A stretch of DNA of 64,000 nucleotides from an uncultured Wohlfahrtiimonas sp. (GTDB lineage: Bacteria > Pseudomonadota > Gammaproteobacteria > Cardiobacteriales > Wohlfahrtiimonadaceae), in the NCBI GenBank assembly GCA_947630895.1, contig CANRJJ010000003.1:1-64000 (forward strand), in the 5' to 3' direction. A program made the position numbers and the translations under genes. How positions within the stretch are numbered: the stretch's first letter is position 1; each line of letters opens with the position of its first letter. Shown piece by piece: positions 1 to 64,000 of the stretch. The notes under the pieces are model-generated. The model had not been told where the DNA came from. It worked only from the letters and a program-made list of their open reading frames with translations, and did not search any database.

Positions 1-1
1 G

Positions 2-10
2 TGATATAAT
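2..10 (+). promoter_or_regulatory. Putative extended -10 promoter of gyrA
   Basis: A TGA followed by a perfect TATAAT forms an extended -10 element about 40 bases before the gyrA start, a normal leader length. The -35 region lies outside the window, so only half of the promoter can be judged. Confidence 0.5.
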
Positions 11-50
11 TTCGCGGTTATTTGCTTAATTATTATACAAAGGAAAATCA

Positions 51-2666
51 ATGAGTGAGTTTGCCAAAGAGATAGTTTCGGTCAACTTAGAAGATGAGAT
101 GAGAAAATCTTATCTTGACTATGCGATGAGCGTGATTATTGGGCGTGCATTGCCCGATGTTCGTGATGGTTTAAAGCCTGTGCATCGTCGTATTTTACAC
201 TCGATGAATCAAACTCATAACGATTGGAATAAGCCTTATAAGAAATCGGCGCGTATCGTGGGTGACGTGATGGGTAAATACCATCCGCATGGTGATAGTG
301 CAATTTATGATTCAATCGTGCGTATGGCACAGCCATTCTCAATGCGTTATATGTTGGTAGATGGTCAAGGTAACTTCGGTTCTGTAGATGGTGACTCACC
401 TGCAGCGATGCGTTATACCGAAGTGAGAATGAGCCGCATTGCTCATACTTTGTTGCAAGACATTGAGAAAGATACAGTAAATTTCGTGCCAAACTATGAT
501 GGCTCAGAAATGGAACCATCAGTATTACCCACTCAAATTCCCAACTTATTAGTAAATGGTTCTTCAGGTATTGCAGTAGGTATGGCGACAAATATTCCGC
601 CACATAATATTACTGAAACGATTAATGCATGTGTTGCTTTGATTAATGATCCTGAGATTACGATTGATGGCTTGATGGAATATATTCCTGCACCCGACTT
701 CCCAACAGCTGCGATTATCAATGGTACGCGTGGTATTCGTGAGGCATATCATACAGGTCGTGGTCGTGTTGTGATTCGTGCGCGTTGTGAAATCGAAATT
801 GATGAAAAGCGTAATCGTGAAGTGATTGTAATTACAGAATTACCTTATCAAGTGAATAAAGCTCGTTTAATCGAAAAAATCGTTGAGTTGCACAGAGATA
901 AAATTGTAGAAGGCATTTCACCAGATGGCTTGCGTGATGAATCTGATAAAGACGGTATGCGTGTTGTTATCGAGTTAAAACGTGGCGAGTCAGGTATGGT
1001 TGTATTGAATCAGCTATACAAACATACATCATTACAAAGCAGTTTCAGTATGAATATGGTTGCGATTGATCAAGGGCAACCAAAATTATTGAATTTAAAA
1101 CAGATCTTAGAAGCATTTGTTGCACATCGTCGTGAAGTCATTACTCGTCGTACTATTTTTGATTTGCGTAAAGCACGTGAGCGTGCGCACTTGTTAGAAG
1201 GTTTAACAGTTGCATTGGTTAATATCGATGAAATGATCGAGTTGATCAGATCCTCACCAGACGGCGCAACAGCAAAAGCGAAAATGTTAGAAAAATATTG
1301 GACAGCGGGTGAAGTTGTACCAATGTTAGAACGCGCAGCGGCATTGAATGAAAATGCACAAATGGCAGAGTTTGCGGGTTATGGCTTAGTTGCGGAAGGT
1401 TATCGTTTAACTGAAACTCAAGCGCAAGCGATCTTGGATATGCGTTTACAGCGTTTAACAGGATTAGAGCAAGATAAAATTCATGCTGAGTACGAAGCAT
1501 TATTAGAAGCTATCACTGCATTTATCGAAATCTTAGTGAATCCTGACCGTTTGAAAGAAGTTGTATTAGAAGAATTAGAAAAAGTACGTTCAGATTTCCA
1601 CGATGAACGTCGTACAGAAATCTGCCAAGCAGCTGAAGATATTAATATTTTAGATTTAATTGCAGATGAGCAAGTGGTGGTAACGTTATCTCATCGTGGT
1701 TATATCAAGTATCAGCAATTGGGTGAATACCAAGCACAGAAACGTGGTGGTCGTGGTAAATCTGCGGCAAAAGTTAAAGATGAAGATTATGTTGTGAATA
1801 TGATGACAGCAAGTACGCATTCACAATTGATGTGTTTCTCTTCAACTGGTCGTGTTTATTGGTTGCATACTTATGAACTCCCAGAAGCAGGTCGTGGTTC
1901 ATCAGGACGCCCGATTATTAATATGTTGCCTTTATCTGAAGGTGAGCGTATTAGCTCAATCATGCCAGTAGATGAATATGTGGCAGATAAATATATTGTG
2001 ATGGCGACGAAATTTGGTGTGATTAAGAAAACTACATTGGATAAATTTTCCAGCCAACGTTCAACAGGTGTGATTGCGATTACATTGGATGAAGGTGATG
2101 AATTAATCGGTACTGAAATCACAGATGGCACAAAAGACATTATGATGTTCACTTCCGACGGTAAAGTGAATCGCTTCAGTGAAGAAGATGTTCGTGATAC
2201 AGGTCGTGGCGCTCGTGGTGTTAAATCAATGAACTTAACAGAAGATCAAACGATTTTATCAATGATCATTCCTGAAGATGACAGCGTTATTTTGATCGCG
2301 ACAGAGAATGGTTATGGTAAACGTACTCGTGCAGAAGAGTTCACGCGCCATCGTCGTGGTGGTAAAGGTATGATCGGTATCCAAACATCAGAGCGTAATG
2401 GTAATGTGATCAGCGCTTGTTTAGTGAAAGAGGAAGAAGAAGTTATTCTGATTTCAAGTAATGGCGTATTGGTTCGTACGAGAGTTTCTGAAATTTCTAT
2501 TTTGGGTCGAAATACACAAGGCGTTCGATTAATTCGATTGGATGAATCAGATAAACTCGTTGGTTTAACTGCTGTTGAAGCAGAAGATCCTGAAGATGAA
2601 GTGATCGATGAATCAGAAACGGTTGAAGTAATAGAAGCCAGTAGTGAAGAAAATCCTGTAGAATAA
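51..2666 (+). CDS. gyrA: DNA gyrase subunit A
   Basis: Breakage-reunion subunit of the A2B2 type II topoisomerase that introduces negative supercoils in the cytoplasm. The N-terminal half carries the winged-helix/tower core with the active-site tyrosine at Y122 (AMRYTEVRM). The quinolone-determining positions match E. coli numbering and are wild type: S83 and D87. The C-terminal half is the DNA-wrapping beta-pinwheel, beginning with a GyrA box (QKRGGRGK). The last 25 or so residues form an acidic tail. 871 aa is usual for the family (E. coli 875). The start has a good Shine-Dalgarno (AAGGAAA). The gene is monocistronic, ended by a hairpin. GyrA rather than ParC is indicated by the full GyrA box and the length. 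Confidence 0.98.
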
Positions 2667-2685
2667 TAAATATTCCAAAAACTCA

Positions 2686-2713
2686 AACTAAGGCAGGGCA
2701 ACCTGCCTTAGTT
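2686..2713 (+). terminator. Hairpin terminator after gyrA
   Basis: A perfect 12-bp inverted repeat (AACTAAGGCAGG and its complement) closes on a GCAA tetraloop, 20 bases after the gyrA stop. The T-run after it is short (CTTTC), so termination on the plus strand may be partial; marC starts only 21 bases later. Confidence 0.7.
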
Positions 2714-2734
2714 CTTTCAACTAGAGAATAATAA

Positions 2735-3409
2735 ATGTTCGATTTTATAAAAATTATATTTGTCGTGTTTTTTATGTTGTTGCCTTTGGCGAATCCTTTA
2801 GTTTCAGTCACTTTGTTGATGAGTTTAGGGGCTCGTTTGCCAGATGAAGAAAAAAAACGACAATCTAAACAGGCGGCGATTTATTCTTTAGCCATGATGT
2901 TGATATGTTTTTATTGCGGTCAAATCGTGATGAAAGTATTCGGCATCTCTATCCCAGGATTAAGAATTGCGGGTGGGTTGATTGTTATGGTCATCGGCTT
3001 TCAGATGCTATTTCCTGCGCAAAGCTCAGCTACAGCGCCAGAATTAGAAAGTAAAAAAGATGAATTAAAAGGTGGCGGCACAAGTGCTTCAAATATAGCT
3101 TTTATTCCGTTAACAATGCCTGGTTTTGCAGGTCCGGGAACGATTGCGATGATTATCAGTATTGCATCAACTTTACCAAGTTTTGATGCGCCAATGTGGG
3201 TAATGTTAAGTGCCCCCATCTTTTCATTTATAGGACTGTCTTTTGTCCTGTGGTTTTGTTTAAAAAGTTCTGCGAAAATAGTCGCAAAAATAGGTCAAAG
3301 TGGCATAGATGCAATATCTCGTGTCATGGGTTTTTTATTAGTATGCATGGGCGTACAGTTCTGTATAAACGGTGTTTTAGAACTAATACAACAGACTGTT
3401 GCTCATTAA
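2735..3409 (+). CDS. MarC family integral membrane protein
   Basis: Small inner-membrane protein of the MarC/UPF0056 family. The 224 residues form about six hydrophobic segments, with the family's early PLANPL signature in the first helix and a charged cytoplasmic loop (residues ~93-108, rich in E, K and D) in the middle. The biochemical function of the family is unsettled; the old link to multiple antibiotic resistance came from neighbouring genes in E. coli. It lies between the gyrA hairpin and a MATE exporter and is probably cotranscribed with the exporter (30-base gap). No catalytic residues can be pointed to. Confidence 0.85.
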   Translation: MFDFIKIIFVVFFMLLPLANPLVSVTLLMSLGARLPDEEKKRQSKQAAIYSLAMMLICFYCGQIVMKVFGISIPGLRIAGGLIVMVIGFQMLFPAQSSATAPELESKKDELKGGGTSASNIAFIPLTMPGFAGPGTIAMIISIASTLPSFDAPMWVMLSAPIFSFIGLSFVLWFCLKSSAKIVAKIGQSGIDAISRVMGFLLVCMGVQFCINGVLELIQQTVAH

Positions 3410-3439
3410 AATCTCTAACGATTTTAAGAAGGAGTTTCA

Positions 3440-4798
3440 ATGAAGAAAATATTTGTGGGCGCTGAATTTAAAGCGCTCATTTTGTTAGCTTTGCCAATTT
3501 TGTGTACACAACTTTTGCAAGTTGGCATGGGGACGACAGATGTTGCAATTACAGGGCATTTTGATCCTTTAGTGCAATCTGGCGTTGCGATGGGTGTGTT
3601 TGTTTGGAATCCCATTTTATTATTTGCCAGCGGGACATTGATGGCGATTACAATTCTAACTGCCCATCAATTTGGTGCAGGGAGAGTGAAACGTATTCCA
3701 ACGATTTTTCATGGCGGTGTATTGCTGGGGCTATTATTCTCAGTGATCGCAATAATAATCATGTGGAATTCTGCTCATATCCTGAGATTCTTTAAGGTAC
3801 AAGAGGATGTCATTCCTTTATCTGTGGATTACCTTCGTGCTCTTTCTGTGGGTGTGCCTGCAATTTTCTTATTTAATACGTTGCGTTGTGTTTGTGAAGG
3901 CGTTGCTCGACCATTTCCTGTAACGATCGTGACATTCATTGGTTTTATTGTGAATGGTGTAATGAACTATTTCTTGGTCTATGGTTATGAGCCAATTGGT
4001 TTGCCTAGCTATGGAGTGATTGGCTCAGGGTTAGGTACTGCCTTTGCGATGTGGTGTATGTTTGGTAGCTTGATAATGTTTTATCAAGTAGAACCAAGAT
4101 TAAAAAAATTACAGTTATTTCGTTATCGTGCGCGCATTTTGAAGCAAGTGAAAGCTTTGTTGAAAGTTGGCGTACCAAATGGTGCTTCGATTTTTGCAGA
4201 AGTAGCGCTGTTTTCTGTTTCAGGTTTAATTTTGGGTAGATTTGGTGAATTAGTGATTAATAGCCATCAAATTGCACTAAATATTACAAGTTTGTCATTT
4301 ATGGTTCCGTTGAGTACTTCGTTTGCTTTGGTCGCTTTGATTGGGCAAAGAATGGGGCGTAAAGATTATGAAGGTGCTATTCGCATCGCTAAAATGGGAA
4401 GAATTACGTGTTTTGGCATCATGATTGCAACGGGGCTTTATCTGTTTGCATTAAAAGATTATTTACCAATGGTATTCAGTGATGATCCTGCTATTTTGCA
4501 TTTAAGTGCGCATTTATTAATTTATTCAATTATTTTCCAATTGCCTGATGGATTACAAATTGCAGCAGCAGGTTGTTTGCGTGGAATGAAAGATACTAAA
4601 GCGCCAATGGTGATTGGCATTACTTCTTATTGGTTTATTGCTTTGCCTGTGGGTTATTATTTAGCTGTTGAGAGAAACATGCAGGCAGAAGGTGTATGGA
4701 TTGGTTTAATCGTTGGTCTAACATGCTCAGCAATTTTGTCTAACTTGAGATTAGAATGGCAATTTAGAAAAATGAAAAGTATGTACTCTTTGACATAG
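3440..4798 (+). CDS. MATE family multidrug/Na+ antiporter (NorM-like)
   Basis: Inner-membrane exporter of the multidrug and toxic compound extrusion family, which uses a Na+ or H+ gradient to expel cationic compounds. 452 residues with twelve predictable membrane segments in two MatE repeats: an N-terminal one from residue ~10 (LALPILCTQLLQVGMGTTDV) and a second from ~240 (VGVPNGASIFAEVALFSVSG). The duplicated LP/VP entry motifs and following GMGTTD/ANGAS patterns are typical. AAGGAG stands 8 bases before the start. The gene is downstream of marC. Substrate cannot be predicted from sequence; NorM is the closest named family. Confidence 0.9.
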   Translation: MKKIFVGAEFKALILLALPILCTQLLQVGMGTTDVAITGHFDPLVQSGVAMGVFVWNPILLFASGTLMAITILTAHQFGAGRVKRIPTIFHGGVLLGLLFSVIAIIIMWNSAHILRFFKVQEDVIPLSVDYLRALSVGVPAIFLFNTLRCVCEGVARPFPVTIVTFIGFIVNGVMNYFLVYGYEPIGLPSYGVIGSGLGTAFAMWCMFGSLIMFYQVEPRLKKLQLFRYRARILKQVKALLKVGVPNGASIFAEVALFSVSGLILGRFGELVINSHQIALNITSLSFMVPLSTSFALVALIGQRMGRKDYEGAIRIAKMGRITCFGIMIATGLYLFALKDYLPMVFSDDPAILHLSAHLLIYSIIFQLPDGLQIAAAGCLRGMKDTKAPMVIGITSYWFIALPVGYYLAVERNMQAEGVWIGLIVGLTCSAILSNLRLEWQFRKMKSMYSLT

Positions 4799-4840
4799 AT
4801 CAATACTGTCTTTAGATTATGTGCTGAATGAGAATCATTT
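4790..4840. promoter_or_regulatory. Possible FNR-like and Fur-like operator half of the nnr upstream region
   Basis: Two palindromic motifs lie between the MATE gene and nnr. TTGAC-ATAG-ATCAA (4790-4803) differs by one base from the FNR/Anr consensus TTGAT-N4-ATCAA. AATGAGAATCATT (4828-4840) differs by one base from the core of the classical Fur box. One-mismatch sites arise by chance in AT-rich DNA, and no correctly spaced promoter is evident, so this is a weak call. A separate extended -10 (TGG-TACTAT, 4897-4905) could serve nnr. Confidence 0.2.
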
Positions 4841-4966
4841 CGCTACATTGTTTCGGTGTGTATAAAAAGTGAGCAAGTCGTGGAGGATGCGGCTTTTGGT
4901 ACTATTTTAAATACAGACATAAATCTCTCAATTACTCAATCACACTTTATAGGATTGCTCAGTATT

Positions 4967-6469
4967 ATGAATAATGCATCAACACCTTTGTATGATATCC
5001 ATGCGATTAAAGATATAGAAAAGAAAGCATTAGAAACTTTAAATATCGCATCTATCACATTAATGCAGCGAGCTGCGTTGTTTGTTTTGGGTTATTTGTA
5101 TAAAGCTTACCCTGATGTGCGAAAGATCTCGGTGATTGTTGGGGCGGGGCGAAATGGTGGCGATGGTTATTTCTTCGCTCAACAAGCCTTGAGTGCAGGT
5201 TTTGATGTTCGTATTTTTTATTTAACTGACCCAAATAACTTAGTGGATGATGTGCGTAAAGCATATTTGGCGGCAAAAAGCATGGGTGTGCCATGCGAGT
5301 CTTTCTCATCCACTTGTTTGGATGATGCTGATTTAATCATCGATGCGATGATGGGTACAGGTGCAAATAGAGCGTTATCAGGTGAATGGTTAGGTGCTGC
5401 GATGCTGATTAACCGTAGCGGCAAACCTGTTATTTCTTTGGATGTTCCATCAGGATTAAATGCCAATACAGGTGCTATTTTAAGTGAAGCAGTTAAAGCC
5501 ACTGAAACAATCACATTCATTGCTCAGAAGCCAGGTTTATATACAGGTAAAGGTCCTGAGTATGTGGGTAAAGTTATTTGTTCTGATTTAGGTATTCCAG
5601 ATGAATGCTTTGCTTCTATTCATGCCGCATCTTGTTGTTTTAATTCACCAACGATGTCGGAATGGTTTCCTGATCGTAAGAAGTTTAATCATAAAGGAAA
5701 CTTTGGTCATATATTAGTTGTTGGTGGTTATATTGGAATGGCTGGCGCTGCTTTATTGGCAGGTCATGCAGCATTAAGAATTGGTGCAGGCCGTGTATCA
5801 ATCGCAACGCATCCATATCATGCAACGGCAATGATTCCATATCATCCAGAATTAATGGTTCATGGTGTTACAGGTGCTGAAGATTTAGAGCCTTTATTAG
5901 AAGTGGCGACTTGTATTGTGATTGGCTGCGGATTAGGCACTAATGAATGGTCTGTAGAATTAATGAATGCTGTATTGGCATCAGGCAAGCCAATTGTCAT
6001 TGATGCGGATGGATTGAACCTAATCGCGCAAGATAAGATTTCAAAAGAGTTGCTAGAAGAAAATAAAGATAATCATGTGATTACGCCACATCCTGTGGAA
6101 GCGGCAAGATTATTGAAAGGCACTGTTAATGATGTTGAAGCAGATAGATTGGTTTCTGCTTATCAATTGTCAGAAAAATTTGGCATTTCAGTATTGAAAG
6201 GTGCTGGTTCATTAGTATGCGACTCTGACTTTTTAAGCATTAATACAACAGGCAATCCTGCGATGGCAAGTTCTGGAATGGGAGATGCTCTCAGTGGTAT
6301 TATTGCTGGCTTAATCGTTCAAGGTGTTTCGCTAAGACGTGCGACACGATTGGGCGTTTGGTTACATGGTTTTTCAGGGGATTTATGTGCAGCGCAAGGT
6401 TATCGCTCAGTCATCGCAACAGATGTGATTGAGTTTTTACCTAAAGCGATTGCACAATTGAAGGAATAA
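4967..6469 (+). CDS. nnr: Bifunctional NAD(P)H-hydrate repair enzyme (epimerase + ADP-dependent dehydratase)
   Basis: Repairs hydrated NAD(P)H in the cytoplasm. The N-terminal YjeF_N domain (residues ~1-215) epimerises R- to S-NADHX and shows VGAGRNGGDGY. The C-terminal NnrD/carbohydrate-kinase-like domain (residues ~230-500) dehydrates S-NADHX using ADP and shows VVGGYIGMAGAALL, TPHPVEAARLL and GNPAMASSGMGDALSG. I moved the start from the track's GTG at 4856 to the ATG at 4967, because family members begin just before the YDIHAIKDIEKKAL segment; this gives 500 aa against about 515 in E. coli. As in E. coli, tsaE follows immediately (1-base gap), which supports both calls. Confidence 0.93.
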   Translation: MNNASTPLYDIHAIKDIEKKALETLNIASITLMQRAALFVLGYLYKAYPDVRKISVIVGAGRNGGDGYFFAQQALSAGFDVRIFYLTDPNNLVDDVRKAYLAAKSMGVPCESFSSTCLDDADLIIDAMMGTGANRALSGEWLGAAMLINRSGKPVISLDVPSGLNANTGAILSEAVKATETITFIAQKPGLYTGKGPEYVGKVICSDLGIPDECFASIHAASCCFNSPTMSEWFPDRKKFNHKGNFGHILVVGGYIGMAGAALLAGHAALRIGAGRVSIATHPYHATAMIPYHPELMVHGVTGAEDLEPLLEVATCIVIGCGLGTNEWSVELMNAVLASGKPIVIDADGLNLIAQDKISKELLEENKDNHVITPHPVEAARLLKGTVNDVEADRLVSAYQLSEKFGISVLKGAGSLVCDSDFLSINTTGNPAMASSGMGDALSGIIAGLIVQGVSLRRATRLGVWLHGFSGDLCAAQGYRSVIATDVIEFLPKAIAQLKE

Positions 6470-6470
6470 A

Positions 6471-6932
6471 ATGGATTCATTGATTCTTGAGTTACAAAGT
6501 GAAGCAGATACAGCCGCGATTGCAGAAAAATTAGCAGAAGTGGTTGTGTCTAATAATTTGCAAACATTGAAAGTGTATTTGTCTGGAGAGTTGGGTGCAG
6601 GAAAAACTACTTTCTCAAAATACTTTTTAAAAGCATTGGGCGTTGAAGAAACGATTAAAAGCCCAACGTACACAATCATTGAAAGTTATCGAGTAGATGA
6701 TTTAGAGATTGATCACATTGATTTATATCGTATTCAAGAAGAAGATTTGTATGATTTAGGCTTCTTGGAAGATGATCATAAACTTTGGTTGATTGAGTGG
6801 CCTGAAAAAGGTGGAGACTCATTGCCAGAGTGTGATTTATTATTATCTTTAGAAAGATCTGAAAGCTTGAATATGACATTGTTGCCCAAAACTGAAGTTG
6901 GGCAACAAGTTTTGTCTAAATTAGATATCTAA
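6471..6932 (+). CDS. tsaE: tRNA threonylcarbamoyladenosine biosynthesis ATPase TsaE
   Basis: ATPase that supports the TsaB-TsaD complex in making t6A37 on ANN-decoding tRNAs. The P-loop is at residues ~39-46 (GELGAGKT), followed by the family block IKSPTYTIIESY and, further on, the conserved HIDLYRI and LIEWPEK motifs. 153 aa is the normal size. It starts one base after nnr, so the pair is translationally coupled. Its stop lies in a 12-bp palindrome shared with the convergent lipoprotein gene, see that entry. Confidence 0.95.
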   Translation: MDSLILELQSEADTAAIAEKLAEVVVSNNLQTLKVYLSGELGAGKTTFSKYFLKALGVEETIKSPTYTIIESYRVDDLEIDHIDLYRIQEEDLYDLGFLEDDHKLWLIEWPEKGGDSLPECDLLLSLERSESLNMTLLPKTEVGQQVLSKLDI

Positions 6933-7577
6933 AGCAAATTTAGATGTTTGGCGATCTAACGGAATAATTGTCGTTTGGTCGCCTAAATATGCACGTGTTT
7001 TTGCATCATAGAATGCGTAGCGAAGTACGATATTGTCAGAATTGACTTTATATACGCCCATGACTAAAGCATCCGCTTTGAAAATACTTGCAGCTTTGCT
7101 TGCTTCCGCTGTCGGTGTGATCAATCCATTATGTACAACGATCATATCTCTTTTGTAACGAATGTATTTAGCGGTTGCCGTTTTACCGATCGCATCAACT
7201 AAACCCATTGCTGAAACACGACCTGCTTTTTCACTCTTATTAATATCATTCACATTAACCAGTGCACCGACTAAGAATGATTTGTGTTGAGCAAAAATAT
7301 TTGGATATTTGTGTTTCACATCTACAATCGATTTTCTCAAAGCTTCTTGCATTTTAAATGAAGAGTTTTGGTTATATTCAGCAACATCACGATCTAAAGA
7401 ACTTCTCTCTACGGCATCTATTTTAAATTCATTATATTTATCGTATGAGTATTTGGGTTGTTCTGCGATTGGTTGATCATAAGGCACGCCATAAACTGGT
7501 GCGCCGTCTACTGCTGGCCATATACAACCAGACAATAAGATTAAGCTTATTGCACTTAAAGGGATTATTTTTTTCAT
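6921..7577 (-). CDS. Putative outer-membrane lipoprotein, FlgO-like C-terminal region
   Basis: A 218-aa lipoprotein of uncertain role. The track start was moved to the internal ATG because AGGA stands 8 bases before it and the result begins with a clean lipoprotein signal: a Lys-rich start, a hydrophobic stretch and LLSGC, with Cys18 lipidated. Residue +2 is Ile, so Lol sorting to the outer membrane is expected. The C-terminal half (ASIFKADALVMGVYKVNSDN and on) resembles FlgO-type domains, in which a variable is tested and its 'tag' reported; this is only a resemblance from memory. No flagellar genes are in the window. The 3' end overlaps tsaE by 12 bases. Confidence 0.75.
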   Translation of the reverse strand: MKKIIPLSAISLILLSGCIWPAVDGAPVYGVPYDQPIAEQPKYSYDKYNEFKIDAVERSSLDRDVAEYNQNSSFKMQEALRKSIVDVKHKYPNIFAQHKSFLVGALVNVNDINKSEKAGRVSAMGLVDAIGKTATAKYIRYKRDMIVVHNGLITPTAEASKAASIFKADALVMGVYKVNSDNIVLRYAFYDAKTRAYLGDQTTIIPLDRQTSKFALDI

Positions 7578-7693
7578 AGTTATCCTGTTTTTATACAATT
7601 TTATGGTGATTTGAATTTAAGCCCCGCAATTATATCATGGAAAAATAATCAATCATTTGTATTTCTATTTTGTGCAAGATAGTGGGGTTTGTT

Positions 7694-7748
7694 CTGATCA
7701 AGATCAATGCATGAGTTTTCTCCTTGTTTAGCTAAGCCATGATAGAAT
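7694..7748 (+). promoter_or_regulatory. Putative mrp-operon promoter with upstream FNR-like site
   Basis: TGA-TAGAAT (7740-7748) is an extended -10 element that would give a leader of about 25 bases before mrp. CTGAT-CAAG-ATCAA (7694-7707) matches the FNR/Anr consensus in nine of ten defined positions. Its centre lies near -54 from the expected start site, which is not a standard activation position, so control by an FNR-type regulator is only a possibility. Confidence 0.4.
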
Positions 7749-7781
7749 ACGAGTAATTTTGTAGATTAAATTGAGGGCTGT

Positions 7782-8864
7782 ATGAAAGAACAAATTATTA
7801 ATGCTTTAAATGATGTCAAAGTCGTTTTTGACAATAAAAAATTAGGCGATTTGTTACGTGTGACATCTGTAGATTGGTCTGAGCAAGATCGTGTATATAC
7901 GATCTCAATTTCATTGAATTTTGAAAGCAAAACATACAATGATGCATTAGTAAAAGCATGTGGTGAAGCAATTCAGCCGTTATTGAAATCAGGCGAAAGC
8001 GTGCGCTTTGAGATTAAAGCTAAAAATGTTACGCATCGTGTGCAAAATAGCTTGAAGCCTTTAAAAAATATTAAAAATATTATCGCGATCGGTTCAGGGA
8101 AAGGTGGCGTTGGTAAATCAACAACTTCAATTAATATTGCATATGCTTTAAAAAGAGAAGGTTTTTCTGTTGGTATTTTAGATGCGGATATTTATGGCCC
8201 AAGTATGCCAAAAATGTTGGGGACAAATGACAAGCCTGTGTCGAAAGATAATAAGAGCATGGAGCCAATTGAAATAGATGGCTTGCAAGCAATGTCTATT
8301 GGCTTTTTGATTGATGAAGAAAACGCAACTATTTGGCGTGCGCCGATGGCCGTTAGTGCTTTAACGCAATTATTGAATGATACGAATTGGCGTGATTTGG
8401 ATTATTTAATCATCGATATGCCACCAGGAACAGGTGATATCCAATTAACATTGTCACAAAAAATCCCAGTAGCAGGCAGCGTAGTTGTAACAACACCTCA
8501 AGATATTGCTTTGATTGATGCGCGTAAAGGCATTGATATGTTCCAAAAAGTGGATGTGCCAATTTTAGGTATTGTTGAAAACATGAGCACGCACGTTTGT
8601 TCTAACTGCGGTCACGAAGAAGCGATTTTCGGCGTAGATGGTGGTAAAGAATTAGCTGCATCAACGCATGTTCCATTATTGGGTCAATTGCCACTAGATA
8701 TTCGTGTGCGTACAGCATTAGATAAAGGCGATGTTCAGTCATTAAATGATTCGGATATTGCTTTGCGTTATCAAGAGATTGCACTTAAAATGGTTTCCCA
8801 TTTGTCACAGATTCCTAAAGATGTGGCAGGAAAATTTCCTAAAATTGTTGTAGAGAATAGCTAA
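7782..8864 (+). CDS. mrp: Mrp/ApbC/NBP35-family iron-sulfur cluster carrier ATPase
   Basis: Cytoplasmic P-loop ATPase that carries and delivers Fe-S clusters to apoproteins. An N-terminal MIP18-like domain spans residues ~1-85. The deviant Walker A GKGGVGKS is at residues 106-113, with two lysines as in the MinD/Mrp superfamily. The cluster-binding CxxC (VCSNCGHEEAIFG) follows at ~275. Length 360 aa is typical (E. coli 369). GAGGG stands 7 bases upstream of the ATG. It heads a plus-strand operon that reaches moaC, with gaps of 3, 12, 4 and 8 bases after the first genes. Confidence 0.95.
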   Translation: MKEQIINALNDVKVVFDNKKLGDLLRVTSVDWSEQDRVYTISISLNFESKTYNDALVKACGEAIQPLLKSGESVRFEIKAKNVTHRVQNSLKPLKNIKNIIAIGSGKGGVGKSTTSINIAYALKREGFSVGILDADIYGPSMPKMLGTNDKPVSKDNKSMEPIEIDGLQAMSIGFLIDEENATIWRAPMAVSALTQLLNDTNWRDLDYLIIDMPPGTGDIQLTLSQKIPVAGSVVVTTPQDIALIDARKGIDMFQKVDVPILGIVENMSTHVCSNCGHEEAIFGVDGGKELAASTHVPLLGQLPLDIRVRTALDKGDVQSLNDSDIALRYQEIALKMVSHLSQIPKDVAGKFPKIVVENS

Positions 8865-8867
8865 ATT

Positions 8868-9437
8868 ATGAGCATTAAATCTGATCGTTGGATCCGTGAA
8901 CAAGCCGAAAAATACGGCATGATCGAACCTTTTGCACCTCAGCAAGTCCGTTATGGTGAAGATCAAAATCGCATCATTAGTTACGGCACATCTAGCTATG
9001 GTTATGATGTTCGTTGTAGTAATGAATTTAAAGTGTTTACGAATATTAACTCAACAATTGTTGATCCAAAAAACTTTGAAGAAGGTACATTCGTGGATGT
9101 TCAGTCGGATGTATGCATCATTCCACCGAACTCTTTTGCTTTGGCTAGAACGGTAGAATATTTCCGTATTCCTCGCAGTGTTTTGACAGTGTGTTTGGGT
9201 AAATCAACTTATGCACGTTGTGGCATTATTGTGAATGTAACGCCTTTAGAACCAGAGTGGGAAGGGCACGTAACATTAGAATTCTCTAACACAACGCCAT
9301 TACCTGCAAAAATTTATGCAGGCGAAGGTGTAGCTCAAATGCTATTTTTCGAATCTGATGAAATTTGTGAAACATCTTATAAAGATCGTGGTGGTAAATA
9401 CCAAGGTCAAACAGGTGTAACGCTACCAAGAACATAA
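8868..9437 (+). CDS. dcd: dCTP deaminase
   Basis: Deaminates dCTP to dUTP, the main route to dTTP precursors in gammaproteobacteria; homotrimer, cytoplasmic. Diagnostic blocks are the N-terminal [12 protein letters not shown], the active-site region [20 protein letters not shown] with the catalytic Glu in [13 protein letters not shown], and the C-terminal lid [11 protein letters not shown]. 189 aa against 193 in E. coli. It starts three bases after mrp; in many gammaproteobacteria (E. coli excepted) mrp and dcd are neighbours. Confidence 0.97.
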
Positions 9438-9449
9438 AAAAGGATAATG

Positions 9450-10214
9450 ATGTCTGATATCAGAATTAAAACGCCAGAACAAATCGAAGGTATCCGTAAG
9501 GCTTGCCGTTTAGCATCAGATGTTTTGGATATGATTGGTGATTATGTCAAAGTCGGCGTAACAACGTTGGAACTAGACAATATCATGAATGATTATATCG
9601 TTAAGCATGGTGCTATTTCTGCGTGTTTTGGCTATGGTGATCCAGGTTTTCCAAGATACACATGTATTTCTTTGAATCATGTGGTTTGTCATGGTATTCC
9701 AAATGATAAAGCACTTAAAAAAGGCGATATTTTAAACATTGATGTTACCGTGATTTTAGATGGCTATTATGGTGATAATAGCCGTATGTATAAAGCGGGT
9801 GAAATTTCTACATTGGCACAACGCCTTATCGACACAACATACGAAAGCATGATGTTGGGTATTGAAGTTGTGAAGCCAGGTGCAGAGTTCCGTGAAATTG
9901 GTCGTGTGATTCAAAAACATGCACATGCGAATCATTTCTCTGTAGTAGAGGATTTTTGTGGGCATGGCGTTGGTGTTGAGTTTCACGAAGCACCATTAGT
10001 TTTGCATTATGATTCGCCAAAAGTGACTGATATCATGCAAGAAGGCATGATTTTCACGATTGAACCAATGCTGAATGTCGGAAAACATGCTTGTAAAGTA
10101 TTATCGGATAATTGGACTGTTGTCACACGAGATCGCTCTTTGTCAGCACAGTGGGAGCATCAAATTTTAGTCACAGCAACAGGGTATGAAATTTTAACGC
10201 TATCAAATAAATAA
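9450..10214 (+). CDS. map: Methionine aminopeptidase, type I
   Basis: Removes the initiator methionine from nascent proteins with small second residues. The pita-bread fold is clear: the His in HVVCHGIP, the metal ligand Asp in LNIDVTV and the next Asp in YYGDNSRM, the His of GHGVG, Glu in FTIEPML and Glu in WEHQILV. Type I (no insert, no zinc-finger extension). I chose the second ATG at 9450 since AGGA is 5 bases away; for the track's ATG at 9447 it is only 2. Predicted size 254 aa (E. coli 264). Confidence 0.96.
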   Translation: MSDIRIKTPEQIEGIRKACRLASDVLDMIGDYVKVGVTTLELDNIMNDYIVKHGAISACFGYGDPGFPRYTCISLNHVVCHGIPNDKALKKGDILNIDVTVILDGYYGDNSRMYKAGEISTLAQRLIDTTYESMMLGIEVVKPGAEFREIGRVIQKHAHANHFSVVEDFCGHGVGVEFHEAPLVLHYDSPKVTDIMQEGMIFTIEPMLNVGKHACKVLSDNWTVVTRDRSLSAQWEHQILVTATGYEILTLSNK

Positions 10215-10218
10215 TATT

Positions 10219-11382
10219 ATGAACGATCATCAATCTTTTTGTATCTCAGGTGCTGGCCCAATTGGGCTCGCGTTGGCTCTAGGATTAGCGCAATTAAATG
10301 CAAATGTGACGCTGTTGGATCATAAGCAAAGTATTGATAGAGAAATCTTAGAAGATGATCGTCGAATGTTAGCGTTATCACATCGCACGGTAGAGATATT
10401 CAAGCGTTTAGGTGTGTGGGATAAAATGAGTGAACATGCGACTGCTATTGATGCAGTCCATGTTTCACAGAAAAAATGTAAAGCCGAAGTATTAATGACT
10501 GCTAAAAAGCAAGGCATTGATCACTTCGGTTTTTTAGTACCGCAAGGTCAAGTTATTTTGGCTTTGTATGATGAAGTTATTCAGCACGAAAAAATTAATC
10601 TATCCTTAGAAAGCCGAATTGTGACCAATGCAGAGTTGCATGATGGGATCGTGACAATTCACAGAAAAGACGAAAAAATTATTCAACAATTCGATTGGCT
10701 GATTGCAGCAGAGGGTGTTGAGTCTGCTTTGCGTCAAAGTTTTGGGATTCAAGCTTTCACAAGAGATTATGATCAAATCGCGGTCATCGCGCGAGCTAAG
10801 TTTGAAAAGCCACATAAAAATACGGCTTATGAACGATTTACAGAAGATGGGCCGTTGGCGTTATTGCCTGTGAATGAGCAGGAAATGGCAGTGGTTCTAG
10901 TCGCGGATCGAACAGAGTCAGATAAATGGAAAAAAGCATCAGATTTAACGTATTCAGCAGAAGTTTTATCTCGCATCGGTGCAAGACTGGGAGATATTAC
11001 TGAAGTGAGTGATCGTCAAATTTGGCCTTTAACTTTGATGATTCCGAAAAAAATTGTGAATGGTAAATTAATATTAGCGGGCAATAGTGCACATGGTTTG
11101 CATCCAATCGCTGGGCAAGGTTTGAACTTAGGTATGCGTGATTGCGAGGCAATTATTGAACTATTTAGTGTGAAGCCCTATCCAACTACTGAAGATTTAA
11201 TTCTATTTAATAATGCTCGTCGTAAAGATATTTTGCAGACGGTTGGTGCAACTGATTTCTTAGTGAATGCATTTGGTGTGAAAGGAATCGCAGCGCAAAC
11301 TGTACGATCTTTAGGGTTGCTAGGTGTGAAATTAATACCAGGTGTTAAGAAAAAAATCGCTTCGATCGGAATGGGATACTAG
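10219..11382 (+). CDS. ubiH: UbiH/UbiF-family FAD-dependent ubiquinone hydroxylase
   Basis: Flavoprotein monooxygenase acting on the aromatic ring of the ubiquinone precursor (position C4 for UbiH). Rossmann FAD motif GAGPIGLALALGLA is at the N-terminus, the DG-like motif is less clear, and the second FAD motif with the family's GNSAHGLHPIAGQGLNLGMRD is at residues ~289-308. 387 aa is normal. It and the next gene are homologous paralogues in tandem, exactly as ubiH-ubiI in E. coli and Pseudomonas, and zapA lies close by as it does there. The split of roles between the two (UbiH against UbiF/UbiI) is taken from order and may be imperfect. Confidence 0.85.
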   Translation: MNDHQSFCISGAGPIGLALALGLAQLNANVTLLDHKQSIDREILEDDRRMLALSHRTVEIFKRLGVWDKMSEHATAIDAVHVSQKKCKAEVLMTAKKQGIDHFGFLVPQGQVILALYDEVIQHEKINLSLESRIVTNAELHDGIVTIHRKDEKIIQQFDWLIAAEGVESALRQSFGIQAFTRDYDQIAVIARAKFEKPHKNTAYERFTEDGPLALLPVNEQEMAVVLVADRTESDKWKKASDLTYSAEVLSRIGARLGDITEVSDRQIWPLTLMIPKKIVNGKLILAGNSAHGLHPIAGQGLNLGMRDCEAIIELFSVKPYPTTEDLILFNNARRKDILQTVGATDFLVNAFGVKGIAAQTVRSLGLLGVKLIPGVKKKIASIGMGY

Positions 11383-11390
11383 GAGAAAAT

Positions 11391-12599
11391 ATGCAAAAAT
11401 TTGATGTTGTAATCAATGGTGCTGGCTTAGTTGGATCAAGTATTGCACTCGCTTTGGCAGCTGCAAATTTCAAAGTATTAATCGTTGAATTTGCCCCGAT
11501 TGAGAAGCTATATCCTAAAGATGATTATGGTTTGCGAGTTTCTGCATTCACGCCTTCTAGTCGTAAATGGTTGGAGTATGTCGGTGTATGGGATCAACTA
11601 TTGCACAGCGGTAGAATGACGCCATTTTTGCATATGCATGTTTGGGATGCAGCAGGTGATGGTGCTTTGCAACTCGATGCAGATGGTACAGGTTCAGATG
11701 CTTTAGGTTGGATTTTAGATAATGAAGCAACGCAAGGCGCTTTATTGGATCGAGTGAAAACAGAATCGAATATCACACTATTAGATAATTGCAAACTCGT
11801 CGATTTTGAAAATATTGTCGGTGGCGTGATTGTCCAAGTTAGTACAGGTGAAAAATTTGAAACTGAATTGGTAATCGGTGCAGATGGTGGTCGATCACTC
11901 ATTAGAGATTGGGCGAATATTCCAAGCACAGGTTGGAGTTATGGGCAAAAAACAATTGTTGGGCAGGTTAAACCTGAACGCAGTCATGACAATACGTGTT
12001 GGCAGAAGTTTGATAAGAATGGACCAGTTGCATTATTGCCATTAAACGATGGGCGTTGTTCATTGGCTTGGCATACAACACCACAAGAAGCAGATGAGTT
12101 ATTAGCGCTCGATTCGGAAGAATTTGGTAGACGATTGACAGAAGCATTCAATGGTCGCTTTGGTAAGATCGAGGCAGATTGGAAATTAGGCGCATTTCCA
12201 TTGCGCTTGAATCATGCGCGTCATTATTATCGCAATCATTTTGTATTGGCAGGTGATGCTGCGCACAATATTCATCCTCTAGCAGGCTTAGGCGTAAATA
12301 TCGGCTTTTTAGATGCAGCAACGTTGGCTGAAGAGCTGATGGATGCTCGTCAGCAGGGCTTAAATTTGTCAGATGAAGTTGTATTGAGCAAATATGAAAA
12401 GCGTCGTAAAAAACATAATATGTTAATTATGGGCGCTATGGATGTATTCAAAAGAAGCGGCGGTTCAGATAACTTTGTGATGAACAAGCTTCGAAATGTG
12501 GGATTAACCGTTGCTGATAAATTCCCATTGGGAAAGAGAGAGTTGGCAAAATTTGCTATGGGTTATTATGGAGACATTCCAAAATTTATAAAACCTTAA
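11391..12599 (+). CDS. ubiI: UbiH/UbiI-family FAD-dependent ubiquinone hydroxylase (VisC-like)
   Basis: Second flavin monooxygenase for ubiquinone synthesis, most likely the C5 hydroxylase UbiI, though UbiF (C6) cannot be excluded. FAD motif NGAGLVGSSIALALA at the start, GADGGRSLIRDWA in the middle, and GDAAHNIHPLAGLGVNIGFLD in the C-terminal half. 402 aa. AGGAG stands 6 bases before the ATG and the gap to the previous gene is 8 bases. No membrane segment; these enzymes act in the soluble Ubi metabolon. Confidence 0.85.
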   Translation: MQKFDVVINGAGLVGSSIALALAAANFKVLIVEFAPIEKLYPKDDYGLRVSAFTPSSRKWLEYVGVWDQLLHSGRMTPFLHMHVWDAAGDGALQLDADGTGSDALGWILDNEATQGALLDRVKTESNITLLDNCKLVDFENIVGGVIVQVSTGEKFETELVIGADGGRSLIRDWANIPSTGWSYGQKTIVGQVKPERSHDNTCWQKFDKNGPVALLPLNDGRCSLAWHTTPQEADELLALDSEEFGRRLTEAFNGRFGKIEADWKLGAFPLRLNHARHYYRNHFVLAGDAAHNIHPLAGLGVNIGFLDAATLAEELMDARQQGLNLSDEVVLSKYEKRRKKHNMLIMGAMDVFKRSGGSDNFVMNKLRNVGLTVADKFPLGKRELAKFAMGYYGDIPKFIKP

Positions 12600-12619
12600 A
12601 TCGGATAGGGCATTAAAGA

Positions 12620-13024
12620 ATGATTGAAGAGAAATTTAAAACATTAGAATCAAATATTTTTAGCTTGCTAGAAGAAAACAAAAATCTGAAAGTAGAGTTG
12701 GAGCTTTTGAAAGAAAGCTTGAGCCAATGCATGACTGAATCAGCAGAATCGATCAAGGTTTTAAAAGAAGAATCAGAGCAAAAATATGAAGCGTTACAGT
12801 TGGAATCAGCACGTAACTTAACAAATTTGCAAACAGAATCAGCGCAATCGATCGCAGCGCTACAGGCAGCTTCTTCTCAGGCTTTGGAAACTTTGCAAAC
12901 TGAATCTGCTCAAGCATTACAAGAGTTGAAAGATGAGAATGATTTGGTTCAATCTCGCAATACTGAATTGACGATGCATTTGAAAAAAATCATGAGTCGT
13001 TTAGAGTCTTTAGGTGTTCAATAA
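12620..13024 (+). CDS. Coiled-coil protein with 11-residue repeats, next to zapA (possible ZapB-like/TIGR02449-like)
   Basis: A 134-aa, almost wholly helical protein that I cannot assign firmly. Residues 1-36 look like an ordinary leucine heptad coil. Residues 37-102 are six back-to-back 11-residue units of the pattern LQtESAqxlxx (for example LQTESAQSIAA). The last 30 residues return to a leucine-rich helix. In Pseudomonas and relatives a short coiled-coil gene sits just before zapA, and this gene occupies that place, so a divisome or ZapA-partner role is a reasonable inference. It is about twice as long as that small family, because of the repeat block. No signal peptide or membrane segment. 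Confidence 0.75.
   Translation: MIEEKFKTLESNIFSLLEENKNLKVELELLKESLSQCMTESAESIKVLKEESEQKYEALQLESARNLTNLQTESAQSIAALQAASSQALETLQTESAQALQELKDENDLVQSRNTELTMHLKKIMSRLESLGVQ
12728..12925 (+). repeat. Six in-frame 33-bp (11-aa) repeats
   Basis: The repeat block encodes residues 37-102 of the coiled-coil gene. The units are CMTESAESIKV, LKEESEQKYEA, LQLESARNLTN, LQTESAQSIAA, LQAASSQALET and LQTESAQALQE. The protein repeat is clearer than the DNA repeat, so the expansion is not recent throughout. Confidence 0.85.
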
Positions 13025-13036
13025 GGGGATAGATCA

Positions 13037-13327
13037 ATGGAATTAATCACAATCACAGTTTTAGGTATAGATTATAAAATTAACTGTCCACCTGAAAAAA
13101 TTGATTCATTAAAACGTTCAGCAGTTTTATTAGATTCTCGCTTAGCTACGATGAGAGCGAGCGGAAAAATGTCGATTGAGCAAGCAGCTATTATGGTTGG
13201 GTTACATTTGGCAGATGAGTTGTTGCAATCTGAAAGTGCACTAAAAAATATTAGAACCGAATGGGTTGGTCAATTGGATTCTTTGAATTTTAAATTGAAT
13301 GAAGCATTGGAAAAAAAGGAATCATAA
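13037..13327 (+). CDS. zapA: Cell division protein ZapA
   Basis: Cytoplasmic activator that cross-links FtsZ protofilaments at midcell. The N-terminal globular part shows VTVLGIDYKINCPPE-like family sequence and the later IEQAAIMVGLHLADELL segment, followed by a C-terminal helix for dimer or tetramer formation. 96 aa (E. coli 109). Twelve bases after the coiled-coil gene; its stop overlaps the next start as TAATG. Unlike in E. coli, no 6S RNA-like sequence follows it. Confidence 0.92.
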   Translation: MELITITVLGIDYKINCPPEKIDSLKRSAVLLDSRLATMRASGKMSIEQAAIMVGLHLADELLQSESALKNIRTEWVGQLDSLNFKLNEALEKKES

Positions 13328-13740
13328 TGATTTTGGATGCTCGAATTGCCAATAGCACTAAATTTATTGCGGAATTATCACTTTGTAATCTTTATTTGCA
13401 AAATGAATCACGCTTTCCTTGGTTGGTTTTAGTGCCAAGAATTGCTGATGTATCTGAATTAATCGACTTGTCAGAAGCTGATCAACAGCAGTTAACCAAA
13501 GAGATCGCGCTAGTTTCTAAATTAGTTCAATCAATGTTTAAGCCAGATAAGCTGAATGTTGCAAATTTAGGCAATGTTGTGGCGCAATTGCACATTCATG
13601 TTGTGGCGCGTTTTAATGCTGATGCAGCTTGGCCTGATCCTATTTGGGGCAAATTTAGCGCGCCAATGACTTATTCTGATGAAGAAAGTGATCGATTGGT
13701 AAGTGCAATTCAAGCTCAGTTGATGAGCCATGTTATATGA
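13327..13740 (+). CDS. HIT domain protein (QLHIHVVAR subfamily)
   Basis: Histidine-triad nucleotide hydrolase/transferase superfamily member of 137 aa. The triad region reads QLHIHVVARF followed by DAAWPDPIWG, which is the conserved pattern of a proteobacterial subfamily in which the first triad His is Gln. Cellular substrate unknown. It overlaps zapA by one base and yihY by four (ATGA), so all three are coupled. Confidence 0.88.
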   Translation: MILDARIANSTKFIAELSLCNLYLQNESRFPWLVLVPRIADVSELIDLSEADQQQLTKEIALVSKLVQSMFKPDKLNVANLGNVVAQLHIHVVARFNADAAWPDPIWGKFSAPMTYSDEESDRLVSAIQAQLMSHVI

Positions 13741-14717
13741 ATATCGTTAAAAAATTGAATGCATGGCTCTGGAGTGAGCCATGCAATATTTTTAAATTTT
13801 TATGTCAATTGATGTATCGATTGATAGAAAGCGTGACAAAAGAAGGTATTCGAACTCGTGCGCAAGCCTTGGCTTATACAACCATCTTATCCATTGTTCC
13901 GCTTTTAGCCGTTAGCTTTTCAATTTTAAAAAGCTTTGGTGTATACCAAAGCTTTATTCCCATTCTGAATAGAATGTTTGCGGCAAGCGGTATACAAGAT
14001 CATGATTTGACAGATAGTTTGATTGGTTTTGTTGATAATGTTCAGGTCGGTATTTTGGGTAGTGTTGGCTTTGTTATTTTGTTCTATACCGTTGTTAGCT
14101 TAATCAGCACGATTGAAACTGCTTTTAATAATAACTGGGGTGTTGAGCGAAATAGAAAGTTTACGCAAAGATTTTCATATTATTTAGTGGTCGTATTGAT
14201 TGGGCCAGTTTTAATATTTTCTTTAATATCAATGATTTCAAGTGCGGTGATTATAAAAGCATTTGAAGTGCCATTGCCCATTTGGTTAACAGAATCATTG
14301 AGTGAAGGCTTTACCATTTTGGTGCTGACAGTTTGTTTGACAGCTATATATTGTTTTGTGACTAATGCTAAAGTGAAATTTATTCCTGCGTTGATTGGTG
14401 GTCTGGTTGCTGCCGTTGCATGGCATTTTATGGGGAAGGTTTTTACGGATTTTATCGCGACATCGAGTAAATATTCAGGAATATATTCAGGTTTTGCGAG
14501 TGTGATTTTATTCTTTATTTGGCTAGATTTAACATGGTTGATTGTATTGGTGGGTAACCGTTTAACCTATTTATTGCAATATCCTGAAAAGTTAAGAATT
14601 GACAGTCAAAATAGTGAGTTTGTTGTGCCTGAATCAATCACGCTAACAATCTCTCCAAAAGATAAATATGGTGACGAATGGATGGTTCAGTCCATTCGAG
14701 CGAAAAAGGAGAAGTAA
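13737..14717 (+). CDS. YihY/UPF0761 family inner membrane protein
   Basis: Polytopic inner-membrane protein of 326 aa with about six membrane segments. It shows the family blocks TRAQALAYTTILSIVPLLAV near residue 45, FNNNWGVERNRKF near 128, and YSGFASVILFFIWLDLTWLI near 250. The family was once called RNase BN in error; the real function is unknown. ATGA overlap with the HIT gene. Confidence 0.9.
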   Translation: MNIVKKLNAWLWSEPCNIFKFLCQLMYRLIESVTKEGIRTRAQALAYTTILSIVPLLAVSFSILKSFGVYQSFIPILNRMFAASGIQDHDLTDSLIGFVDNVQVGILGSVGFVILFYTVVSLISTIETAFNNNWGVERNRKFTQRFSYYLVVVLIGPVLIFSLISMISSAVIIKAFEVPLPIWLTESLSEGFTILVLTVCLTAIYCFVTNAKVKFIPALIGGLVAAVAWHFMGKVFTDFIATSSKYSGIYSGFASVILFFIWLDLTWLIVLVGNRLTYLLQYPEKLRIDSQNSEFVVPESITLTISPKDKYGDEWMVQSIRAKKEK

Positions 14718-15170
14718 GTGGCTAATGAGGTTCCTTTTTGGGAAAAGCCTTTGGCGACGTTGTCATCAGATGAATGGGAAGCATTGTGTGATGGCTGTGG
14801 TTTGTGTTGTTTGAATAAAATTGAAGACATTGGCACAGGCAAAATTTATACCACGAGAGTTGCGTGTGATTTATTAAACTTGGAAACCTGCCAGTGCAGT
14901 AATTATGTAAATCGTAAAGAATTTGTGCCTGATTGCATTAAGTTAACTTATAAAATGGTCGCAACGGTTGATTGGTTACCTGAAACCTGTGCTTATGCTT
15001 TGAGATATCGTGATAAACCTTTGCCTGAATGGCATTATTTATTAACCAATGATCGAAAAAGTGTTCATGAATACATTGATGTGACTAAGCATAAATTGAT
15101 TCATGAAAAAGATACAAGAAAGCCGTTGCACTATTACATGATAGATGGAGATTTTATACGTGAGCCATGA
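14718..15170 (+). CDS. YcgN/UPF0260 family cysteine-cluster protein
   Basis: 150-aa cytoplasmic protein of the UPF0260 (YcgN) family, also classed with zinc/iron-chelating CxxCxxCC proteins. The N-terminal cluster is [14 protein letters not shown], with further Cys at [11 protein letters not shown] and PDCIKL, and a later [17 protein letters not shown] block. Function is not established; metal or Fe-S binding is likely from the cysteines. GTG start directly after the yihY stop, with AGGAG 6 bases upstream. It overlaps moaC. Confidence 0.9.
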
Positions 15171-15642
15171 ATTAACACATTTTAATCAAGCTGGCGATGC
15201 ACACATGGTGAATGTCGCGGATAAAAGTGAAACAAAACGCATTGCGATTGCTCATGGATTCATTTCAATGAATCAAATTGCTTTCGATGCTTTGCAAAAA
15301 GGTGAAAGTAAAAAAGGTGATGTTTTAGGTATTGCTAGAATTGCCGCAATTCAAGCAACAAAGCAAACAGCTTTATTGATTCCTTTATGTCATCCTTTGC
15401 CTTTGACGCATGTTTCAGTGGATTTTAACAATCTTGAAGATCGTACATTAGAAATCGTTGTTCAAACGGAAACAGTTGGCAAAACAGGTGTAGAAATGGA
15501 AGCAATTACAGGTGTTTCTGTTGGACTGATGACTGTTTATGATATGTTGAAAGCTGTTGATAAAGGTATGATTATCAGCAATATCGAGCTGTTAGAGAAG
15601 GTCGGAGGAAAAAGTGGTCATTATAAACGTGCTGAAAAGTAA
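15160..15642 (+). CDS. moaC: Cyclic pyranopterin monophosphate synthase MoaC
   Basis: With MoaA converts GTP to cPMP, the first intermediate of molybdenum cofactor. Conserved parts: [18 protein letters not shown], the active-site stretch [35 protein letters not shown] and the C-terminal [11 protein letters not shown] chose the GTG at 15160 over the track's ATG at 15145: GGAG lies 9 bases upstream of the GTG, and the 160-aa product aligns with the start of E. coli MoaC (161 aa). It overlaps ycgN by 11 bases. No other molybdopterin gene is in the window. Confidence 0.93.
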
Positions 15643-15649
15643 AGAAATT

Positions 15650-15678
15650 TTGACAAAAAATTCAGCAAAGATTAGAAT
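15650..15678 (+). promoter_or_regulatory. Sigma-70 promoter of the yceD-rpmF-plsX-fab operon
   Basis: A perfect -35 TTGACA is followed after exactly 17 bases by TAGAAT, five of six matches to the -10 consensus. It starts 8 bases after the moaC stop and gives a leader of about 30 bases to yceD. This is among the strongest promoters in the window, fitting a ribosomal protein operon. Confidence 0.85.
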
Positions 15679-15715
15679 GGCAATCTTTTTTGAGATTATT
15701 AGCAGGGTATTTTAA

Positions 15716-16216
15716 GTGAAATACGCAGAGTTTCCCCTCAAAAAAACTGTCAATGAAGGACGAGTTTACGAAGATTCGCTCTCTGGAGAGCATTTTCCTC
15801 GGCTAAAAGAGGCAGTTCATTCTGTCGATTCGCCCTTTCATTTTCGTATTCAAGGCGATACGAATCGATTAGGACAAAAAGAGGTAAAAGGTGATGTAAG
15901 TGTTGAAGTATCAATGATTTGTCAAAGATGCTTAGAACCTTTCAAAACTACAATTGACTTGCCAATTCATTGGATCCCTGTCAAAGATGAGTCGGATCAA
16001 GAATCTATTGGTGATGATGACGCATTATTAGTGATTGATGGTGATGAAGTGAATCTTTTAGAGTTATTAGAAGATGAAGTTTTATTATCACTACCGTTAG
16101 TGCCGAAGCATGATCAAGATGATAATTGTGAAGGTAAGAATTATTTAGAAAAGCTCAAACCACAAGAGGAAAAAAAACAACCTTTTGCTGAGCTGGCTGA
16201 ATTACTAAAAAAATAG
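15716..16216 (+). CDS. yceD: YceD/DUF177 family protein (23S rRNA accumulation)
   Basis: 166-aa cytoplasmic protein of the DUF177 family, conserved before rpmF and linked in E. coli to 23S rRNA accumulation. The metal-binding-like CQRCLEPF motif is near residue 75, followed by an acidic stretch and the late LEDEVLLSLPLVPKHD block. GTG start with AGCAGGG 8 bases upstream. First gene of the operon, as in other gammaproteobacteria. Confidence 0.92.
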   Translation: MKYAEFPLKKTVNEGRVYEDSLSGEHFPRLKEAVHSVDSPFHFRIQGDTNRLGQKEVKGDVSVEVSMICQRCLEPFKTTIDLPIHWIPVKDESDQESIGDDDALLVIDGDEVNLLELLEDEVLLSLPLVPKHDQDDNCEGKNYLEKLKPQEEKKQPFAELAELLKK

Positions 16217-16249
16217 TTTTTCTTTAGTATATTTTAAGAGGAAATAAAC

Positions 16250-16444
16250 ATGGCTGTTCAAAAATCAAAAGTAACACGTTCAAAACGTAATATGCGTCGT
16301 GCACACGACTTTTTAACAAGCGCACAATTAAGCACGGATGCGACAAGCGGTGAATTACATCGTCGTCACCACATCACAGCTAATGGCTTTTATCGTGGTC
16401 GCCAAGTATTAAATTTTGATAAAAATGTACCAACTGTAGAGTAA
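16250..16444 (+). CDS. rpmF: 50S ribosomal protein L32
   Basis: Small basic large-subunit protein: [20 protein letters not shown] start, then [18 protein letters not shown]. 64 aa. It has no cysteines, so it is the zinc-free (C-minus) type. AGAGG Shine-Dalgarno. The conserved yceD-rpmF-plsX order supports it. Confidence 0.98.
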
Positions 16445-16467
16445 TTTCTCTTAAAAGTTGATAAAGT

Positions 16468-16505
16468 AAAACCTGCGTGAATATCTTATTTGCGTGGGTT
16501 TTTTA
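16468..16505 (+). terminator. Terminator-like hairpin between rpmF and plsX
   Basis: AAAACCTGCG pairs with CGTGGGTTTT (ten pairs, two of them G-U) across a 15-base loop, followed by a run of six Ts. As plsX follows within 25 bases without a clear promoter of its own, this is probably a partial terminator that lets rpmF mRNA exceed the fatty-acid genes. Confidence 0.55.
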
Positions 16506-16529
16506 TTAGAATAATTTTATTTGGATAGT

Positions 16530-17588
16530 ATGTCACTTAATCAAAAAATTACGATCGCTGTGGATGTTATGAGCGGTGATAAGGGTTCGGAAGAACTTAT
16601 CCCTGCGATTATCTCTGTGGCTCAAAATAACGCAAATATTACGTTGATTGCGGTAGGGCAAGAGGATAAGTTAACTGCTCAATTGAGTGGTCATCAACTC
16701 TTTAAAGACGGGCGAATTCAAATTCAAAATGCAACTCAAGTTGTTGAGATGGATGAGCAGCCGCAAAGTGCGTTAAAAAATAAAAAAGATTCGTCGATGC
16801 GAGTTGCGATTAATCTTGTCAAAGATGGATCTGCTTCGGCATGCGTTTCTGCTGGAAATACTGGTGCTTTGATGGCGACAGCACGTTTTGTGTTAAAAAC
16901 AATGCCAGGGATTGATCGTCCTGCGATTTGTACGGTTTTACCATCGTTGAAATCAAAGTATAAGCATGTGCATATGCTAGATTTAGGTGCAAATGTCGAT
17001 GAAGAGCCTAAGCATCTTCAGCAGTTTGCAATTATGGGTTCTTTATTGGCAGCAGCTGTTGATAACAATCCATCGCCGAAAGTGGCACTATTGAATATTG
17101 GCTCAGAAGCGATCAAAGGCAATGCATTGGTCAGAGAAACTGCGCAGTTACTGCAAGAAACAAACCTGAACTATATTGGTTTTGTGGAAGGTGATGGCAT
17201 TTTCTTTGATGATGTTGATGTTGTTGTCTGTGATGGGTTCTCAGGTAATGTTGCATTAAAAACATTAGAAGGTTCTTGTAAGTTAATCGCTGAATATTTG
17301 AAGCGTTCATACAAGAAAAACATATTCACAAAAATGGCGGCGCTTATTTCAAAGCCAGTTTTAACTTCTTTGAAAAAAGAAGTGGATCCTCGCAATTATA
17401 ACGGGGCAAGTTTGCTTGGTTTGCGTGGCATTGTTGTGAAATCTCACGGTAACGCGGATCGTATTTCTTTTGAAAATGCTATCAATATTGCGGTCAAACT
17501 GGCTGAGCAAAATGTCGTCGGTAAGATCGAGAAGCATTTCTCAATAGAAGATGGTATAACATCCGATTCGGAAAAAATTAAGGGTTAA
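16530..17588 (+). CDS. plsX: Phosphate acyltransferase PlsX
   Basis: Makes acyl-phosphate from acyl-ACP, the donor for PlsY in phospholipid synthesis; peripheral membrane enzyme. Blocks: AVDVMSGDKGSEELIPA (the usual DVMGGD has Ser here), SSMRVAINLVKDG, SAGNTGALMATARFVL, VVCDGFSGNVALKTLEG and a C-terminal GLRGIVVKSHGNAD. The track start is a TTG; I use the ATG three codons on, at 16530, with GGA upstream. 352 aa. Four bases before fabH. Confidence 0.95.
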   Translation: MSLNQKITIAVDVMSGDKGSEELIPAIISVAQNNANITLIAVGQEDKLTAQLSGHQLFKDGRIQIQNATQVVEMDEQPQSALKNKKDSSMRVAINLVKDGSASACVSAGNTGALMATARFVLKTMPGIDRPAICTVLPSLKSKYKHVHMLDLGANVDEEPKHLQQFAIMGSLLAAAVDNNPSPKVALLNIGSEAIKGNALVRETAQLLQETNLNYIGFVEGDGIFFDDVDVVVCDGFSGNVALKTLEGSCKLIAEYLKRSYKKNIFTKMAALISKPVLTSLKKEVDPRNYNGASLLGLRGIVVKSHGNADRISFENAINIAVKLAEQNVVGKIEKHFSIEDGITSDSEKIKG

Positions 17589-17591
17589 GGC

Positions 17592-18545
17592 ATGTATTCT
17601 AAGATTATTGGAACAGGTCATTATTTACCAGAAAATGTAGTCACCAATCATGATTTGGAACAAAGAATTGAAACCAGTCATGAGTGGATTGTTGAGCGTA
17701 CAGGGATTCATCAACGTTATCTTGCGGCTGAAAATGAAACAGCAACAAGTTTTGGTGTGAATGCGGCGCGTTCAGCTTTAGAAAATGCAGGTATTGAAGC
17801 ACAAGATATTGATTTGATCATTGTTGCAACATCAACACCAGATAAAGTTTACCCATCTACAGCAACGTTAATTCAAGCTGAACTTGGTAACTTTGGTGCT
17901 CCATCTTTTGATATTACAGCCGCATGTTCAGGCTTTATTTATGCATTGAGTATTGCGGATAACTTTATTAAAACTGGTTCTGCAAAACGAGCATTAATCA
18001 TTGGTACAGAAGTCTATTCTCGTTTATTAAACTGGGAAGATCGTGCAACTTGCGTATTATTTGGTGATGGTGCGGCTGCAGTAATTTTAGAAGCAAGCGA
18101 ACAACCTGGGATTTTATCAACACATATTCATTCTGATGGTCGTCATGCTGATTTGTTGATGGTTGATCGTCCTTACAGTGATGATGCTGATAATTATCCT
18201 TATGTACAAATGAAAGGCAGCGATGTGTTTAAACATGCAGTGTCTAAATTGCATGAAATCGTTGCTGAAACATTGGCTGTGAATAATATTACAGCGGAAG
18301 AAGTAGATTGGTTGATTCCACATCAAGCGAACTTACGCATCATTAATGCAACGGCTAAAAGATCAGGCGTAGATACAAGTAAAATTGTTATTACTGTTGA
18401 TCAACATGCGAATACATCTGCGGCAAGTATTCCTTTAGCACTAGATGCAGCACGTCGTGATGGCCGTGTGAAAGAAGGTCAATTAGTATTATTAGAAGCT
18501 TTTGGCGGTGGGTTCACTTGGGGCTCAGCTTTAATCAGAATGTAA
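17592..18545 (+). CDS. fabH: 3-oxoacyl-ACP synthase III (KAS III)
   Basis: Starts fatty-acid synthesis by condensing acetyl-CoA with malonyl-ACP. Catalytic triad visible: Cys112 in TAACSGF, His in PHQANLRI (~244) and Asn in QHANTSAAS (~274). ERTGIHQRYLA and the C-terminal EAFGGGFTWGSALIRM are FabH signatures. 317 aa, identical in size to E. coli. Confidence 0.98.
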   Translation: MYSKIIGTGHYLPENVVTNHDLEQRIETSHEWIVERTGIHQRYLAAENETATSFGVNAARSALENAGIEAQDIDLIIVATSTPDKVYPSTATLIQAELGNFGAPSFDITAACSGFIYALSIADNFIKTGSAKRALIIGTEVYSRLLNWEDRATCVLFGDGAAAVILEASEQPGILSTHIHSDGRHADLLMVDRPYSDDADNYPYVQMKGSDVFKHAVSKLHEIVAETLAVNNITAEEVDWLIPHQANLRIINATAKRSGVDTSKIVITVDQHANTSAASIPLALDAARRDGRVKEGQLVLLEAFGGGFTWGSALIRM

Positions 18546-18557
18546 TTAGAGGTTTTT

Positions 18558-19496
18558 ATGATTCAAAATAACTTAGCATTTATTTTTCCAGGGCAAGGTT
18601 CTCAAGTAGAAGGCATGTTGACAGATGTTGCGAACGAGCCAGTTGTGGCTGCAACATTACAAGAAGCTAATGATGCATTAGGTTATGATCTTCGAGCATT
18701 AATCTTAGAAGGTACAAAAGAAGAGTTAGGTAAAACTGTTGTGACTCAGCCTGCACTTTTAACTGTAAGCGTAGCTTTATGGCGTTTATGGTGTGAAAAG
18801 AGTGATATTCGCCCTGCATTTTTAGCAGGCCATAGTTTGGGTGAATATTCTGCATTGGTTGCAGGAAACGTTTTATCATTCGCAGATGCAGTTAAATTGG
18901 TATCTAAACGTGCAACATATATGCAAGATGCTGTACAGCCAGGTGAAGGTGCTATGGCGGCAATTTTAGGTATGGATGATGCGGCTGTGGTTGAGTTATG
19001 TGCAGAAGCGGCAGGTGACGACATTTTATCAGCGGTAAACTTTAACTCACCAGGTCAAGTAGTGATTGCAGGTACAGCAGCAGCTGTAGAAAGAGCAAGT
19101 ATTTTGGCTAAAGAGAAAGGAGCGCGTAAAGCGATGCCTTTACCTGTGTCTGTACCATCACATTGTCTATTGATGAAACCTGCGGCGGATCGTTTAGCTG
19201 TTGATATGGATGCGATTACATTCTCAGCACCAGCGATTACAGTGATTCATAATGTTGATGTTAAATCACATGACGATGCTGCAACGATTAAAACAAGCTT
19301 AATTGAACAATTGTATCAACCAGTTCGTTGGACAGAAACAGTAGAACGCATGGTTGCTCAAGGTGTTACCCAATTGGTTGAGTGTGGGCCAAATAAAGTG
19401 TTGACAGGCTTAACTAAGCGCATTGATAAAAATGTAACATCATTCAATTTTGATAATGAAGCATCTTTAAATGAGGTTTTAGCAAATCTTGCGTAA
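18558..19496 (+). CDS. fabD: Malonyl-CoA-ACP transacylase
   Basis: Transfers malonyl from CoA to ACP. Oxyanion motif FPGQGSQ at residues 10-16, nucleophile Ser93 in GHSLGEYSAL, catalytic His in VPSHCLLM (~200), and a late GPNKVLTGL. 312 aa. AGAGG before the ATG. fabG and acpP, which follow fabD in most gammaproteobacteria, are absent here. Confidence 0.98.
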   Translation: MIQNNLAFIFPGQGSQVEGMLTDVANEPVVAATLQEANDALGYDLRALILEGTKEELGKTVVTQPALLTVSVALWRLWCEKSDIRPAFLAGHSLGEYSALVAGNVLSFADAVKLVSKRATYMQDAVQPGEGAMAAILGMDDAAVVELCAEAAGDDILSAVNFNSPGQVVIAGTAAAVERASILAKEKGARKAMPLPVSVPSHCLLMKPAADRLAVDMDAITFSAPAITVIHNVDVKSHDDAATIKTSLIEQLYQPVRWTETVERMVAQGVTQLVECGPNKVLTGLTKRIDKNVTSFNFDNEASLNEVLANLA

Positions 19497-20079
19497 ATTT
19501 AATATTCCTGAAGCTGCATTAGGGCTGACATCGGTTGCATTTTTGATTGCCTTTTTCTTTGGTGGTAAAGATTTAATCTTTGCGACCAAAGTTTTATTGG
19601 GCACAAGTGTCGTTGCTGTTGGTGCTTGTGCGGTATTTTGGCGTCAAACCAATTGGAAAACATGGGGGATGCTAGTCAGTATCCTTATTTTTTCAGGGTT
19701 AACAGTCTATTTTGATAATGAAGCATTTATTAAATGGCGTCCAACCGTGATCAATGCGGTTTTATGTATTGCTTTGCTTGTGATGTATTGCACCAAAACT
19801 ATGCCTTTTAAATACTTGTTTGCTAAACATTTAGAGCTTGATTTACCTGATACTGTTTGGTTAAGACAAAATATTATTTGGATGGTTTATTTCTTCATCA
19901 GCGGATTAATCAATACAGCGCTTGTTGTATTTAATATTTCTAATGAAGGATGGATAATCTATAAAACGATTATTGGGCCGATTTTAGCGACGTTATTCTC
20001 AGGCATTATGATTGCTAATCTTTATAGAGAAAGTAAGCGTCATAGAAAGATTGCTGAAGCAAATAAGGAAGAAGCTTAA
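19489..20079 (+). CDS. yciB: YciB/intracellular septation protein A family membrane protein
   Basis: Inner-membrane protein of 196 aa with about five hydrophobic segments. SGLTVYFDNEAFIKWRPTVI aligns with the hallmark GGLTLFFHNDEFIKW region of E. coli YciB, and a DTVWLRQNIIWMVYFF block corresponds to the PVWSKLNLAWAVFF block. YciB is implicated in envelope synthesis and division. Start is a TTG that overlaps the fabD stop by 8 bases (GAGG 12 bases upstream); there is no in-frame ATG near. The C-terminus is Lys/Arg-rich. Confidence 0.85.
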   Translation: MRKFNIPEAALGLTSVAFLIAFFFGGKDLIFATKVLLGTSVVAVGACAVFWRQTNWKTWGMLVSILIFSGLTVYFDNEAFIKWRPTVINAVLCIALLVMYCTKTMPFKYLFAKHLELDLPDTVWLRQNIIWMVYFFISGLINTALVVFNISNEGWIIYKTIIGPILATLFSGIMIANLYRESKRHRKIAEANKEEA

Positions 20080-20081
20080 TT

Positions 20082-20348
20082 ATGAATGAAGCAAGAATTG
20101 AAAAGATGAAAGGTTTACTGGAGGAAAATTTTTCCCCGATTCACCTTGAAATTATCGATGATAGTCATCATCATATTGGACATGCTGGAGCAAAAAATGG
20201 TGCAGGTCACTTTACAGTTAAGATCTGTTCCGAGGCATTTAGTGGCAAAACATTAATTCAACGACATAGAATGGTTTATTCGGTGTTAGATTCCATGATG
20301 CATAGCGACATTCATGCATTAAGTATTGAAGCATCGATACCAAAATAA
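20082..20348 (+). CDS. BolA/IbaG family protein
   Basis: 88-aa BolA-fold protein. EIIDDSHHHIGHAG has the His-rich loop and the later LIQRHRMVYSVLDSMM helix is the family core; the His of RHRM and the loop usually bind the [2Fe-2S] cluster shared with monothiol glutaredoxin. BolA rather than IbaG is favoured by the SHHHIGHAGAK loop, but the two are not always separable by eye. Two bases after yciB. Confidence 0.9.
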   Translation: MNEARIEKMKGLLEENFSPIHLEIIDDSHHHIGHAGAKNGAGHFTVKICSEAFSGKTLIQRHRMVYSVLDSMMHSDIHALSIEASIPK

Positions 20349-20365
20349 TTAAGGATATTTGAAGA

Positions 20366-21193
20366 ATGAAAAAAACATTAATTAGTACAGCATTAGTAGT
20401 AAGCAGTATTGTTGGAAGTTTGAGCCTAGCGCAAACTTTTGAAATTCCAGATCCTGTTGCGATTATCGATGGTAAACCATTATCAAAAGCTGATTTTCAA
20501 GCTGCATTAGAGCCAGTCGTTGGTGTTGATAATCTAGATTTTTTACAAAATGCTCAGCAGTTGAATGAGTTTGTAACTCAATTAGCATTACAAGAGCAAT
20601 TAGCACAAGTGGCTAAAAAAGAAGGTTTAGATAAAACAGCAGAATATAAGAAATTTATTGAATATGCTGAAAGATCAGGTCTTTCTCAAGCATATTTGAA
20701 AAAATTAGTAGATGACATCAAAATTTCTGATGAAGAAATCAAAGCAGAATATGACAAGCAAGTAAAAGCGATTGATAAAAATGAATATCGCGCGGCGCAT
20801 ATTTTGGTAGAGAAAGAATCAGAAGCGAAAGACTTAATAGCAAAATTGAAAGATAAAAAGAAACCTTTATCTTTTGCTGATGCAGCTCAACAGTATTCAA
20901 AAGATCCAGGATCGAAAGATAATGGCGGTGAATTGGGTTGGTTTAGAGCACAAGTGATGGTGCCTGAATTTGGTGAAGCTTTACAAACAATGAAAGCTGG
21001 TGAAATTTCTGATACGCCAGTAAAAACTCAATTCGGTTATCACATTATTAATTTAGAAGAAGTACGTGAAACACCAATTGATTCGTTAGAAGTTTCAGAA
21101 GATCGCATCAAAGATTCTCTAATGGCTAACCAGCTTCGTGATAAAATCGAAGCGATTCAGCAAAAAATTAAGATTGAATATAAAGCTCAATAA
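20366..21193 (+). CDS. Periplasmic peptidyl-prolyl isomerase, parvulin (PpiC) type
   Basis: Secreted foldase. Signal peptide MKKTLISTALVVSSIVGSLS with cleavage near SLA-QT. A helical N-terminal part (SurA/PrsA-like, residues 35-125) precedes a parvulin domain (~140-235) with YRAAHILVEKES, FADAAQQYSKDPGS, GGELGWF and TQFGYHIINLEE. 275 aa. It is not SurA (one parvulin domain only) and lacks a membrane anchor or lipobox. Last gene of the operon, ended by a strong terminator. Confidence 0.9.
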   Translation: MKKTLISTALVVSSIVGSLSLAQTFEIPDPVAIIDGKPLSKADFQAALEPVVGVDNLDFLQNAQQLNEFVTQLALQEQLAQVAKKEGLDKTAEYKKFIEYAERSGLSQAYLKKLVDDIKISDEEIKAEYDKQVKAIDKNEYRAAHILVEKESEAKDLIAKLKDKKKPLSFADAAQQYSKDPGSKDNGGELGWFRAQVMVPEFGEALQTMKAGEISDTPVKTQFGYHIINLEEVRETPIDSLEVSEDRIKDSLMANQLRDKIEAIQQKIKIEYKAQ

Positions 21194-21215
21194 TTTTATA
21201 TAACAGCAATCATGT

Positions 21216-21246
21216 AAAAGCCTGAATCAATGATTTAGGCTTTTTT
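21216..21246 (+). terminator. Rho-independent terminator after the ppiC gene
   Basis: AAAAGCCTGAATC pairs with GATTTAGGCTTTT (13 pairs, one G-U) across a 3-base loop and is followed by a T-run. It lies 22 bases after the stop. Confidence 0.88.
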
Positions 21247-21272
21247 ATTATTACGAATTAGGAATAAATATA

Positions 21273-22280
21273 GTGGATTTTTTAGCAAATTATTTTTTGT
21301 TTTTCTTCAAGCTCATCACAATCGTTGTATCTTTATTGATTATTTTAATTGTAATTAAAGGCGGTCGAGACCTAAAAAAGAAGAAAGGTGAAATAATTTT
21401 TGAAGATTTATCAGAAGAGTTTGATGATTTAAAAGAATCATACAAAGATTTAGTTTCAGATGAGCAATCTGATGAAGAAAAAAATGAAGCAAAATCTGCT
21501 AAAAAATGGTGGCAATTTTGGAAGAAGAAATCAGACGCGACAGAAGATGAGAAAAAAGTATTATCTAAATTATTTGTGATTGATTTTGATGGTGATATGG
21601 CGGCTAATGCTGCACATAATCTCAAGCAAGAAGTGAATGCTGTATTGAGTGTTGCTAAAGACAATGATGAAGTTTTAGTGCGCTTAAAAAGCCCGGGTGG
21701 TGTTGTGAATGGCTATGGTTTGGCGGCAGCTCAACTGGAAAGATTCAAAGAGAAAAATTTAGATTTAACTGTTGCTGTAGATGAAGTGGCTGCAAGTGGT
21801 GGTTATTTAATGGCTTGTGTGGCAAATAAAATTGTTGCTGCGCCATTTGCGATTTTAGGTTCTATTGGTGTGGTTGCTCAATTACCAAATTTTCATAGAT
21901 TGTTGGAAAAATATGACATTGATTATGAACAATTTACAGCAGGTAAATATAAGCGCACAGTGACAATGTTTGGTGAAAATACTGAAGAAGGCCGTGAAAA
22001 ATTCAAAGAAGAATTGGAAGACATTCATGTGATTTTCAAAGAGTATGTTAGCAAGCATCGTCCGCAAATGGACATTGAAAAAATTGCAACAGGTGAGCAT
22101 TGGTTAGGTACGCAAGCTTTAACGTTGAATTTAGTGGATGAGTTGCAAACAAGTGATGCTTATTTGTTGGCTAAATTAGAAAGTTTCCGCGTGATTCATG
22201 TGGGTTTTGTAGAACGTAAATCATTGCGTTCAAGTGCTTTGAAAATCTTAGCTAAAATTCAATCTCGCTTTTCATACTAA
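21273..22280 (+). CDS. sohB: SohB-like inner-membrane peptidase, S49 family
   Basis: Membrane-anchored serine protease of the signal-peptide-peptidase clan. Membrane segment at residues ~5-27, then a charged linker (35-90), then the protease domain. LRLKSPGGVVNGYGLA and the nucleophile Ser in VAASGGYLMACVANK are clear; the general-base Lys is in TAGKYKRTVTMFGE, usual for SohB. 335 aa (E. coli 349). GTG start with AGGA 9 bases upstream. Periplasmic active site expected. Confidence 0.93.
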   Translation: MDFLANYFLFFFKLITIVVSLLIILIVIKGGRDLKKKKGEIIFEDLSEEFDDLKESYKDLVSDEQSDEEKNEAKSAKKWWQFWKKKSDATEDEKKVLSKLFVIDFDGDMAANAAHNLKQEVNAVLSVAKDNDEVLVRLKSPGGVVNGYGLAAAQLERFKEKNLDLTVAVDEVAASGGYLMACVANKIVAAPFAILGSIGVVAQLPNFHRLLEKYDIDYEQFTAGKYKRTVTMFGENTEEGREKFKEELEDIHVIFKEYVSKHRPQMDIEKIATGEHWLGTQALTLNLVDELQTSDAYLLAKLESFRVIHVGFVERKSLRSSALKILAKIQSRFSY

Positions 22281-22299
22281 TTATAAAAAGGCATAAGAT

Positions 22300-22881
22300 A
22301 TGACAAATTCGATGATAATTTGGTTGATTGTAATAATCATTGCGATAGCAATTATTGTGATCTTTAATCGCTTGGTGCGTAAACGAAATTATTGTCGCAA
22401 TAGCTTTGCACAGATAGATGTGCAACTAAAGAAACGTCATGATCTTGTGCCTAATTTAGTTTCAGTCGCACAAGGTTATTTAGATCATGAAGCATCTGTG
22501 CTTGAGCGCGTGATTTCTGCGAGACAACGCGCTTCTGAGAGTTTAGTTGCGACAAAAAATGATATTGGCTCATTAGCTGCGATGCAGATGTTGCTGAGCA
22601 GTGAAGCAAGTTTTTCATCGGCATTACAAGGCTTCTTTGCAAATGTCGAAGCTTATCCTGAATTGAAAGCGAGCCAGCAAATGAAGCTATTGCATGAAGA
22701 ATTGGTGCATATTGAAAATAGCATCGCTTATGCAAGACAAGCTTATAACGATAGCGTGACATTTTATAATATTGATCGTGAGTCTTTTCCATCTAGTATT
22801 ATTGCCAATTTATTAGGATTTAAGCGCATCGAACAATTGGAATTACCAGTTGAAGGTGGCGCGCCAAAAGTATTTGAATGA
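22300..22881 (+). CDS. LemA family protein
   Basis: One N-terminal membrane segment (residues ~5-24) followed by a long helical bundle. Family blocks NSFAQIDVQLKKRHDLVPNLV, MKLLHEELVHIENSIAYARQAYND and NIDRESFPSSIIANLLGF are all present. 193 aa. Role unknown; LemA proteins are often near membrane proteases, here sohB. It overlaps priA by four bases (ATGA). Confidence 0.92.
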   Translation: MTNSMIIWLIVIIIAIAIIVIFNRLVRKRNYCRNSFAQIDVQLKKRHDLVPNLVSVAQGYLDHEASVLERVISARQRASESLVATKNDIGSLAAMQMLLSSEASFSSALQGFFANVEAYPELKASQQMKLLHEELVHIENSIAYARQAYNDSVTFYNIDRESFPSSIIANLLGFKRIEQLELPVEGGAPKVFE

Positions 22882-25046
22882 TTGTTCAGGTTGCCATCCC
22901 AAGTCCATTATATTCTTTATTCGATTATGAATTGGAATCAGTCAATAGTGATTCGCCCATTGGTTGTAGAGTAAGGGTTTCTTTTGGGCGTCAAAATTTG
23001 GTTGGCATTGTCATTGGCACAGTTGAAGAAAGTACTCATAAAAAATTAAAAAAAGCGATGCTGCTAGATAGCTCGCCAATCATGACTGAAGATTTATTAA
23101 AACTAGGACGATGGATCGCTGAGTATTATCATGCACCAATCGGGCTTGTTTTTAAAATGATGTTGCCACAAAAGCTCCGTAAAGATGAAATTTATCAGCG
23201 TAGTCGAGAGATCTATTTAGAATTATCAGATAACTTTAAAGAATGGATTGAAAATAATCAGACTAAAAAAGCACGAGTTTTTTTGATTGAGCAGTTGATA
23301 GAGCATTTACCGATACAGCGTTCTGAATTTAGCCAACAATTTTCTAATTTTAAAGCCCATGAAAAAGCATTGATGGCAGATAATGTATTGCTTCATACAG
23401 AACAGTACGAGGATTCTTTAGATTTATCAGATCATCGCTTTCCAACTCTGCCTTATGTGTTAAATGATGAACAAACTCATGCTGTACAGGCAGTCAGTTT
23501 ACATCAGTTTTCTGTTTCACTGTTAGAAGGTGTAACAGGCTCAGGAAAGACGGCTGTTTATTTAGAATTAGCTAAAAGAGTTTTGCAAGCTGGGCAACAA
23601 GTGCTGATCTTAGTGCCTGAAATTGGTTTAACGCCACAGTTCATAGAAAGAGTTGAAAACATTTTGTCTGTACCATTTGTTGTGGTGCATTCTGAAGTGA
23701 ATGAAACAGAAAAAATGAGAGCATGGGAAGCAGCAAAGCATCATACGGTATCGCTAGTTATTGGCACTCGCTCTGCGTTATTCACACCATTTGATCAGTT
23801 AGGCATGATCATCATTGATGAGGAGCATGATGGCTCATATCGTCAGCGAGATACGGTCAGATACTCAGCACATGATGCAGCCATTCAGCGAGCTTATTTC
23901 TTAAATATTCCTATCGTCTTGGGTTCTGCGACGCCAATTTTAGAAACGATTCATAATGTTGAAAAAGGACGATATCAACTATTGTCTTTGAATGAGCGTG
24001 CTAAAGGTAAAACACCTGATTGGCAAGTCGTAGATATGAATGAAACGATGTCTATGGATGGCTTATCCATAGAGTTATTGAATGAGATAGAGGCAACATT
24101 AGAACGAAAAGAGCAAGTCATTATTTACATCAATCGACGTGGATATTCGCCTGTTTTAATGTGTGAAGGTTGTGGTTGGGTGCCTGAATGTAAAGCTTGT
24201 GAATATCGATTAACGGTTTACCGTAAGACTAATAGCTTACGTTGTCATCATTGTAATCATATGGAAGCGCTGCCTCGTAAATGTCCAAGTTGTCATCAAG
24301 CATTATTAAAAATGTTTGGACAAGGCACAGAACGAATAGAAAAAGCGTTACAAGATGCATTTCCAAAGGCGAATGTCATTCGTTTTGATAGAGATCAGTT
24401 GAAAAGTAAAACGGCATTTGCTTCAGCTGTGGATCAAGTGATTGAAGGGCATGCAGATATTATTATCGGTACACAAATGATCGCGAAAGGGCATGATTTT
24501 GCGAAGGTCACATTGGTTGGGATGGTAGATATTGATGGAATTTTGTATTCATCTGATTTTCGTGCTGAAGAGAAACTGGCACAAACTTTGATGCAAGTTT
24601 CGGGGAGATCGGGTAGAGATGCATCTCATGGAAAAGTTGTGATTCAAACACATTTTCCTGAACATGCATTGTTTAATGATCTGCCTCAGCAAGGTTATGC
24701 TGAATTTTCTCGAAACCTATTAGAGCAAAGGCAGCACTTTGAATTTCCACCTTATGAATATCAGGCGTTGTTTCAAGTGGAAGGGCAGGATGAACGTGAA
24801 ACATTGCAAGCGTTTGAACAGTTGATGCAAAGTGTTGATTGCCAAAATTATCCAGTGGGTATAACACCAATCTATCCAAATGCTTTGTCGAAGCGCCAAA
24901 ATTTTTATCGTTTTTATATTGTATTACAGAGTAAATCACGGAAAGATTTGCATCGAACTGTGCATTATTTGATGGCCTCTGCAGCACAAATATTGCCGAG
25001 TAAGATTAGACACTTTTGTGAAATCGATCCGTGGGATTTTGATTAA
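22878..25046 (+). CDS. priA: Primosomal protein N', replication restart helicase PriA
   Basis: 3'-5' superfamily 2 helicase that reloads the replisome at collapsed forks. N-terminal DNA-binding domain (~1-190), Walker A GVTGSGKT (~221), DEEH box IIDEEHDGSY (~313), zinc-binding insert with paired Cys (CEGCGWVPECKAC and CHHCNHMEALPRKCPSC), and QVSGRSGR motif VI (~568). 722 aa (E. coli 732). ATGA start inside lemA; the 3' end overlaps the convergent lipoprotein gene by 4 bases. Confidence 0.97.
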   Translation: MIVQVAIPSPLYSLFDYELESVNSDSPIGCRVRVSFGRQNLVGIVIGTVEESTHKKLKKAMLLDSSPIMTEDLLKLGRWIAEYYHAPIGLVFKMMLPQKLRKDEIYQRSREIYLELSDNFKEWIENNQTKKARVFLIEQLIEHLPIQRSEFSQQFSNFKAHEKALMADNVLLHTEQYEDSLDLSDHRFPTLPYVLNDEQTHAVQAVSLHQFSVSLLEGVTGSGKTAVYLELAKRVLQAGQQVLILVPEIGLTPQFIERVENILSVPFVVVHSEVNETEKMRAWEAAKHHTVSLVIGTRSALFTPFDQLGMIIIDEEHDGSYRQRDTVRYSAHDAAIQRAYFLNIPIVLGSATPILETIHNVEKGRYQLLSLNERAKGKTPDWQVVDMNETMSMDGLSIELLNEIEATLERKEQVIIYINRRGYSPVLMCEGCGWVPECKACEYRLTVYRKTNSLRCHHCNHMEALPRKCPSCHQALLKMFGQGTERIEKALQDAFPKANVIRFDRDQLKSKTAFASAVDQVIEGHADIIIGTQMIAKGHDFAKVTLVGMVDIDGILYSSDFRAEEKLAQTLMQVSGRSGRDASHGKVVIQTHFPEHALFNDLPQQGYAEFSRNLLEQRQHFEFPPYEYQALFQVEGQDERETLQAFEQLMQSVDCQNYPVGITPIYPNALSKRQNFYRFYIVLQSKSRKDLHRTVHYLMASAAQILPSKIRHFCEIDPWDFD

Positions 25047-25558
25047 TAATACCAGTTACGATGACGACCAAATCTATGATATGGGCTCCATGGGAATGGA
25101 TCATCATCCCATCTATTGTGATCATAGCTAGACCAATAACGGAAATTATCGCCAGCGACTTCAACATGCAGAATATCCATATCATTACCTGCAATGTTTG
25201 TGTTTTGGAAGCTGATGATTTTCCCTAACACAGCCATGCGATCGCCTGAGGCAATGTCAAAAAAGCTGATTTTGGCATTCGGTGCAAATGTTACAAATAT
25301 GCGCTGATCGAAGTTATTGCTTCCTTCTTCAGGATAACCAGAACTGTTGATGTGGCGTTTAACCAATTCTATTTGGCGCTTACTGCGGTCAATACTCGTG
25401 ATTTGTCCACCAACATAAGCTTGTCGGTCAATGATTTCTTCCCGCGGTAATTGAACGATTGCTTCATAATGTAAAGCATCTCTCGCTTGGTTCACTAAGA
25501 AATTAGATGCACAGCCTGAGACAAATAATGCGAATATTAAAAAAATAGATTTTTTCAT
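25043..25558 (-). CDS. Slp-family-like outer-membrane lipoprotein
   Basis: 171-aa lipoprotein: MKKSIFLIFALFVSGC signal with lipidated Cys16 followed by Ala, so outer-membrane sorting is expected. A YVGGQITSIDRSKRQIELV segment and a following small barrel-like region resemble the Slp (carbon-starvation lipoprotein) family. The last 30 residues are unusually rich in Trp, Tyr, His, Asp and Arg, which most Slp proteins lack. RBS region (GGAGCAATC) precedes the ATG. Convergent with priA, divergent from sdaA. Confidence 0.75.
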   Translation of the reverse strand: MKKSIFLIFALFVSGCASNFLVNQARDALHYEAIVQLPREEIIDRQAYVGGQITSIDRSKRQIELVKRHINSSGYPEEGSNNFDQRIFVTFAPNAKISFFDIASGDRMAVLGKIISFQNTNIAGNDMDILHVEVAGDNFRYWSSYDHNRWDDDPFPWSPYHRFGRHRNWYY

Positions 25559-25711
25559 GATTGCTCCATTGGTTAATGAGCGAAAAGTAGATGTTGATCA
25601 AGCATATCAAAAAGAGTGCTAAATAAAAATACATAGATTTGTATATACTTGCTAAGTTTTGAAATGATAAAAATATCAAACAATAAGTTTAAATTGTAAG
25701 GAGAATAAACA

Positions 25712-27079
25712 ATGTATTTCAGTGTGTTAAAGGTGTTTAAAATTGGCATTGGTCCATCGAGTTCTCATACAATTGGCCCGATGAAAGCCGCAAAATGCTT
25801 TATTGATGAATTGATTGAAAAACAGCTTATGGATAAAACAACAAAGATTGTTGCGGATGTTTATGGCTCTTTATCTTTAACTGGGATAGGACATTTAACA
25901 GATGTTGCTATTTTATTGGGTTTGTCAGGTTATTCAGCCAATGATGTTGATATCGATGCAATTCCCAATATTATTCACAAAATTAAAACAGAAGAAAAAC
26001 TGCATATTTACAGTGATCAATACATCATTAATTTTTTATCGAGTGATTTAAAATTTCATCGTGAGTTTTTACCAAAGCATGAAAATGGTATGAAATTTTC
26101 GGCGTACCAAGATGATCAATTATTATTAGAAGTTAATTATTACTCTATTGGTGGCGGTTTAATTACCTCAGATAATGATGATGTTAATACTCAAGCTGAA
26201 AAAAGTGTTCCTTATCCATTTTATTCAGCGGAAGAACTGTTGATGCATTGTGAAAAAAGTGGAAAGTCCATTGATGAAGTCATTTTAGCGAATGAACTTG
26301 TATCAACTACAATTGACGATATTCAACAGTATTTTAATGATATTGTCACTGTAATGCGTGAATGTATTGACCGAGGATTAAAGGCAGAAGGACGATTACC
26401 AGGGCCGATGCGAGTGCCAAGAAGAGCACATAACCTTTATCAGTTATTGTTAGAACATGGCGATGATACAAAAGATCCAATGATTGTTTTAGATTGGGTT
26501 AATTTATTTGCATTAGCAGTTAGTGAAGAAAATGCAGCAGGTGGGCGAGTTGTGACAGCGCCAACGAATGGAGCTTGTGGAATTATTCCTGCCATTTTGA
26601 CTTATTATGAGCGATTCATTGAGCCATTAACTGAAGCAAAGATTTTAAAATTCTTTTTAACATCGGGTGCAATTGCTACTTTATATCAGCGCAATGCATC
26701 TATTTCTGGTGCGGAGGTAGGTTGTCAGGGCGAGGTTGGTGTTGCTTGTTCTATGGCTGCGGCAGGATTGGTAGCGTTATTGGGCGCAACACCAAATCAA
26801 ATCTGCATGGCTGCCGAAATCGGAATGGAACACAATTTGGGATTAACCTGTGATCCTGTCGATGGGCAAGTGCAAGTGCCATGTGTTGAACGCAATGCCA
26901 TTGCATCTGTGAAAGCTATCAACTCTGCGCGAATGGCTTTAAGAAGACAAAGTGCACCATTGGTATCATTAGATAAAGTCATTGAAACGATGTACAACAC
27001 GGGCAAAGATATGAATATGAAATATCGTGAAACCTCTCAAGGAGGTTTAGCAATGACGATTCGTACACCATGTGAATAA
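25712..27079 (+). CDS. sdaA: L-serine ammonia-lyase (iron-sulfur-dependent serine deaminase)
   Basis: Converts L-serine to pyruvate and ammonia with a [4Fe-4S] cluster. The N-terminal beta domain has [18 protein letters not shown]; the C-terminal alpha domain holds the cluster cysteines in [16 protein letters not shown] and [18 protein letters not shown]. Single-chain form, 455 aa (E. coli SdaA 454). AAGGAG is well placed. SdaA and SdaB cannot be told apart by sequence alone. It stops one base before the convergent DUF3079 gene. Confidence 0.95.
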
Positions 27080-27080
27080 G

Positions 27081-27287
27081 TTAAATTAATTGAATTTTTT
27101 CTTTATCTTCTTCGGTTAAAGTTTCATACCAATCATCACCCATCATTTCGATAGGATGCTGTGAACGGTCTGAACCATTGCCGCACAGCATTTTATTGGC
27201 AGCGCAGAATTTATCACATCCCCAGCAGATTCGTTCGGGATGCTTTGGATTCAATGGAAAACGCATTTTTTTATCTTTTTTCTCCAT
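27081..27287 (-). CDS. DUF3079 family small Cys-rich protein
   Basis: 68-aa basic protein matching the DUF3079 pattern: FPLNPKHPERICWGCDKFC, then MLCGNGSDRSQHPIEMMGDDW. The four cysteines suggest metal binding; the function is not known. AAGGA stands 5 bases before the ATG. Downstream of coaX with an 18-base gap, so probably in the birA-coaX transcript. Confidence 0.88.
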   Translation of the reverse strand: MEKKDKKMRFPLNPKHPERICWGCDKFCAANKMLCGNGSDRSQHPIEMMGDDWYETLTEEDKEKIQLI

Positions 27288-27305
27288 ATTAATCCTTTAT
27301 TAGTA

Positions 27306-28043
27306 TTAGTTTTTGAAGCGGAGCAATCCTTCTAAAACTAGATGTTGATGAACATGGTAATTAGGTTTTGGCAGCATTGGCTCTAAGATTTCTTTTAGCC
27401 ACTTTGCTCTGCCACCCGCTAATACTACGCTATCTACATCAGGTAAAGATTGATATAGAGCAACAATAGAGCCAGCAATTGCATAATGTATGCCTGATGA
27501 AATACATAAATTGGTATTGTGACCAAGTTCACTTGTGTATGCTAATTCTGAAACATTTTTGATGGCAGTATCTTTAAGTAACGCATCTCTTAATGATTTG
27601 ATGCCAGGTAAAATTAAGCCACCTTCAAAGTTGCCATTTTGCGCAACATAATCGATGGTTAATGCTGTACCAAGATCAATCACGAGCATAGGTTTATGAT
27701 AAATATCCCATGCAGCTAGCATTCCTAACCAACGATCAACACCTAAAGATTCAGGAATATCATATAAATTGGTTAGACCTAGAGCATCTTTTTGTGAAAT
27801 GGCAATGGTTGGCTTGATCGCTGTAAATTCTGCAATATGATTCAGCAATCGCTCAAGTCGTTCACTTTTAGTAACAGAGGAAATTTTGATTTCATCTGGC
27901 ATAGGATAAAGATTAAAGAGCTTAACAACAAAGCTTGGTAAAGCAGAGTAATCAATGAATTGATGGTGAGATAAACCATCTTCTTCGGTAAACAGTGCAA
28001 ACTTAATGCAAGTATTACCGCAATCAAATAAAAATTTAGGCAT
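27306..28043 (-). CDS. coaX: Type III pantothenate kinase
   Basis: Phosphorylates pantothenate, the first step of CoA synthesis; ASKHA-fold, insensitive to CoA feedback and needs a monovalent cation. Motifs: FDCGNTCIKFAL (phosphate 1), GVDRWLGMLAAW, IDLGTALTIDYV, GGLILPGIKSL and VVLAGG. I cut the track ORF to the ATG at 28043, because the family starts right before the DCGNT motif; this gives 245 aa. The start overlaps the end of birA by 8 bases. birA-coaX pairs are common in bacteria lacking coaA. Confidence 0.95.
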   Translation of the reverse strand: MPKFLFDCGNTCIKFALFTEEDGLSHHQFIDYSALPSFVVKLFNLYPMPDEIKISSVTKSERLERLLNHIAEFTAIKPTIAISQKDALGLTNLYDIPESLGVDRWLGMLAAWDIYHKPMLVIDLGTALTIDYVAQNGNFEGGLILPGIKSLRDALLKDTAIKNVSELAYTSELGHNTNLCISSGIHYAIAGSIVALYQSLPDVDSVVLAGGRAKWLKEILEPMLPKPNYHVHQHLVLEGLLRFKN

Positions 28044-28995
28044 AAGCGCGGAGCGATAGCTCTCCTGAAAAATACTGCTGAATAGTGCCATCTTCATGTT
28101 GAATGAGCAATGCACCATTATCTGCAATGCCAATTTCAGTGCCAATGATTTCTCTCATTGGTGAAAATAGTTTAATTTTTTGCCCATGAAGAGCGCTAAA
28201 GTTATTCCACATATTGACAATATTGGGTGGGTTAAAGGCTTCATAGTCATCACGTAATTTCGATATTATGTTAATGATATCAGCGATTAATTCATTTCGA
28301 TTAAGTGCTTCACCTAAGATTTCATAGATAGAAGTTGCTTTGTTCTGCACTAAATCAGCATCGACAAGGGGTAAATTATTTAAACCAATGCCGATAACCA
28401 TTTCTACTTCATGCTCGGATTTAGCATAAGTTTCAATTAAGATTCCTGCGAGCTTTGTACCATTGACCCAAATATCGTTGGGCCATTTAATTTTAGCAGG
28501 GATATTTTTGCTCTGTAGGTATTCAACTAGATATAAGCCAAGGGCAGGGCTAAAACTTGTTAGATTCGCCAATGCTTGTGCTTTGAATTGAATGCGCATT
28601 GAAAAATAGAGATTTCTAGCAAGTGGTGACGCCCAAACTTTACCATTGCGTCCTCTGCCTTGAGTTTGCATCTCACTGACCATAACCAATGCTTTTTTCA
28701 TTGGTAGTTTAGCAATTTCTTCATTGGTAGAAGTGACATCTAATAATGTGATGACATCATCGATCGTATTTTTAGGTAGTTTTTTTAAAATGGATGCTTG
28801 GTCTAAAGGAATATAAGGATAGATTGCTTTATAGCCTTGTCTGCCAATTGTTTCGACAAGATGCCCTGTTTTTAATTCGTTAATGGCTTTCCAAATGGCT
28901 TGGCGTGTAACATTAAAGCGCTGTGCTAAATCTTCTCCGCTGTATAATTCACCAGATTGTAGAAGATAAAAGAGTTCTTTTGCTAATGGAGACAT
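28036..28995 (-). CDS. birA: Biotin-protein ligase / biotin operon repressor BirA
   Basis: Attaches biotin to AccB and, with biotinyl-AMP, binds DNA. Winged helix at residues ~1-65 (SGEDLAQRFNVTRQAIWKAI), catalytic domain with the biotin/ATP loop GRGRNGKVWASP, KWPNDIWVNGTKLAGIL, and a C-terminal SH3-like part. The track start at 29031 lies in a terminator hairpin, so I use the ATG at 28995 (319 aa; E. coli 321). No good Shine-Dalgarno is visible before it. Confidence 0.93.
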   Translation of the reverse strand: MSPLAKELFYLLQSGELYSGEDLAQRFNVTRQAIWKAINELKTGHLVETIGRQGYKAIYPYIPLDQASILKKLPKNTIDDVITLLDVTSTNEEIAKLPMKKALVMVSEMQTQGRGRNGKVWASPLARNLYFSMRIQFKAQALANLTSFSPALGLYLVEYLQSKNIPAKIKWPNDIWVNGTKLAGILIETYAKSEHEVEMVIGIGLNNLPLVDADLVQNKATSIYEILGEALNRNELIADIINIISKLRDDYEAFNPPNIVNMWNNFSALHGQKIKLFSPMREIIGTEIGIADNGALLIQHEDGTIQQYFSGELSLRAYA

Positions 28996-29018
28996 AGAAT
29001 TGATACTGCTTATAAAAG

Positions 29019-29044
29019 AAAAAAGTGCCATTGAGCACTTTTTT
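29019..29044 (-). terminator. Bidirectional-type terminator between the aminotransferase/small-ORF unit and birA
   Basis: AAAAAAGTGC and GCACTTTTTT form a 10-bp stem around a 6-base loop, with T-runs on both strands. On the minus strand it would end the ppk-transporter-aminotransferase transcript 24 bases before birA. Confidence 0.8.
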
Positions 29045-29064
29045 CCGAATGATAAAAGTATGTT

Positions 29065-29160
29065 CTAACTAAAAAGAACAACTGAAATTACAGCAACATA
29101 ACCAATGATGCAAAGACCCCAAATAATGCAGAGCGGTAATTGGTTTTCAAAAAATTTCAT
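29065..29160 (-). CDS. 31-aa predicted single-pass membrane peptide
   Basis: An ORF too short for the track. It encodes MKFFENQLPLCIIWGLCIIG followed by YVAVISVVLFS, with one hydrophobic helix over residues ~9-30. The start has a strong Shine-Dalgarno, AGGGAGA, 7 bases upstream. It sits between the aminotransferase stop (24 bases away) and a terminator, so it is likely the last gene of that transcript. I recognise no family; small membrane proteins of this kind often tune larger transporters or oxidases, and the SLC13-type transporter is two genes upstream. Confidence 0.65.
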   Translation of the reverse strand: MKFFENQLPLCIIWGLCIIGYVAVISVVLFS

Positions 29161-29184
29161 ATCACATCTCCCTGACGTTATATA

Positions 29185-30387
29185 TTATAAAACTTTGATA
29201 ATAGCTTGAGCCGATTGTGTAATATTATACTCGTTTAGGGCAGCAATACAAATTCTGCCTGTATCGAGGATATATAGACCATGCTCATTACGGAGCTTTT
29301 GAGCTTGTTCTTTAGTTAATCCAGAATAGCTAAACATACCTTGTTGATCTTTAATAAAGCTGAAATCTTTCTTAGTTTGTCCTTCATTCAACAGTGCTGT
29401 GAATTTTTCACGCATCGCATGAATACGCTGACGCATTTCAGTTAATTCATCAAACCACTCTTGGCGTAATACATCATTACTGAGTACATGGCCAACAATT
29501 GCAGCACCAAAAATAGGAGGAGATGAGTAGTTTGCACGTACCATTTTTTTCAATTGTGAAGTTACACGCACTTGTTCATCTGTTGATGCTGTAACAACCG
29601 ATAATGCGCCCACACGCTCACCATACAATGAGAATGATTTAGAGAATGAGTTAGCAATCAATACAGGTAAACCTGCATCTGTCATGATATGAATTGCTTT
29701 AGCATCTTCTTGAACGCCTTTCGCAAAACCTTGATATGCCATATCTAAGAAAGGAATCAATGATTTTTCTTTGATCACTTCTGCCAATTGATGCCATTGT
29801 GCATCATTTAAATCTGCACCTGTTGGGTTATGACAACAAGCATGTAAAACAACGATAGAGTTTTCTTCTAATTTTTTGAAGAATTCTAACATTGCCGCAA
29901 AGCGAACACCGCCAGTTTCTGAATCAAAATAAGGATAAGATTCTACTTCAAAGCCTGCGCCTTGGAAGATCGCACGGTGGTTATCCCAAGTAGGATCAGA
30001 AATATAAACTTTAGGTAATTTTTGGCTAAAAAGTTGATTTAGGAAATCTGCACCAACTTTTAATGCACCTGTTCCACCCAATGTTTGTACTGTTGCTAAA
30101 CGATTTTCAGCAATAACAGGATGATGCTCTGCAAATAATAAGCGCTGAACAGAAATGTTATAAGTCTGTAAACCGTGCATTGGTAAATATACATGAGGTT
30201 TTTCTTCAGAAAATAATGCCTGCTGTGCTTTTTTGACAACATTTAACACTGGCACTTTACCTTCAGCATCCGCATAAATACCGATAGTAAGGTTGATTTT
30301 ATCTTCTCTTGGATCTTGCTTAAATTTTTCCACTAAGCCAAGGATCGGATCATCAGGTGCCAAAACAACATTATTAAAAACGTTCAT
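29185..30387 (-). CDS. Class I aspartate/aromatic-amino-acid aminotransferase
   Basis: PLP-dependent transaminase of the AspC/TyrB group in subclass I-alpha. PLP lysine in NSFSKSFSLYGERVG (~Lys 246), substrate-binding Arg near the C-terminus (DTGRICIAAL), NPTGAD and DMAYQGF blocks. I take the ATG at 30387 (AAGGAAA upstream), giving 400 aa (E. coli AspC 396). AspC and TyrB specificities cannot be separated by eye. It follows the transporter by 32 bases. Confidence 0.93.
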   Translation of the reverse strand: MNVFNNVVLAPDDPILGLVEKFKQDPREDKINLTIGIYADAEGKVPVLNVVKKAQQALFSEEKPHVYLPMHGLQTYNISVQRLLFAEHHPVIAENRLATVQTLGGTGALKVGADFLNQLFSQKLPKVYISDPTWDNHRAIFQGAGFEVESYPYFDSETGGVRFAAMLEFFKKLEENSIVVLHACCHNPTGADLNDAQWHQLAEVIKEKSLIPFLDMAYQGFAKGVQEDAKAIHIMTDAGLPVLIANSFSKSFSLYGERVGALSVVTASTDEQVRVTSQLKKMVRANYSSPPIFGAAIVGHVLSNDVLRQEWFDELTEMRQRIHAMREKFTALLNEGQTKKDFSFIKDQQGMFSYSGLTKEQAQKLRNEHGLYILDTGRICIAALNEYNITQSAQAIIKVL

Positions 30388-30419
30388 ATAGATTTCCTTT
30401 GAAGTAAACAGAGTGCTTT

Positions 30420-32225
30420 TTATGATAAAGGCCACACCCAAAGCAACGCAGGTGTAACGGTTATGAGAATTAATATATCTAATATTAGGCCAACGCGCCA
30501 ATAATCGCTAAATTGATAGCCGCCAGGTCCCATTACTAGTGTATTTGAGTGATGACCGATTGGAGTATTGAAGGTGCAAGAGCTCGCAATCGCAATCCCC
30601 ATTAAGTAAGCATCAGGGTTGTGTCCTAATTGTTGCGATACGCCATAAGCAATTGGGCACATGATCATTGCAGTCGCAGAACTATTGATAATATCTGTGA
30701 TGATCATGGTAATTAGTATGATAATACCGAGAATTAAATAATCAGGTAGATCACCTATATAACCAACTAATTTACCAGCCAATATCTCTGTCACACCTGT
30801 TTGTTGAAGTGCAACGCCAACAGTGATGAAGCAGCCCAATAACATTAATAAAGGACCTTCTTGGCTTTTATAGACATCGCGGATGGGCAATAGCTTGAAT
30901 ATGACCAATAAAAAGACAGCCAAAGGAAAACTGATTTGCGGTGGTAATGTTTGAGTGGCTACAAGTACGATTGAGCCGATGAATATTAAAACGGTAGGCA
31001 ATAGGCGATAAGATGCCTGTAAACTAATATCGCGCTCAGCAAGCGGAAAACAGCCGAGATAGCGCAATGTATCAGGTAGCTCGTCTGCATGACCTTGAAC
31101 GAGCAGTACATCGCCAACTTTTAATTGAATACGGGATAAACGCTTACGAATATTTTCGCCATGTCTTGCGACACCGATCACATTTAATCCGTATTTTTCA
31201 CGGAATTGAAGCTCGAGCAGTGTGCGATTATCCATTCGAGAACCAGGATTGATGACAACTTCTAAAACCTCTAGTTTATCGTGAGGGATATTTTTGTTAG
31301 CGCTACTGCGAGTTAAATTTAAGCCTGTTAATAGTTCTAGTTGTTTGAGTTCTTCAGGTTGGCCTTCGAGCAATAAAGTGTCATTGGCACGAATCATTTC
31401 TTCTTGACTGGGTGCGATAATTCGGCGAGCACCACGTAAAATAACCACAACTTTCACTAAGTCATCTGAAATTTTTTCGATATCAGCGACTGATTTATCC
31501 ACAAGCTTATTGCTTGGCTCTACTTTGGCTTCTAATAGGTAATTATCTGTCGTGAATTTTACTTGCGTGGCTTCTGAGCGACGATTAGGAATCAGGCGCC
31601 AACCAATAATAGATAAATACAGTAAGCCCACAACTGAGATGATTAAGCCTGTTGGGGCAAAATCAAACATATTAAATGAGCCTAGACCAATGGACTCACG
31701 GTAGTTTGCAACGATTAAGTTGGGTGGAGTACCGATAAGAGTGATTGTGCCACCAAGCAGTGATGCAAATGCCATTGGCATCAGGACTTTTGCGGGTTGA
31801 ATATCATAGCGTTGGCAAAGCTGAATAGCGATGGGCATGATTAAAGCGAGTGCACCAACGTCATTCATGAATGCGGAGAAGAAAGCCACTAAGCCTGCTA
31901 ATGTGAAAACTAATAATGAAGGGCTATCTGAAAAATAGCTTAAACGTTTGGATAAGTGATAAGTAATGCCTGTTTTACCTATGGCATGGCTGAGAACCAA
32001 TACAGAAGCAACGCTGACAACAGCAGGATGGCTAAAGCCATTAAATGCTTCACGAATTGGCACAACTCCAGAAATTACTAATGCTAATAGAGCTCCGAGT
32101 GCCACAAAATCGTAGCGAATCTTCCCAATCAAAAAAGCAATGAATGAGAAAATTAAAACAGCTAAGGAAAAAAGCTGTTCATTGGTTAAAAAAGAGAAGA
32201 GTTGAGTATTGATATAATCGAGCAT
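30420..32225 (-). CDS. SLC13/DASS-family anion transporter with two RCK_C (TrkA-C) domains
   Basis: Inner-membrane transporter, 601 aa. N-terminal scaffold helices with the first anion-binding loop GGTITLIGTPPNLIV (~residue 158-172). Then a cytoplasmic insert of two TrkA-C domains (~215-380), and the second half with GHHSNTLVMGPGGY. This organisation fits the citrate/sulfate-type SLC13 branch (CitT/YfbS-like), where the RCK-C pair senses ligand. Substrate not determinable. AGGAAG before ATG; 8 bases after ppk. Confidence 0.9.
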   Translation of the reverse strand: MLDYINTQLFSFLTNEQLFSLAVLIFSFIAFLIGKIRYDFVALGALLALVISGVVPIREAFNGFSHPAVVSVASVLVLSHAIGKTGITYHLSKRLSYFSDSPSLLVFTLAGLVAFFSAFMNDVGALALIMPIAIQLCQRYDIQPAKVLMPMAFASLLGGTITLIGTPPNLIVANYRESIGLGSFNMFDFAPTGLIISVVGLLYLSIIGWRLIPNRRSEATQVKFTTDNYLLEAKVEPSNKLVDKSVADIEKISDDLVKVVVILRGARRIIAPSQEEMIRANDTLLLEGQPEELKQLELLTGLNLTRSSANKNIPHDKLEVLEVVINPGSRMDNRTLLELQFREKYGLNVIGVARHGENIRKRLSRIQLKVGDVLLVQGHADELPDTLRYLGCFPLAERDISLQASYRLLPTVLIFIGSIVLVATQTLPPQISFPLAVFLLVIFKLLPIRDVYKSQEGPLLMLLGCFITVGVALQQTGVTEILAGKLVGYIGDLPDYLILGIIILITMIITDIINSSATAMIMCPIAYGVSQQLGHNPDAYLMGIAIASSCTFNTPIGHHSNTLVMGPGGYQFSDYWRVGLILDILILITVTPALLWVWPLS

Positions 32226-32233
32226 AACACTTC

Positions 32234-34315
32234 CTATAATAGACGCTTTTGTAATAAACGATATTGAACAGAAGTTTCAGGGTTGATCACATTTTTTTGA
32301 TGATATTCACCTGTATCACCATTTAAGCACCATGCAGTTTCATCTTCTAGACTCAGCAGTAACCCCTCTTCAATGACTTGTTGTTTAATGTCTTTATCGA
32401 AGAGAGGAACGGCGATCTCAATGCGTCTGAAGAAATTTCTATTCATCCAGTCGGCACTAGAAAGATAAGTATGTTCTTGCCCAGCATGATAGAAATAGTA
32501 AACACGAGAATGCTCCAAAAATCTACCCACAATAGAACGAATGCGGATATTTTCGGATAATCCAGGGATTCCTGGTTTTAAAGCACATGCACCACGCACG
32601 ATTAAATCTATTTGTACACCTGCTTGTGAAGCATTGTAGAGCGCTGTGATTAAAATAGGTTCCATTAACGCATTCATGCGTGCAATGATTTGTGCTTTTC
32701 TGCCATGTTTGGCTTCATTCATTTCAAATTCTATCTCTTCGAGTAAACGATCGATAAAATTGAATGGCGCTTGCCAGATTGTAGAGAGCGACGGTACTTT
32801 TGCTAAGCTGGATAAATTCAAAAATATCTCGGAAATGCTCGCGGTAATTTCTTTATGAGAAGTTAATAAGCTGAAGTCCGTATATAATCGTGCATTGCCT
32901 TGGTGATAATTACCTGTGCCAATATGAGCATAACGGCGCAAGTATTGTTCACCGAAATGATTGTATTCTTCACGAACTACGAGCAACATTTTTGCATGGG
33001 TTTTGTATCCAAACACACCATAAACAATTTTAATGCCGGCATCTTCTAAGCGAGAAGCCCAAGATAGGTTAGTTGCTTCATCAAAACGAGCCATTAACTC
33101 AACAACGACATTAACTTCTTTGCCTTGTCTTGCGGCTTTCTCCAATAATTCCATTAGTTCAGAATCATCACCTGTTCTATAAACAGTCATGCGAATGACG
33201 AGAACATCTGGATCTTCAACCGCTTCACGCAAAAACTCTGTCACAGGTGAAAAGCGATCATAAGGATGATGCAAAAGCACATCTTTACGATTGATTTCAT
33301 CAAATGCTGATGTGCGATTTTCCCAACGTGAAGGCACATGTTTTTTTATCGGAGTAAATGTTAGATGTGGCTTGCCTTCGATATAGTCGAGAATGTTATA
33401 AATTTGTGAAAAATCAAAATGATGATCAGTTGGGTACAAATCTTCTATGGAAAGATTAAACTCATTGAGCAATAGGCTCATCAAATGTTCAGGGCATTTG
33501 GACTCAATTTCTAAACGTACGGAATGTCCAAAACCACGCTGTTTAAGCTCACCGCGCAATGCTTGATGGAGATTGGTTAATTCTTCTTTATCAATGTATA
33601 AATGACTGTTTCTAGTCACTCTAAATTGGTATAGACCCAGAATGGATAGTTCAGGGAAAATGTCGGCAATAAATGCTTCGATTACATCCTGAATAGTTGT
33701 TAATTGAATTTCATCCGCATTAGATGGAAGTTCAATAATATGCGGCAAGTTTTCAGGAATAGGCAAGATCGCTGTATCGATGTTTCGACCATAAGCATCT
33801 ACGCCTTTTAAATCCACAATAAAGTTAAGAGATTTATTAGTAATATGCGGAAATGGATGTGCCAAATCTAACGCAATTGGCGTAAAGACAGGCAACATAT
33901 TTTGAGTGAATAAATGATAAAGCCACTCAGTTTGTTCAACGCTCCACGCATCTTTTTTTAATAGAGTAATATTTTCTGCTTTGAGTTGAGGCATTAGCTC
34001 ATCAAAAAAGACTTTGTATTGATCCTGAGTAATTTTTGAAGCATAAGCTTGGATGCTTAAGCGCCATTCGCTTGCAGTTTGGTTTTCGATGCGTTCAAGA
34101 CCAGATTGAATCTGTTCTTGCATATTTGCCATGCGAACTTCAAAAAATTCATCTAAGTTAAGTGAAACAATCGCAATGAATTTTAAGCGTTCAAGTAATG
34201 GTAAATCGGTATTTTTAGCTTGTGCGAGTACACGTTCTTGGAAAGCAAGAATAGAGCGTTCACGGTTAATGAGAGGAACGGTATGTGGGGTTAACAATGT
34301 TAACGAAGGATCCAC
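32234..34315 (-). CDS. ppk: Polyphosphate kinase 1
   Basis: Makes inorganic polyphosphate from ATP. The four-domain enzyme is complete: N domain with INRERSILAFQERVL, head domain, then two phospholipase-D-like domains with the phospho-accepting His in YKTHAKMLLV and the second His in FLEHSRVYYF. 693 aa (E. coli 688). GTG start with AGGT upstream. Exopolyphosphatase ppx is not next to it; instead the gene heads a transcript with a transporter and an aminotransferase. Confidence 0.97.
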   Translation of the reverse strand: MDPSLTLLTPHTVPLINRERSILAFQERVLAQAKNTDLPLLERLKFIAIVSLNLDEFFEVRMANMQEQIQSGLERIENQTASEWRLSIQAYASKITQDQYKVFFDELMPQLKAENITLLKKDAWSVEQTEWLYHLFTQNMLPVFTPIALDLAHPFPHITNKSLNFIVDLKGVDAYGRNIDTAILPIPENLPHIIELPSNADEIQLTTIQDVIEAFIADIFPELSILGLYQFRVTRNSHLYIDKEELTNLHQALRGELKQRGFGHSVRLEIESKCPEHLMSLLLNEFNLSIEDLYPTDHHFDFSQIYNILDYIEGKPHLTFTPIKKHVPSRWENRTSAFDEINRKDVLLHHPYDRFSPVTEFLREAVEDPDVLVIRMTVYRTGDDSELMELLEKAARQGKEVNVVVELMARFDEATNLSWASRLEDAGIKIVYGVFGYKTHAKMLLVVREEYNHFGEQYLRRYAHIGTGNYHQGNARLYTDFSLLTSHKEITASISEIFLNLSSLAKVPSLSTIWQAPFNFIDRLLEEIEFEMNEAKHGRKAQIIARMNALMEPILITALYNASQAGVQIDLIVRGACALKPGIPGLSENIRIRSIVGRFLEHSRVYYFYHAGQEHTYLSSADWMNRNFFRRIEIAVPLFDKDIKQQVIEEGLLLSLEDETAWCLNGDTGEYHQKNVINPETSVQYRLLQKRLL

Positions 34316-34403
34316 AGCAAACCTACTTATGTAATAAATTAAAGATGATTATTGTAGCTCACAAAGTGCCTTTTTTCTATTCAAATTAAAGGCGCAGATA
34401 AGA

Positions 34404-34429
34404 AAAAAGCACAGATTTCTGTGCTTTTT
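34404..34429 (-). terminator. Rho-independent terminator of rne
   Basis: An 11-bp perfect stem (AAAAAGCACAG with its complement) and an ATTT loop lie 10 bases after the rne stop. The minus strand ends in a T-run. It is the only clear terminator between rne and ppk. Confidence 0.88.
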
Positions 34430-34439
34430 CATTGATTAA

Positions 34440-37268
34440 TTATTTTTGCTCTGAGGCTTCATCTTCTAGGATGATCTTAAAACTGCGTGATGCATTTTTA
34501 CTCTCTTCTTCGCTAGAGATGATTTTTGGTTTAATCACGATTTCATCTTCAGTGATAAAAGTTGGTTTAGCAGCAGGGCGATCTTTCGGCTTTGTATTTT
34601 TCACATGTTGTTGAATAACGATTTCATCTGAAGCAGTTTCTGAAGATTGTATTTTTGGTTCTTCAGGCGCTTTAGTTTCAGGTTCTACCGCAATTTTAAT
34701 CACCTCAACTTCAGGTTCAGCTTTCGCTTCTACTACATCGCTTTCGATCACAATAGGTTGTTGGACAGCAGGCTCTTGCTCTGTAGAGATATTGATCACA
34801 ACTTCTTCTTTAGCTGCTTCAACTGACTCATTAACGACTTCGGCTGCAAGTGGCTCTTGAGCCTCGGGCTTTGCTTCAGGTGCTACTTCTACAGTAGTTG
34901 CTTGAATGATGACAGGTTCATCAGAAACTTCAGGTTTTACAATAGTTTCTTGTTGAATCACAATCTCATTTTCAACTTTGTTTGTTTCTGTAGGAGTGAT
35001 GATAGCTTCTGTTGTTGCCGCAGCCACAATAGCTGTATCGCTAGTTGTTTCAGTCGCTTTCAATGCATTCATTTCTTCTTCAGAGATGCGTTTGCGACCT
35101 TTACGGATTTTACGCTTGCGTGTTTCACCATTAACTTCTACTTCGACAAACTCAGGTCTAGGTGTAACAGCCGCAACTTTAACAGGGTTTTCAGCTTTTG
35201 CTTCAGTATTCTCATTTTTTGGAGAGTTTTGAGAATTATTAGCATTAGCGTTATTGTTCTTGTTGCGTGAGCGGCGATTTCTCGACTTTGGTGCATCACC
35301 ATTGTTCGCATTGTCGCGATTTTCATCATTTTGCTTATCGTTGTCCGCAGCCTTATTGTTGTGCTTTTCTGATTTGTCATTGTTTTTAACAAAATCGGCA
35401 CGACTTTCAGTTGCACGCTCAACCGTAGCAATTTCATTGTGTTCAGGTGCATTTGCACGAGTAGTAACACGACGATTATTGCGACGACGATTGTTGGAGC
35501 GTTGACGGTGCTTAGGTTGAGCTTCTTTTTTCTTCGCTTCTTCAGCTGCTTTTTCAGCCTCAGATGGACCTAAAAGAGATTTAAACCAAGCAACAAGGCT
35601 AGACCACAATGAAACAGCAGGCGGAGCTTCCACTGGTTTCTCTGGAGTAACCGGTGGTGGCGTTGCAGGCACCATATTGCTCACAATAGGAATATTTTTC
35701 TGTGGTTTTGTCGGATTGTATGCTTTGTTAACCAAAGTTTCTTCTGTTGGTTGCTCTACAGTTTTGTGTTCATTACTCACTTTATTTGTCAATAAAGATT
35801 GATCAGTTCTATAGCGAGTGATTTCAAAATGTGGAGTTTCTAATTCTTGATTAGGAATCATTACAATGCGAACATTCAAACGTTTTTCAATGTCAGAAAC
35901 ATCATCACGTTTTTCATTCAACAAGAAGATAGATACATCAACTGGTAATTGAACGATAATTTCACCAGTGCGCTCTTTTAAAGCTTCTTCTTCAATCAGG
36001 CGTAAAATTTCTAAAGCCAATGATTTGATGTTACGGATTGTGCCGTGACCAGAACATCTTGGACATACAATGTGTGTTGTTTCATCCAATGAAGGGCGTA
36101 AACGTTGACGTGACATTTCTAATAAACCAAAGCGAGAAATATGGCCTGTTTGAATGCGTGCACGATCTAAAGATAATGCTTCATGGAATGCTTTTTCTAC
36201 TTGGCGTTGATGATCTGATTCCAACATATCGATGAAGTCAATCACGATTAAGCCGCCAAGGTCACGCAGTTTTAATTGACGAGCAATTTCTTCTGCGGCT
36301 TCAACGTTAGTATTGAATGCTGTTTCTTCGATGTCAGCGCCGCGAGTTGCACGACCTGAGTTGATATCGATTGATACCAATGCTTCTGTGTAGTCAATCA
36401 CTAACGCACCACCTGAAGGTAATTTCACTTCACGTTGGTAAGCAGATTGAATTTGGTTTTCGATTTGGTAGCGAGTAAATAATGGAATTTGATCTTCGTA
36501 TAATTTAATTTTAGAGCGAATTTGAGGCATTGTTCTGCTAACAAATAACGCCGCTTCTTCATAAATTTCAGGATTATCAATTAAGATTTCGCCAATGTCA
36601 TTGCGGTAATAATCACGTAATGCACGAATGATGATATTGCTTTCTTGGTAGATTAAAAATGGTGCTTTTTCAGAAGATGCATTTTTAATAGAACGCCACA
36701 AAGTGAGGAGATAATCTAAGTCCCATTGTAATTCTTCCGCAGTACGACCTAAGCCAGCAGTGCGAACTATAACGCCCATTTCATCAGGGATTGTTAAATG
36801 GCTCATCGCCTCACGAATAGCAACACGTTCTTGGCCTTCGATGCGGCGAGAAACACCACCTGATTTAGGATTATTTGGCATTAGTACTAAGTAACGGCCA
36901 GCCAATGTAATCAATGTTGTTAATGCAGCGCCTTTATTGCCGCGCTCTTCTTTTTCTACTTGAATGATAACCTCCATGCCTTCAGTGAGGGCATCTTTAA
37001 TGGAAGGTTTTTGCATCGCTTTTGCAGCATCAGAGTAATACTCTTTGGATACTTCTTTGAATGATAAGAAGCCGTGGCGTTCTGAGCCGTAATCTACAAA
37101 ACAAGCTTCTAAAGAAGGCTCAATTCGAGTAATGATACCTTTGTATATATTTGCTTTTTTTTGAATATTTGTAGCATTTTCAATGTCTAAATCATATAGG
37201 CGCTGTCCATCGACCAAAGCGACACGTGTCTCTTCTGGCTGGCTCGCATTAATTAGCATGCGTTTCAT
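34440..37268 (-). CDS. rne: Ribonuclease E
   Basis: Endonuclease for mRNA decay and rRNA/tRNA maturation, scaffold of the degradosome. N-terminal half: S1 domain (~35-125), 5'-sensor and RNase H-like region, then the DNase-like catalytic core with the two Asp of [16 protein letters not shown] and LIVIDFIDM, and the zinc-link CPRCSGHG. After residue ~560 the [15 protein letters not shown] stretch corresponds to the membrane-targeting helix, followed by an Arg-rich RNA-binding region ([13 protein letters not shown]) and a long disordered Glu/Val-rich tail with repeated EIVIQQ-like motifs. I start at the ATG with GGAG upstream, [13 protein letters not shown] (942 aa; E. coli 1061). Confidence 0.97.
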
Positions 37269-37451
37269 TGTGTTCTCCAGGTACAAATACTGAGAAATTC
37301 ACAGAGATCACCCCTTAATTTACTGATAATACAATGTACGTTGTCATTAGCTTTTAGTATTGGTTGTTAACGTAGTGATTAGTATTAGTACTGTGATTTT
37401 CAATATTTATGACCAAAATTAAATTTTAAAAAATATATTTTATATAACAAA
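37269..37451 (-). promoter_or_regulatory. AT-rich leader region of rne, possible autoregulatory 5' UTR
   Basis: About 180 bases upstream of rne hold no gene. The region includes a near-palindrome, ACAATGTACGTTGT, and runs of TACTAATACTAAT-type repeats on the minus strand. E. coli rne has a long leader with hairpins through which RNase E limits its own mRNA; a comparable role here is inferred from position only. I could not place a clean -35/-10 pair. Confidence 0.35.
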
Positions 37452-37479
37452 ACATACTCGTCTTAAAAGATGAGTATGT
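37452..37479 (-). terminator. Terminator of the TPR lipoprotein gene
   Basis: ACATACTCGTCTT pairs with AAGATGAGTATGT (13 pairs, one G-U), 2-base loop, 40 bases past the stop of the TPR gene. Ts follow on the minus strand (TTTTGTT). Confidence 0.65.
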
Positions 37480-37518
37480 AGTGATATTGAGTGTTTTTTG
37501 AGTGATCATTGATGAGTT

Positions 37519-38280
37519 TTATTGAGCGTTTCTCATCGCTTCATCTGCGCCAGCTGAATCCCCACGAGCTTTACGAGCTGAGGAAATTACGCGCCAATTT
37601 TTATTCACAAGATCTTGGTTTCCTTTAGCAAAATCGATAGATTTTTTTGCTAATTGTTCAGATTGTTCGTGTTTACCTTGATGTAAACGAATCTGAGCTA
37701 AGTCATACCAAATGCTTGCATTATTTGGTTCTAATCTAACAGCTCTGTTCAATGCCGTTGCTGCTTTTTCAAGTTGATTTGCTTTAACTGCTGCGTTCGC
37801 TTCATCTAATAATGTTTGAACCGCGCCAGTTTGGTTTTGTGAAGCTTGATATGTACTGTTTGATTCAGCAGGTTCTGCTTGAGTTGCTTTGCCTGGAATC
37901 ATTGGTGCATTTGGAGCATACGTTGTTGCTGGTGGTGTATATGTTGTAGGTGCAGGTGTTGATTGAGTATTCTGGCTAGGGAATGAGCTTGAGAAATCAG
38001 AGGTATTACCTGTATTTACAGCTGCATTATTGCTCGATGGAAATTCGACAGGTTGATTTGAATAGCTAGGAAATTGAACTTGTCCTGTTGGTGCTGAATT
38101 ATAAGCATTGTTAGCACTTTGATTATTATACGAGCCATCATTTAATGGAATACCACTAGAAATAGGGCCTGTAGAATCAGATTGGTTTGCTAAAGGACGA
38201 ACTCTTGCACCACCATCAGTACGAGATGTACATCCGCTAATGACAAGAAGAGCTAATATTAGAAATGTTGTAGTTCTCAC
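37519..38280 (-). CDS. TPR-containing lipoprotein
   Basis: 253-aa envelope protein. Lipoprotein signal MRTTTFLILALLVISGC with lipidated Cys17, followed by Thr (outer-membrane sorting). Residues 20-150 are low complexity, rich in Ser, Asn, Gln, Pro and Thr. Residues 155-253 contain a TPR pair (LEKAATALNRAVRLEPNNAS and IWYDLAQIRLHQGKHEQSEQ). It lies directly downstream of mrcB on the same strand; this position suggests a peptidoglycan-synthesis accessory role comparable to CpoB/LpoB, but the latter have other folds, so it is only a hint. Confidence 0.85.
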   Translation of the reverse strand: MRTTTFLILALLVISGCTSRTDGGARVRPLANQSDSTGPISSGIPLNDGSYNNQSANNAYNSAPTGQVQFPSYSNQPVEFPSSNNAAVNTGNTSDFSSSFPSQNTQSTPAPTTYTPPATTYAPNAPMIPGKATQAEPAESNSTYQASQNQTGAVQTLLDEANAAVKANQLEKAATALNRAVRLEPNNASIWYDLAQIRLHQGKHEQSEQLAKKSIDFAKGNQDLVNKNWRVISSARKARGDSAGADEAMRNAQ

Positions 38281-38334
38281 TATGAATTATTCCCATATAA
38301 CGATATGTTGAAAGTTTGTTTAGACATAAAAGTC

Positions 38335-38395
38335 AGTGCAGCTAATTTAGCATAAAATCTATAAAACGAGTAGATTCATTCTTTAAAGCTGCACT
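38335..38395 (-). other. Nested inverted repeats between mrcB and the TPR lipoprotein gene
   Basis: A perfect 9-bp pair (AGTGCAGCT / AGCTGCACT) encloses a second 6-bp pair (AATCTA / TAGATT). Together they could form a two-stem RNA of about 60 bases in the mrcB-lipoprotein intergenic region. There is no T-run directly after it on the minus strand (GACTTTTATG), so a terminator is only weakly supported. Confidence 0.4.
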
Positions 38396-38408
38396 GTTTA
38401 ATTTTTAG

Positions 38409-40775
38409 TTACTGAAAGCCATCAAAATTAAAAGGTTCAAAAGGCTCATCAAAACCAAAATCGGTATCTGGCGGATAAAATTCACAATCCCCAGGATAGG
38501 TTGGTTGATAGCCTTTAATGAAGGGTAAAGAAACTATCTGAGTACCTGGACAAGCATAATTTGGCGGCGGTAATCCTGTAGACATATTAATGCGAACATT
38601 AACCACATCTTTAGGTGGAGTAATATCAATATCTTCTAAGATTAAATTACCCATTGCAGCTGCCCATAAAGGCAAGCCGCCTGCTGAACCGCCTACACGA
38701 CCGACAGGAGTATTATCATCCTTACCAACCCACGCAACTGCGGTACGATCGCCAGAGAAGCCAGCAAACCAGCTGTCACGATAGTTATTGGTCGTTCCTG
38801 TTTTACCAGCAATGCGAGTTTTTATGCCTGCTCTTCTGATTCCACCACCTGTTCCGGCATCAATAACATTCCGCATAGCCGTTGTGATTAAGAAATTAGG
38901 GCCTTGGAAAATCACTTGCTTTGGTTCTACAACATTTTGAGCCAAAACTGTACCGTCATTTTGTGTTACTTCACGGATTGATCTTAACGGAATGTAATAA
39001 CCATCATTTGCCATGGTGGAATACATTTGTGTTACATCAAATACTGTAATGTCTAAAGCACCCAGTAATGAAGCAGGTACAGCAGGGAAGTTGTATTCAT
39101 TTTGCTGTAAGCCAAGACGATAGAGAGTATCAATCACATTATCCACGCCAACATCTAAGCCTAAGCGAATTGTTGGAATGTTATAGGATTTAGTAATTGA
39201 AGTAATTAACGGAATCCAACCATGCAATTTACGGTCATAGTTATTTGGTGCCCATTTTTTACCACCAGAGTTCATTTCAAATGGTGTTTGGTCATCCAAT
39301 AATGTTGCCAATGAAAAACGTTGAGGTTCTTCTAAAGCGCGTAAATAGATAAATGGTTTAATCAATGAGCCAATTTGGCGTTTAGCACTTAAAGCACGGT
39401 TAAATCCTGCTTGGCGTACTTGACGATCACCTACCAACGCTTCAACTTCACCGGTATTATTTTGGCTGATGATAATCGCAGCTTGAATATTTTTAACATT
39501 GCGTGTTTTTTCAATGGCAGGCAATGTTTCAATCACTGCTTTTTCAGCATAAGTTTGCACGACAGGATCTAGTGTTGTGAAAACTTTTAAACCATCTCTC
39601 GTTAAGTCATCATTGGCATAAAGCTCTTTGATTTGTTTTGCAACCAGATCAATGAACGCAGGGTATTTAGTAATGCCTGAAGGTGCAGTTGGTAAAACAT
39701 CCAAAGGTTCTTTTTTCAAAACTTCTACTTCAGCTTCTGATAGAAGATTCTGACTAACCATAACATCTAAAACCAAGTTTCTACGATTCAATGCAGTTTT
39801 GGGATGATTTCTCGGGTTATATGCCGACGGGCTTGGGATGATTCCCACTAAAGTAGCAATGTTATTGATGCTCAATTCACTGACAGGTTTACCGAAAAAG
39901 AATTCGCTAGCTAAACCAAAACCATGAATAGCGCGCGAACCATCTTGTCCCAAATAAATTTCATTCATATAGGCTTCTAGAACATCATCTTTTGGATAGC
40001 GCCAATCAATGATAAGAGCATAGAACATCTCTTGAATTTTACGTTCGTAAGTTTGAGCTGGCGTTAAGAAATAGTTCTTAACTAGCTGTTGTGTCAATGT
40101 TGATCCACCTTGGACATTTTTACCCGCCTTAAGGTTTGCAACCATCGCACGCATAATCGCTTTAGGATTAACGCCCATATGATCGTAAAATTGACGATCT
40201 TCCATCGCAAGTAAAGTATCGACTAGCAATTGTGGGATTTCTTCACGTTTTAATAAGATACGATCTTCATTGTGAACAGGATAAATAGAAGCAATGTGTA
40301 AAGGTTCGACACGAATAATGCTGATGGATTCATTATCCTGACCTTTTAAATCAGTCACTTTATTTTTATCAATTGTGACTTGTATTTTTTGAGCAGGACT
40401 TAAGCCATCACTATAAGTAAACTCTTTCAAATAAATACTCACAGTATTTTCTTGATCTCGATATGTACCAGGCTGGTTCATATTGTTTGTTTTCTTATAG
40501 TTGAGCATTTGCAGCTCTAAAATCAAATCCTCTTTCTTGATTGGCTTATCAACATACAATTCTAAAGGACGAGCATAAACACGCGCTGGAATTGACCAAC
40601 TTCGATCTTCAAATTGCGTGCCTAATTCTTGATTAGTTTTGATTAAAAAGTAGAAGAAAATGGGGATCATTAAAAATGCGCCACCCACAATCATATAAAT
40701 GACAAGACGTAGAAAATAACGCAATGCTGCATTGATTCTAGATCCAAAAGTTCTTTTTTTTAGGGATAATTTCAT
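38409..40775 (-). CDS. mrcB: Penicillin-binding protein 1B (bifunctional class A PBP)
   Basis: Peptidoglycan glycosyltransferase-transpeptidase anchored in the inner membrane. Membrane segment at residues ~22-45. The UB2H region (~60-155) is PBP1B-like (WSIPARVYARPLELY). GT51 domain ~170-340 with catalytic Glu in MEDRQFYDHMG and GGSTLTQQLVKNYFL. Transpeptidase from ~420 with SLIKPF (active Ser), SYN and KTGTTNNYRDSWFAG. 788 aa (E. coli 844). The UB2H-like part would bind an LpoB-type activator; the neighbouring TPR lipoprotein is a candidate partner. Confidence 0.95.
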   Translation of the reverse strand: MKLSLKKRTFGSRINAALRYFLRLVIYMIVGGAFLMIPIFFYFLIKTNQELGTQFEDRSWSIPARVYARPLELYVDKPIKKEDLILELQMLNYKKTNNMNQPGTYRDQENTVSIYLKEFTYSDGLSPAQKIQVTIDKNKVTDLKGQDNESISIIRVEPLHIASIYPVHNEDRILLKREEIPQLLVDTLLAMEDRQFYDHMGVNPKAIMRAMVANLKAGKNVQGGSTLTQQLVKNYFLTPAQTYERKIQEMFYALIIDWRYPKDDVLEAYMNEIYLGQDGSRAIHGFGLASEFFFGKPVSELSINNIATLVGIIPSPSAYNPRNHPKTALNRRNLVLDVMVSQNLLSEAEVEVLKKEPLDVLPTAPSGITKYPAFIDLVAKQIKELYANDDLTRDGLKVFTTLDPVVQTYAEKAVIETLPAIEKTRNVKNIQAAIIISQNNTGEVEALVGDRQVRQAGFNRALSAKRQIGSLIKPFIYLRALEEPQRFSLATLLDDQTPFEMNSGGKKWAPNNYDRKLHGWIPLITSITKSYNIPTIRLGLDVGVDNVIDTLYRLGLQQNEYNFPAVPASLLGALDITVFDVTQMYSTMANDGYYIPLRSIREVTQNDGTVLAQNVVEPKQVIFQGPNFLITTAMRNVIDAGTGGGIRRAGIKTRIAGKTGTTNNYRDSWFAGFSGDRTAVAWVGKDDNTPVGRVGGSAGGLPLWAAAMGNLILEDIDITPPKDVVNVRINMSTGLPPPNYACPGTQIVSLPFIKGYQPTYPGDCEFYPPDTDFGFDEPFEPFNFDGFQ

Positions 40776-40822
40776 GATTACAATATGAGTTTGTTGAATT
40801 AGTTTTGCTCGGAATAATTGCT

Positions 40823-40831
40823 TGCTATACT
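40823..40831 (+). promoter_or_regulatory. Putative extended -10 promoter of corC
   Basis: TGC-TATACT matches an extended -10 element; TTGCTC lies upstream with a short 15-base spacer. It is about 100 bases before corC, leaving a long leader that ends in a weak Shine-Dalgarno (GAGGAAA) 15 bases before the ATG. Confidence 0.5.
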
Positions 40832-40930
40832 AGACTAGTTTAAAAAGAAAAGGGATTTAAAACTTTAACTTTTTAGAAAAAAGCATTTAAATTAGTATGA
40901 TTTTATCATTTTGAGGAAAAAATAAAAATT

Positions 40931-41791
40931 ATGTCAGACGATCCTTCGCCGAGCCGAAAGAGTTGGTTATCTCGATTTGGGTTAGAACGTAAAAACGTCA
41001 CGTTAAATAATTGGAACACTGAGTTATCTACATTGCAAAAAGCTGGAGAAATTGATCCAGGTGCGGTTGGCATGATTCGTTCAGTGTTGTCATCTCAAGA
41101 TCTCACGGTAAGAGATATTATGGTGCCAAGAGCGCACATGACTTTCATCGCAATTGATGATCCATTTAGTGAGTCATTGGAAAAGATCATTCAATCTGGT
41201 CATTCTCGTATTCCTGTATTGTGTGATGATCATGAAGAAGTGCAGGGTGTCTTACTGACTAAAGATCTATTAAAAATCATGCAAGATCCATCCATCGAAA
41301 TCGCTAGCTTATTAAGACATGTCGATTATGTACCTGAAGGTAAATATGTCATTGCACAGCTCAATGAATTTCGTGAGCGACATTCGCATTTAGCTTTGGT
41401 TGTGGATGAATATGGCGCGGTATCTGGTTTAATCACGATCGAAGATATATTAGAACAGATTGTTGGTGAAATTGATGATGAGCACGATGTATCAGAAGAA
41501 GAAACTAAGCCAGAAGTTGAGCAAGTAGATGAAAATCATTTCATCATCGATGGCAAAATTTCTTTGGAGGAGTTCAATCAACTCTTTGGTGCTAACTTTG
41601 ATAATGATGAAGTTGAAACGATGAGCGGCTTGGTTATGACAGAATTTGGCTTCCTACCAAACGTTAATGATGAAGTTGTCATCAACGATTATCAGTTTAA
41701 AGTTTTGCCTTATGATGGAAAAGTTTTGGATCGTTTAGAAGTTAAATTCAACGGTGGTCAAAAATTGATCAGCAATGCTGTTGACATCTAA
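40931..41791 (+). CDS. corC: CorC/HlyC-type CBS-domain protein (magnesium/cobalt efflux)
   Basis: Cytoplasmic 286-aa protein of the CorC group. N-terminal signature SSQDLTVRDIMVPRAHM, two CBS domains (~65-190, with SRIPVLCDD and LALVVDEYGAVSGLITIEDI), and a C-terminal CorC_HlyC domain (FIIDGKISLEEF...FKVLPYDGK). In E. coli the YbeX homologue lies with ybeY-ybeZ and lnt; neither is present here. The last codons, GTTGACATCTAA, also form the -35 box of the tRNA-Asn promoter. Confidence 0.93.
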   Translation: MSDDPSPSRKSWLSRFGLERKNVTLNNWNTELSTLQKAGEIDPGAVGMIRSVLSSQDLTVRDIMVPRAHMTFIAIDDPFSESLEKIIQSGHSRIPVLCDDHEEVQGVLLTKDLLKIMQDPSIEIASLLRHVDYVPEGKYVIAQLNEFRERHSHLALVVDEYGAVSGLITIEDILEQIVGEIDDEHDVSEEETKPEVEQVDENHFIIDGKISLEEFNQLFGANFDNDEVETMSGLVMTEFGFLPNVNDEVVINDYQFKVLPYDGKVLDRLEVKFNGGQKLISNAVDI

Positions 41792-41808
41792 TGTGAAGCC
41801 TATATAAT
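41781..41808 (+). promoter_or_regulatory. tRNA-Asn (copy 1) promoter, overlapping the corC stop
   Basis: TTGACA, 16 bases, TATAAT: both boxes are perfect consensus. The -35 (41781-41786) and the corC stop codon (41789-41791) overlap the same short stretch. The start site would be ~41815, a few bases before the mature tRNA. Confidence 0.9.
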
Positions 41809-41899
41809 GCAAATCCTTAATTCCTCGATAGCTCAGTTGGTAGTAGCACTTGACTGTTAATCAAGGGGTCCCTGGTTCGAGCCCAGGTCGAGGAGCCAA
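41801..41899 (+). repeat. Inverted repeat copy 1 (tRNA-Asn with -10 and leader)
   Basis: 99 bases that recur at 52487-52585 on the other strand with a single mismatch (base 41811, A against C). The match covers the -10, leader, tRNA and CCA; it extends less well into the terminators. Confidence 0.95.
41822..41898 (+). tRNA. tRNA-Asn (GTT), copy 1
   Basis: 77 bases including an encoded CCA. Acceptor stem TCCTCGA with TCGAGGA, D-arm AGCTCAGTTGGTAG, anticodon stem-loop CTTGA-CTGTTAA-TCAAG with anticodon GTT, and T-arm CCTGG-TTCGAGC-CCAGG. It lies between corC and ybgC with its own promoter and terminator. Confidence 0.98.
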
Positions 41900-41902
41900 A
41901 TT

Positions 41903-41932
41903 AAAAAACCTAGCCTAGCTAGGTTTTTTTTT
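41903..41932 (+). terminator. Terminator of tRNA-Asn copy 1
   Basis: Stem AAAACCTAGC against GCTAGGTTTT with a CTA loop, followed by nine Ts. It begins 4 bases after the CCA. Confidence 0.92.
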
Positions 41933-41977
41933 GCCTTAAAAAATATAAATGATGAATGAAAAAATTTACAATTCGAC

Positions 41978-41986
41978 TGTTATAAT
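41978..41986 (+). promoter_or_regulatory. Extended -10 promoter of the ybgC-tolQRA operon
   Basis: TGT-TATAAT (41978-41986) is a strong extended -10. No good -35 at the right distance. The expected start near 41993 gives a ~20-base leader to the ATG at 42012, which makes the second ATG at 42027 the more comfortable start. Confidence 0.65.
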
Positions 41987-42011
41987 GCGCCCTTTATTTG
42001 GCTAATATTAG

Positions 42012-42422
42012 ATGGAACATGATCTTATGGATGAACGAAATACAAGCTTTCGCTTACCGATTCGTGTTTATTACGAAGATACAGATGCAGGTGGTGTTGT
42101 TTACCACTCAACGTATTTGAACTTTATGGAGCGTGCCAGAACAGAATGGATGTTTGCGCGCGGTATCAATCTAAATAGCTATGCAGAAACAGAACGTAAA
42201 ATGTTTGTTGTGAAGAGCATTCAGGTTGATTACAAAAAGCCAGCTCATTTGTGCGATGATTTAATTGTAGAAACAAACATTCAAAAACTCACGGCAACTC
42301 GTGTTTATTTCGAACAGCTTATATATAGAGGCGATGAATTATTAGTGTCAGGTTTAGTAGAGCTTGTTTGCCTAGATACTGAAACTCGTCGTCCCATACC
42401 TTTACCCCCATTATTTTCATAG
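42012..42422 (+). CDS. ybgC: Acyl-CoA thioesterase YbgC, Tol-Pal associated
   Basis: Hot-dog-fold thioesterase, 136 aa, with the catalytic-Asp signature YYEDTDAGGVVYHSTYLNFMERARTE. The usual first gene of the tol operon, where it is followed by tolQ. Two ATGs are possible: the first (42012) has no Shine-Dalgarno; one five codons on (42027) has GGAA 8-10 bases upstream and matches the length of E. coli YbgC better. The CDS is certain, the start is not. Confidence 0.95.
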   Translation: MEHDLMDERNTSFRLPIRVYYEDTDAGGVVYHSTYLNFMERARTEWMFARGINLNSYAETERKMFVVKSIQVDYKKPAHLCDDLIVETNIQKLTATRVYFEQLIYRGDELLVSGLVELVCLDTETRRPIPLPPLFS

Positions 42423-42430
42423 GAAGAATC

Positions 42431-43141
42431 ATGAACTCACATTCACAGCTAAGTATTTGGTCATTAGTGCTTGAAGCCAATATCATTGTGCAATTTGTAA
42501 TGCTGTTACTTGTTTTGATGTTAATTTCAGTTGTCTTTATCGCTTGGAAAAAGTGGATATTGTTGAAATTAGCATTGAGTGATGCAAAGAAATTTGAAAG
42601 TAAATTCTGGTCAGGTACTGATATTCAAGAGCTATACAATGTTGCTAGCCAAAAGAAATATACAGAAGGCTTGGAATATATCTTTGTTTCAGGATTTCAT
42701 GAGTTTAACCGTTTGCGCACAACACCGATTTTTTCACCTGAATTTGTTGTGGAAAATGTTCGACGTGCGATGGAAGCAAGTGCTCAACGTGAAGAGAATG
42801 TTTTGCATAAATCATTGTCTTGGTTGGCAACGTCAGGTTCTGTAGCGCCTTACTTTGGTTTGTTTGGTACGGTAATTGGTGTAATGAACTCGTTTGTTGC
42901 ATTAGGTGCTGTGAAACAAGTTACTTTGGCGCAAGTTGCACCAGGGATTGCAGAAGCATTGATTGCGACAGCTTTAGGTTTGTTGGTGGCGATTCCTGCG
43001 GTGATGATTTACAACTCATTTGTGAATACGATTCAGAAAATTTCTGATCATTACGATGTATTCATTGAAGAGTTTGCAAATATTTTGGCGCGCCAATATG
43101 GGCAAATGCAATTACAACTTCGTCAAGATGGAGCGCAATAA
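42431..43141 (+). CDS. tolQ: TolQ, proton channel of the Tol-Pal system
   Basis: Inner-membrane protein of the ExbB/MotA/TolQ family, powering outer-membrane constriction at division. Three membrane helices: ~15-38, ~140-160 and ~175-200, with SGSVAPYFGLFGTVIGVMNSF in the second and third block. 236 aa. AGGAAG before ATG. Overlaps tolR by one base (TAATG). Confidence 0.96.
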   Translation: MNSHSQLSIWSLVLEANIIVQFVMLLLVLMLISVVFIAWKKWILLKLALSDAKKFESKFWSGTDIQELYNVASQKKYTEGLEYIFVSGFHEFNRLRTTPIFSPEFVVENVRRAMEASAQREENVLHKSLSWLATSGSVAPYFGLFGTVIGVMNSFVALGAVKQVTLAQVAPGIAEALIATALGLLVAIPAVMIYNSFVNTIQKISDHYDVFIEEFANILARQYGQMQLQLRQDGAQ

Positions 43142-43578
43142 TGCGTCGTTCACGTAGAAAAGGCGGTAAAGGCTTACAAGCCGAGATGAACATCGTTCCA
43201 TATGTGGATGTGATGTTCGTTTTGCTTACAATTTTCATGGTAACTGCGACAACTATTTCAGTTGGTATCGATGTTGATCCACCAAAAGCAGAGTCAAGTG
43301 CTGCTATTGCGGCAGAAACTGATGATGTGATGTTGGTGATTTCAATTAATGGTGCGGGAGAATTTTTCTTTAATCATGCAGATGACCCAAATAGCCCATT
43401 ACCAGCAGAAGATATTGTTGAGTTGGCTTCAAAAGTTTTTTCAGAAAATCCTAGTATTCAGGCTTTGGTAAAAGGTGATAAAGAGGCGCCTTATGGTAAA
43501 GTCATTGATGCTATGAGTTTATTGCAATCAGTAACACAGCAGAATGTTCAGTTAATGACTTCTCCTGCGGATGAGTAA
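43141..43578 (+). CDS. tolR: TolR
   Basis: ExbD/TolR family, one N-terminal membrane helix with the proton-relay Asp23 (YVDVMFVLLTIF), then a periplasmic domain with a C-terminal helix. 145 aa (E. coli 142). Next to tolQ and tolA. Confidence 0.96.
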   Translation: MRRSRRKGGKGLQAEMNIVPYVDVMFVLLTIFMVTATTISVGIDVDPPKAESSAAIAAETDDVMLVISINGAGEFFFNHADDPNSPLPAEDIVELASKVFSENPSIQALVKGDKEAPYGKVIDAMSLLQSVTQQNVQLMTSPADE

Positions 43579-43580
43579 AT

Positions 43581-44603
43581 ATGAATATACGTCCTAGATC
43601 ATTAATGGCCAATATTGTTAGCGGTACGATAACGTTTGTCATGCTGTTGGGATTGGCTTATTTTATTTATGAAAAGCAAGATTCATTCTCGTTGTTTTCA
43701 TCATCGGGTGATGTTCAATCTGATCAACCTGTCATGGCTAAGCCAATGAGCTCAGAGCGCATTGATGAAAAACAAGTTGAAAATGAAGTGAATCGCATTG
43801 CTGAAGAAAAACGCAAAGCGGAGGCTGAAAGAAAAGCAGCTGAAGATAAACGTAAAGCAGAGGCGGAAGCTAAGAGAAAGGCTGAAGAGGCTAAAAAACA
43901 AGCGGAAGCTGAAGCAAAACGTAAGGCTGAAGAAGCTCGTAAAAAAGCCGAAGCAGAAGCTGCTGAGAAAAAACGTTTAGATGAAATTGCGTTGAAGAAA
44001 AAGCAAGAAGAAGAGAAAAAGAAAAAGGATGAAGAGATTCGTCAGCAAAAAATAGCTGAAGAGAAAAAACAGCAAGAAGCGAAAGCGGCTGCTGATGCTA
44101 AAGCTAAGGCTGAAGCAGATCAAAAGGCTAAAGAAAAAGCTGCTGCTGATAAAAAAGCAGCGGAAGAAAGACGTAAAGCGGAAGAAGCTAAAAAAGCTGC
44201 CGATGCAAAGGCTAAGGCTGAAGCAGATGCCAAAGCGAAAGCGGCTGCGGATGCTAAGGCTAAAGCAGAAGCTGCAGAAAATGACAGAATTGCAAATGCA
44301 TATTTAAGCAATGGCAGTTTTGTCGGTGCAATGCAGCAGGCGCTTTATAATAACTGGTCGCCAGCGATTGGTTCTGAAGGCTTAACGGTTGTGATTGTTT
44401 TTTATGTTGATCAGCAAGGAAATATCACTAAAATAGATGATGCAAAATCTAAGTATAGTGGTTATCAACCCTTGGATGATTCAGTAAAAGCGGCAGTGAT
44501 GAAAACAAAGAGAATACAAATGCCTGATAATAAACATGCAATTAATAAATTAGTTAAAGAAGGGATTGCAGTTAGTTTTGATCCTAGAGATTTTAGTTAT
44601 TAA
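43581..44603 (+). CDS. tolA: TolA
   Basis: Inner-membrane protein spanning the periplasm to Pal. Membrane helix ~10-32, a long lysine-alanine-glutamate coil (residues ~70-235, KAEAEAKRKAEEA-type repeats), and a C-terminal TolA-III-like domain (~240-340) with AYLSNGSFVGAMQQALYNNW. 340 aa against 421 in E. coli, the shortening being in the coil. tolB and pal do not follow; they must be elsewhere or missing. Low-complexity coil gives false ORFs on other frames. Confidence 0.93.
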   Translation: MNIRPRSLMANIVSGTITFVMLLGLAYFIYEKQDSFSLFSSSGDVQSDQPVMAKPMSSERIDEKQVENEVNRIAEEKRKAEAERKAAEDKRKAEAEAKRKAEEAKKQAEAEAKRKAEEARKKAEAEAAEKKRLDEIALKKKQEEEKKKKDEEIRQQKIAEEKKQQEAKAAADAKAKAEADQKAKEKAAADKKAAEERRKAEEAKKAADAKAKAEADAKAKAAADAKAKAEAAENDRIANAYLSNGSFVGAMQQALYNNWSPAIGSEGLTVVIVFYVDQQGNITKIDDAKSKYSGYQPLDDSVKAAVMKTKRIQMPDNKHAINKLVKEGIAVSFDPRDFSY

Positions 44604-44620
44604 AATTTTTGACAACAAGG

Positions 44621-44649
44621 TTGTCGAATTAATGTAAACTTGCTATTTT
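44621..44649 (+). promoter_or_regulatory. Possible promoter of the outer-membrane efflux gene
   Basis: TTGTCG, 17 bases, then TGC-TATTTT (extended -10). The -35 falls in an AACAAG-centred small palindrome. Start site expected near 44656, before the hairpin at 44667. Confidence 0.45.
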
Positions 44650-44666
44650 ATTTTCGTCTCGTTATT

Positions 44667-44697
44667 ACCAAACATGGCAATAATATGCCATGTTGGT
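44667..44697 (+). other. Strong hairpin in the leader of the efflux gene
   Basis: ACC-A-AACATGGCA pairs with TGCCATGTTGGT with a single bulged A and a 6-base loop, twelve pairs in all. T-rich sequence (TTAAATTTT) follows. It could be a terminator for tolQRA or a leader structure of the next gene; it lies after the proposed promoter, so both are possible. Confidence 0.55.
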
Positions 44698-44727
44698 TTA
44701 AATTTTAACTTTGGAGTTAAAAACTTT

Positions 44728-46170
44728 ATGAAAAAATTACCTCTTTATGTGGTATTGGCAGCGGTTTTAAGTGCTTGTTCTTTGGCGCCAGATTATCAGC
44801 GTCCACCATTACCTGTTGAAAATAGCTTTCCAGGTGATCCAGCTAAGGTAGCTAATTTAAAAGTTAAAGCATCAGAAATAGGTTGGAAGCAATACTTTAA
44901 AGATCCACGATTACAAGAATATATTGCTGCAGCGCTAAGTAATAACAGAGAATTAAGAGTTGCGATGTTAAATGTTGAGCAAGCTCGCTTAGCATATGGC
45001 ATCACAATTAGTGATCGTTTACCAGGCATTAATGCACAAGGTGGTTATTCACACTCACGACAAGCAACTAATCCACAAACAGGATTGCCAAATTATTCAA
45101 AAGGCTATCAAGTTGCCGGCGGTATCTCATCGTTTGAATTAGATTTCTTTGGTAAATATGCATCGTTGAGTGATTCAGCTAAAGCATCATATTTAGCGAG
45201 TGTTGAGGGCCAAAAAAGTGCACATATTGCTTTAGTTGCTCAAGTGGCTCGAAGCTATATTCAATTGAAAGCAGCTGAAGAGCAGTTGAATTTAGCGCGC
45301 ATTACATCTAACACATATAATGATTCTTATCAGTTAGTGAAGCAGCAAGCTGAGGCAGGTATTGCTAATAACTTAGATTTGGCGCAAGCAGAAGCGCAAT
45401 TGTATTCATCTCGTGTTGCTGTAGCTACAGCTGAAAGAGCTGTATTGCAATTGAAAAATGCATTGAATTTAGTAGTGGGTGATACGATTCAGCCAACTGC
45501 AAAAGGTTATTCAATCAGCAGTCAAAAAATCCTAGGGAAATTACCAGCAGGTTTACCATCGGAAGTATTGTTAGCACATCCTGATGTTATGGCGGCTGAG
45601 TATCAATTAATGGCAGCAAATGCGAATATTGGTGCAGCTCGTGCAGCATTTTTTCCAAGCGTGAATTTAACCTCTACAGTGGGTTCTGTATCAGCGGAAT
45701 TCTCTGATTTGTTTGAAGGTCCAACACAAACTTGGAGTTTTGCACCATCGATTTCTATTCCAATTTTCAACTGGGGTAAAATCAAATCTAATTACGATAT
45801 TTCTGTAGTGCGTAAAGAATCAAGTATTGCTGCTTATGAAGGCGCGATTCAAAGTGCATTTATGAATGTTGCGAATGGTTTACAATCAGTTGGGCCATTA
45901 CAAAGACAGCTAAGTGCGCAGTTGAAACTTGTTTCAACAACTCAAGAAAGTTTGAGATTGGCTCAGTCATTGTATGATAATGGTATTGCAAGTTACTTGA
46001 ACGTATTGGATGCACAGCGTTCACATTTCCAAGCAAGAACAGGTTTGTTGAGCACTTATCAAGAGCAAATTTTGAATGGTATTTCACTCTATACAGCATT
46101 GGGTGGAGGCTTGTATGAAGACACAATTAGTGAGCCTGTTTCAGAGCCAATGTTTGCAGAAGCGAAATAG
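44728..46170 (+). CDS. NodT/OprM family outer-membrane efflux lipoprotein
   Basis: Outer-membrane channel of RND-type tripartite pumps. The lipoprotein signal (MKKLPLYVVLAAVLSAC, Cys17, followed by Ser) means the start is at 44728, not the track's 44674 (which sits in the hairpin). Two OEP repeats follow: ~60-260 and ~270-470, with FELDFFGKYASLSDSAKASY and VARSYIQLKAAEEQLNLA. 480 aa. No RND pump or membrane-fusion gene is next to it, so its partners are elsewhere. GGAG 11 bases upstream is a little far. Confidence 0.9.
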   Translation: MKKLPLYVVLAAVLSACSLAPDYQRPPLPVENSFPGDPAKVANLKVKASEIGWKQYFKDPRLQEYIAAALSNNRELRVAMLNVEQARLAYGITISDRLPGINAQGGYSHSRQATNPQTGLPNYSKGYQVAGGISSFELDFFGKYASLSDSAKASYLASVEGQKSAHIALVAQVARSYIQLKAAEEQLNLARITSNTYNDSYQLVKQQAEAGIANNLDLAQAEAQLYSSRVAVATAERAVLQLKNALNLVVGDTIQPTAKGYSISSQKILGKLPAGLPSEVLLAHPDVMAAEYQLMAANANIGAARAAFFPSVNLTSTVGSVSAEFSDLFEGPTQTWSFAPSISIPIFNWGKIKSNYDISVVRKESSIAAYEGAIQSAFMNVANGLQSVGPLQRQLSAQLKLVSTTQESLRLAQSLYDNGIASYLNVLDAQRSHFQARTGLLSTYQEQILNGISLYTALGGGLYEDTISEPVSEPMFAEAK

Positions 46171-46177
46171 GACTTAA

Positions 46178-46205
46178 TTGCAAAAGTGCGTAAAAACTGT
46201 ATAAT
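46178..46205 (+). promoter_or_regulatory. tRNA-Pro promoter
   Basis: TTGCAA, 16 bases, then a perfect TATAAT ending 12 bases before the tRNA. It starts 7 bases after the stop of the efflux gene. Confidence 0.85.
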
Positions 46206-46217
46206 ACTCGCTCGAAA

Positions 46218-46294
46218 CGGGGTATGGCGCAGTCTGGTAGCGCACTTGCATGGGGTGCAAGGGGTCGTAGGTTCAAATCCTGCTATCCCGACCA
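46218..46294 (+). tRNA. tRNA-Pro (GGG)
   Basis: 77 bases including encoded CCA. Acceptor CGGGGTA / TATCCCG (one G-U), D-arm GCGCAGTCTGGTAGCGC, anticodon arm CTTGC-ATGGGGT-GCAAG with anticodon GGG, T-arm TAGG-TTCAAAT-CCTG. Similar to E. coli proL in its D- and T-arm sequences. Confidence 0.97.
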
Positions 46295-46299
46295 AATTT

Positions 46300-46328
46300 A
46301 GCCTTAAGATCATCTTAAGGCTTTTTTT
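46300..46328 (+). terminator. Terminator of tRNA-Pro
   Basis: Perfect 10-bp stem AGCCTTAAGA / TCTTAAGGCT with a 3-base loop and a run of seven Ts. infA starts 27 bases further on. Confidence 0.9.
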
Positions 46329-46354
46329 ATTGAAATCTTTACGAATGGGAAATT

Positions 46355-46573
46355 ATGTCTAAAGAAGATCATATTGAAATGGAAGGAACGGTTATTGAAA
46401 CCTTACCTTATACAACATTTAAAGTAGAATTAGAAAATGGTCACGTTGTGACTGCGCATCTTTCTGGAAAAATGCGTAAAAACTTTATCCGTATTTTGAC
46501 GGGCGATAAAGTGCGTGTTGAATTAACACCTTACGATTTAAGTAAAGCACGTATTGTGTTCCGTGGTCGTTAA
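46355..46573 (+). CDS. infA: Translation initiation factor IF-1
   Basis: 72-aa OB-fold protein that blocks the ribosomal A site during initiation. [20 protein letters not shown] start, [19 protein letters not shown] and [13 protein letters not shown] end are all diagnostic. GGGA Shine-Dalgarno. Standing alone between a tRNA and rph. Confidence 0.99.
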
Positions 46574-46683
46574 TAGTAGCGAATTGCTATAATTTAAAAA
46601 AAGATTGGTTTACAAATACCACATTGTCATAAATTACTATAATTATGACCAGTCTTTCTTCATCTCAAAAATAAGGGTATCTC

Positions 46684-47406
46684 ATGCGTCCATCTGAACG
46701 TGCATTTGATGAAATGCGTAAAATCGAATTTATTCCTCACTATACAAAACATGCAGAAGGCTCAGTTTTAGCTTGTTTTGGTGAAACTAAAGTTTTGTGT
46801 ACAGTTTCATTTGAGAATAAAGTCCCTCCTTTTATGCGTGGAGAAGGCAGAGGATGGATCACTGCTGAATACGGAATGTTGCCTCGCTCAACGCATTCAA
46901 GAATGCAACGTGAAGCGGCAAAAGGTAAGCAATCTGGCCGTACTCAAGAGATACAGCGTTTGATTGGTCGTTCATTGCGTGCTGCGGTGAATTTAGATAA
47001 GTTGGGCGAAAATACTTTGATGATCGATTGCGATGTGATCCAAGCAGATGGTGGAACGCGTACTACAGCAATTTCAGGTAGCTTTTTAGCATTGCAAATC
47101 GCAATTGCAAAATTGATGGCTTCAGGTGCTTTAAAAGAAAACCCAATCATTTCTAACTTGGCAGCTGTATCTGTTGGTATTTACAAAGGCAATGTTATTT
47201 CTGATTTAGAATATCTTGAAGATTCTGAAGCAGAAACAGATATGAATGTTGTGATGAATGCAGAAGGTCGTTTTATTGAGATTCAAGCAACAGCAGAAGA
47301 AGCTGCTTTCTCTGAAGAAGAGTTTGCACAAATGTTGAAGTTTGCGAAACAAAGCATCCATCAGATCATTGAAAAGCAAAAAGAGTGCTTTAATCAAGCA
47401 GTATGA
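46684..47406 (+). CDS. rph: Ribonuclease PH
   Basis: Phosphorolytic 3'-5' exonuclease that trims tRNA 3' ends; hexameric. N-terminal [15 protein letters not shown], the phosphate-binding [16 protein letters not shown] (Arg pair), [15 protein letters not shown] and the C-terminal [19 protein letters not shown] are typical. 240 aa, full length (unlike the E. coli K-12 frameshift). Two TATAAT elements lie upstream (46588 and 46638), the first with an extended TG. ATGA overlap with sfsA. Confidence 0.97.
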
Positions 47407-48110
47407 AATTAGCATCTCTTCAAAAAGCTACATTACAAAAGCGCTATAAGCGCTTTTTGGCTGATATAGTCACAGAGAATGGTGAGGAAATTACTATTCA
47501 CTGTGCAAATACTGGCTCGATGAAAAACTGTTTTGTGGATGGTGGCGCGATTTGGTATGAACCATCGACTGATCCAAAACGCAAAACGAAAGGTAGTTGG
47601 ACTTTGGCTGAAACGCCACAAGGGCGAATCGCCTGTATCAATACACATTTGGCGAATACGTTAGTAGAAGAAGCTTTAAGATCAGATATGATTGCCGAGC
47701 TAGTCGGTTTTACTAGGCTCAAGCGTGAAGTGAAATATGGTGAAGAGAATTCCAAGATAGATTTTTACTTAGAATATCCAAATCGTACGGTTTATTTAGA
47801 AGTTAAAAGTGTGACCTTGGGATTTGATGATACAAATATTGCGGCATTTCCTGATGCAGTGACAACTAGAGGTGCTAAGCATTTACGCGAATTATCCAAT
47901 GTTCAGTCGGATAATATCGAGGCTTATATTTTGTATTGTGTGAATTTAACTGGAATCGAAGGTGTGCGTTTAGCGAGCGAGATTGATCCTGTTTATTCTG
48001 AAACTTTTAAAGAAGTGATGAAAAATGGCGTAAAAGTATTGGTTTATGGCACAACCATTACTGATGATGAGATAAAAATTTCACATCCATTGCGTTTTAT
48101 CGATAATTGA
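47403..48110 (+). CDS. sfsA: SfsA family sugar fermentation stimulation protein
   Basis: 235-aa cytoplasmic protein, OB-fold followed by a nuclease-like domain. [11 protein letters not shown] and the PDFYL-like [21 protein letters not shown] (restriction-like Asp and Glu-x-Lys), [16 protein letters not shown] are all conserved. Exact role unsettled; a nuclease-type fold suggests a DNA activity. Overlaps rph by four bases (ATGA). Confidence 0.94.
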
Positions 48111-48121
48111 ATATGATGGTT

Positions 48122-48140
48122 CTTATCCGTCGATGATAAG
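48122..48140 (+). promoter_or_regulatory. Short hairpin touching the Shine-Dalgarno of the next gene
   Basis: CTTATC pairs with GATAAG across a 7-base loop. The AAG of the right arm is the beginning of AAGGAG, the ribosome binding site of the following gene, so pairing could reduce access of the ribosome. Short stem, weak by itself. Confidence 0.3.
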
Positions 48141-48148
48141 GAGCACAT

Positions 48149-48760
48149 ATGCAAAATAATAAAAATATTTCGAGAGTGCTTAAAAATTTAGGAGCGTGTT
48201 ACGTTATTGATCATCAGGCAATATGTCGTGCATTGAAAGAAGAGTCATTGGAGTTATTAGCACTTTACAATGCAGAAAGCCCTATTGGTATTTTTGTTTT
48301 CTTGGGTGATGAAGGGGTGAATTTTATTCCGACACCGAAAAAATCAGAAGTCTTTCATCAAATGGCTGACCCTAAATTTCAAGAAAAATTAACACAAATG
48401 TTAGACATCGTATTGAAAAAAGTCCCTGAATATATGCTATCTGAGGGGATAGAAAGACAAAGCTGTGAACGTAATATCGCACAAATGAATGAGCTATTGT
48501 TCACGTTGCTCATTGATCTTGAGTCATTAAAATCATTGGGTAATTTAAAAAATAGGTCAGGGCATTTATATGCTCATGAAGTCATTAATGAAGCAGCAAA
48601 GTTTATCGGAATTCTAAGTGATGAATATGGCATTCAGGGGCAAGCTGTCGCATTTAATGATGATAGCGCCATTAAAATGGAATTAGTGAGCCGAGAAGAA
48701 GTGGGCTTGGATATAAAGCGTAGCGACAATTATATTAAAACCAATGAGACAGTTCATTAA
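48149..48760 (+). CDS. Hypothetical soluble protein, 203 aa
   Basis: I do not recognise this protein. It has no signal peptide, membrane segment or Cys cluster. The central part (~75-165) is mainly helical (EKLTQMLDIVLKKVPEYML), the ends are more mixed, and the C-terminus is charged. It lies between sfsA and hflD on the same strand, with AAGGAG 6 bases before the ATG, so expression is likely. Base composition resembles its neighbours. No ORF on the other strand competes. Confidence 0.75.
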   Translation: MQNNKNISRVLKNLGACYVIDHQAICRALKEESLELLALYNAESPIGIFVFLGDEGVNFIPTPKKSEVFHQMADPKFQEKLTQMLDIVLKKVPEYMLSEGIERQSCERNIAQMNELLFTLLIDLESLKSLGNLKNRSGHLYAHEVINEAAKFIGILSDEYGIQGQAVAFNDDSAIKMELVSREEVGLDIKRSDNYIKTNETVH

Positions 48761-48834
48761 ACTTGCATCTATAGCGGCTGATCGGTATTTTATGTAGCAC
48801 TACTTAATTTATGAATGAGATGCTTGGATAACGT

Positions 48835-49452
48835 ATGACAAATGATTTAAGAGGACAAACCATCGCTTTGGCTGCTGTTATGCAGAGTGCAATTTTAGTG
48901 GATCGTTTTGCGAGATTACAGGAATATTCAGAAGCAGATGCAAAAAGCTTGGTAAATAGTATTTTTGCGACTGATCCTCAAAATTTGCCAGAAGTATATG
49001 ATGGCTTGCATCATTTAGTTTTAGGTTTGACTGCGTTATCCAGCACTGATCGACTTTCTAAAGAAGTGATCACTTATTTCAATTCGATGTTGGTGCTACA
49101 AAAAAAACTACGTAAAGAAGGCAATTATTTAAATATCATGGGCAGTGGTATTGAGAATATTAAAGGGCGCTTGGTTCACTTTCCAATGATGCACGAAAAT
49201 ATTCAAATGGCTTTGGCGGATCTATATACGCAAACCATCAGTAAATTAACGCCGCGCATTTATGTGAAAGGGACAGATCAATCATTTTTAAGCAGCGAGC
49301 GTAATGCCTCTTTAATTCGCACATTACTTTTGGCGGGTGTTCGTTCAGGAATTTTGTGGCATCAATGTGGTGGCACAACCTTTAAACGAATTTTTCATTA
49401 CCAAAAAATATCGACAGAAGCTCGCTCGATATTGAATCAAATCTTGGCTTAG
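48835..49452 (+). CDS. hflD: HflD family (high frequency lysogenisation) protein
   Basis: 205-aa peripheral inner-membrane helical protein (DUF489). TIALAAVMQSAILVDRFA, LVHFPMMHENIQMALADLY, and SLIRTLLLAGVRSGILWHQ near the end correspond to E. coli HflD. HflD inhibits lambda CII in E. coli; its normal role is unknown. It is usually next to mnmA and purB, neither of which is here. Overlaps the convergent radical-SAM gene by 4 bases. Confidence 0.92.
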   Translation: MTNDLRGQTIALAAVMQSAILVDRFARLQEYSEADAKSLVNSIFATDPQNLPEVYDGLHHLVLGLTALSSTDRLSKEVITYFNSMLVLQKKLRKEGNYLNIMGSGIENIKGRLVHFPMMHENIQMALADLYTQTISKLTPRIYVKGTDQSFLSSERNASLIRTLLLAGVRSGILWHQCGGTTFKRIFHYQKISTEARSILNQILA

Positions 49453-50402
49453 AATAACGCTTTTTTGCCGTGTGGTATTTCTTGAATTAATACTGGTACA
49501 CAAATGCCTGAGAGTTTTGCGCGTAGTTCGCGAATTAAAGCAACAGCATCTTCTTCCTTTACACGGAAATGGCTTGTGCCGCGCGCAAAGTCTAATTGAT
49601 GTAAATAATAAGGTTTGATGCCGATAGTGATGAATCGGCGCATAAGCTGCTCTAGTGCTGCGAAATTATCATTGATGCCTTTGAGCATGACCGATTGGGA
49701 AATAAGCATGATGCCCGAGCGCTGTAGGCGTTTCATTGTTGTAGCTACTTCATTGGTGAGTTCATTTGCATGATTTGCATGAATAACAATCGTGATTGAT
49801 TTGCCGAGATCTTGTATTTTTTCAAATAAAGCTAGCATTTCATCCGTAATCATTTCAGGTGAAACAACAGGAATTCTTGTATGAATTCTGATGTTTTGTA
49901 AATGTGGAATAGTCGCAAGATTTTGCAAAATATATTCCAAGCGATTGACGGATAATATCAGTGGGTCACCACCCGTTAAGATAATCTCCCAAAGCTCAGG
50001 ATGATTGTTGATGTATTCAAAGGCTGCATCTAATTCTGATTTACCTAAAGATTCACCGTATTGACCAATCATCTCTTTGCGAAAGCAAAAACGACAATAA
50101 ACAGCGCACAATTGAGTGACTTTGAGTAAAGCGCGATCTTGATAGCGATGTACAATACCTGTGATCGGCGTATAAGGAATGTCACCAATCGGATCGCTGA
50201 CTTCATCATCTAAAATGATAGCTTCTTGAATGGATGGGATGAATTGCTGATAGATCGGATCACTCGCATCATTTTGCATGATTTCTTGCATGGCAGGCGA
50301 CACTCTGATTTGAAAATGATCGGCAACTGTGGATAAATCATCCTGTTGCTTGATGAAGTTTGCATTTTGTAAATCTTTAAGAGTTGTCCAGTAGCGAGCC
50401 AT
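49449..50402 (-). CDS. epmB: Lysine 2,3-aminomutase family radical SAM protein (EpmB-like)
   Basis: Radical-SAM, PLP-dependent aminomutase; the gammaproteobacterial member EpmB makes (R)-beta-lysine for EF-P modification. The cluster motif C-x3-C-x2-C (CAVYCRFCFR, Cys99/103/106), ILTGGDPL and PYYLHQLDFARGTSHF are clear. 317 aa, the short EpmB-like length, not the longer Clostridium form. I use the ATG at 50402; the track start is a TTG. Wording of the core (VHRYQDRALLKV, CRFCFRKEMIG) looks closer to alphaproteobacterial KamA-like proteins than to E. coli EpmB. efp and epmA are not in the window, so the symbol is provisional. Confidence 0.85.
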   Translation of the reverse strand: MARYWTTLKDLQNANFIKQQDDLSTVADHFQIRVSPAMQEIMQNDASDPIYQQFIPSIQEAIILDDEVSDPIGDIPYTPITGIVHRYQDRALLKVTQLCAVYCRFCFRKEMIGQYGESLGKSELDAAFEYINNHPELWEIILTGGDPLILSVNRLEYILQNLATIPHLQNIRIHTRIPVVSPEMITDEMLALFEKIQDLGKSITIVIHANHANELTNEVATTMKRLQRSGIMLISQSVMLKGINDNFAALEQLMRRFITIGIKPYYLHQLDFARGTSHFRVKEEDAVALIRELRAKLSGICVPVLIQEIPHGKKALF

Positions 50403-50482
50403 GAGAGATAATAGAGCCAATTTATTGTTAAAGGAAGAATGATACAGCTTGGTGATTCGGCTGTATAACTAAGATTGATATT

Positions 50483-51418
50483 ATGCCAAATTTTCCAGTT
50501 ATTTTCTTGATGGGGCCAACAGCTTCTGGCAAAACAGATACTGCGCTATATTTAGCGGACCATTTTCCATGTCATTTGATTTCATGCGACTCAGCTTTGA
50601 TCTATCAAGATATGGATATCGGTACAGCAAAGCCTACTAAAGAGATACTCACAAGTTATCCACATGCACTTGTGGATATCATTTCACCGATGGAAAGATA
50701 TTCAGCGGAACAATTTAGGCAGGATGCGAGAAGTGAGATTGAAAAGGCTCGATCTTTAGGAAAAATGCCGGTGATTGTGGGCGGTACATTTTTGTACATG
50801 AAAGCTTTGATCGAGGGAATTTCACCAATTCCTGAAGTCAAACCTGAAATTAGACAGCAAGTGATCGATCGTCATCATCAAGAGGGCATAGAGCCACTCT
50901 ATCGTGAATTACAGACTTTAGATCCTGAAAGCGCAGAGCGATTAGCGCCAGCAGATACTCAGCGTATTTTAAGGGCTTTAGAGGTTGTATGGAGCTCTGG
51001 ACAAACTTTGAATGATTTTTGGAAAATGCCTGCGAAAGAAGCATTACCATATCCTTATTTAAAATTTGCATTAACGTATCAAGATATTCAGCGTGCCAAT
51101 CAATCGATGGAAAAGCGCTTTCATCAAATGATTGATGATGGTTTTATAGGTGAAGTGAAGCATTTGAAAGAAAAATATCCTGAGTTAGATGGTGATTATC
51201 CTTCGCAAAGAGCTGTGGGCTATCGTCAAATTTGGGATTATTTAGATGGTTTGATGACGAAAGAAGAGGCGATTGAGCGAGCGATTATCGCTACGCGCCA
51301 GTACGCTAAAAGACAGCGCACTTGGCTACGTAGTGAAACTAATCTCACGCCAATCAGTGTAGAAGAAAAAGATTTTCGATCGAAGATTCTTCAGACGATT
51401 GAGCAATCGGCTCAGTAG
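50483..51418 (+). CDS. miaA: tRNA dimethylallyltransferase
   Basis: Adds the isopentenyl group to A37 of UNN-decoding tRNAs. P-loop GPTASGKT at 11-18, DSALIYQDMDIGTAKP, GGTFLYMKALIEGISP, RQAVGYRQIWDYLDG and the C-terminal RQYAKRQRTWLR are diagnostic. 311 aa (E. coli 316). Its 3' end overlaps the convergent TAXI gene by 65 bases. Confidence 0.96.
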   Translation: MPNFPVIFLMGPTASGKTDTALYLADHFPCHLISCDSALIYQDMDIGTAKPTKEILTSYPHALVDIISPMERYSAEQFRQDARSEIEKARSLGKMPVIVGGTFLYMKALIEGISPIPEVKPEIRQQVIDRHHQEGIEPLYRELQTLDPESAERLAPADTQRILRALEVVWSSGQTLNDFWKMPAKEALPYPYLKFALTYQDIQRANQSMEKRFHQMIDDGFIGEVKHLKEKYPELDGDYPSQRAVGYRQIWDYLDGLMTKEEAIERAIIATRQYAKRQRTWLRSETNLTPISVEEKDFRSKILQTIEQSAQ

Positions 51419-52373
51419 AGAATAAATGGTTTTGGAGCTTTGCAGCTTCGGAGTCTTCTCTTAATTGGTCGATCAGTTCTTGTCCCTTACTATGAATTTG
51501 AACTGGATTCATATCATAAGTTTCTAAGATAGATTCAGGCGTGATATTAGTGCGCAATGTGACCAAATTAATTTCATCAAGGATATGATTTAAGCTGTTG
51601 AGAAAGCTTTCAGCCACGTCATCATTTGGTGTAATCACTAAAAAAATACGAGATTTAAAAGTTTTAATGTCTTCATCGACACGCCAATACATCTCTTTCG
51701 GGATCGTTGCTTCATATAGACCTAAACTGCTTTTAAGGATTTTTTGGATTTGTTCATCGCTGAATGACAAAACCTTGCCATCACAGCTTGTGGTTAATTC
51801 TCTAGCCAATGGGCTCGATGGATGTGACATGATCATTACACCATCCAAAGCAAAGGTGCAGAATTGGCTAGCCAATAGCTCGCGTGTTTTTGAAATGGGG
51901 AAATAGAGATCTTGTTCTTTTAATCCGAGGGCTGCGCTTAATGGTTTGGCGCGATATTCTTTAGATGCCCAATCAGTGACGCCGATTGTACGATCTTGAA
52001 AGCTGCGTATGGAATCTAAGGATAAGTCATTACTGCCAACAAGGATCATGTATTGCTGGTATAAAGGCATGACAATAATTGGTTGTTTGGCGCTCTTTCG
52101 ATTTGCCAAAAGCACTTCTTCAGATATAAGAGCCACTTGTACTTCATTATTGATGAGCGCATTCCACATAAACTCAGAGTCAATGAACTCAGGTGTGCAG
52201 TGATTATTAGGATGATCAGCCTCAAAGCCATAACAAATTAAGTTAGAAGCTTCTTTTGTGGTGTCTAAAGTATCGCTATAGCCAATTTTAATGTCATGAC
52301 TATTTTCACTGTAACCAAGGCTAAGCATGGATATTGCTAAAATTGTGGTGCTAATGAGTTTTTTAATCAACAT
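51354..52373 (-). CDS. TAXI family TRAP-type solute-binding protein
   Basis: Periplasmic binding-protein-like protein, 339 aa. Signal peptide MLIKKLISTTILAISMLSLG with cleavage around residue 22. Domain wording follows the TAXI family (LSLDSIRSFQDRTIGV, FALDGVMIMSHPSSPLARELTTSCDG, EATIPKEMYWRVDED). There is no TRAP permease next to it. No Shine-Dalgarno visible; just before the ATG, GTTACCCT occurs twice 15 bases apart. Its last 21 codons lie antisense to miaA. It is downstream of tRNA-Asn copy 2 on the same strand. Confidence 0.85.
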   Translation of the reverse strand: MLIKKLISTTILAISMLSLGYSENSHDIKIGYSDTLDTTKEASNLICYGFEADHPNNHCTPEFIDSEFMWNALINNEVQVALISEEVLLANRKSAKQPIIVMPLYQQYMILVGSNDLSLDSIRSFQDRTIGVTDWASKEYRAKPLSAALGLKEQDLYFPISKTRELLASQFCTFALDGVMIMSHPSSPLARELTTSCDGKVLSFSDEQIQKILKSSLGLYEATIPKEMYWRVDEDIKTFKSRIFLVITPNDDVAESFLNSLNHILDEINLVTLRTNITPESILETYDMNPVQIHSKGQELIDQLREDSEAAKLQNHLFSTEPIAQSSEESSIENLFLLH

Positions 52374-52453
52374 AAGTTCAGGGTAACAATATTTAGGGTA
52401 ACTGAATAAGTTTAGTATAAGTTCTATTGATTGTTTCGTTTTAAATTTTAGAC

Positions 52454-52480
52454 AAAAAAAAACCTAGCTAGGCTAGGCTT
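52454..52480 (-). terminator. Terminator of tRNA-Asn copy 2
   Basis: The same CCTAGC-CTA-GCTAGG core and T-run as after copy 1, on the minus strand. The bases between CCA and stem differ from copy 1. Confidence 0.9.
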
Positions 52481-52486
52481 GAAAAA

Positions 52487-52585
52487 TTGGCTCCTCGACC
52501 TGGGCTCGAACCAGGGACCCCTTGATTAACAGTCAAGTGCTACTACCAACTGAGCTATCGAGGAATTAAGGATTGGCATTATATA
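52487..52585 (-). repeat. Inverted repeat copy 2 (tRNA-Asn with -10 and leader)
   Basis: Reverse complement of 41801-41899, 98 of 99 bases identical by direct reading. Confidence 0.95.
52488..52564 (-). tRNA. tRNA-Asn (GTT), copy 2
   Basis: Identical in all 77 positions to copy 1, on the opposite strand, with the encoded CCA. It lies between the DUF3108 gene and the TAXI gene on their strand. Confidence 0.98.
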
Positions 52586-52605
52586 AGCACAGAAAATAAT
52601 GTCAA
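52578..52605 (-). promoter_or_regulatory. tRNA-Asn (copy 2) promoter
   Basis: TTGACA (52605-52600), 16 bases, TATAAT (52583-52578), read on the minus strand. Same boxes and spacing as copy 1, although the spacer sequences differ. Confidence 0.9.
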
Positions 52606-52630
52606 CACTTTTGTGAAAATTTTTTAAAAA

Positions 52631-53284
52631 TTATGAACGAGCTTTGGTTGAAATGCGTCTTAATGTGAGCTCATAGCGTTTACCTTTGTCATAATAAACG
52701 ATTACAGAAGGCACATGATGAAGATTGGACGCTAAGCCAACCTCAAGTTGGCGATCATCTTCGCCACCTTTGAAATAGAGAGAATTCTCTTTTTTATTGT
52801 TGATATTGTGTTGAACATTTTTAACTTGGCGTAAATCAGGCAGTTCATAAACACGTTTGCCATCTGTAGCATTGGTATTTTTAAGTGGTAAGCCATTATT
52901 GATGCTCATTTGCCAAGCAATGGTAAATAGATCCTGTGTATTGGCTTTTAACTTGCTATTTTTGCGTTCAGGCAATTTCCCATAAGTGATTTTTTGATCA
53001 TTATAATTAAATGATGCCGATGAATAAGCTTTGTTACCACGATATACGGTGTATTCAGTAGGTAATAATTGGTTGTCTTTGATGATTCCTTTGGTTTGAA
53101 AGCGCATATTTTTAAATGGGATCGCGACATTCGTATTAATGGAATAATTTTTGTGGTCATGATTAAACGTTAATTTGGCAGGAATACCATAAGGGCCACT
53201 GTATTCTAAAATCATTTCTTCAGGCAAGTCTAATGAATGACAAAGGTTTGCTAGTAGTACTGGGAGAATGATGTTTCTAGTCAT
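52631..53284 (-). CDS. DUF3108 family exported protein
   Basis: 217-aa protein with a short N-terminal hydrophobic stretch (ILPVLLANLCHSLD) that may be a signal peptide. It then shows the DUF3108 pattern: YSGPYGIPAKLTFNHD, TKGIIKDNQLLPTEYTVYRG, LFTIAWQMSINNGLP, and a C-terminal PSVIVYYDKGKRYELTLRRI. These are predicted periplasmic beta-rich proteins of unknown function. Divergent from argC with 130 bases between the starts. Confidence 0.82.
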   Translation of the reverse strand: MTRNIILPVLLANLCHSLDLPEEMILEYSGPYGIPAKLTFNHDHKNYSINTNVAIPFKNMRFQTKGIIKDNQLLPTEYTVYRGNKAYSSASFNYNDQKITYGKLPERKNSKLKANTQDLFTIAWQMSINNGLPLKNTNATDGKRVYELPDLRQVKNVQHNINNKKENSLYFKGGEDDRQLEVGLASNLHHVPSVIVYYDKGKRYELTLRRISTKARS

Positions 53285-53414
53285 ATTTCTATCCCTATAA
53301 AAAATGAATTTTTATCATATAACACTTTTTATTTTATTTTTATTTAAAAAAGTTCGTTTAGCTATTCTTAAACCTGATAATCCTTGCTACATTATCGTGC
53401 TCAAGGAGGAAAAT

Positions 53415-54461
53415 ATGTCACAGAATACTATCTCAGTCGGAATTATTGGAGCTACAGGTTATGCTGGGCAACAATTGGTTTGGTTATTGCATCAGCATCC
53501 TAATGTTGTTATTAATTTTGTCGCGTCACATAGCCACAGTGCTAAGCAGTTCTCGGAAGTTTACCGAAGCTACGATACATTTTTTGATAAGCGATTAATT
53601 AATTTAGAGCAAGTGGAAGAGCGATTACCATCGATTGATTTGTTATTTTTGGCATTGCCTCATGGTTTATCTGAGCCATTGGCGAAAAGGGCAGTGGATG
53701 CTAATGTTAAAGTGATCGACTTGGGTGCTGACTTCCGTTTTGATGATGAAGAAGTATTTGAGCAGTGGTACAACACTAAACATGAAGATCCTGCTTTGAA
53801 TCAGCAAGCTGTATACGGTATGCCTGAGCTATATCGTGAAAAAGTTAGAACAGCGAATATTGTTGCGTGTCCTGGTTGTTATCCAACATCTGCGATTTTA
53901 GGTGTTGCGCCATTATTAAAAACAGGTTTTGTGAAACCTTCTGTGATCGTAGATGCTAAATCAGGTGTCAGTGGTGCGGGTCGAAGTGAGAAAGTAGAAC
54001 TGTTATTTGCTGAGTTGAACGAAAACTTCAAAGCTTATGGTCTGTTCTCTCATAGACATACGCCAGAAATCGAGCAAGAGATGTCTAAGCTGTTAGATCA
54101 ATCTGTCGATGTGACATTTACACCGCATTTATTGCCAATCAATCGTGGTATTTTATCGACGATCTACTTGGATCTTTCAAAGCCAATGACTGAAGCTGAA
54201 GTTTATCAGCACTACATTGCGATGTATAAGGATGAGCCATTTGTACGCGTTGTGAATGCATTGCCACAAATCTCACACGTGAAAAATAGTAACTTGTGTG
54301 AAGTTGGCATTCGTGTGGATGAAAAACGTCAAAAAGTTATCGTTGTATCTGCCATTGATAATTTGATTAAAGGTGCGAGTGGGCAAGCAGTGCAATGTAT
54401 GAATCTAATGTTTGGCTTTAAAGAGACAACAGGTATTCATCAGCTTTCGATGTATATTTAA
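53415..54461 (+). CDS. argC: N-acetyl-gamma-glutamyl-phosphate reductase
   Basis: Third step of arginine synthesis, NADPH-dependent. GATGYAGQQLVWLL nucleotide motif at residues 12-25, catalytic Cys155 in CPGCYPTSA, and HRHTPEIEQEMS. The track start at 53304 is too long; AAGGAGG before the ATG at 53415 fixes the start, giving 348 aa. First gene of argCJBD; an AT-rich upstream region is present but no convincing ARG box. Confidence 0.97.
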   Translation: MSQNTISVGIIGATGYAGQQLVWLLHQHPNVVINFVASHSHSAKQFSEVYRSYDTFFDKRLINLEQVEERLPSIDLLFLALPHGLSEPLAKRAVDANVKVIDLGADFRFDDEEVFEQWYNTKHEDPALNQQAVYGMPELYREKVRTANIVACPGCYPTSAILGVAPLLKTGFVKPSVIVDAKSGVSGAGRSEKVELLFAELNENFKAYGLFSHRHTPEIEQEMSKLLDQSVDVTFTPHLLPINRGILSTIYLDLSKPMTEAEVYQHYIAMYKDEPFVRVVNALPQISHVKNSNLCEVGIRVDEKRQKVIVVSAIDNLIKGASGQAVQCMNLMFGFKETTGIHQLSMYI

Positions 54462-54485
54462 TTTGATATTAACAATGGAATGTCT

Positions 54486-55703
54486 ATGAAAATCATTGAG
54501 AATGGAAATGTAACATCTGCAAAAGGCTTTTTAGCAGCAGGTGTTAAAGCAGGCATTAAAGCCAGCGGTAATTATGATATGGCTTTAGTTTACTCTGAGT
54601 CTCCAGCAGTTTCAGCGGGTGCTTTTACTCGAAATTTAGTGCGAGCAGCACCTGTTACATTGTCTGAATTGCACGTTAAATCAGACAATGTGCAAGCAAT
54701 AGTTGTGAATAGTGGCAATGCCAATGCTTGTACTGGTGATGAAGGTTATCGCAATGCAGAAAGTATGTGTAAATTAGTTGCTGGGCGATTGAACTTGCAA
54801 CAAAATTCAGTATTGGTTGCGTCAACGGGCATCATTGGTGTGCAATTGCCAATGGAAAAAATTAACGTTGGGATTGATAAAGTTGTGGATGCGCTCTCGA
54901 GAGATGGTGATTTAGCGACCAAAGCAATCATGACGACAGATACTACAGAAAAAAATATTGCAGTTGAATTAGAGATTCAAGGTAAAACCATCACCATTGG
55001 TGGTATTGCAAAAGGTTCAGGCATGATTCATCCAAATATGGGAACAATGCTTGGTTTTATCACAACGGATATCGCGATTGAAAAAGAAATTTTGCGTGAA
55101 GCATTTTTAGCGAGCGTTGATGAAAGCTATAACATGGTTTCAGTGGATGGTGATACGAGTACGAATGATACCGCGATTGTTTTAGCGAATGGTCAAGCGG
55201 GTAATGTTGTCATTGCATCTAAAGATGATGCTGGTTATGTTGAGTTTGTCGAAGCATTGCGTTTTGTGAACCAAACATTGGCAAAGAAAATTGCTGAAGA
55301 TGGTGAAGGTGCAACTAAGCTAATCGAAACAAATGTATTTGGCGCTAAGACAGTAGAAGATGCACGAAAAGTTGCTAAATCAGTGATTGGTTCAAGCTTA
55401 GTGAAAACAGCTATTTTTGGCGGTGATGCAAACTGGGGCAGAATCTTATGCGCTGTTGGTTATTCAGCTGCTGATTTGGTTGTGGATCAAATTGAGATTT
55501 ATGTGAAAGGTGGTGAGGCTAAAGTTCAAATCGTTGCGCATGGTGCAGGGATCGAATTTGATGAATCAGTGTTATCACAAATTTTCTCAGAGAAAAAAGT
55601 AGAAATAGAAATTTATCTTCATAACGGTAGTGAAGTTGCAACAGCGTGGGGTTGTGATCTCTCTTATGATTATGTCAAGATCAATGCAGATTATAGAACG
55701 TAA
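54486..55703 (+). CDS. argJ: Glutamate N-acetyltransferase / amino-acid acetyltransferase ArgJ
   Basis: Ntn-type enzyme that recycles acetyl from N-acetylornithine to glutamate. KGSGMIHPNM-GTMLGF is the autocleavage region with the nucleophile Thr187 (count from this start); the residue before it is Gly where most ArgJ have Ala. 405 aa. I use the ATG at 54486 because GGA is 6 bases away; the track ATG at 54480 has none. Whether it is mono- or bifunctional cannot be read from sequence. argA is not seen, which fits a bifunctional ArgJ. Confidence 0.96.
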   Translation: MKIIENGNVTSAKGFLAAGVKAGIKASGNYDMALVYSESPAVSAGAFTRNLVRAAPVTLSELHVKSDNVQAIVVNSGNANACTGDEGYRNAESMCKLVAGRLNLQQNSVLVASTGIIGVQLPMEKINVGIDKVVDALSRDGDLATKAIMTTDTTEKNIAVELEIQGKTITIGGIAKGSGMIHPNMGTMLGFITTDIAIEKEILREAFLASVDESYNMVSVDGDTSTNDTAIVLANGQAGNVVIASKDDAGYVEFVEALRFVNQTLAKKIAEDGEGATKLIETNVFGAKTVEDARKVAKSVIGSSLVKTAIFGGDANWGRILCAVGYSAADLVVDQIEIYVKGGEAKVQIVAHGAGIEFDESVLSQIFSEKKVEIEIYLHNGSEVATAWGCDLSYDYVKINADYRT

Positions 55704-55711
55704 GGAAAGAG

Positions 55712-56602
55712 ATGGTTACTAATCAAGAAAAAGCAGAGGTTTTAATTGAAGCTCTGCCATTTATTCGTCGTTACCATGGGAAAACTGTTGTCATTAAATA
55801 TGGCGGCAGTGCAATGGTGGATAAAGAAATTCGTCAGGAATTCATCAAAGATGTCGTTTTAATGAAGTATGTGGGTATTCATCCTGTGATTGTTCATGGT
55901 GGTGGACCTGAAATTAACTCATTGTTAGAGCGTGTCAATAAAACGACAGAATTCATCGAAGGCTTAAGAGTAAGCGATGAAGATACGGTTGAATTAGCAG
56001 AAATGGTTTTATCTGCGAAGATTAATAAAGGCATCGTTGCGGATATTCAAAGACAAGGCGGTAAAGCGATTGGTTTGAGTGGCAAAGATGGTAACTTAAT
56101 CACAGCACGTAAAAAATATGCTGAAAAAGATGGCACATCAATCGATATTGGCTTTGTGGGTGAAATAGAGAAAATTAACCCTGAAATTATCAATGTAATG
56201 ACGAAGGATAACTATATCCCTGTGATTTCATCGATCGGTATGGATGAAGATGGCCATACTTACAACATCAATGCTGACTATGTTGCAGGTGCGATTGCTG
56301 CTGAGTTAAATGCATTCCGCTTGTTTTTCTTAACGGATGTTGATGGCATTATGATGAATTTCCGCGATCCTTCGACTTTATTGAAAGAAGTGGATTACGA
56401 AGAAGTTTTGAAATTGATCAAAGACGAAGTCATTACTGGCGGAATGTTGCCAAAAGTACGTACATGTTTGGATGCAATTGATTGTGGCGTGAAAAATGTG
56501 ATTATCTTAAATGGTAAAACGCCACATGCAATTTTATTAGAGATCTTTACTGCAGAAGGTGCAGGAACATTGATCAAGGAAACTATAAAGGAAAATAACT
56601 GA
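55712..56602 (+). CDS. argB: Acetylglutamate kinase
   Basis: Second step of arginine synthesis. VIKYGGSAM, IVHGGGPEINSLL, NINADYVAGAIAAEL and TGGMLPKVRTCLDAI are diagnostic. 296 aa with an N-terminal helix (VTNQEKAEVLIEALPFIRRY) as in the hexameric, arginine-inhibited form. TGATG overlap with argD. Confidence 0.97.
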   Translation: MVTNQEKAEVLIEALPFIRRYHGKTVVIKYGGSAMVDKEIRQEFIKDVVLMKYVGIHPVIVHGGGPEINSLLERVNKTTEFIEGLRVSDEDTVELAEMVLSAKINKGIVADIQRQGGKAIGLSGKDGNLITARKKYAEKDGTSIDIGFVGEIEKINPEIINVMTKDNYIPVISSIGMDEDGHTYNINADYVAGAIAAELNAFRLFFLTDVDGIMMNFRDPSTLLKEVDYEEVLKLIKDEVITGGMLPKVRTCLDAIDCGVKNVIILNGKTPHAILLEIFTAEGAGTLIKETIKENN

Positions 56603-57774
56603 TGTTAATGAATGCTTATAAGCGTTTTCCTGTGACATTTGTTCGTGGAAAAGGCCCATTTTTATACAGTGATCAGAACCATGAATACATGGATTGTGTA
56701 TCTGGTATCGCTGTGAACTGCTTAGGACATTCGCACCCTGCGATGGTTCAAGCAGCTAAAGAGCAAAGTGAGAAATTATTTCATATTTCAAACTTATATG
56801 AAAATGATATGCAAACATTGTTGGCGCAAAAGTTGATCCGAAATAGCTTTCATCAACAAGTGTTTTTCTGTAATTCAGGTACAGAAGCCAATGAATTAGC
56901 GATCAAAGTTGTGCGTAAACATGGTCATAAAATTTCTGAGACAAAAACTAAAATTTTATACATGAAAGATTCTTTCCATGGCCGCAGTACAGGTTCTTTG
57001 GCAATTACTGGACAAGAGAAATACCAAGTAGAATTTAGGCCATTGATGGGTGATGTTGTTGAGTGTGAATTCAATAATATTGAGATGGCTAAATCACTGA
57101 TGAATGAAGATTTTTGTGGAATTTTCATCGAGCCAATCCAAGGTGAAAGTGGTATTCGTGAAGCAACACCTGAATTTTTAAAAACATTGCGTGAATTGGC
57201 AGATCAATTTAATGCATTGTTAGTCTTTGATGAAATTCAGTGTGGAATGGGTCGAATTGGCAGCTTATTTGCATATCAACAATTAGATGTTATTCCTGAT
57301 GTTGTAACAATTGCTAAAGCATTGGGTGGTGGCGTACCCATTGGTGCATGTTTAACGCGTGAAAAAGCGAATGATGTAATTGTACCAGGCGATCATGGTT
57401 CTACTTACGGTGGTAATCCATTTGTATGTGCGATTGCTCATGCTGTTTTAACAGAATTAGTGGATCATGGTGTTGTGGCATCCGTGCAAGAGCGTGGCTC
57501 TTACATTCAAAAGAAATTGAATTTACTGCGCATCAAATATCCTTTCATTAAAGAAATTCGTGGGAAAGGTTTATTGTTGGGGATTCAATTTGATGAAGCT
57601 GTTGTGAGTGCATCAGATATCGTAAATGCAGCATTCAATAATCGTTTATTATTAGTGGGTGCAGGCGATAATGTTGTGCGTTTCTTCCCACCATTGAATG
57701 TGACTTCTGATCATATTGATGTGATGATTAGCCGATTAGAGGCGGTGTTAGAAAGCTTAAGTCAAAACAACTAA
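56602..57774 (+). CDS. argD: Acetylornithine aminotransferase
   Basis: PLP class III transaminase of arginine (and often lysine) synthesis. SGTEANELAIKVVRKHG, DEIQCGMGRIG, PLP lysine in IAKALGGGVPIGACL, and GDHGSTYGGNPFVCAIA. 390 aa. Last gene of argCJBD, followed by a strong terminator. Confidence 0.95.
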   Translation: MLMNAYKRFPVTFVRGKGPFLYSDQNHEYMDCVSGIAVNCLGHSHPAMVQAAKEQSEKLFHISNLYENDMQTLLAQKLIRNSFHQQVFFCNSGTEANELAIKVVRKHGHKISETKTKILYMKDSFHGRSTGSLAITGQEKYQVEFRPLMGDVVECEFNNIEMAKSLMNEDFCGIFIEPIQGESGIREATPEFLKTLRELADQFNALLVFDEIQCGMGRIGSLFAYQQLDVIPDVVTIAKALGGGVPIGACLTREKANDVIVPGDHGSTYGGNPFVCAIAHAVLTELVDHGVVASVQERGSYIQKKLNLLRIKYPFIKEIRGKGLLLGIQFDEAVVSASDIVNAAFNNRLLLVGAGDNVVRFFPPLNVTSDHIDVMISRLEAVLESLSQNN

Positions 57775-57798
57775 TCGCTTAAATATTGAAGACAAGTA

Positions 57799-57830
57799 AA
57801 AACCCGCGATGGTATTCCATCGCGGGTTTT
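57799..57830 (+). terminator. Terminator after argD
   Basis: A 14-bp perfect GC-rich stem AAAACCCGCGATGG with its complement and a TATT loop; the T-run is only four bases before GTC. It could also serve the convergent gene in the other direction. Confidence 0.82.
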
Positions 57831-57952
57831 GTCATATCCTCTATGTCGTTACTTTGCCTAGAGCAGCTGAAGAGCTTTTAAGTAATCTCTTTTTCAGAAG
57901 CTACATATAAGTTACCATTATTATTGTAGATGTCAAATTTATTTGATCCAGA

Positions 57953-58639
57953 TCAATCTTTCAAAGAGATAGGTTCAATAATTTTCTGTTCAAAATAACG
58001 CGGTGAAATATATTGGATAATTGATCTTTTTTGCTGATCAGTAGATATATCAATGCCTTTGTCAGGGTAAAGATAGTGAATTGTTCCTGTATTTTTGCCA
58101 TTTATGGTTTCTTCCATGATTAAATCAGGCTCACCAAAACGCATTTTAATATCTTCTGGTGTTAATACAATTTGTGTTGGAATAAATGCCAAGCTAAATA
58201 AAGGTATATCTAAAAATAAAGGACTTAGATTTGAAGTGATTTTGTAGCTTTTATTTCGGCTCATTGGAGCAATTTCAGGATCCAATTGTGCCTTAATCGA
58301 ATCTAAGTTTTTATCGCTATCTTTCAAGGTAAATGCCATTCTGCCGATAAATGGCCCGGCTTTTGTTTCGCGGAAATAGCCTTCAATTTGGTCACCATCT
58401 TCAGTTTCATAAATGGTAACAGTCACTCGATTGCCAAATGTTGCGATAGCATCTTGTAAAGTCGATTCATTGAGCGTTAAGCCAAAAATTTCCATCTCTT
58501 CTTCAGGAGACAGGGAAGTTTCCCAGAATAGTTCATGCGTTTGGTTTTCGATGCGAGGTGCGAACATTGGCAAGCCAAAGTAGGCAAAAGCAGCCACAAA
58601 AATAATACAGGCTACGGTAATGATGGATTCTTTTTTCAT
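57953..58639 (-). CDS. Hypothetical membrane-anchored protein, 228 aa
   Basis: N-terminal hydrophobic segment (residues ~5-26, VACIIFVAAFAYFGLPMF) that anchors or exports the rest. The rest is a soluble domain with charged, beta-like wording; no family recognised. It follows adk by 51 bases, with a strong hairpin in that gap, and has no visible Shine-Dalgarno. The base composition is like the neighbours. Confidence 0.78.
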   Translation of the reverse strand: MKKESIITVACIIFVAAFAYFGLPMFAPRIENQTHELFWETSLSPEEEMEIFGLTLNESTLQDAIATFGNRVTVTIYETEDGDQIEGYFRETKAGPFIGRMAFTLKDSDKNLDSIKAQLDPEIAPMSRNKSYKITSNLSPLFLDIPLFSLAFIPTQIVLTPEDIKMRFGEPDLIMEETINGKNTGTIHYLYPDKGIDISTDQQKRSIIQYISPRYFEQKIIEPISLKD

Positions 58640-58644
58640 GTCAC

Positions 58645-58666
58645 AAAAAAGGCAGCGTTAGCTGCC
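58645..58666 (-). terminator. Terminator of adk, just upstream of the next gene
   Basis: GGCAGC-(4)-GCTGCC stem followed on the minus strand by six Ts. The start codon of the downstream gene follows only 5 bases after the T-run, so it ends most adk transcripts before this gene. Confidence 0.85.
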
Positions 58667-58690
58667 ATTCCATTTGTTTTAGGCTAATAA

Positions 58691-59233
58691 TTAGCTTAAT
58701 GCTTTAAAAATACGTTGGCTGATGTCGTTTACTTCACCAACACCTTCGACTGTCACTAATTTACCTTGTTTCGTGTAGTAATTAATTAACGGTGTTGTTT
58801 CTGATTCATAAACTTTACGTCTTTTTTCAATTGTTTCTTCGTTGTCATCTGAACGACCACGAGACAATAAACGCTCTTTGATGATTTCAAAAGGAACATC
58901 AAAGAAAATTACTTTATCTACTGGTTGGTCAAGATTTTGCAACAATTCATCCAAAGCTTCAGCTTGGTTAAGATTGCGTGGGAAACCATCCAATAAAAAG
59001 CCACCATCTAATGCTTCAATACGATTTTTGATCATACCTAATACGATTTCATCAGAAACTAGTTGACCAGCATCCATGATTTTCTTTGCTTCTAAACCTA
59101 ATGGTGAGCCAGCACTTACTTCACTTCTCAACATATCACCTGTTGAAAGGTGAGTGATTCCATATTTTTCGACTAAATTGGCTGCTTGAGTCCCTTTTCC
59201 TGAGCCGGGTGCACCCAATAATACGATACGCAT
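58691..59233 (-). CDS. adk: Adenylate kinase, short (LID-less) form
   Basis: Interconverts AMP, ADP and ATP. P-loop GAPGSGKGTQ at 7-16, GFLLDGFPRN with the AMP-binding Arg, and LLSRGRSDDNEETIEKR where the LID domain would be. 180 aa: the 30-odd-residue LID insert of the usual bacterial long form (E. coli 214 aa) is missing, as in AK1-type enzymes. AGGAGA before the ATG. Confidence 0.96.
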   Translation of the reverse strand: MRIVLLGAPGSGKGTQAANLVEKYGITHLSTGDMLRSEVSAGSPLGLEAKKIMDAGQLVSDEIVLGMIKNRIEALDGGFLLDGFPRNLNQAEALDELLQNLDQPVDKVIFFDVPFEIIKERLLSRGRSDDNEETIEKRRKVYESETTPLINYYTKQGKLVTVEGVGEVNDISQRIFKALS

Positions 59234-59290
59234 GTCATTCTCCTAAATCGATTATGTGATAATACATTTTCGACATATTACACTATTTTA

Positions 59291-60529
59291 TTATTCCCAC
59301 TCAATTGTTGCAGGTGGTTTGTTAGAAACGTCATAAACTACGCGCGTTACTTTAGGTATCGATAGAATAATCTTGTCTGAAATTTCTTCGATAAATTCGT
59401 AAGGTAAGCGAGCAGCACGAGCAGACATGAAGTCAATAGTTTCAATGGCTCTCAATGCGATCGTATATTCATAAGTACGTTTATGATCTTTGATCCCTAC
59501 AGATTTAACAGGCAAGAATACTGCGAATGCTTGAGAGATTGAATTGTATAAATTATGCTCACGAAGACCATTTACGAAGATATCATCCGCTAAACGTAAA
59601 ATATCAGCATATTCTTTGTTAACTTCACCTAAAATACGAACACCTAAGCCTGGTCCTGGGAATGGATGGCGATATAAAAGTTCGTGTGGTAAACCTAAAG
59701 ATAAACCCAATTCGCGTACTTCATTTTTGAACAAGTATTTTAATGGTTCAATCAATGAAAATTGCATATCTTCTGGTAACCCACCCACGTTGTGGTGAGA
59801 TTTGATCACGTTGTCAGCACCGTGATGATCACCTGATTCTAAAACATCAGGATAAATTGTGCCTTGAGCCAACCATTTAGCATGAGATAGTTTTTGCGCT
59901 TCTTCTTCAAAAATCTTAATGAATAATTCACCAATGATTTTACGTTTACGTTCAGGATCAGCAACGCCTGCTAAAGCAGTTAAATAACGATCTTCAGCAT
60001 TCACACGAATAACGTTTACACCCATTTTTTCATGGAAAATGTTCATTACTTGGTCGCCTTCGTTCAAGCGCATCAAGCCTGTATCAACAAAAATACACGT
60101 TAATTTGCTGCCGATAGCTTTATGTAATAAAGCTGCAACAACGGAGGAGTCAACACCACCAGATAAAGCAAGGATAACTTCGTCATCACCTACGATTTCT
60201 TTGATGCGACGGCTTTCTAACTCAGAGAATGCTTCAACTGTCCATGTTGGTTGTAATGCTAATTTTTCTTTTAAAAACTCAGAGATATGAGCTTTTAGAT
60301 GAATGCTTGTTAATGATTCAGGTGTAACTGTGAATGTTTTTTCTTGTGGATATTGATCCAATCTTGCTAAATCAATGATCGCAGGTGCTTCTGCTACTAA
60401 AGATTCAGTTACTTTAGTTACAGGAACCAATTCACAATAAAAGTTTAATGAACGAATCATTTGCGCGACTGTTTGTGCATCCTGACGGTTTGAATACACA
60501 ACTAATATTTCATCTATTAAGGTGCTCAT
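59291..60529 (-). CDS. guaA: GMP synthetase with eroded glutamine-amidotransferase domain
   Basis: Aminates XMP to GMP. The ATP-pyrophosphatase domain is intact: P-loop LSGGVDSS at 122-129, [30 protein letters not shown]. The dimerisation domain is also intact: [18 protein letters not shown] and the PPATIEWE end. The N-terminal class I glutaminase domain is not. Residues 6-53 ([20 protein letters not shown] and YCEL) resemble its first beta-alpha-beta unit, and 70-95 its last helix, but about 110 central residues with the catalytic Cys and the His-Glu of HPE are gone. 412 aa against 525 in E. coli. I start at the ATG with AGG upstream; the track start is a TTG. See finding. Confidence 0.93.
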
Positions 60530-60562
60530 AATACCTATTTCCAAGGGTTAATTAAGGCTCGC

Positions 60563-60571
60563 ATTGTAGCA
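60563..60571 (-). promoter_or_regulatory. Extended -10 promoter of guaA
   Basis: TGC-TACAAT read on the minus strand, about 35 bases before the ATG. A clear -35 is not seen. The DnaA-box cluster lies just upstream of it (about -58 to -122 from the expected start). Confidence 0.55.
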
Positions 60572-60613
60572 AATTCTAACAAAATCATGTAGGTAATCTT
60601 CTATTGAATCGGT

Positions 60614-60678
60614 CTATTCACATTTCAAGAATAATTCACAAAGTTATCCACATCCTTAATCACAAGAATTGTGAATAA
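60614..60678. promoter_or_regulatory. Cluster of five DnaA-box-like 9-mers
   Basis: In order: CTATTCACA (60614), TAATTCACA (60632), TTATCCACA (60644, perfect R1-type box), TTAATCACA (60656) and TGTGAATAA (60670; TTATTCACA on the other strand, a consensus TTATNCACA). Three are one mismatch away from TTATNCACA. The middle three have the same direction and start 12 bases apart. Lies between divergent guaA and the opp operon. Confidence 0.65.
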
Positions 60679-60728
60679 GTATTCAATATTGATGAATCTA
60701 TAGGTTTAGAGATGATCATGAGTGGCTC

Positions 60729-60765
60729 AATCAAGATGTAATGAATGAATAAAAAAACTGATCTG
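60729..60765. other. IHF-like site and origin-type AT-rich 13-mer-like element
   Basis: AATCAA-GATG-TAA (60729-60741) is one base off the IHF consensus WATCAA-N4-TTR. GATCTGTTAATTT is one base away from the E. coli oriC 13-mer GATCTNTTNTTTT and is followed by seven Ts. Both are AT-rich-compatible short motifs; their meaning depends on the DnaA-box cluster next to them. Confidence 0.3.
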
Positions 60766-60787
60766 TTAATTTTTTTAACAAAACCCA

Positions 60788-60816
60788 TTGACACACAATA
60801 AAAATATTTGTAATTT
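60788..60816 (+). promoter_or_regulatory. Putative promoter of the oppBCDF operon
   Basis: Perfect TTGACA, 17 bases, TAATTT (four of six). Other AT-rich -10-like sequences follow (60836-60870), including GCATA and TATGC arms of a small palindrome (60831-60849). Region 60679-60930 holds no gene that I can see; it is very AT-rich. Confidence 0.5.
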
Positions 60817-60930
60817 GCCAAACCTGTAATGCATATATTATAAGTATGCTATTATATTATTTTTTTAAGTTATTGTGCTTTAATATGCAAAAGCTTAAGC
60901 AAGTTGGACAGGTGAATTGGTAAGTACTTT

Positions 60931-60996
60931 ATGACAGAACAAACGAAAACACAAGATGGGTATGTACCTGATCTAAGCCCAGAGAGGGTTTTATGA
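60931..60996 (+). CDS. 21-aa leader peptide overlapping oppB
   Basis: ATG-initiated ORF of 21 codons, MTEQTKTQDGYVPDLSPERV plus Leu, whose TGA overlaps the oppB start as ATGA. Translational coupling is likely. The RBS is weak. It has no hydrophobic stretch and no run of rare or identical codons, so a classical attenuator leader is not evident. It may also be an unused ORF. Confidence 0.45.
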   Translation: MTEQTKTQDGYVPDLSPERVL

Positions 60997-61967
60997 TCGG
61001 CTGGGTGATAAGACGTTTTGCACAAGCGATGTTGATTGTGTTGTTAATGACAGTCATTGTCTTCATTGGTTTACATTTAATTGGTAATCCTGCTGACATT
61101 TTAGTTGGCCCTGAGACAGATCAGCGTGATCGTGAAATGATCATCGCACAATTAGGATTAGATCTTCCGTTATGGCAGCAATATTGGCGCTTTTTGGTGA
61201 ACGCAATTCAAGGCGATTTGGGCAATAGTTTTGTTTACAATCAGCCAGCTTTAGAGCTTGTTTTACAGCGTTTGCCAGCGACATTAGAATTAGCATTTGC
61301 AGCACTAATCATCGCTTTAACTTTCGGTGTACCGCTTGGTTTAATTTCAGGTTTATATCCTGATAGTTGGTTTTCCAAAGTGATTATGACGGGCAGTATC
61401 ATTGGTTTTTCATTGCCTACCTTCTGGATAGGTTTAATGTTGATCATGGCATTTAGCGTGTCATTAGGATGGTTACCTGCAGGCGGCCGCGGTGACACAG
61501 TAACTATTTTCGGCATGCAGTGGTCATTTTTAACAGGCAATGGTCTATATCACTTGGTCTTACCTGCATTTAACTTGGCACTTTTTAAAATGTCTTTGGT
61601 TGTGCGATTAACCCATGCTGGTGTACGCGAAGTATTGCCACAAGATTATATTAAATTTGCGAGAGCCAAAGGCTTATCGCCAGCGCGCATCGTAAGTGTG
61701 CATGTGTTACGAAACTTAATGATTCCTTTAATTACAGTGGTTGGCTTAGAACTTGGTGCAACGATTGCGGGTGCAGTTGTGACGGAAAGTATCTTTGCAT
61801 GGCCTGGCGCAGGTAAATTAATTTTAGACAGTATCAATAGTTTAGATAGACCAGTTATTTTGGCGTATCTCATCATTATTGTGTGTTTGTTTGTCACCAT
61901 TAACTTCTTGGTGGACGTGGCATATAGAATCGTGGATCCACGCGTACGTAAGGAGAAATCGGTATGA
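60993..61967 (+). CDS. Peptide ABC transporter permease, DppB/OppB type
   Basis: First membrane subunit of a dipeptide/oligopeptide importer. Six membrane helices, HLIGNPADILVGPET segment, EAA loop YIKFARAKGLSPARIVSVHV near residue 223. 324 aa (E. coli DppB 339). AGAGAGGG before ATG. No periplasmic binding-protein gene precedes it in this window; the 21-aa ORF overlaps its start. Confidence 0.92.
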   Translation: MIGWVIRRFAQAMLIVLLMTVIVFIGLHLIGNPADILVGPETDQRDREMIIAQLGLDLPLWQQYWRFLVNAIQGDLGNSFVYNQPALELVLQRLPATLELAFAALIIALTFGVPLGLISGLYPDSWFSKVIMTGSIIGFSLPTFWIGLMLIMAFSVSLGWLPAGGRGDTVTIFGMQWSFLTGNGLYHLVLPAFNLALFKMSLVVRLTHAGVREVLPQDYIKFARAKGLSPARIVSVHVLRNLMIPLITVVGLELGATIAGAVVTESIFAWPGAGKLILDSINSLDRPVILAYLIIIVCLFVTINFLVDVAYRIVDPRVRKEKSV

Positions 61968-62866
61968 GTACGGTAACGACGAAAAAAGTTAAAGCACCTT
62001 CTATGTTTAAAGAAAATGCTCGCTTATTCTTTCAATCAAAATTAGCAACGATCGGCTTTTTATGGGGATTTGTTTTAGTTTTGGCGGCAGTTTTTGCACC
62101 AATGATTACACCGCAAAATCCTTATGATTTATTGCAATTAGATATTTTAGATTCACGCTTGCCACCAGGTACTGAAAATGGTATGGGTACTTACACTTAT
62201 TGGTTGGGTACAGATGGTCAAGGCCGTGATCTTTATTCAGCAATTGTTTATGGCTTACGCATCAGTTTAATCGTTGGCTTAGGTTCAGCATTAATCGCGA
62301 GTATTTTGGGCACAACTGTTGGGATTATTTCTGCTTACTTTGGCGGAAAAGTGGATGCGTTTTTGATGCGTACAGTGGATTTAATGTTGTCATTTCCATC
62401 CATTTTAGTGGCAATGATGATTTTGGCTTACATCGGAAAAGGTGTGGGCAACGTTATTTTGACATTGGTGATTTTGGAATGGGCATATTATGCGCGTACA
62501 GCTCGTGGTCAGGCTTTAGCAGAGCGCCAAAAAGAGTACGTAGAAGCAGCACATAACCTTGTGATTCCTAAGTATATGATCATGCTTAAACACATTTTAG
62601 TGAACTGTTTACCAGCATTGATCGTGATCGCGGCATTACAAGTGGCGCGTGCCATTACTTTAGAAGCGACAATGAGCTTTTTAGGCTTAGGCGTTCCTGT
62701 TACAGAACCTTCATTGGGCTTATTGATCTCTAATGGTTACCAATACATGTTATCGGGACAATATTGGATCAGTGTATTTCCAGGCATTGCGTTGTTATTA
62801 ACGATCGTATCGCTGAATTTAATTGGTGATCGCTTCCGTGATGTGTTTAATCCGAGGTTACGTTAA
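61964..62866 (+). CDS. Peptide ABC transporter permease, DppC/OppC type
   Basis: Second permease, 300 aa: N-terminal cytoplasmic tail then a helix at ~33, a periplasmic loop with LGTDGQGRDLYSAIVYGLRI, EAA loop ARTARGQALAERQKEYVEAA. ATGA overlap with the previous gene. Confidence 0.93.
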   Translation: MSTVTTKKVKAPSMFKENARLFFQSKLATIGFLWGFVLVLAAVFAPMITPQNPYDLLQLDILDSRLPPGTENGMGTYTYWLGTDGQGRDLYSAIVYGLRISLIVGLGSALIASILGTTVGIISAYFGGKVDAFLMRTVDLMLSFPSILVAMMILAYIGKGVGNVILTLVILEWAYYARTARGQALAERQKEYVEAAHNLVIPKYMIMLKHILVNCLPALIVIAALQVARAITLEATMSFLGLGVPVTEPSLGLLISNGYQYMLSGQYWISVFPGIALLLTIVSLNLIGDRFRDVFNPRLR

Positions 62867-63864
62867 TGTCAGAGCAATTATTACTAGATGTTCAAAATTT
62901 AAAAACAGAATTTGCCACAAAAGAAGGCAAGATTTTGGCTGTGAATGATGTGAGTTTACAGCTCAAAGCAGGCGAAATTTTGGGGCTTGTGGGTGAATCA
63001 GGTTCAGGGAAATCGGTGACAGGGTTTTCATTGATGCGCTTGATTGATGCACCAGGAAAAATATCAGCGGGCAAGATCATCTTTAAAGGTGAGAATTTAT
63101 TGGAATATTCTGAAAAGCAGATGCGTCACTTGCGTGGCAATCGCATTGCGATGATTTTCCAAGATCCAATGATGACGTTGAATCCAGTTTTGCGCATTGA
63201 CACACAAATGATTGAAACGCTTCAAGCTCATGAAAAAATCAGTAAAAAAGCTGCTTGGGAAAAGTCACGCGATATGTTGGCTTTAATGGGTGTGCCTAGT
63301 CCTGAAGCGAGATTGAAATTGTATCCTCATGAGTTATCAGGCGGAATGAGACAGCGTGTTGCGATTGCAATTGCTCTGTTATTACAACCTGATTTAATCA
63401 TTGCCGATGAACCAACGACCGCTTTAGATGTGACGATTCAAGCGCAGATTTTGTCAGAAGTGCAAAAACTAGCAAAAGATTACGGTACAGCATTAATTTG
63501 GATTACGCATGATTTATCTGTGATCGCGGGATTGGCAGATCGAGTGGCTGTGATGTATGCAGGGCAGATTGTTGAATCTGGCACGATTGATCAAGTGATT
63601 ACTGATCCACAGCATCCTTATACAGAAGGCTTGATCAATAGTTTGCCGAGCCGTAATGTGCGCGGTCAGCGTTTGCGTCAAATTAAAGGCATTACGCCAG
63701 GCTTATTGGATTTACCAAAAGGCTGTGCTTTTGCGACACGCTGTGAACGAGTACAAGAAGCTTGTCAGCAAACAACATCATTAATTGAAGGGCAAGATCA
63801 GCATGCGGTTCGTTGCTTCTTCCCAAATCATCATGCACCCATTGCACAGGAGCAACAATCATGA
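62866..63864 (+). CDS. Peptide ABC transporter ATPase, DppD/OppD type
   Basis: First ATPase, 332 aa: Walker A GESGSGKS, signature LSGGMRQRVAIA, Walker B LIIADEPTTALD, H-loop WITHDLS, and the C-terminal Fe-S-like Cys region GCAFATRCERVQEAC. TAATG overlap with the permease before it. Confidence 0.95.
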   Translation: MSEQLLLDVQNLKTEFATKEGKILAVNDVSLQLKAGEILGLVGESGSGKSVTGFSLMRLIDAPGKISAGKIIFKGENLLEYSEKQMRHLRGNRIAMIFQDPMMTLNPVLRIDTQMIETLQAHEKISKKAAWEKSRDMLALMGVPSPEARLKLYPHELSGGMRQRVAIAIALLLQPDLIIADEPTTALDVTIQAQILSEVQKLAKDYGTALIWITHDLSVIAGLADRVAVMYAGQIVESGTIDQVITDPQHPYTEGLINSLPSRNVRGQRLRQIKGITPGLLDLPKGCAFATRCERVQEACQQTTSLIEGQDQHAVRCFFPNHHAPIAQEQQS

Positions 63865-64000
63865 GTGTGCCATTGGTTCGTTTAGAGAAAATTTCCAAAC
63901 GTTTTGGAGAGAAAAAACAAAATTGGTTGAGCCATCAACTCATTAATTTAGGCATTGTAAAACCACCTGCGGTAACTGCTGCGGTAAACCAAGTGGACTT
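63861..64000 (+). CDS. Peptide ABC transporter ATPase, DppF/OppF type (partial, runs off the window)
   Basis: Start only: MSVPLVRLEKISKRFGEKKQ and on to the window end, no stop. It overlaps the previous gene as ATGA and has the N-terminal strand-and-loop of OppF-like ATPases (LEKISKRF...VNQVDF). By position and start it is the second ATPase. Confidence 0.85.
   Translation, partial: MSVPLVRLEKISKRFGEKKQNWLSHQLINLGIVKPPAVTAAVNQVD

Follow-up and report, generated by a model that had tools for sequence, protein, structure and literature searches.

A coiled-coil gene before zapA in Wohlfahrtiimonas, lengthened in steps of eleven residues: a putative stretched ZapA partner

Why does a small coiled-coil protein encoded directly before zapA carry a series of equal 11-residue repeats in its middle, and could the length of this coil matter? 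The layer that ZapA forms with ZapB or ZauP is believed to connect the Z-ring with the chromosome, or to keep them apart, and to make FtsZ filaments cohere, and in the literature we found no test of whether coil length in this layer matters. The gene studied here lies on the + strand at 12620..13024 of the window (the whole stretch of DNA analyzed, 64,000 nucleotides from an uncultured Wohlfahrtiimonas species), runs from ATG to TAA, and encodes 134 amino acids. It is preceded by a UbiH/UbiF-family hydroxylase gene (11391-12599) and followed 12 nt 3', on the same strand, by its presumed partner gene zapA (13037..13327, +), which scores 56.4 bits with the Pfam ZapA model (cut-off, 23.8) and whose product matches the solved ZapA structures 1T3U, 9ISJ, and 4P1M. 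Coils of the pre-zapA type are known; this one is lengthened by a variable number of 11-residue blocks, whereas the relatives sampled outside the group are of near-fixed length.

The protein is divided into a conserved N-terminal heptad block (residues 1-36; 12620..12727, +), six hendecads (residues 37-102; 12728..12925, +), and a conserved C-terminal block (residues 103-134; 12926..13021, +) with the motif QSRNxELxxHLKKIMSRLESLGxQ, near-invariant within the genus. An earlier note, made from the sequence alone, had described residues 37-102 as six 11-residue units with leucine at each start from the second onward, and both statements are borne out by the open reading frame translation and lag-11 shuffles. 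The units are, in order, CMTESAESIKV, LKEESEQKYEA, LQLESARNLTN, LQTESAQSIAA, LQAASSQALET, and LQTESAQALQE, beginning with Cys in unit 1 and with Leu in units 2-6. The same note's recurring ESAQ core holds in a looser form, as the units in general have [E/A]-S-[A/S/E] at this place and literal ESAQ occurs in units 4 and 6 only. Lag-11 identity in the repeat block is 20, a value that 20,000 shuffles never attained at lags of 3 to 33; for the whole 134-residue protein, the lag-11 periodicity has a P value of ~0.00025 by shuffling. Within the block, Leu, Ile, Val, Met, and Phe recur most strongly every 3.66 residues (11/3) rather than every 3.5 (7/2), the peak of apolar spacing in the N-terminal 36 residues. 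Among the 31 units of six species, position 9 is L, I, V, or Y in all 31, position 1 is L, I, or F in 25, and position 5 is S or A in 29, giving the 3-4-4 apolar spacing of a hendecad pattern. The block thus has the spacing of a hendecad coil in which one of the three seam layers per unit is small or polar (Ser/Ala).

The AlphaFold2 monomer is one continuous helix from residue 2 to residue 130 (pLDDT, 96), which would be ~19 nm long if each residue adds 0.15 nm. These predictions are of single chains, oligomeric state and partner being outside the scope of monomer AlphaFold2. A read-through fusion of the coil and ZapA (TAA taken as Gln, as a modeling device only) was also tried for docking and was set aside, as its two parts were not placed with confidence (pTM, 0.33). 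At the DNA level, TRF detected no tandem repeat of period 33 in the coil gene, and units within the gene share at most ~24 of 33 bases. The repeats are therefore old and kept at the protein level, and a recent, microsatellite-like expansion is ruled out.

The earlier note had expected conservation beside zapA and a variable repeat number, and this is what the genus displays. In all six Wohlfahrtiimonas species compared (one genome per species), the coil gene is directly before zapA. Measured from a common start, the coils are 134, 134, 134, 123, 112, and 112 amino acids long, that is, 68 + 11n with n = 6, 6, 6, 5, 4, and 4, so that the residues in excess of 68 (66, 66, 66, 55, 44, and 44) are always a multiple of 11. 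One complete unit present in W. populi is missing in W. larvae. The two ends are conserved, with 94-100% identity of the N-terminal block in close pairs and almost invariant C-terminal 27 residues across the genus. A comparison of the window species with W. populi gives 88% identity in the C-terminal block and 58% in the middle, and in diverged pairs identity drops and dN rises in the middle relative to the ends. The composition of the hendecads is kept even though synonymous sites are close to saturation.

Beyond the genus, the other Ignatzschineriaceae and Cardiobacteriaceae loci that we examined likewise have a coil before zapA. Other Ignatzschineriaceae have a coil of 81, 83, or 113 amino acids at this place, and the coils of the sister family Cardiobacteriaceae have 128-158 amino acids, several of them with significant 11- or 22-residue periodicity. 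We also observed 7- and 11- or 11/22-residue periodicity in L016 (the 113-residue coil, from another Ignatzschineriaceae genus) and in L044, L045, and L051 (Cardiobacteriaceae included); these periodic coils suggest that lengthening was order-wide or repeated. For comparison outside Cardiobacteriales, 90 gammaproteobacterial genomes supplied the reading frame before zapA; most of them were the top ZapA hits within an even draw, and the survey is biased toward strong ZapA matches. A compact-coil profile is matched by 88 of the 90, and 87 span it. As the earlier note had stated, the usual coil at this place is without such repeats: 82 of these 87 loci are free of net indels in the core. The remaining five differ by -7 (three loci), +2 (one), and +3 (one), and changes of -7 would be expected under a constraint on helix phase. 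Loci outside the order seldom differ in net length, and coil length is thus normally constrained. The stretched coil is a feature of Cardiobacteriales, with exact 11-residue steps clearest in Wohlfahrtiimonas.

Is the stretched coil related to the compact one? In a search with the intact coil and with the repeats cut out, no curated family claims the protein. The NCBIfam model TIGR02449 (cut-off, 55.4 bits), to which typical compact coils belong, gave no match at an E value of ≤1 to the full protein or to the protein with repeats removed, whereas members from other gammaproteobacteria score 68-73 bits; across the Cardiobacteriales genomes it matched nothing, controls included, and that scan carries no weight as a sign of absence. 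A ZapA/ZapB-like partner had been proposed at the outset; the protein is better described as a stretched relative of the TIGR02449 coil, analogous to ZauP. It is no hit to the ZapB model (PF06005), which reaches 12.0 bits (E = 0.31) against a gathering cut-off of 31.5. A sequence search of the PDB returned generic coils such as GCN4, and ZapB only at an E value of 0.63. Aligned by hhalign, the Ignatzschineriaceae coil profile and the compact gammaproteobacterial coil pair N half to N half and C half to C half along 69 columns, leaving the repeat block as a gap at the junction of the compact coil's halves. The score is 38.6; the best of 100 column shuffles that preserve the apolar pattern reaches 26.2, and the reversed profile reaches 11.9. 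The single-sequence HMM score of the protein with the repeats cut out exceeds all plain shuffles against the compact-coil profile, but 8 of 1,000 pattern-preserving shuffles match it, and cuts at other places score as well or better. Coiled coils produce weak false similarity, and for this reason the case for homology rests on the profile-profile comparison and on synteny. Given a score above its controls and a fixed place before zapA, the best reading, to be taken with caution, is that the coil descends from the same gene as the TIGR02449-type compact coil.

That compact coil shares with the Wohlfahrtiimonas protein its place before zapA, its all-coil nature, and its alignable halves; it differs in a core of ~65 residues of near-fixed length, whereas the Wohlfahrtiimonas coil has 44-66 extra residues as hendecads and falls under the curated cut-off. 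Another close described system is ZauP of Caulobacter crescentus, which is encoded with zapA, is multimeric, and binds ZapA directly (PMC7858052); we liken the two by gene context and coil nature, not by sequence. ZauP holds the terminus protein ZapT (PMC7858052, PMC7188993), the product of a merR gene beside ihfA, which is not at that place in the Wohlfahrtiimonas genome. In the flank of ihfA (G000:C41:13728-14012) there is no merR gene; a transporter-like reading frame follows, and the zapT candidate of other proteobacteria is thus absent there. Escherichia coli ZapB is likewise small and all coil, acts through ZapA, and makes up a layer inside that of FtsZ/ZapA (PMC4388696), but the Wohlfahrtiimonas coil is under the ZapB cut-off, and MatP was not found in this genome or in related genomes. 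Nor was ZapB found in the genome: its only profile match, at C15, is below threshold and was rejected, as the reading frame looks like FtsB. Among MatP, ZapB, and an ihfA-linked merR gene, the genome thus yielded no known anchor for the far end of the coil. Reviewed coiled-coil molecular spacers have diverged sequence between conserved ends and keep their length (PMC5082667); the Wohlfahrtiimonas coil likewise has a diverged middle, but its length shifts by 11 between sister species.

The gene, its adjacency to zapA, the repeats, the 11-residue steps, the conserved ends, and the profile homology are established, and a single helix is predicted. ZapA binding by the coil, its midcell location, its oligomeric state, and a spacer function are what we infer from these. 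We propose, with a probability of roughly two in three, that the coil is a ZapA partner of the ZauP/ZapB type, related to the TIGR02449 coils that precede zapA in most gammaproteobacteria and stretched by phase-keeping hendecads into a rigid spacer. The two conserved ends would be the two halves of an ordinary coil of ~65-70 residues, between which 11-residue blocks would have been inserted in the Wohlfahrtiimonas lineage. Eleven residues make three helical turns, so that each block adds ~1.65 nm and leaves the ends barely rotated relative to each other. If one conserved end binds ZapA on the Z-ring and the opposite end packs on itself or holds another factor, the hendecad block would set the distance between the layers. 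We are more tentative about a further step, a doubtful one, in which the pre-zapA coil of Cardiobacteriales is a ruler of tunable length, its hendecad count setting the distance from ZapA/FtsZ to the inner layer and evolving between species while the binding ends stay fixed. Coils with 0, 4, 5, and 6 blocks of equal size, bounded by conserved ends, form a natural series and a ready-made ruler test.

Conserved ends with three-turn steps in the middle have the look of a spacer, and equally that of a neutral rod constrained in phase; both fit. The protein may therefore be a ZapA partner whose hendecads are nearly neutral, the product of slippage and duplication in a helix able to accommodate steps of whole 11-residue units, with length carrying no function. 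We consider this unlikely, although it deserves serious weight, as identity is lowest and dN highest in the middle, the number of units differs between close species, and unit position 5 is mostly Ser, making the inner seam partly polar. It does not sit well with the retention of hendecad composition despite near-saturated synonymous sites, nor with the rarity of net length change outside Cardiobacteriales, where length is normally constrained.

Two other explanations depart further from a spacer. The hendecad block could be a multivalent binding surface for an additional partner, in the way that a ZauP oligomer collects several ZapT dimers (PMC7858052), and the [E/A]-S-[A/S/E] surface that recurs in 31 units is consistent with this; however, a candidate ligand was not found, with neither an ihfA-linked merR gene nor MatP detected in the genome, and we judge the idea quite improbable. 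It is very improbable indeed that an unrelated coiled coil with no role in division came to lie before zapA by chance: such a coil would explain the lack of a curated family match, but not its constant place before zapA over two families, its conserved C-terminal motif, or a profile homology that holds against controls. A stretched ZapA partner with a spacer role is the reading that we prefer.

Several features of the surrounding locus are worth recording. In five of the six Wohlfahrtiimonas species, zapA continues the reading frame of the coil gene after a single stop codon and a short gap (12620-13327 in the window); G005 is the exception, and the shared frame is probably due to chance. In beta- and gammaproteobacteria, the operon with the pre-zapA coil has been described as zapB-zapA-ssrS (PMC7641849). 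The zapA operon is split in Wohlfahrtiimonas, with the 6S RNA away from zapA: a HIT-like gene lies 3' of zapA (window positions 13327-13740), where there is no 6S RNA, and the 6S RNA is on another contig of the same genome (G000:C2:33857-34042), followed by a reading frame resembling 5-formyltetrahydrofolate cyclo-ligase. At 13760-13785, just inside a predicted YihY reading frame (13737-14717), a 10-pair inverted repeat has a T run on both strands; it may be a terminator, or the start of YihY may be further downstream. In the Cardiobacteriaceae locus L047, a YgfB-like gene and the coil-zapA pair stand head to head, as is usual in gammaproteobacteria; in Wohlfahrtiimonas, the ubi genes instead share the strand of the coil gene and lead into it.
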